64,000 nt of DNA from Tubiluchus corallicola (taxonomy: Eukaryota > Priapulida > Priapulimorpha > Priapulimorphida > Tubiluchidae): assembly GCA_030141605.1 (NCBI GenBank), contig JAQGDQ010002380.1:1-64000 (forward strand), in the 5' to 3' direction. The notes beneath the pieces were generated by a model that saw only the letters and a program-made list of their open reading frames with translations, was not told the DNA's origin and did no database searches. The number at the start of each line of letters is the position of its first letter. Positions within the stretch are counted from its first letter, which is position 1. The position numbers and the translations under genes were made by a program. Shown here in pieces: positions 1-64,000 of the stretch.

Positions 1-438
1 CTGGCGAACTCTACAATCAATTTCACTGCACGTTTTTTACACTGCTCCCACGTCCGAGACACCATAATTTTCAGCTAAATTTGCTAACAAATTTTTTTAC
101 AGCGCAAGGAAAGCTCAAACTGTTAAGGTTCTAGTTTTGTAGTTAATAAAACTATTTGTTTCAAGAATCCCCTTACAATTATTGTTGTGGTACCGAGCGC
201 GGTCTATAGCCAATTTCATTTCACGTTTGCTCCCATGTCCCATAGATGCCGCCACAATGTATCTCCTGAAGCCAGGGCAGCAACCTCGACATCAGATAAA
301 ATTTCTAATAACTTTGAAATAACAATTTGAAGCGTTCGCTGTGTTGGCTTAATTGCTTTTTATTGATTATAGGTATATACGCGCGCGCTGTGAAGTTGTT
401 TTGTTTGTAACAATTTCTCAAAAAATTTTACAACTTAC

Positions 439-491
439 CATCTGTACCGCGTTCTTTGGACGACTCTTGATGTCTTTGACTTTTTCATTGG
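439..491 (-). CDS. Duplicate NAV-type CH exon (second exon), inverted copy
   Basis: This 53-nt stretch is base-for-base identical to the exon at 7045-7097 and keeps the acceptor (TTTTCAG) and donor (GTAAG) on the minus strand. It encodes the CH segment NEKVKDIKSRPKN. Whether it belongs to a second functional gene running out of the left window edge, or is a non-expressed partial copy, cannot be told here: its downstream exons would lie before base 1. Confidence 0.7.
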
Positions 492-1182
492 CTGAAAATC
501 GACAAGGAATTCCATTAACAAGCGATAAAATTATACTAGAACACACTTGAAAAGGTCATTCACACGGTACTGAAAGAACTACACATCAGAAGACAGCATG
601 CGTTTAGATAAATGTTTAGAAATAGAAGAAAAATGTTTCCTTGTCAAAAAAATTTCGATAAGCAGTTTAATACATTGTGTAACACCAAATTTCACCATAT
701 TAGCTTATTATTTAGTTGTTGTACGCGTGTCTGACCATCAGCAATCAAGCTTACAGTAAAAAATTTATTTCGTTGCTAATTCTATTTATTTTTGCAGCAT
801 ATTCTAAAGACCTGTTCTACAACAGTTTAGTATCCCGCTATAAAAAAACCTGCAAAATTAGGACCACTAGAAACAAACTGGCATTAAATTCAAGTCAAAT
901 CTAGTCAAAAATAGCCGTTAAATTTTCTTGCACTAGGATTTGTAAGGATTTTTTCAGTGCATTTACGTAGTATAGTCTCGAAAATTGAAATCACTAGAAA
1001 ACTAATAATCCATATAATTTCTAATCCAAGCCTGTCCACTTCTTTCCTTCGACATCTGCAATTCAGTATTAACTGAAATAAATAATTGACTTATTTTCTG
1101 AGAAGAATTTTTTAAGCAAATAAAACATCAATGAAACGAAAAGGCTCCACGTATTGCTGATGAAAAGTAAATCTCAACTTAC

Positions 1183-1300
1183 TGACTGCCTCAATGATGT
1201 CTGCCAACAACACTCCATCACCGATATCAGTCTGCAAATCATTTATCAACTGTTTATGTTTGGCTCTTTCCAAATAATGATTAGCCCAGTCTGTGTATAT
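1183..1300 (-). CDS. Duplicate NAV-type CH exon (first visible exon), inverted copy
   Basis: This 118-nt stretch is identical at every base to the reverse complement of 6237-6354, including the TTTCTAG acceptor and GTAAGT donor. It encodes the start of a CH domain (IYTDWANHYLERAKHKQ). The flanking intron sequence differs from the right arm at several sites while the exon does not. That suggests purifying selection on both copies, recent gene conversion or a very recent duplication. Its order relative to 439-491 on the minus strand is correct for a gene reading leftward. Confidence 0.7.
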
Positions 1301-2277
1301 CTAGAAAGAAAAACATTAAATTACCACAAACAATACGAGAAAATATATTACTCATTGTTAATAAAATCTAGAAATAATTGGATTGAAATAGAAAATTAAA
1401 AGAATTAAGCAGGTGGATGTCGCACGTGACAAATATACTGATTTCAAAGGGCACAGCGCTAAAATGCAGAAACGACAAAAACTTGAATTTGAACGGCAAT
1501 GAACGTTCAACAGTATAAGGTTCAAACGTAAACAACGCAAAAATATTCGCTATAATTCTGAACAATACGCTAATCAAAGCGTTAACCGGAAATTCTCTTT
1601 TTATTAGATAGAAGGCTTTGTAGAGTTCTGTTTTTCCTTATAAACTGTGTTATAGTTACAGTTATACGTATGGAGTTACTGAGTACAAAATATAGCTATT
1701 CTTTTTTCTCTTCTCCAGTCCACCTCCACACTCCACAGCCCCTAGGAGACACATTATCCCATTATTCCACGCCTTATCTAGTCATCCCACCTCATCATCA
1801 CCAGGAGCGCTTAATGTGAGATAAATGAAATTCGATCCGGTTAATATTTTATGTATCTGCCCGGGCCGACATTATCTGATCACTGGATGACTCATCCTAA
1901 AGTGCTTCATTCTGGTCATGGTCCAGCTAACACACGGGCTTCACACACAATAACTGGGTTATGGATGACGCAACTCTCCAGGTGCACTCCATAGAATGCG
2001 GGGCAAAATTTATCCAAGTCACGAATTGGCTTCCCTTGTTGTAAAATAATAATGATAATGAAGAAATGTGGTGGTGGACAGCCAGGACAAAGAGATGAAA
2101 GGCGGCATGGCTAACACAAAGCCTCAGCAATTTACTAGTAATTTTAATCGATAGCGATATCGCTAGCAACAGCGCCTTTTAATTAACATGATGACATCTG
2201 TTGTTGAGAAAGGAGAAGCAGTATTAACTATTACACTTTAAACGGCAAAATTGGCATTCTTATTGTTACCTAGCAGG

Positions 2278-2345
2278 TGGCTCAGTGGCCTGAAAAGGAA
2301 TATATCAGTAATCGAGCTTCTAACTATGTGAGGTATGAATATTCA
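2278..2345 (+). repeat. tRNA-derived SINE-like remnant
   Basis: A canonical RNA polymerase III A box (TGGCTCAGTGG, 2278-2288) is followed about 40 nt later by a decayed B-box-like stretch (GGTATGAATATTC). No cloverleaf with a proper acceptor stem can be drawn, so it is not a tRNA gene. A degenerate SINE head is the best reading. Confidence 0.35.
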
Positions 2346-2618
2346 CTCATAATTCAGCAATGAACGGATTTTGTAACGTGCATGGCCAGTTAAGCCACTC
2401 AAAGTTCGCAACCGGTGTGGACACCACCCGTTCATCGTGTTGCTTAGTTTCCTAAAATACTTCATAACGAACTTGAGTAAGCACGATTTTTTTCAATATC
2501 GGCTAGATATAATTCTGTTAAGCATCATAATGCATAATTTAAAAAGTCTTGCACCGATTCAGAATACATTTGTTTTGTGTCAGGTTTAAAGTCTTGAACA
2601 TCGTGACACCTGCATTTC

Positions 2619-2755
<137 letters not shown>

Positions 2756-5700
2756 AAAAATTTAAATTGATTTAATTCACAATTTACAATTTTATCACTT
2801 AAAGTCCACATAAAAATGCACCTAAAAACAAAATTATTTTTAAAATAAACCTAAGACATAAATACATCGCTACACGTTAAAACCTAAAACGAAAATTACT
2901 AAATTGCAATAAAACAGAGCTTGCAAGCATCAAATTACACCAAAAACACGCTATTTACATTATTACGGTACAAGAAACTATGCACACCTAATCAATTCAC
3001 TAAAATAATGACGAAAGTAATCACAAATACATTACAAGGACATCGCTCGGAAGACTATACCAGCCAAACACGCCTATGTAATCTAGTATTCAGGTTTATT
3101 GCTCTTGGAAAGTGTAGTTCTATAGTTCTAGTATAATATTAGTATAACGTAATAACATTAAACATTTAGATTTCTCAAACCAAGTAAAATATTATGTAAG
3201 AATACTACTACTTTTTAATTTTTTGTTAGTCGATAACTCTTGCTCATACTTGTACCGCGTGGCTCTGTAATAGATATACTGAGATATTAAACACCAACGT
3301 TATATGCGTATTTCCTGCTGTAAAATATTTACAATTATTATGTATTTTACAGACGTATTTTTGTAACTGACGGTGTTACGCTAGGTTATGTTATCTTACG
3401 TTAGTTGTACACCTATATTATTGACTGAAAATGTTAATTTGTTAAGAAAATATTATCACAGCGAGACACCTGATAAATTTGGTACATAATGGCAATTGTT
3501 TGAGTTCGTGCAGGTAGAATTGTGGTGGATAAGTGAATCGGGCAGCCGATGAGTCACCTCTTGCCTGTAATGCTCACTAGGATTGTAAGGTGAACAGATT
3601 TCCCCTTTACGTTACAATCTGACCGTTCACGTGATATCATTTATATGTGAGTTCAATTAATTCCACTAAAACACTCTGAATTCGGAATGATATAACCGTG
3701 TGCTATGCAATTAAATATTGATTGTTAATCTCTGTGTACCGCTAAAGAAATTATTTTTTTGGTAAATTCAGCCTACTACAGACAAAACTTAAAGCATAAA
3801 TTTTGCTATAAACAATTTAGGATTCGATGTGTTTAGCATAAAAAGGGTTTGAGTCATTATATCCTCCCGGAAATACTAACACGTATAGCTAAGTTATGTA
3901 TATCTTTCGGACGCGGCATTATTGTTCAGCTCTTGTGCATTAAATTGTGCACTATATAAAAAGTAGCAGAAGAAGGCTTCAATAATGCTTTTTCTGATTT
4001 GCTAGAACATTCATATCATTCTTTATCCCCTTTTCTTTTTAACTCGCTTGCGATGTCGCTTTCTTTTTTTCTTTCCTTCTGTTTCTCTGTCTCTTGTAAG
4101 TTTCGCTAAAACAATTCACGCATTCCATTTTACACTATTGAATTTTTTTTAAATTGCACAAACAACATACTGTAACTATTACTCCAGCATTTTGCGTGAT
4201 AAGCAACCATGAAAATAACTAATGCAATTTGTGTCTACCGAAATTTTTGTTTATGCATTAATAAGTGATGCTTGTGATTATAATTTATGAGCTATTTGGA
4301 AATAGCTTGAGTCATGCGGTTGCCAGGCCCTCCTTACCATCTGCTCAGGGGTTTCCTAAAATGCAGAAATGCGTTTGATTGCAAATGTTATTTATTTGTA
4401 TTCCATTGAAAGTTATAGCTTCAAGTGCTTAAAAAATTAAAATGTTGAAGATCTATCCAACATTGACTAAATTGTTGTTGTAAATCGTTTTGGCGCAGTT
4501 ATTGATGAGTTTCACGCTCCTACAATGCTATTGTACAATCTTACGCGCTACCTCTGGCTTCCCTAATGAATCGAATTTGGACAAGATTAGGGTCAGACAT
4601 GTAATGGGTGACTCAAAAATGTTGCGCCAAAATATCTTGCCTATAGTTACGTTTTGCTACACGTGACAATGGTGTTAAAAATTTTCTCAAAAAATATGAA
4701 ACACGTCAGTTGTTCAAGGATTGTAAAACAATTACAACACGTTATATTCTAGTTGGTTAGTTGATGGTCAACAGGATCCATGACTCACTGACTGACTGAA
4801 TACAGCCTTTTATAATTTGCTAATTAATTGCTTTATCGGCAAGTGATTAACTCACTGATACTGATGGAAACTCAACTAACTTACCTTGTCAAGCTGTTTA
4901 GCAGCCTCATTGACTGAAAAGTTATTTGTTGTATTTTATATATTTAATTGTTTAGCTAACTTCCTGGCTGAACCGATCGACCAACTGACTGACCCGCAAA
5001 CTGGCTTGCTAACAAATTCATTGACTCTTTGGTTTACTGCCCGACAGGCCACTTAACCGTCCGATTAACTGGGTTCTACACGGAAGCAGGTCTGTGAAAA
5101 ATATTGCTGCAGAGAGTTTTGTCCACTCTATCTACAACTTTTTCCGTTTAAATGTTAGAAGCTACCACTACCTTACTGCCGTCTAACTCCTGTTTTGCTG
5201 ACAAAGTAGCTTCGTGTTGATACTGCAATAATTAGTTGTTGCAAAATGTAAAGCGAAGTTATAACTTCAGGGTTAGCTTGCTCTTCAGTGTTTTCATTAT
5301 TTATTTAATCTAGTTAATTGCTGAGGCTTTGTGTTGAAGCCATGCCGCCTTTCATCTCTTTGTCCTGGCTGTCCACCACCACATTTCTTCATTATCATTA
5401 TTATTTTACAACAAGGGAAGCCAATTCGTGACTTGGATAAATTTTGCCCCGCATTCTATGGAGTGCACCTGGAGAGTTGCGTCATCCATAACCCAGTTAT
5501 TGTGTGTGAAGCCCGTGTGTTAGCTGGACCATGACCAGAATGAAGCACTTTAGGATGAGTCATCCAGTGATCAGATAATGTCGGCCCGGGCAGATACATA
5601 AAATATTAACCGGATCGAATTTCATTTATCTCACATTAAGCGCTCCTGGTGATGATGAGGTGGGATGACGGGATAAGGCGTGGAATAATGGGATAATGTG

Positions 5701-6236
5701 TCTCCTAGGGGCTGTGGAGTGTGGAGGTTGGTTGGAGAAGAGAAAAAAGAATAATTATATTTTGTTACTCAGTAACTCCATGTCTATAACTGTAACTATA
5801 ACACAGTTTATAAGGAAAAACAGAACTCCACAAAGCCTTCTATCTAATGAAAAGAGAATTTCCGGTTAACGCTTTGATTAGCGTATTGTTCAGAATTATA
5901 GCGAATACTTTTGAGTTGTTTACGTTTGAACCTTATACTGTTGAGCGTTCATTGCCGTTCAAATTCAAGATTATGTCGTTTCTGCATTTTAGCGCTGTGC
6001 CCTTTGAAATACATATATTTGTCACGTGCGATATCCACCTGCTTAATTCTTTTAATTTTCTATTTCAATCCAATTATTTCTAGATTTTATTAACAATGAG
6101 TGAGCTGCACTCATAACAGCCAAGGCAAGATTTTTCTACAGCGTCACTTAGTGGTAAAAAATAGACCACTAATTTTTAGCTTTGAATAATATATTTTCTT
6201 GTATTGTTTGTGATAATTTAATGTTTTTCTTTCTAG

Positions 6237-27490
<21,254 letters not shown>

Positions 27491-30268
27491 GTAAGTTGTG
27501 CATTTTCTTATAGCTTTTATCATTTAATGAAGGCTGGAGTCTGCACAAATCGAACTTATTTTAATTTCAGCCGAACATTCAGTTTAATTTGATTTATTCA
27601 GCTCGGTTTTTTTTGTTTAAAATACCAGAGTGGCTGTGTTTCTCGTCACTCTACCATGTCAGTTGATGATAGAACATACACGTGTATATCTCTGTTTCAG
27701 AATTTATCATATAATGACTGTTATGCATGGACCACGTTTGCGTGCGAAAGTACTATCACTTAACCCTGTATTTCATATTCTCATTGACTATGCAATGTGT
27801 TAAACTTAATCGCATTTGCATAAGCAATAATGGCAGTATGATAGAATCTGAGTTGGTGGTGACGCCATTAGTTGCCTGAAACATTTACTTGCGACTGCTG
27901 ACAGTTATTATCATTATAATGCCGTTTTTTTAAAAAAACTTTACAATGATCGTATAATACAAAATTTTCTTTATGTAAATTACAAGCCTATTTTAAATTA
28001 ACGACCAGCATTATACAGAGTAGTTTGCTAATGTTATTACAGTGACTAAAGTGTTGAGTTATGCAGTCTGTACTTAAGAAAGCGAGTGTTTTGGCTTGGC
28101 TAGTTTTATTGCAGCTATAATTTAGCAGCTACAATAATTTTGGCCTCTCCCACATAGCTGGAAAAGCAGTATTTCATTCTAACTAGCGCGTGAGATGATT
28201 TTTAATGTGTTTACTTTGCATTTAAACACACTTGGACAAACTCTACTCGACGTACGCCATTGAATACTGACATGGGCAATGACAAAGAGTCGTTTTATTA
28301 ATAGTCAGTTAATTATTCTACTATAACTCAAGAATTAAGTTTATTCAAAGTTGGGTCGTGATTTGAAAACAGTGTTTGCTCTTGGCGAAGTTTGCATGCT
28401 GTTTTTGTCAGGCTATAGTGAAAAGTTAGGAACTGCATGACTTGGTTGTAATTGCAAGTTTGCTAAAATAATTGTTGTTACGAGTTTTGTTATTTATATG
28501 GCTGCACGTGCTTCTCCTGCATTTGCTTTGTTTGTGTGTCTTGCTCATCCTTGTTTAATTTCTCACTTTCAATGTCTTGTTGAGGAAGTTTGGTCAAAAT
28601 TTTGTTTGTGTTTTGATACTAAAATTTAGTCAGTTTAGAAAACCTTATCTGTGATAAAAAACTGTGAGAAAAATATCTGTGATAAACTGTTTCTCTGAAC
28701 AAATTCAGCCTGTGTGAAAATGAAGTCATTAAAAATTATTAAAATAATAGAAAAACTTTAAGCTAAAGTCTCGACTAATTTGGCTTATTCTTTCCTCAGC
28801 TGCATCCCCGCTATAATAATGACTTGCAACACTGTAGTGCCATCTATTGACTAACTTGTTGACTATATAGTCGTCACAGTCAACTTTCATCGCACGTTAT
28901 TGCACAATTTAAAGCGCAGGTTTCGCGGGAACTTATTTCTCAGGCGAGAAATTCAAGGGAAAAATTTTTAGTAACAGAAGAATTGGGGAGAAACTCCAAA
29001 TTGGGAAAGAAATGCGAAGAATGTACTCGTGCACTGTGTATTATATACCGCGCGAATTACCACTATAAGCAAGTTTACTTTTGAATACAGATTATCTGCC
29101 TTGCGTTTGTACTTGTAGAACCAAGTTCTATTTTAATTTACAATCTCATATATTAACAAGAATGTTTTTGTACCGCTGTGTATGTTGTTGATACGGGTAA
29201 AGCGGCTAAGCTATCGTGCTGTTTTTCAACAATCTGCACCTTTCTTTACCTGTTTAACGAACTAATCCACGCACTGGTTCATCAACATTTGGATAAGGTC
29301 CTACTACACTAGTGCAGGATTAACATCGGAGGTTTGCCTGAATGCTTCTGTTTGAAATTTTCTCCTCACGCCCGCGGGTAGTTTGCCCTCTTTGCACCGA
29401 AAAGTGGTTCCATTGTAGCACATACAGGAGTGCACAAATCCATGCGAGGCGACTCGAGTGTCTGCGTATAATGTAAATATGACACCAGGATGAGAATTAC
29501 TGCTGTCTATTCAACTGGTCGTCGTGGTCAACTAGATTTAAATCCATAAAATTTCGATTGTTGTAGGCTGGGAGTTTGGCCTGTTTTGAGAACGGCTTGT
29601 TTGGTGACTGGTCATTTATTCTACTGCAATGCAAGCAGGCTGAGTGGCATCTAGCACTCTATAGTTGACGAGAAGTTTGGCTAATCATAAGTAATATATA
29701 TATATAGTATATATATATACATATATATATGTACTATATTCTTGCTATCATGTGCAATGTAGTGTAAAATTCGTTGTTCACAGCTTGCAAGCTGAATGGA
29801 AAGCTAACTTTCTCTAGTGAATGAGTTGTTAAGTTACAAGATTTTCTGTGTCTTCCGGTACAAGCTCTTATGATTAATGTAACAGGAAATTTGTTATTTC
29901 AACAGCTACTATGTATGTCATTAGCTTGTGCGAACGCTTGTTTTGGTTTTCTGCAGTCAGGTGCAGCAGACTTGAGGTTTAGACTTAACAAGACTTCGGT
30001 GTGAAGTTACACTCGGCTGAATAATTTATTTTCTTACCATAAACGAGGTTTTAAATCAGCCAGCTTCTGTGACACCGTGAACGTAAATGAGCAACCTGAA
30101 AATGTTTCAGAAAGGAAAATTGCGACACTCTATACATTTTGGTAAGATTAAACGTTATTTCTTTTTTTAGTTTTCGCGTTACTAGGCAACGTACGATAGA
30201 GTTGTAAGAATCCTGCTATAGTTTTACGAACATGTAGATTCGTTTGTAAAATGCTATTTTTACTGCAG

Positions 30269-30312
30269 TCTTAGCAAAACCGACCTTGAAGTGTGTCCTG
30301 AAGAGGAAGGAG
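30269..30312 (+). CDS. Speculative linking exon between CH/Ser-rich and RhoGEF exons
   Basis: 44 nt between a reasonable acceptor (CTATTTTTACTGCAG) and a weaker donor (GTATTT). It starts in the phase left by 27490 and ends in the phase required by 37808, giving an open, basic 15-residue link (VLAKPTLKCVLKRKE). Nothing but phase, openness and splice-like borders supports it. Such coincidences are common in 10 kb. Confidence 0.15.
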
Positions 30313-31011
30313 GTATTTATAAATACAATTAACATCGTGTAGCAGACTAATAGCGAAGAGGTAGAAGAAATTTTAATCAATGCCTACTTTGTCTATTGCT
30401 GACCACGGCCTACTTTCGGGCCGTCCTTTCAATAGATTCAGTGTTTTGTGAAATGTTATGTTTTAAAATCGTGTGGATAATATCAGCAGAAATAATAATT
30501 AAGTAAAATTTATGTAGTTTTGATAACTGGGTTTTTAAATTTGGCCTCAGACTAAAAAAGTTCACATTAGTAAATCTATCTGTCCAATCCTATTTAAGCA
30601 GTATAGTAATAAAACTGTTAATTATTAAGATTAATTAAGTCATAAGCTACTAGTAAGATGTAATAATTTCACGCCTATCAGCTTATATATTTCTGTGCTC
30701 GAATTTAATCTGCTAAAAATTTTCCGCCTTGAAAAGTAGAGTGTTGTCACCGGGTGGTATTTTAAACTGCATATGCTAAACAGTTATTTCTGTTGTTAGA
30801 CCAGTCTATTAAGTTAGTTTAATCGTGAAGTTTTGAAAGGTCGGGTTACTTGTGAGCAAAACGTTTGCAGAAAGAGTTATTTTATAAAATAAGGGGAAAT
30901 GATATTCTGTTTTCGCAATAGTTGTATACATTTTGTTTACACGATACACGATGAGATGCTTAAAGTGTTTTTTGTGAACCTTTTTTTGGTATTTGCTGCT
31001 GTTTTAAATAG

Positions 31012-31313
31012 ATTCTAAAGAAAGTCAAGATCTCCGAGGAAGTAACTATAATATAGATTATACACTAGATTATATGCTGACTCAATTTATAAAAAAAATC
31101 ATTTGTGTTATTAACAAGATTAAACGAACTTTAACAAGCATGCGTACTTTAGAACTTTTAAATGGGATAATTCAACAGGGCGCTGTCACACCATTTGAAT
31201 ACCCGAGACGGTTAAGTGCTGTAGTTAATGCAACATTAGCTGAAATTCAAATATTTGTTCAAGGAAAACTCTTGCATTGCAGAAAAAGATGCCGGTTTGA
31301 AATTCCGACATAA
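31012..31313 (+). CDS. Unrecognised open frame, possible terminal exon
   Basis: A frame of about 100 codons from 31011 to a TAA at 31313, preceded by a weak acceptor (TTTTAAATAG). It is in the phase left by exon 27333-27490. The first 20 residues are polar (SKESQDLRGSNYNIDYTLDY), the rest mixed. No strong donor interrupts it. It could be a terminal exon of a short isoform, a transposon fragment or chance. Confidence 0.18.
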
Positions 31314-32939
31314 AAGACGTAGAATATAAAGCATTTTGTGTTTGTGCTTAAAGCGATTACTGCTTCGTTTTGCACAGAAGGATTTTCACTTTTCGTAAAT
31401 TAAACGTGCGTTACTATGAAACTGAAGATACATATGCAAAAGCCATGATTTTTCGGATTTTTCGGATACACAAAGTTTTAATTTGTTTATTTTTTTTAAA
31501 TTCAACTTCAATTCGTAATTTTATTTGGCGTGCGGTGTCGTCTAGATGTCAAGCAGTTGATTGCTGTTCTTTCCGATAGGTGGCAGCAAGAGCTGTAATT
31601 TCTTCCACTCCACGTACACAGGCGCGTAGCCACGTACAATACATGTTGCTTTCAGAAAAGCTCCATTGTAGACCCTTCTGCAAAGTCGTAACCGATTTGA
31701 GAAAAAAAAACACATTAAACGGCCAAGGCATTTGTCGAAAAATAACTAATTAACAACTCACGTTGGATTACGTTATATTTTTATTGCCATATTAGCTTCA
31801 GATAATTCTGAAATTGTGATTCTTTTTTTCGCATAATAACAGCTTTGGAAAAACCAGCCAACGCCTAGAAAACCGACACTTTTCCATTAAGATTGAATAA
31901 TTTTAATTTGTGTAATTTTCCTTCCACCCTTTTTGCCATTTTCTTAATTTACTTCTGGTCCGTGATCAGAAACATTGCTTCTTTAGAAGACAACTTAGAC
32001 AAGCCTTTAATAATACGGTTGAAATTATTTAGCGTAGTAAATTTACTGCAGAGTAAAACAGAGCAATTAGTCTTTGTACACAAATAAATTCGTCTGCAAT
32101 ATGTTAGAAAAAAATTATTGCAGTTATTGCTGCCGTAAATGGGTTAGAAAATATTAATTTCGATGAACAATATTAAACTCTCCGACATTTATTACTTGAC
32201 CACAAACACCGAGCTGCTTCATATATTCCAGCTATTGCTAGGGCAGACCCATTATTACTGGCTTTTAGGCACATAATTGCCTTAGTTTTGACTCCGACGT
32301 TCAAATTAAGTTTTGCTCAGTGGTGTTATTAAGGAAAGGTTACATTCAGTATATGTTAATGTTTTCAGTGTCTGTGCAAAAGTTTTATATTTCAGGGAAT
32401 CGAGACTAGCGGTCCAGAGAAAGCAGTTTTTCTGCCATAAATTTGTAATATTTTAGAGTTACATTATAAATATATTTGGCGCCTTCGGCTTAAGATGTCG
32501 CGGATAAAATTTGGGAGCTTGGGATGTCACGTGACTGTTGTAATTTCACCCATAGTAAGCTCATTCCATTACCATCATTGGCTGTCGTAAGTAGGATAGA
32601 TGTTACACCTCTGGCCGATTTCCCGGGGGGGGGGTGGGGATTTCCCCGGGGGGGTGGGGAAAAACACCCCTAAAAAAGTGCGAAAATCCGGGAAAACCCC
32701 TAAAAAAGTGTGAAAACCCGTGTGAAAGTGCGCACGTGACCGAAATCGACGAAAAAGCGCGAAAAACAAAGAAAAACGAAGAAAAGGCGTGTGAAACGAG
32801 GTAAAAATTTTCCATTTTTTCCCTCCCGCACGGCTTCATTTGGATCGAATGACCTTGAACTCTAGGTCACGTGACCAAAGTTCATTGACCCCTGGCCCCT
32901 GGATGGCTTCTTTTTTTGACACCCCATTTTAAACCGCGC

Positions 32940-33030
32940 GAAACCGCGCGAAAGTGTATGAAAGCGCGTGAAAGCGTGTGAAAGCGCATGAAAGCGTGTG
33001 AAAGTGTGTGAAAGTGTGTGAAACGAGGTA
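32940..33030. repeat. 10-bp GAAAGYGYRT tandem array, left copy
   Basis: About nine units of GAAAGYGYRT with purine/pyrimidine wobble at fixed positions. Mirrored at about 36920-37012. Non-coding, near the outer end of the arm. Confidence 0.85.
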
Positions 33031-33336
33031 AAAAGCGCCTCAAACGAAGAAAAAGGGAGAAGTGGAGTTCCCGCCGAGGACTAATTAGTGCTAATTGGCG
33101 CTAATTGGCGCTAATTGGGGAGCCCCTGCCACCCCTCCGCCGCATGCAAACGTCCGTCCCGGGGGTCGGGGACACCCCCCCTGCAACCCACCCCTCCGTC
33201 GCGTGGAATCGTCCACTGCAGGCAATGAGGGAAATCTTTTTCCCGCCACTCGCGCAGTGCCGGCCCTTTTCCGCGACCACTTCTCTCTCTCTCGGGTGCC
33301 CTCCCTTTTCCGCGACCACTTCTCTCGCGGGTTTAG

Positions 33337-33337
<1 letters not shown>

Positions 33338-33376
<39 letters not shown>

Positions 33377-33377
33377 G
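33338..33377. repeat. (GT)n run in left arm
   Basis: GT microsatellite between the GC-rich stretch and the AT-rich 3' flank of the TBP-like ORF. Mirrored as (CA)n at 36597-36620, where it is shorter, so arm lengths differ here. Confidence 0.95.
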
Positions 33378-33580
33378 GAGATTTATTTCAAACGCCAAAG
33401 TTCGATAAATGCATTTTCACAAATCTTTTTTTATTGATGGATTACAAAAAATTTTTTTTACATTTTTTATGCAAAATACATACGTGCTAAAACTAGATTA
33501 TTATTATTATGGTGACATGATAGTTCTACATTTTACGTTTTTTTCGCAAATTACACAAATTACGCAAAATTACAGTAAAA

Positions 33581-34165
33581 CTACACTAATGACGACGAGC
33601 GAGTACATGGATTGTCGTCGTCGATGTGATACAGACAAACGTTATTGTTGTTAAAAACGAATTCGTTAAATTTGCGGAAAACGCGAGAGAAATCCTCGAC
33701 CTTTGTCCCGCCCATCATTATTATGCTTCCGGTGTGAAAAATGTTCAGAGTAATTTGCTCGCATTTGCAAGTTAGTTTGGGAAATAGTTCCACTTCGTAA
33801 AACACTTCTCTAAAAGAATGCGTCGAAGGACGAACGAGTTCTTCGTACAGTGCACCCAGTTTCAATCTGCAGCGAATTTTGGCTCTGGCGGTGATGGTGC
33901 GAATTGCGATCCCGTCGGCGGGCGTCAGTCCGAGACCTTTCGAGAGTTCTTCGATCGCATTGCGTAGTGCTTTTTCCTCCGAAAAACCGTTGGCCACCAC
34001 GGAGCCGGAGGCAAAAATCATCAGCGTCCCGCCCAGTCGCTTTAGCAGAACCATTTGCGGTTTCCTTTCGTAGCGTCTTCCGCCTGTTCTCCGCCAGAGT
34101 TCGTTCAGATCGAAGCGCTGCGAGAACGAAGCAGTGGCGACGATGTTGACCGTTTGGACTGACAC
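33581..34165 (-). CDS. TATA-binding-protein-like ORF, left copy
   Basis: About 195 codons to a stop at 33581. Two halves each resemble one TBP repeat. Half 1 has VNIVATASF, FDLNEL, then IFASGSVVANGFSEEK. Half 2 has ELFPKL, then IFHTGSIIMMGGTKVEDF, matching the F-x-SG-x-V-x-TGAK and ELFPGL signatures of TBP. Order, spacing and length (about 180 residues) fit the saddle domain; the sequence is far from cellular TBP. TBP-like factors are known in several large DNA viruses, where they direct viral transcription. There is no in-frame ATG near the start; the frame is -1 relative to the overlapping 170-codon ORF. An AATAAA on the minus strand lies at 33430-33435. Confidence 0.75.
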   Translation of the reverse strand: MSVQTVNIVATASFSQRFDLNELWRRTGGRRYERKPQMVLLKRLGGTLMIFASGSVVANGFSEEKALRNAIEELSKGLGLTPADGIAIRTITARAKIRCRLKLGALYEELVRPSTHSFREVFYEVELFPKLTCKCEQITLNIFHTGSIIMMGGTKVEDFSRVFRKFNEFVFNNNNVCLYHIDDDNPCTRSSSLV

Positions 34166-34617
34166 GTTAGTACGTAGTTGGCAATCGTTTCGGACGCCCG
34201 AACCGCTCTGCCTCGTCCGTTGCTCTGCCAACGTATGGCGGGCGGCGGGTGCTCGCTTTCCAGATCTTCTACGCGTATGACCACGCGATTTTTGGGGAGA
34301 TGTTTTTTGACGAAATCGTACATCTCTGCTCCCTTGACGTAGGTGATCCTGCCTCTGGTGGTCTGTCGTAGAATGTTTTCCAATTCTGCGTACTCGATCA
34401 TTCCCTCCTCCCACGAGATGCCGTGTATGTGTCTGATTAGGTAGTTGTAGGTGGATCGCTTGTGCTGGGGAACGCGATTCCAGGGGTGGGGCGGTTTGAA
34501 GGTGTAGTTGTGATATATGCCGGTCTCTATTTCGCGAATTACCAAATTTTTGACCAGGTATTCTTCTTTTCCGCACTGGAAGGCATCTACGGTGAGAACT
34601 ATGCTCGATTCAGACAT
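34105..34617 (-). CDS. 170-codon virus-like ORF of unknown function, left copy
   Basis: ATG at 34617 to a stop at 34105. Landmarks are IVLTVDAFQ near the N-terminus, FKPPHPW (about residues 40-46), YLIRHIHGISW (about 59-69), a YVKG near residue 93 and VIRVEDLE near 115. I associate this spacing with uncharacterised proteins in invertebrate genomes and viruses, possibly an exonuclease-like fold, but cannot name the family. The last 20 codons overlap the TBP-like ORF in the -1 frame and look like out-of-frame sequence. The right copy differs by only two residues (E/D, L/R). Confidence 0.65.
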   Translation of the reverse strand: MSESSIVLTVDAFQCGKEEYLVKNLVIREIETGIYHNYTFKPPHPWNRVPQHKRSTYNYLIRHIHGISWEEGMIEYAELENILRQTTRGRITYVKGAEMYDFVKKHLPKNRVVIRVEDLESEHPPPAIRWQSNGRGRAVRASETIANYVLTCQSKRSTSSPLLRSRSASI

Positions 34618-34845
34618 CTGTGACGATGGGGGGTCCTTCTACGCCGTCGGCAACGAGTTTTCCTTCGATGACGATTTGCTTGTGATTGTTCACAAATTCC
34701 AGAGACTTGATTTTTTCGAAGGTGTATTTTTTTATGACCTTGTTGGGGGCACTCTTGCGTGCGTTGGCGCGCTTGCCGCCCCGCGTCCCCGCTTGTTGTT
34801 GTTGCTTGCGAGGAACGGTGGTTAGAGGTTGTTTGAAATCCTGCA
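34610..34845 (-). CDS. Small basic ORF, left (complete at the breakpoint) copy
   Basis: An open frame ending at 34610, overlapping the ATG of the 170-codon ORF by a few bases. It encodes a Gln/Arg/Lys-rich stretch (PRKQQQQAGTRGGKRANARK) then a mixed segment with KYTFEKIKSLEF and IVIEGKLV. Upstream there is no ATG. The frame is entered from TTCTTCTCTTGCAG, a strong acceptor-like sequence ending about 34846, so this may be the last exon of a spliced gene. Only the part after 34816 is duplicated in the right arm. A DNA-binding or virion role is possible but unsupported. Confidence 0.45.
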
Positions 34846-35149
34846 AGAGAAGAAGAACAATAGTTATAGTATTGTTGTTCGCTAACGACAACTAGGCATT
34901 TTTGATGAGCCATTCTTTCAGATTTCTAGGTTTTTTGGGGGCAGTGGGGGTGAGCACCATCGGCGGCGATGGAGGGGGCGTCGCGGAAATTACGAGTTTG
35001 TCTTCTTCTTTATCATCATCTTTCTCCTCTTCCTCCTCCTCCTCTCGAAAGATGTCCATTCGTGTCCCTCTCTCGCGTCTGCTTTTACACGGAGGGGCGG
35101 AGGTGCCGACGTCCGTGTCTGGCAGACTTCTTTCCGTCCAGTTTGTCCA
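34817..35149. other. Unique spacer of the palindromic element
   Basis: 333 bp with no counterpart in the other arm; it is the loop of the palindrome. It continues the minus-strand coding of the left arm and joins the right arm abruptly at 35150 (GTTCCTCGCAAGC is the shared start). Confidence 0.9.
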
Positions 35150-35150
35150 G
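34892..35150 (-). CDS. C-terminal part of an acidic virus-like protein (truncated)
   Basis: A minus-strand frame through the spacer ends KPRNLKEWLIKNA at a TAG near 34892. Before that come an acidic run (Glu/Asp, about 15 residues) and a Pro-rich PPPSPPMVLTPTAPKKP. An ATG inside it (MDIFREE, near 35056) could start a 55-residue protein. More likely this is the C-terminus of a longer gene cut at the 35149/35150 junction, because the frame is still open there. It lies just upstream of the basic ORF in the parental order. Confidence 0.5.
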
Positions 35151-35356
35151 TTCCTCGCAAGCAACAACAACAAGCGGGGACGCGGGGCGGCAAGCGCGCC
35201 AACGCACGCAAGAGTGCCCCCAACAAGGTCATAAAAAAATACACCTTCGAAAAAATCAAGTCTCTGGAATTTGTGAACAATCACAAGCAAATCGTCATCG
35301 AAGGAAAACTCGTTGCCGACGGCGTAGAAGGACCCCCCATCGTCACAGATGTCTGA
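35150..35356 (+). CDS. Small basic ORF, right copy, 5' truncated
   Basis: It repeats the basic ORF from PRKQQQQ to its stop on the plus strand, but the palindrome junction removed the upstream part. No start codon of its own is visible. Its end overlaps the ATG at 35349 as in the left arm. Confidence 0.45.
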   Translation, partial: VPRKQQQQAGTRGGKRANARKSAPNKVIKKYTFEKIKSLEFVNNHKQIVIEGKLVADGVEGPPIVTDV

Positions 35357-35861
35357 ATCGAGCATAGTTCTCACCGTAGATGCCTTCCAGTGCGGAAAAG
35401 AAGAATACCTGGTCAAAAATTTGGTAATTCGCGAAATAGAGACCGGCATATATCACAACTACACCTTCAAACCGCCCCACCCCTGGAATCGTGTTCCCCA
35501 GCACAAGCGATCCACCTACAACTACCTAATCAGACACATACACGGCATCTCGTGGGAGGAGGGAATGATCGAGTACGCAGAATTGGAAAACATTCTACGA
35601 CAGACCACCAGAGGCAGGATCACCTACGTCAAGGGAGCAGAGATGTACGATTTCGTCAAAAAACATCTCCCCAAAAATCGCGTGGTCATACGCGTAGAGG
35701 ATCTGGAAAGCGACCACCCGCCGCCCGCCATACGTTGGCAGAGCAACGGACGAGGCAGAGCGGTTCGGGCGTCCGAAACGATTGCCAACTATGTTCTAAC
35801 GTGTCAGTCCAAACGGTCAACATCGTCGCCACGGCTTCGTTCTCGCAGCGCTTCGATCTGA
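35349..35861 (+). CDS. 170-codon virus-like ORF of unknown function, right copy
   Basis: Mirror of the ORF at 34105-34617: ATG at 35349, same length, two residue differences. It keeps the FKPPHPW, HGISW and YVKG landmarks. Both copies being intact means either recent duplication or selection on both. It overlaps the TBP-like frame at the 3' end, as in the left arm. Confidence 0.65.
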   Translation: MSESSIVLTVDAFQCGKEEYLVKNLVIREIETGIYHNYTFKPPHPWNRVPQHKRSTYNYLIRHIHGISWEEGMIEYAELENILRQTTRGRITYVKGAEMYDFVKKHLPKNRVVIRVEDLESDHPPPAIRWQSNGRGRAVRASETIANYVLTCQSKRSTSSPRLRSRSASI

Positions 35862-36391
35862 ACGAACTCCGGCGGAGAACGGGCGGAAGACGCTACGAAA
35901 GAAAACCGCAAATGCTTCTGCTAAAGCGACTGGGCGGGACGCTGATGATTTTTGCCTCCGGCTCCGTGGTGGCCAACGGTTTTTCGGAGGAAAAAGTACT
36001 ACGCAATGCGATCGAAGAACTCTCGAAAGGTCTCGGACTGACGCCCGCCGACGGGATCGCAATTCGCACCATCACCGCCAGAGCCAAAATTCGCTGCAGA
36101 TTGAAACTGGGTGCACTGTACGAAGAACTCGTTCGTCCTTCGACGCATTCTTTTAGAGAAGTGTTTTACGAAGTGGAACTATTTCCCAAACTAACTTGCA
36201 AATGCGAGCAAATTACTCTGAACATTTTTCACACCGGAAGCATAATAATGATGGGCGGGACAAAGGTCGAGGATTTCTCTCACGTTTTCCGCAAATTTAA
36301 CGAATTCGTTTTTAACAACAATAACGTTTGTCTGTATCACATCGACGACGACGACGACAATCCATGTACTCGCTCGTCGTCATTAGTGTAG
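35801..36391 (+). CDS. TATA-binding-protein-like ORF, right copy
   Basis: Mirror of 33581-34165, open to a stop at 36391. It differs from the left copy by a few residues (for example W to R after FDLNEL, A to V after SEEK, R to H after VEDFS) and by two extra Asp codons in a (GAC)n near the C-terminus. Both TBP-repeat halves are intact. AATAAA signals follow at 36540-36545 and 36587-36592. No in-frame ATG close to the conserved start. The frame upstream is open but is the shadow of the 170-codon ORF. Confidence 0.75.
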   Translation: MSVQTVNIVATASFSQRFDLNELRRRTGGRRYERKPQMLLLKRLGGTLMIFASGSVVANGFSEEKVLRNAIEELSKGLGLTPADGIAIRTITARAKIRCRLKLGALYEELVRPSTHSFREVFYEVELFPKLTCKCEQITLNIFHTGSIIMMGGTKVEDFSHVFRKFNEFVFNNNNVCLYHIDDDDDNPCTRSSSLV

Positions 36392-36539
36392 TTTTACTGT
36401 AATTTGCATAATTTGTGTAATTTGCGAAAAAAACGTAAAATGTAGAACTATCACGTCACCATAATAATAATAATAATCTAGTTTTAGCACGTATGTATTT
36501 TGCATAAAAAAATGTAAAAAAAATTTTTTGTAATCCATC

Positions 36540-36545
36540 AATAAA
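36540..36545 (+). terminator. Polyadenylation signal of right-arm virus-like transcript
   Basis: AATAAA about 150 nt after the TBP-like stop, mirrored at 33430-33435 on the minus strand. A second AATAAA is at 36587-36592. Confidence 0.45.
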
Positions 36546-36919
36546 AAAGATTTGTGAAAATGCATTTATCGAACTTTGGCGTTTGAAATAAATCTCCACA
36601 CACACACACACACACACACATCTAAACCCGCGAGAGAAGTGGTCGCGGAAAAGGGAGGGCACCCGAGAGAGAGAAGTGGTCGCGGAAAAGGGCCGGCACT
36701 GCGCGAGTGGGGGGGGGGAAGATTTCCCTCATTGCCTGCAATGGACGATTCCACGTGACGGAGGGGTGGGTTGCAGGGGGGGTGTCCCCGACCCCCGGGA
36801 CGGACGTTTGCACGCGGCGGAGGGGTGGCAGGGGCTCGCCAATTAGCGCCAATTAGCACTAATTAGTCCTCGGCGGGAACTCCACTTCTCCCTTTTTCTT
36901 CGTTTGAGGCGCTTTTTAC

Positions 36920-37012
36920 CTCGTTTCACACACTTTCACACGCTTTCGCGCACTTTCACACACTTTCACGCGCTTTCACACACTTTCACATGCTTTCGCG
37001 CGGTTTTGCGCG
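36920..37012. repeat. 10-bp tandem array, right copy
   Basis: Mirror of 32940-33030, read as YRCRCTTTC-type units. Units vary between arms, so the array has diverged since duplication. Confidence 0.85.
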
Positions 37013-37807
37013 GTTTAAAATGGGGTGTCAAAAAAAGAAGCCATCCAGGGGTCAATGAACTTTGGTCACGTGACCTAGAGTTCAAGGTCATTCGATCCAA
37101 ATGAAGCCATGCGGGAGGGAAAAACTGCAAAATTTTTACCTCGTTTCACACGCCTTTTCTTCGTTTTTCTTTGTTTTTCGCGCTTTTTCGTCGATTTCGG
37201 TCACGTGCGCACTTTCACACGGGTTTTCACACTTTTTTAGGGGTTTTCGCGGATTTTCGCACTTTTTTAGGGGTGTTTTTCCCCACCCCCCCGGGCAGCC
37301 AAAGGGGGGGTGGGGAAATCGGCCAGAGGCAAAACATCTATACTACTGAGGCCGAAATACCTGGGAAAGTTAAAGTTGTCCAAAAGTCCTGTAAGACCTT
37401 CACGACCTGGTAGAACCAGTACTTGACAATAATTATTGAAATTATCTCTTTTACTGCATTTGTCACAGACTGGCAATGTTTAAAGCATGTGACGCAAATT
37501 GTGGCCTTCAACTATAGGTGACAGTAGGAAATTGTAATAAAACCCATCGACCTGTTTTTGTGACTTGATTATAGCTTTTTAATATAAGGCTTAGTTCTAA
37601 AAATCCTAACGTTGATTGGGATAATATGTACAAAACATCCAGGTTACAGAATTCTTGAGATTCGAACACCAAACTATCACTGTCCGTTTGTTTTGGATTT
37701 TTTTTTGTAAAAAATAAACCAAAACAGGTACACCAGGGGAAAGTAATTTTTGTTATTATAATGGTTATTCTCGCGGTGATTTCCAAATAGTTGTTTTCTT
37801 TTTATAG

Positions 37808-51910
<14,103 letters not shown>

Positions 51911-51953
51911 ACAGATTAATTTTTGATGTAAACTGTCTGTGATGAGATATGTA

Positions 51954-51959
51954 AATAAA
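51954..51959 (+). terminator. Polyadenylation signal of the RhoGEF gene
   Basis: AATAAA 44 nt after the stop codon, followed by a TTTTATTGTTC region. Confidence 0.75.
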
Positions 51960-52149
51960 TTTTATTGTTCAGTAAAACAGTAGCTTTTAATTGGCTTTTT
52001 TCCTTTTTAACTTATTGTTCAAACTAGCGATATTATAATCAATATTGCACATGCAAAAGCATTAAAAGAACCTTTCTAAGATGATTAGCACTATTGGCAC
52101 TAATTGGGAACTCTTCGCTCTCCGTTTACTAAATGTAGTGTTCGGCTAA

Positions 52150-52703
52150 CTTCGTTTATTTTTAGATACAAATTGTCTCAAACAAGGCCATTAGCTACTC
52201 AGGGAAAGAGTTACAATAGGAGTGGAAATATGAGTACATTTCCAGAACAAAAGTATTCTTGTAAGTTGAAAGGGAAACAATTTTATAGCAGGAGGTTTCA
52301 CTGATAACTTGTGCATACACAGTCCATTTGAAGAGTTCCACTATTACCTGGTATAGACTGGAAAGCGAAGTTGACAAAGCACGCAGAAAAATATTATCAT
52401 TGGTAGAGCATTCCAAGCTAACGGATATTCTTGAAAACTTTAGATTTCCTTGGAAATCAAATCTCACAGTTTTCCGTCATCTGCAGAAGCTGTATTCCTC
52501 ATATCTGTATAACCTCAAAGGCCTGTCTCCAAGAGGTGGATCTCGTGGGACTCATCGATACTTATAGCCCCTTTTTGCCCTTCATTCCAATGCAGAAATC
52601 GAAGTTTTAACAATGAGGAGATCATCCTTGTCAATGGCGGTTCCGATCTTTTAGAACTGGCGACCATTTCAAATACACTTGTGGGAAAATCACCAGTGTT
52701 ATG

Positions 52704-52754
<51 letters not shown>

Positions 52755-53310
52755 ATGCGTGTGTCCAAAATCTTTCAACCAAGAGCTGTGTGTGTGCGTG
52801 CGTACGTGCGTGCGTGTGTATGTCCAAAATCTTTCAACCAAGAGCCGTTGAATTTAACAAAATTCACTAACTGGAATAGTCAATAGAGTGATATAATTCA
52901 CAAGTACTGCTGAGATGAACTAATAGATCATGCGACTACAATACTGCAAAACTATCCGCTTGTTACAGAATAATTTTTTCGAAAGCTCACAATGACTTGG
53001 TCAAACCTAACATTAAAATTTCGTCTTCTGTCTGGATCCTCAGGACTTTTTCTTCTGTCTTTTTGAATTGTCTTTCACAAAGCCAGTTCAGTCAAATTCT
53101 GTAGATGTTTCATGAAATCGCGCGTTTGTGTTTGAAGCAACCCTTCCCTATTCAGAATATGCTGGCCGACAGTATGGCTTCAAACAGTTCCATAAGATCA
53201 GAGAGTTATTCAACGTGTTGGGTTTTGCAAGGTTACACGTGTATGATACAGATTTCTTGTGACGTATCAGCACGACGAATAGGCCACCAATACCAGGTAA
53301 GAATTAAACA
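52150..53310 (+). pseudogene. Unrecognised coding-like, probably decayed gene segment
   Basis: Several adjacent stretches look coding but shift frame. One runs from about 52328 (RLESEVDKARRKILSLVEHS, then FRFPWKSNLTVFRHLQKLYS), continues in another frame (VDLVGLIDTYSPFLPFIPMQ), then a third (NNEEIILVNGGSDLLELATI). Near 53120 comes YSEYAGRQYGFKQFHKIREL before a TGA. An exon-like piece at 52167-52260 has splice-like borders. GT repeats split two copies of TCCAAAATCTTTCAACCAAG. I do not recognise the protein. A dead gene or element with several frameshifts is most likely. Confidence 0.35.
52709..52818. repeat. GT/GCGT microsatellite pair around a duplicated 24-mer
   Basis: Two GT/GCGT runs (52709-52762, 52786-52820), each followed by a copy of TCCAAAATCTTTCAACCAAG: a local tandem duplication. 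Confidence 0.9.
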
Positions 53311-54107
53311 TTTTGTAAATTAATTTCTCCCAATTTTCATTTACAGAATTTTGTAGTTTGTAAATTTTTGGAAAATTTGTTGATCGTGTTCACACTTATA
53401 AAAAAAGTTTTCATGAAATTATATATTCATTGCATTATAGCTACTGTAGTCTCAGTGTATTTCAAGAAATTAAGATTACGTGTATTTTAGAAGTGAACTA
53501 AGTTTTACACCTAAATGTTAGTGGATTCTCACCTAGCATTAACGATAACCTACCATTTCTCTAGTTAACGTGCATTGTAGAACAACTTTAAAAAACGTTT
53601 TTTATTTGCCATCTGACAAAAACGTTTTTAGTGTGCATGTCACGTTTAATTTTAGGTTATTGAGGCAAACATCACTTAGACTAGTACAGCAGTTTTTATT
53701 CGTTAATTTATAAAAGAGGTATATTTAAACTTTAGTCAATTATATTCAAAACATTAACGCAGTTACGTACTTAAGGCCTAAACTAATTGTAAGAGAGAAA
53801 TTTTTAGACGATGCCACTGCATACATAAACCATAGGGAATACAGTAATATCAAATTTAATTATCGTCTTTTTATTCAGATTTTCAATTTAGAATAAACAC
53901 TTGGCACTCACGACCAAGTGGTCACTAAGCTAACTGTGTTAAACCAATGACACACGGCCGCCAAAACACACAAACCCGCCGACGTCGGCCATGATAACTC
54001 TCCTTAACAGGGCTGTCTCTCCCATTAATGCAAACCAGGCAGTTGCGCAGGGCACCAAATTTTGGTTGGCGTCAAATTCTGGAAGTAATTATTTCATTTT
54101 GAAGTTT

Positions 54108-54748
54108 AGCTTAAGTAATAACATAGCGTATGTGTAATAACATAGCTTAAGTAATAACATTGTGTATGTGTAATAACATAGCTTAAGTAATAAAATTGTG
54201 TATGTGTAATACCATAGCTTAAGTAATAACATTGTGTATGTGTAACATAGATTAAGTAATAGCATTGTGTATGTGTAGTAATATAGCTTAAGTAATAACA
54301 TTGTGTATGTGTAATAACATAGCTTAAGTAATAACATTGTGTATGTGTAATAATATAGCTTAAGTAATAACATTGTGTATGTGTAATAACATAGCTTAAG
54401 TAATAACATTGTGTATGTGTAATAATATAGCTTAAGTAATAACATAGCGTATGTGTAATAACATAGCTTAAGTAATAACATTGTGTATGTGTAATAATAT
54501 AGCTTAAGTAATAACATAGCGTATGTGTAATAACATAGCTTAAGTAATAACATTGTGTATGTGTAATAATATAGTTTAAGTAATAACATTGTGTATGTGT
54601 AATAATATAGCTTAAGTAATAACATTGTGTATGTGTAATAACATAGATTAAGTAATAACATTGTGTATGTGTAATAACATAGATTAAGTAATAACATTGT
54701 GTATGTGTAATAACATAGCTTAAGTAACAACATAGCGTATGTGTAATT
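54108..54748. repeat. 36-bp minisatellite, about 18 copies
   Basis: The unit reads ATAGCTTAAGTAATAACATT then GTGTATGTGTAATAAC. A few units have AGCG for TTGT, and one is short. Because 36 is a multiple of 3, the minus strand stays open as a 12-residue repeat (MLLLKLCYYTYT) for 241 codons. Confidence 0.97.
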
Positions 54749-55336
54749 CTTTAAGTGCGCAACACTAATCAAACGAAACGAACCATAATCTTTCTGTCGA
54801 AATGGATAATTCATCGATGCTAGGAAGTTAATTCCTACAGCAAAACACTTTCTAGTTTAGTTTTATTTGTATTTCTAAGATTACATCATTCCACTCAGAC
54901 ATTTCTTGCGCGTGATTTTGCAAGCATTTTCTATTCTATGCATCGAGCAGCCTCGCTACGTAAGTGCTTATTGTAATGACCCTTACGTTAATAAACACTT
55001 CTTTCTATAGCATTTGTCTAATTATGCCAAATAAACTTACAAGAGTCGAAGTGTTTAGGAGCGGAATTATACAGGAAATGAAAAGCAAGAAAGCTAGCGG
55101 GTGACGGGTGGCGGGTGGCGACAATGAACAGCAGAAAGATTCGCCAGTGAAGCATTTGCAACAAAACCAGAGTTATGAAGCAGATGAAGCTAGTGAAATG
55201 GATGTACACGAAGAAAGAAGTTAAAGTTTCAAGGATTTCCTGACGAATAGCTGAGGGAAAATCTAAACAAGAAGAGCTGAAATCACAGAAATTTGATTGC
55301 TCCTGTAATAGGGTTATAAAGTCAGTTTCAAATTTA

Positions 55337-55660
55337 GTCAACACAATACAAGCTGTAGATAGGTAATTGACCACACTTAATTAGTTCACTATCACACATG
55401 CATAAGTCTAACACACAGGTACCATTATACTTTATTATAATATCATACAAGAAAAATTCAAATTTGCTGATGCTGTGTGAACCGGGGTGGAAGGGGTTGA
55501 CCGTTGTTCAAATTCCGTCAACACAGCACAAACTGTAGATCTATCACACATGCATAAGCCTAACGCACAGGTAGCATTATACTTTACTATAATATTATAC
55601 AAGAAAAATTCAATTTTGCGGGTGCTGTGTGGACCGTGGAAGGGGTTGACCGTTGAAGAG
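55337..55660. repeat. Imperfect tandem duplication, unit about 150-180 bp
   Basis: GTCAACACA...CTGTAGAT, CACACATGCATAAG and GGAAGGGGTTGACCGTTG each occur twice in the same order, the second copy lacking about 29 bases. Non-coding. Confidence 0.85.
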
Positions 55661-56649
55661 GGGGCGCTAAAACTAATTTTCCCTAAGGCCTACTAAGGAA
55701 AATTGTGTTAGCCATGACCCCTTAGATCTGAATAAAAAGACGATACTTCAATTTGATATTACTGTACACCACATGGTTTATGTATGTATTTTAAATTTCT
55801 CTCATGCAATTAGCTTAGGTCTTAAGTACGTAATTGCGTTAATGTTTCGAACAGACATCAAAAATAATTCACTAAGAGTTTAAATATACCTGTTTTATAA
55901 ATTAATAAATAAATACTGCTGTACTAGTCCAAGTGATTTTTGCCTCTGTAATTTAAAATTAAACGTGATATGCACACTCAGACTACCTAGAGCCCACCCT
56001 GCTCGTTAAATTATAGAAGCCATTGAAAAGATTCACACTTGTGAAACTACTAGCTGTTCGCGTCTGTAGTGTAATGTAACTACAAAAACTTATAAATTAA
56101 GTATCTTAGCGCATTATATCGTTGTATGTAAAAATGTCCTACCGAAGAGAGACACTGCCAGTTCAAGCATTTTTCGTTCTTTGATTTGATACAGTGAGTT
56201 ATCATTGATAGACGGTGCTATACTTAATTTCTCTAAGGAAAAAGCCAGAAAGGCACTTAGTATATATGCTAAACAGTCCGTTCATCGCTTATGTTTTCCT
56301 TTATTGCTATTTTGATGATTGCTGTTCATTGCTAGTTTTGCTGCTAGCTAAAATACTCGTGTTTATCTAACTGTCTTTCATGTTTGGCATCAAAATTTCA
56401 TCAATTGTTGGTTTTTTCCATCCTTAAAGGAAGACAGGGTGATTTTTTTATATACCAGCCCATTTCAAGTCCGATAAAAGGGATACATTTTAACACAATT
56501 AATACCGCAAAAGTAGTTCTCATAATTAAATAATAGATTAAAAATTTAATTAACGGCGGGCTAGCCCACCTATTGATGACATCACCAATTAACATAATTT
56601 TCAAAGGCAAAAATACTCCACTAGCTTGTTTGAACTGTTTGAAAAGTAC

Positions 56650-57035
56650 AGTGGTATTCAGTGTGTTGTATCAAAGCAAGGCAAGTTTTAATATAAAAAT
56701 TCAAATTTCAGAATAAGTGCTGTGCTCACGCATGAGCTGTCGAATGTTTGTAGTTCGTCGCAAACTAACGCATCTGAACAGAGAGGCACAGCACCTGTTT
56801 TTTGTGCATTGCGTTTCTGAAATGCAGGCGCTAGTGCCCGTCTAGCTAACGAATGGCGAAATGCATGTAACAGCGAAGAACTAGTGGCGCGAACGTGAAA
56901 TTGTATTTCTGGGGTATTAATTATTTCACGTAAGTCATTTTTGAAAAAAAGAGTATGTTTCCTTTCAATATTTTAAAGAGTAGATTGTTTTGACCTACAG
57001 TTTAAGATTAGGCCTGGTTTTACTTTAATAATAAT
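56650..57035 (+). repeat. Dispersed repeat, copy 2
   Basis: Matches the reverse complement of 10474-10850. Class unknown. Its 3' part is the likely source of the 79-bp array downstream. Confidence 0.75.
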
Positions 57036-57872
57036 AATCTTGATTCTAGTTACTCAATTAAGTCATTAATTTTCCACAGAAATTTCAGGATCAAAATTGA
57101 TGTTAATTGTTAGATTCACTCCAGTGTAAGAGGTCTAACAGTGGAAATGCTGAAATTAGTTTACCAAACAAAAAGAATGAACTTTGGGCTGCTTTAATCA
57201 TTGGAAATAGGGAAATAGGGAGACAAAATCCAGGCTGTATCCCATCTATTTTCAAATTTCCTGTCTCTGGGCTTTAGTATCAAAATTTAATTTACTGTAT
57301 CTTTGTTCCATCATTCATGTTCTGTCATTGTTTTAATTTTGTCGGAAAAATTTATTTGACCCAACATCTTGGTCTGTGGATAGTTTTTTCCTAGAAACGG
57401 AGAAGGGTTTTTATGGGATATGAAAAAGGGTGGTTATATTTTCACTGTTTGTGACGTTTTTCTGCCTAGACCCGAAGTCTCATTTTCATTTTCTTTTCGG
57501 GACTGTGCAGTGATTGTAAAATGCTTAGCAAGAAAAACATTTTTACGTTTTAATTTGGTTTTCCCACAAAAATAAATCTGTGTATACGAGTTACGTGCCT
57601 ATTCCGACAGAACTATAACTACAATGTATTACCGGTTTATTTCCTAAACGCTATTTCGCCAACTTAAACATCGAAATTTTAAGTTTCGAAGTTTTACAAA
57701 CGACGAGTAAAATCATCAGCAATACAAGTGCACTAATTCTCAGATTATTTTCCCACTAAACTGTGAATTTTACTCTTGTTGTTGGAGTGTGTCCCATTCT
57801 TTTGTGCTTGCTAAACTATTTTGGGATAAATTGCGCTAAGCATTCTTTCATGTAAGTCATTTTTGAAAAAAA

Positions 57873-58110
57873 ATAGTATGTGTCCTTTTAATATTTTAAA
57901 GAGTAGATTGTTTTGACCTACAGTTTAAGATTGGGTCCGGTTTTACTTTATATAGTATGTTTCCTTTCAATATTTTAAAGAGTAGATTGTTTTGACCTAC
58001 AGTTTAAGATTGGGTCCGGTTTTACTTTATATAGTATGTTTCCTTTCAATATTTTAACGAGTAGATTGTTTTGACCTACAGTTTAAGATTGGGTCCGGTT
58101 TTTACTTTAT
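57873..58110. repeat. 79-bp tandem array, three copies
   Basis: GAGTAGATTG recurs at 57901, 57980 and 58059, exactly 79 bases apart. Units resemble the 3' part of the dispersed repeat at 56940-57030. Confidence 0.93.
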
Positions 58111-58214
58111 ATTATACTTTATATATTTTACTTTAATTTATAACACGGAATTATATAGAATAATTTTTGCTTGCATTACAATTTTTTTCTACTAATGATT
58201 GATAACTAACGATC

Positions 58215-59420
58215 ATGAAAATACTCGATTATTTTTGCAGTATGCAGGGGATAGGTGTTTGCCTGGTATTGGTATTACTGGCAGGACTATCATCTACTGA
58301 AACTCAGCCAGGTAAGTATTAATTTGGTTTCACATTTTAAATACAGTTTGACGTCGGTTAGTTAAATTATTTCGCCATTATTAGGTGTAAGACATTAAGA
58401 AAATGAACATATCTGTATCTCTATAAGTTCAGCAGTTGTTTCACTGATTGTTTGATTGGTTTTTTTCAACATGAAATTTTGACAGCAAATGTCTGGAGAA
58501 TCTTAATTAACGCTGGCGCAATTTTTGGCAAATTCTTTTTTTCATTTACGGTTTGTGTGGGATTTTGATAAAAGTAAATCAAATGTTATTGATATGAACC
58601 TTTGTTTCCGTGCCTGTGCCGTTAATGAAACACCATTGTTTAGTAGCCAAATTAGCGATGTTACTATGTTTTAAATGTGTTAATCAGAATTTAACAATCC
58701 ATTGCGATTCCTTCCATCTACGATTAACAGCTATCTGTTGGTGAGCATAAACCGCAATCGTTTGTTAAATTCTTTGTTTTCACACTACAATCAAAGACTA
58801 ATTATCCAAAACACCATATTATGGTTAGGTAATTAGTAATTACAGTAAACAGTTAAGTGTAAGTAAACTAACAGTTCCCTTGGTTGGTGACCTAATATTA
58901 TGCAATAATGAACGCTAATCCTAAAGAATTTTAAGATACTTTTCTTTCAACTCTTTTTTTTCATAACTAAACATACATGTTTATCCACTTTTGCTAGCTT
59001 CAAGCGGAAAATTAATTTTTTTTCTTCCTTTGACTCTAGGTCCTCATAATATTAATTTTAAATACGTAAAGGTTAAATTATTATTAAAAGATAGGCACGT
59101 GTGTCTCTTCTTTCCCATTATTGAACATTATTTTATTATAAACTAACACATTCGTATAACGTTCAATTTTCATTCGTCTTAAATGCAAAATCTGATAATT
59201 TTTTATTATCTGATACATGCGCATTAACTAATTAATTATATTAGTAACAATTCTGAGAGGGTGGCTGACCTCGATGACTTATAGTTCTTTCGCCACCCTT
59301 TCACCACTAATCAATAATTACTTTTGCACTTTGTAATGTTGTATTATTGTATGTTGTATAGATTTATAAATCTGTTAGTTATGTATTTTGCTATTTTAAA
59401 AATGGTGATAAACTAATAAA

Positions 59421-59466
<46 letters not shown>

Positions 59467-62400
59467 TACTCATGGGATTGAATTAAGAACGCCCGCGTTC
59501 ACACGTGTCTGTGTTGTCTAGTCATTGGTTTGAATTCCAAAGGTTTCTGGTTCAAATATATTGTGTTCACTTTACCAATAACTGATAATCTCGAATTTAA
59601 ACTTATAACTAATTAGCTAATTATTTTATTTAATTACTTTCCAGAAGTTCCAAGTCATCTTCATGACTACGATTCCTACGTGCGGTTCTGCTTTTACCCG
59701 GGGGAGGCAGCTCGACGTCCCGCGCCAGCCACGTTCTTACCAGAAGACATCGACCCCTCAACTTGCACGCACATCGTGTTTGGATACGCCACAATATTGG
59801 ATAATGAGCTGACGGCCAAGTCAGAGTCAGATTTAGGTAAGTTGCTTGTTGCAAAGTGCTTTTGCCAATATGGTGTTATTGTTTACCATCCAAAGAAATT
59901 TCTGTGCTCATTGCGATGATGATGATGATTATGGCGACGACGACAACGATGATGATTCAGCTTTAAGTAGAACAGACAAACAAAGCTGCAATGAGATTTT
60001 TTATTGCCCACGATAAATTACGAATTACAACTACATAACAGAGATTAGTCACACAGGGCAACTACACGTAGCATTTTTTAATTTTTTTATATGACTGTCT
60101 TTCGTATCGAACACGCAACCTCCTGTACGGAGCTCGGACGTTTTACCTATCAGGCTACGCAGCCACTGTATTTGCCTAAGTGTTTGAAGAGAGACAGTAC
60201 GACGTGACTATTAAACGAATACACAACATTGTCGTTCTGGCTATTGAGATTGCAAGCTGAGGTAAAAAGGTATCGAGGTTTAGGGACTGAAGTCGTGGAC
60301 ACTGGGTAGTGGGTTTTGAGTTTAAACAGGTACTGTGGGTAGAAATACCAAAAAACGTCAGGTCTATTTTATACACTCCCGAAATACTTTTCAGATTGCA
60401 CGCAAAGTGTTAAAATTACTTGAAGATCACCAGTCGAATATTCATTCACGAAAAAAGGTTTATAAATAGAAGTAAATAAGTATAATCATTTTACTAGTTT
60501 TACAATCTGTTCACAAACCTACTAAATTGACAATATGATAAAAATCATGGTTTTTTGGTTCTTTTCTTAGAGAAGCGGTACGAAATCTCGACTTCACACT
60601 TAATCGCATTTAGATATAGATCTAGTAACTAATTTAATCTACAGCCAAAGGGAAGAAATAAAATGAGGTCTGCAACATCTTGATGGCTCTGCTTGTTAAA
60701 TGGTTTCAGCTTATCGTAGCCCCGAATGCACCACTCATATTTTACGCCTAGCACACGAACGCAGCGCACCCTGTGCTTAACTCCCCAGCCTGTGGTATCA
60801 TTGATGACTTTCTTTTCTGGCTAATTATCACATTGGACACAATTCAATTCAATTCAATAATTTTTTATTTGGCTGATTTGCAACACAAAACATTAAACTA
60901 TATACGTAATGATAGCAACAATGCGATAACAAAAACAGGTATGGTTTGAAAATTCTACAGAGTAGGATCGTGAACTTTCCAGACTCACCCCGAGACATGT
61001 CTTCTGTTCCTGAAATGGTAACTCGCGTAATTTCGTAACTTTGAAGCTCGTAGCTCTAATTTTAAATGCTTTTACTCACTTTCTGCATATAGTATTTTTT
61101 AGCACTTCTAGTTTTAGTCTAGGTAAATTTTAATTGTATGTTTTTGTGGCTTTTATGCTGAAATAAATAGTACAATGAATGGATCAATCATAAATCAATC
61201 ATTCTGACATGCTCTTCTCCTCACTTCTTAGCTTAACAAACCCAAATGAGGTTCAGTTTTAGTTATTTCAATGGCAAATAAAAAAAATTGATTTAATTTT
61301 GCTTTAATTTTGTTGCGTTTTTCCAACTTTTTTGTTAAATGATAAAGCACATAAAAATTGACGATATAAAACACATTGAAAAATCCCTGGTAAAGACCTA
61401 CTTAACAATAACCAAGGTACACGGTGCAAGAAAGCAACAAACTGAACAAAGACCTGATCAAGTAAAAGTGCATTCAAAGCTGTGGTACAAGGAAAAAACC
61501 TAATGAAGCAATGAGTATTGAAGTAACTTTCCACAAATTTTATATTTTGTCAGAATTTCAAGAGGCCATTTATGCACTTTAACCCATGTCACAAAAATGA
61601 TGTGTCGCATTCATTGTTAAACCAAATTTTGAGCTAAACGTTTTTTAAAACATCGTTATTGCATTGTTTAAGACGCTGGTTGGGCTTTAAATTGCTATTT
61701 GCAGTAATACCTAACTAAAAAATCCGTTTGCACTAACTGTTTCTGTCGAAGCATTTAATAAAATTCTTTTTTAGAATTGTTTCAGAGAATCCTGGCCCTA
61801 AAAAACCAAAATCCAGATCTGAAGGTACTGCTAGCAGTAGGCGGTTGGGCAGAAGGTTCACAGCGTTTCAGCAATATGGCGTGGTCTCTCAACTCACGTC
61901 TTACCTTTGTTAATTCTGTACTTCATTTCCTGAGACAATATGGTTTCGATGGACTAAATGTCGACTGGGAGTTTCCGGGCTACGAACGAAGAGGTGGACA
62001 TCCTTCAGATAGAGACAATTTACCACTGCTCTTAGAGGTATTGATATAAAAATATTAGTAGTATTTGACAGGCTATAACACTCTAACTGCTTTGCTCTTG
62101 AAATTCATCTTTTCAAGCATTTTAAAGCAGGTTGTTAGTTCTGCTAGTTGACCGTCGGTTCTTCGTGTCTATATGGTGTAGTTTTGGCTTGAACAAATTA
62201 ATGCAAAGTGAGGACTCTTCTTACCCAATATCTCTGTGTCAATTTTAAATTTATGTACAATTGTGTGTTTAATTTTTAGGAGCTTCACAAGATCTTTACG
62301 ATGGAAGCCAAGTTTTCCGGCAACAATCAACTAATCTTGGCCACCACGATACCGGGCGCTAAATACTGGATAGATTTGGGTTACGACATCCCGAAAATCT

Positions 62401-64000
62401 CTTCGTGCGTTTATAAATACGTTTCTTATTTTTGATGAAAATAATTGGTACTAATAACGCTATTTAAAAGTTGAATTATCAGTGAATGATAAATTATTAT
62501 GTAGAAGATAACCGCCCTGCAGGTCAAGTGACTAACCTCAAAATTGTCCTTGAAATCTATCATCTACTACCATTAATCCTTGCAAAGCGCCTTGTGTAAA
62601 AAACATCTCTGGTTATTTGTGCTCAAAGAGAAAAAGCTTCTCATAATATTCTTGATTTCTAAATGCAGGTTTAGTGATTATTTACCAATGATGACTTATC
62701 ACCTTAATGGAATATGGAACAAACACGCTGGTCATGGAAGTCCTTTGCATCCTCACTCCTACGATGTGGACAAAACTGCGAATATTGTAAGTGAAGAGGT
62801 CGCCTTTGAAATATCTTTGTTTTTAGTAATTTCAGTTAAGTGTAAGACAACTTGGAAAATCACACACAAGCAAGGGCAGCATTTTTGTGTCATGTGTGTG
62901 AAAGGGATAAATTATTGGAAAATCACGGAAGCACTTTTGAGACTAATAGCTATGAAGATGCGGTATGATCGTTTTCCTTAGATAACCTAGTAATCTTCCA
63001 TGCCATATAGTGTTCCTTGGTTTTTAGGGTACTTGGATAACCTAATAATCTTCCATGCCATGTAGTGTTCCTTAGTTTTTAGTGTACTTGGATAACCTAA
63101 TAATCTTCCATGCCATGTAGTGTTCCTTAGTTTTTAGTGTACTTAGATAATCTAATAATCTTCCATGCCATATAATGTTCCTTAGTTTTTAGTGTACTTA
63201 GATAACCTAATAATCTTCCATGCCATGTAGTGTTCCTTAGTTTTTAGGGTACTTAAATAACCTAGTAATCTTTCATGTCATATAGCGTTCCTTAGTTTTT
63301 AGTGTACTTAGATAATCTAATAATCTTCCATGCCATGTAATGTTCCTTAGTTTTTAGTGTACTTAGATAATCTAATAATCTTCCATGCCATGTAATGTTC
63401 CTTAGTTTTTAGCGTACTTAGATAATCTAATAATCTTCCATGCCATATAATGTTCTTTAGTTTTTAGTGTACTTAGATAATCTAATAATCTTCCATGCCA
63501 TGTAGTGTTCCTTAGTTTTTAGTGTACTTAGATAATCTATTAATCTTCCATGCCATGTAGTGTTGCTTAGTTTTTAGTGTACTTAGATAATCTAATAATC
63601 TTCCATGCCATGTAGTGTTCCTTAGTTTTTAGTGTATTTAGATAATCTAATAATCTTCCATGCCATATAACGTTCCTTAGTTTTTAGTGTACTTAGACAA
63701 TCTAATAATCTTCCATGCCATATAGCGTTCCTTAGTTTTTAGTGTACTTAGATAATTTAATAATCTTCCATGCCATATAGCGTTCCTTAGTTTTTAGTGT
63801 ACTTAGATAACCTAAATCCTATTATCGTTGCTTTTTTTTAAGGAATTCATCGTCCAATATTGGATAAACCATGGAACGGATCCAAAGAAATTGCTGCTGG
63901 GAATTCCTCTTTTTGGACAGACTTACACTCTCCAAGACCCATCTGACCACATGTTAAATGCACCTATTGTAGGAAGTGGCAAGGCTGGACACATGTATCA
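58215..64000 (+). CDS. GH18 chitinase or chitinase-like secreted protein (6 exons, 3' end outside window)
   Basis: Exons 58242-58311 (or from 58215), 59645-59836, 61775-62037, 62280-62404, 62669-62786 and 63843-64000 join in phase to about 308 residues. Residues 1-23 are a signal peptide (GVCLVLVLLAGL core). GH18 landmarks: LPEDIDPSTCTHIVFGYA; KVLLAVGGW (104-112); catalytic-loop FDGLNVDWE with the acid Glu153; LPMMTYHLNG (222-231); LLLGIPLFGQTY. Chitinases cleave beta-1,4-linked GlcNAc outside the cell in digestion, moulting, shell formation or defence. Two canonical acidic positions differ: Asn149 replaces Asp in DGxDxDxE, and His228 replaces Asp in the usual MxYDxxG. Activity may therefore be reduced, or the protein may act as a lectin. 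The C-terminal barrel and any chitin-binding domain lie beyond the window. Confidence 0.93.
58242..58311 (+). CDS. Chitinase exon 1, signal peptide
   Basis: ATG at 58242 is followed by a classic hydrophobic signal and a donor GTAAGT. An in-frame ATG nine codons upstream (58215) could also start. TTATTTTTGCAG just before 58242 looks like an acceptor, so a 5' UTR intron is possible, and the shorter start gives the better signal peptide. Confidence 0.85.
58312..59644. other. Chitinase intron 1
   Basis: 1.3 kb. The 3' part (about 59255-59470) resembles a LINE 3' end: GACCTCGATGACTTATAG-type text, then TAATAAACTTGC and a (TTGC)n tail at 59421-59460. The rest is AT-rich without features. Confidence 0.55.
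59421..59470. repeat. (TTGC)n / (TTAC)n tetranucleotide run
   Basis: Ten TTGC units changing to TTAC. Possibly the tail repeat of a LINE copy. Confidence 0.95.
59645..59836 (+). CDS. Chitinase exon 2
   Basis: 192 nt between TTACTTTCCAG and GTAAGT. It encodes YVRFCFYPGEAARR in place of the usual VCYFTNWSQYR, then FLPEDIDPSTCTHIVFGYA. Confidence 0.92.
59837..61774. other. Chitinase intron 2
   Basis: 1.9 kb with a tRNA-like SINE head on the minus strand (60091-60166), short GAT repeats near 59918-59955 and an ATTCA run near 60845. Otherwise featureless. Confidence 0.6.
60091..60166 (-). repeat. tRNA-derived SINE head
   Basis: The minus strand has GTGGCTG at the 5' end, an A-box TAGCCTGATAGG, a CTCC/GGAG anticodon-like stem, a good B box (GTTCGATAC) and a 3' CAGTCAT able to pair with the 5' end through G-U pairs. 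The base before the anticodon is not U and A14 is missing, so it is not a working tRNA. An AT-rich tail follows. Confidence 0.5.
61775..62037 (+). CDS. Chitinase exon 3, catalytic motif
   Basis: 263 nt between TTCTTTTTTAG and GTATTG. It holds LLAVGGWAEGSQRFSNM and FDGLNVDWEFPG. Catalytic Glu and the preceding Asp are intact; the first motif Asp is intact; the second is Asn. Confidence 0.96.
62280..62404 (+). CDS. Chitinase exon 4
   Basis: 125 nt between TTTAATTTTTAG and GTGCGT, phase 0 to 2. It encodes LILATTIPGAKYWIDLGYDI, the GH18 strand LLSAAVPAG equivalent. Confidence 0.92.
62669..62786 (+). CDS. Chitinase exon 5
   Basis: 118 nt between CTAAATGCAG and GTAAGT. It encodes SDYLPMMTYHLNGIWNKHAG, where relatives have MxYDFHGxW, and NxPLHP. 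Confidence 0.92.
62981..63815. repeat. 55-bp minisatellite, 15 copies, in chitinase intron 5
   Basis: TAATCTTCCA recurs every 55 bases from 62991 to 63761. The unit holds GATAATCTAATAATCTTCCA, TGCCATGTAGTG and CCTTAGTTTTTAGTGTACTT. Each unit offers a CCTTAGTTTTTAG acceptor-like word. The array ends about 30 bases before the real acceptor of exon 6. Confidence 0.97.
63843..64000 (+). CDS. Chitinase exon 6 (runs off window)
   Basis: From CTTTTTTTTAAG at 63842 the frame is open to the window end. It encodes FIVQYWINHGTDPKKLLLGI then PLFGQTYTL, the GH18 VQxWLxxGxPxxKLxLGxPxYG signature. Confidence 0.93.

Follow-up and report, generated by a model that had tools for sequence, protein, structure and literature searches.

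Inverted left ends of a Maverick/Polinton with a TBP-like gene in the genome assembly of Tubiluchus corallicola

Background

Mavericks, or Polintons, are generally regarded as viruses that have integrated into host DNA. A different kind of derived element is represented by snap-back or defective-interfering genomes and by MITE-like derivatives, which consist of inverted copies of one end, have lost the core genes and outnumber the full-length form. For Mavericks, parts of one study (PMC8097293) give the end motif as (AGT)2//(ACT)2 and the length of the terminal repeats as 402 ± 276 bp, and report intact vertebrate copies to be intronless. Passages of two further papers (PMC10871703; PMC12768974) place a TATA-binding protein (TBP) among the shared or core genes of nimaviruses and mirusviruses; these are large DNA viruses that are otherwise different, and their likeness to the present case lies in the listed TBP gene, by description only.

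The locus described here lies in the first 64,000 nucleotides of contig JAQGDQ010002380.1 of Tubiluchus corallicola, hereafter the window. The element from which its arms derive resembles Mavericks/Polintons in having an integrase with a chromodomain, a B-type DNA polymerase (PolB), weakly matching adenain-like protease and ATPase genes and a putative capsid-like gene, along with the AGTAGT end motif and, at the right end seen, a short terminal inverted repeat. It differs from them in bearing a TBP-like gene and an overlapping 170-codon ORF at its left end, in occurring as inverted derivatives of that left end only and in the absence of any detected 6-bp target-site duplication, and from vertebrate Mavericks in a predicted small intron. 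Inverted end copies, lost core genes and an excess of copies over the full-length form are features common to these derivatives and to snap-back, defective-interfering and MITE-like forms; unlike those forms, however, the present ones are Maverick-derived and integrated in an animal genome.

Results and discussion

The palindrome and its termini

Two arms, at 32590-34816 (2227 nt, minus strand) and 35150-37347 (2198 nt, plus strand), form inverted copies with outward-pointing genes around a 333-nt loop (34817-35149, minus strand), and differ by 56 substitutions in 2187 aligned columns. Of these substitutions, 31 fall in the decamer array (32931-33023 on the left, 36921-37016 on the right, neither assigned a strand) and the outermost 52 bases, while the gene part shows 12 substitutions and one 6-base gap over 1236 aligned columns. 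GC content is 0.49 in the element against 0.35-0.36 in the flanks, from which its CpG content also differs. A 27-base terminus common to both arms, of the AGTAGG type on the left (32590-32616, plus strand) and the AGTAGT type on the right (37321-37347, minus strand), has just two occurrences in the window at a tolerance of 3 mismatches, and none in any of 100 shuffles. The near-perfect inverted arms, GC-rich composition and shared inverted termini described in an earlier note on this DNA are all present. Native hairpin telomeres at both ends were considered and rejected: the right terminus is more stably folded than every one of its 200 shuffles (z -4.2), but the left terminus is not (z +0.3). 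The window yielded no tRNA and no Rfam family at gathering score; a weak Rfam row inside the element has an E-value of 0.43.

Read inwards, the right terminus is AGTAGT, in agreement with a published Maverick end motif (PMC8097293, in part). Among 16 distinct flanks in this genome, recovered with a pattern that itself fixes AGTAG, there are 7 AGTAGT and 9 AGTAGG termini. No 6-bp target-site duplication was found at the three loci with both ends readable (the window, C47 and C229), which are derivatives in an assembly that misjoins, and no compatible duplication pair occurs among the 16 flanks.

Genes of the arms

Each arm encodes a clear two-repeat TBP-like protein, where the earlier note had proposed a TBP-like ORF. 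The left frame (33581-34165, minus strand) matches Pfam PF00352 at 2.3e-22 and the right one (35801-36391, plus strand) at 4e-22, with PDB entry 4wzs_D as the latter's best structural match (3.7e-9); a further search with the right-arm frame gives 2.9e-21 for PF00352. There is no ATG ahead of the core. The protein is 59% identical to P0001, the one relative that searches of the public collections turned up, in two of them, and 28-31% identical to three cellular TBP stretches. No relatives were found among viral_contigs (with the protein or A1 as query), genome_contigs or phages; a search with a wider TBP alignment recovered one viral contig, L001, at 28% identity, whose ORFs in our judgement mark it as a haloarchaeal virus and no relative.

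The 170-codon ORF (34105-34617, minus strand; 35349-35861, plus strand) overlaps the open TBP frame, and the 170/TBP pair is found again in diverged loci. Its homologues were sought in the public collections, where 0 of 52 candidates qualified at an E-value of 0.01; it matches no PHROGs, Pfam or NCBIfam family, gave no relatives in viral_contigs, genome_contigs or phages, and yields a single PDB row at an E-value of 0.37. The predicted structure of the protein has a mean pLDDT of 37.5 and was left out of fold searches; the succession of its strands and helices, like a similarity to exonuclease-like proteins, is taken as a lead only. A -1 frameshift fusing this ORF with TBP was rejected, no canonical slippery site being seen on inspection by eye.

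The third gene, a small basic ORF, is predicted from sequence and phase to be spliced: in the left copy, all on the minus strand, exon 2 (34610-34840) would be joined to a predicted exon 1 (34887-34913) across a 46-nt GT-AG intron (34841-34886). The right copy (35150-35356, plus strand) is cut short at the fold, where its 5' part is missing, and ends in a single UGA, in frame with TBP. This loss and the missing ATG of the TBP frame amend the earlier note's picture of arm ORFs that are all still open. No relatives of the basic ORF were found in viral_contigs.

We infer that the TBP-like gene has TBP function, and the left-end block in which it overlaps the 170-codon gene is expected to act on transcription.

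A Maverick/Polinton parent

A search of the same genome recovered a parent in pieces, on C1626 and C2073, and it is on these, rather than on the element in the window, that membership of the Mavericks/Polintons was judged. C1626 carries the same terminus and arm, followed by a gene block that encodes an integrase with a chromodomain, proteins with weak matches to ATPases and proteases, a putative capsid-like protein and part of a B-type DNA polymerase. The integrase matches PF00665 (rve, 1.8e-17) together with PF00385 (Chromo, 8.4e-6) in L030 (5921-7015). The family B polymerase is recognised in C2073 (PF03175, 2.2e-10); the tail of C1626 is a C-terminal piece of it, 96.5% identical to C2073 over 1317 aligned bases, although this 303-aa piece taken alone has no Pfam match. 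The candidate C5 adenain-like protease in L031 matches PF00770 at an E-value of 0.0041 (17.2 bits, below the 21.3 cut-off) and the C1626 piece gives no match; the candidate packaging ATPase matches FtsK_SpoIIIE (0.0089) and AAA_14 (0.0074), both under the Pfam cut-offs. A 488-aa ORF, the candidate for a double jelly-roll capsid protein, which we call capsid-like from resemblance, has no match in Pfam at 0.1 or in PDB at 1, and neither it nor the ATPase-like protein has matches in viral_contigs.

The arm represents a Maverick/Polinton left end, seen in its native context in L030. There the loop, with a net length difference of 8 bases, runs on into a 314-aa ORF of which the window retains a C-terminal remnant only. 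Apart from this remnant the window element contains the basic, 170-codon and TBP-like ORFs and no Maverick core genes, and is not an autonomous Maverick. The parent bears out the earlier suggestion that the arm is one terminus of a virus-like transposon; the accompanying view that no such element had been described gives way to a place among the Mavericks/Polintons, for which the novelty lies in a TBP-like gene overlapped by a 170-codon ORF.

A probable assembly join in the window

The earlier note had treated the locus as one intact element, a view that its flanks do not support. From the right terminus outwards, six other palindromic contigs (L003-L008) equal the window with 0 mismatches over 1520 bases, whereas all six readable left flanks (window, L003, L004, L006, L007 and L008) differ from one another. 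The start of another contig, C2228 (344,513 bp), matches the window from 34437, and the same block ends several contigs with different left flanks. Subtracting its length from that of the window's contig, C2200 (378,949 bp), leaves 34,436, and the left piece of C2200 (1-34436) accordingly stops within the left arm, the remainder of the window (34437-64000; no strand applies to either piece) being shared block. In the window (L002), L006, L007 and L008 the block begins exactly 344,513 bases ahead of the contig end, and a 60-base probe from 34437 is present in these 4 of the 7 palindromic loci. L003-L005 each differ from the window by one base in the first 38 (at 34461, 34474 and 34474) and by none beyond, to the end compared. 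Query positions 1853-4768 also have 100% matches in further contigs. In the animal the two halves of the window probably do not adjoin, and the locus is probably a join made by the assembler. The idea of an insertion into a host intron without duplication was dropped, since the flanks come from two separate pieces of the assembly. With one 344.5-kb block repeated behind several left flanks, palindromes in this assembly need checking before use.

Origin of the inverted left ends

Besides C2228, inverted left-end pairs occur on C354, C229, C47 and C197. The C354 pair has a 105-bp filler and two open TBP frames; its left arm begins at query position 392, where no terminus was found, and on C197 the second stretch stops short of the terminus. 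The junctions of C47, C229 and C354 contain no N. Microhomology is seen at two junctions, 10 bp in C229 and 9 bp in C2228, the latter (35150-35158, plus strand) being common to the native post-loop sequence and the start of the arm. Full-length stop-free rows number 39 of 72 for TBP (13 from the shared block) against 1 of 18 for the capsid-like gene.

Because inverted end pairs lie on other contigs and two junctions have microhomology, we favour, with a probability of roughly 0.64, snap-back, left-end-only Maverick derivatives, the window locus itself being an assembly join. Of the earlier proposal of a fold-back of one terminus of a linear virus, the mechanism is supported by these pairs and junctions, and the view of the window locus as one intact element is not. 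While linear Maverick DNA was being replicated or repaired, synthesis would change strand at a short microhomology and copy the left end back out, giving a product with two left ends and no capsid or polymerase genes. Terminal sequences usable by the integrase would remain, and full-length relatives could mobilise such derivatives in trans. In the window, the assembler would have attached the fold-back piece C2228 to the left half of another copy. Against this explanation stand the want of a 6-bp duplication, the weak ATPase and protease, the unmatched capsid-like ORF, the single native right end, the missing left terminus of C354 and the terminus-free second stretch of C197; moreover, since this misjoining assembly is also the source of the remaining inverted pairs, those could be joins too.

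An unlikely but weightier alternative than those below is that misjoining, or chimeric molecules in the library, produced every inverted pair, the C2228 junction included, and that only linear Mavericks and truncated left ends exist in the genome. The reuse of the 344.5-kb block at the ends of several contigs, the absence of target-site duplications and the incomplete C354 fit such an artefact, and amplified libraries can also yield microhomology inverted junctions. On the other hand, an ordinary assembler join would be expected to rest on an overlap longer than 9-10 bp, the junctions in C2228, C229, C47 and C354 are unlike one another, and 56 substitutions separate the arms.

It is considerably less probable that a Maverick variant with native terminal repeats of about 2.2 kb, and hence the TBP block at both ends already, underwent internal deletion. 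Inverted outer stretches of 732 bp at C229 and 806 bp at C47 agree with this, as do terminal repeats several hundred bases long, which are known in Mavericks (PMC8097293, in part). However, about 88 bp (86%) is all that the left end has in common with the right end of C2073, a contig with 96.5% DNA identity to the polymerase piece of C1626. With so short a match at the sole native right end seen, arms of 2.2 kb are unlikely to be native repeats; C1626 shows the TBP block at its left end only, though the contig stops before any right end. Capture of a host TBP paralogue by a foldback-type DNA transposon, the block having no viral ancestry, would accord with the clear two-repeat TBP but is scarcely credible given the parent's integrase and PolB tail, the closer identity to P0001 than to the three cellular stretches (no animal paralogue among them), the GC and CpG differences and the recurrence of the 170/TBP pair.

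Returning to the snap-back reading, a bolder and tentative extension is that a Maverick lineage carries a TBP of its own next to the left end, overprinting a second gene, and spreads mainly as palindromic left-end dimers that form when synthesis snaps back at microhomology. These would be defective-interfering Mavericks of natural origin, retaining the two integrase targets and a virus-encoded TBP, with rare full-length copies mobilising them. If true, such dimers would be to Mavericks what defective genomes are to viruses, and the TBP-like factor would illustrate one route by which such elements could control transcription in the nucleus. In one literature search, a vertebrate transposon review among the 20 papers listed of 146 has both 'TATA-binding protein' and 'Polinton'; among the matches listed in the other searches there was no paper on TBP in a Maverick, and 'TATA' is absent from PMC8097293 and PMC11071308.

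Architecture and gene content of the palindrome

The element at window 32590-37347 comprises two inverted arms (32590-34816, 2227 nt; 35150-37347, 2198 nt) separated by a 333-nt loop, and the earlier note's description of inverted arms of about 2.2 kb around a 333-bp loop is borne out by an arm-versus-arm alignment with 56 differences in 2187 columns. The gene part accounts for 12 of these 56, the decamer array for 14 and the outermost 52 bases for 17. The element is also, as that note had it, richer in GC than the host DNA (0.49 versus 0.35-0.36 in the flanks), with a CpG observed/expected ratio of 1.28 versus 0.83-0.88. The G-rich stretch inside the right terminus (37278-37318) is a near-perfect inverted repeat, and that inside the left terminus (32624-32664) is, judged by eye, a direct repeat.

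Both arms read outwards from a basic ORF, in whose left copy a 46-nt intron is predicted, through a 170-codon ORF to a TBP-like frame. The TBP-like ORF previously proposed for each arm was recovered with both TBP repeats (PF00352, E 2.9e-21), and a search of the PDB matched 35 sequences up to E 1, the best at 3.7e-9. The protein is 28-31% identical to three cellular TBP stretches and 59% identical to P0001, its single relative from public collections; in an alignment with these it retains both glutamates of YExELFP and three of the four phenylalanines that we take to be DNA-intercalating. A distant TBP match (29%), lying in a 288-codon open frame without stops at G000:C1461:415971-416453 of the host assembly, may belong to the TBP family of the host itself.

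One and the same frame of the right arm holds both the basic ORF and the TBP-like gene, with a single UGA between them. Past this UGA it stays open for 344 codons, as against 342 in the left arm, and spans the entire 170 ORF. As the 150-codon overlap stayed open in just 0.03-0.5% of draws under synonymous resampling or permutation, an N-terminal extension of the TBP frame is likely to be overprinted on the 170 ORF. The substitutions in the overlap are compatible with the 170 frame and not with the TBP frame, and no ATG is present in the TBP frame upstream of the core. Of the 12 gene-part substitutions between the arms, 7 are synonymous in the assigned frame, compared with a null mean of 3.2 (P 0.02), a weak pointer to selection acting on both copies or on the separate ancestor of each.

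A Maverick parent in the same genome

A parent lies on contig C1626 of the same genome, where a locus (L030) has the terminus, arm and loop as in the window and then runs on into further genes. The C-terminus of its 314-aa ORF corresponds to the window's loop ORF; beyond it lie an ATPase-like ORF, further ORFs without an assigned role, an integrase with a chromodomain (rve 1.8e-17, Chromo 8.4e-6) and a 488-aa capsid-like ORF. In the tail of C1626 (L042) lie a protease-like end and a C-terminal piece of a polymerase, the latter truncated by the contig end; neither piece matches Pfam when searched alone. A near-identical polymerase stretch on C2073 is part of a 669-aa ORF matching PF03175 (2.2e-10). 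A passage in PMC3671162 gives the Polinton core as integrase, PolB, C5 protease and ATPase, of which the last two were matched only weakly in the parent.

Among 16 distinct flanks, the termini read AGTAGT in 7 and AGTAGG in 9, the AGTAG being required by the search pattern itself. AGTAGT/ACTACT equals what PMC8097293 describes as the commonest end motif of vertebrate Mavericks, where it is tied to jumping-back in protein-primed replication. The right end of one copy on C2073 shares just about 88 bp of terminus with the arm (86% identity), with no further notable match to the arm beyond; hence the 2.2-kb arms are probably not native terminal repeats, and the outward-facing pair of left ends appears to be a derived state. 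The earlier note knew of no described element with such gene content and layout. Mavericks are known, and the TBP-like gene would be the new feature, since no report of one in a Maverick was seen among the open-licence papers listed by the searches bearing on it.

The window as a probable assembly join

The host assembly spans 343.5 Mb in 2344 contigs. The first base of contig C2228 (344,513 bp) matches window 34437, and C2200, the contig that begins with the window, is 378,949 bp, exceeding C2228 by exactly 34,436. A 60-base probe from window 34437 was found at four of seven palindromic loci (the window, L006, L007 and L008), and in all four exactly 344,513 bases run from the start of the block to the contig end. 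The other three (L003-L005) differ from the window by one base, placed no further than 38 bases into the block, and by none from there to the end compared. Counted from the terminus outwards, the right flank of each of L003-L008 is the same as the window's at 1520/1520 bases, a part of the 344.5 kb. The flanks at the left termini all differ between the window and the five readable ones among these loci. The window is thus probably a join, and at most one of the several left-flank joins is correct, because a single host region cannot adjoin so many left flanks; the absence of a target-site duplication at the window locus is therefore uninformative. The 344.5-kb block is re-used at the ends of C2200, C2159, C2271, C1850, C2066, C1781, C2, C2228 and others, a re-use that can inflate both copy counts and synteny for this genome.

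Origin and abundance of left-end pairs

Similar arrangements are present on other contigs. On C354 each of two inverted arms holds an open TBP frame, 105 bp of unrelated filler lies between the arms, and no terminus was found at the left arm. On C229 the loop is joined to the inverted outer 732 bp with 10 shared bases at the junction; on C47 the left arm is joined to the inverted outer 806 bp; neither locus yielded a target-site duplication. C2228 folds at 9 shared bases, and C197, known from sequence matches to the arm, has the left arm and loop followed by about 640 bp of inverted arm. The best reading is that strand switching at microhomology, while Maverick DNA replicates or is repaired, would produce left-end dimers retaining their termini. 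Its main rival takes the inverted pairs, too, for products of the assembly or of the library, and the assembly plainly misjoins at this repeat.

As lower bounds, 39 of 72 TBP rows are full length without stops and 1 of 18 capsid-like rows is full length and open, the other 33 and 17 being short or stop-bearing and left out of the intact counts. The single shared block accounts for 13 of the 39, and two pairs (C354/C2254) seem to repeat one another. It is this copy imbalance, and nothing else, that suggests that full-length copies may mobilise left-end dimers in trans. The 170/TBP pair also occurs in the same order at diverged loci (e.g. C1757, C485, C1706, C2130 and C1149), at about 36-76% amino-acid identity, most of them fragmentary or with stops.

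Other features of the window

A second large inverted repeat (window 1-2138 and 5310-7540; 62 substitutions in 2135 aligned bases) has host-like GC, arms 3.2 kb apart and a left arm cut off at the window start; no ORF of at least 110 aa was found there. Host gene pieces on the forward strand include a 34-codon open stretch with GT at its end (37808-37909), a PH-domain-like piece (48720-49091; PF22697 5e-6, 27.2 bits, slightly below cut-off) and a chitinase exon (61762-62046; PF00704 1.4e-22). Minisatellite arrays with units of 36, 79 and 55 bases lie at 54107-54747, 57873-58112 and 62977-63815, respectively.
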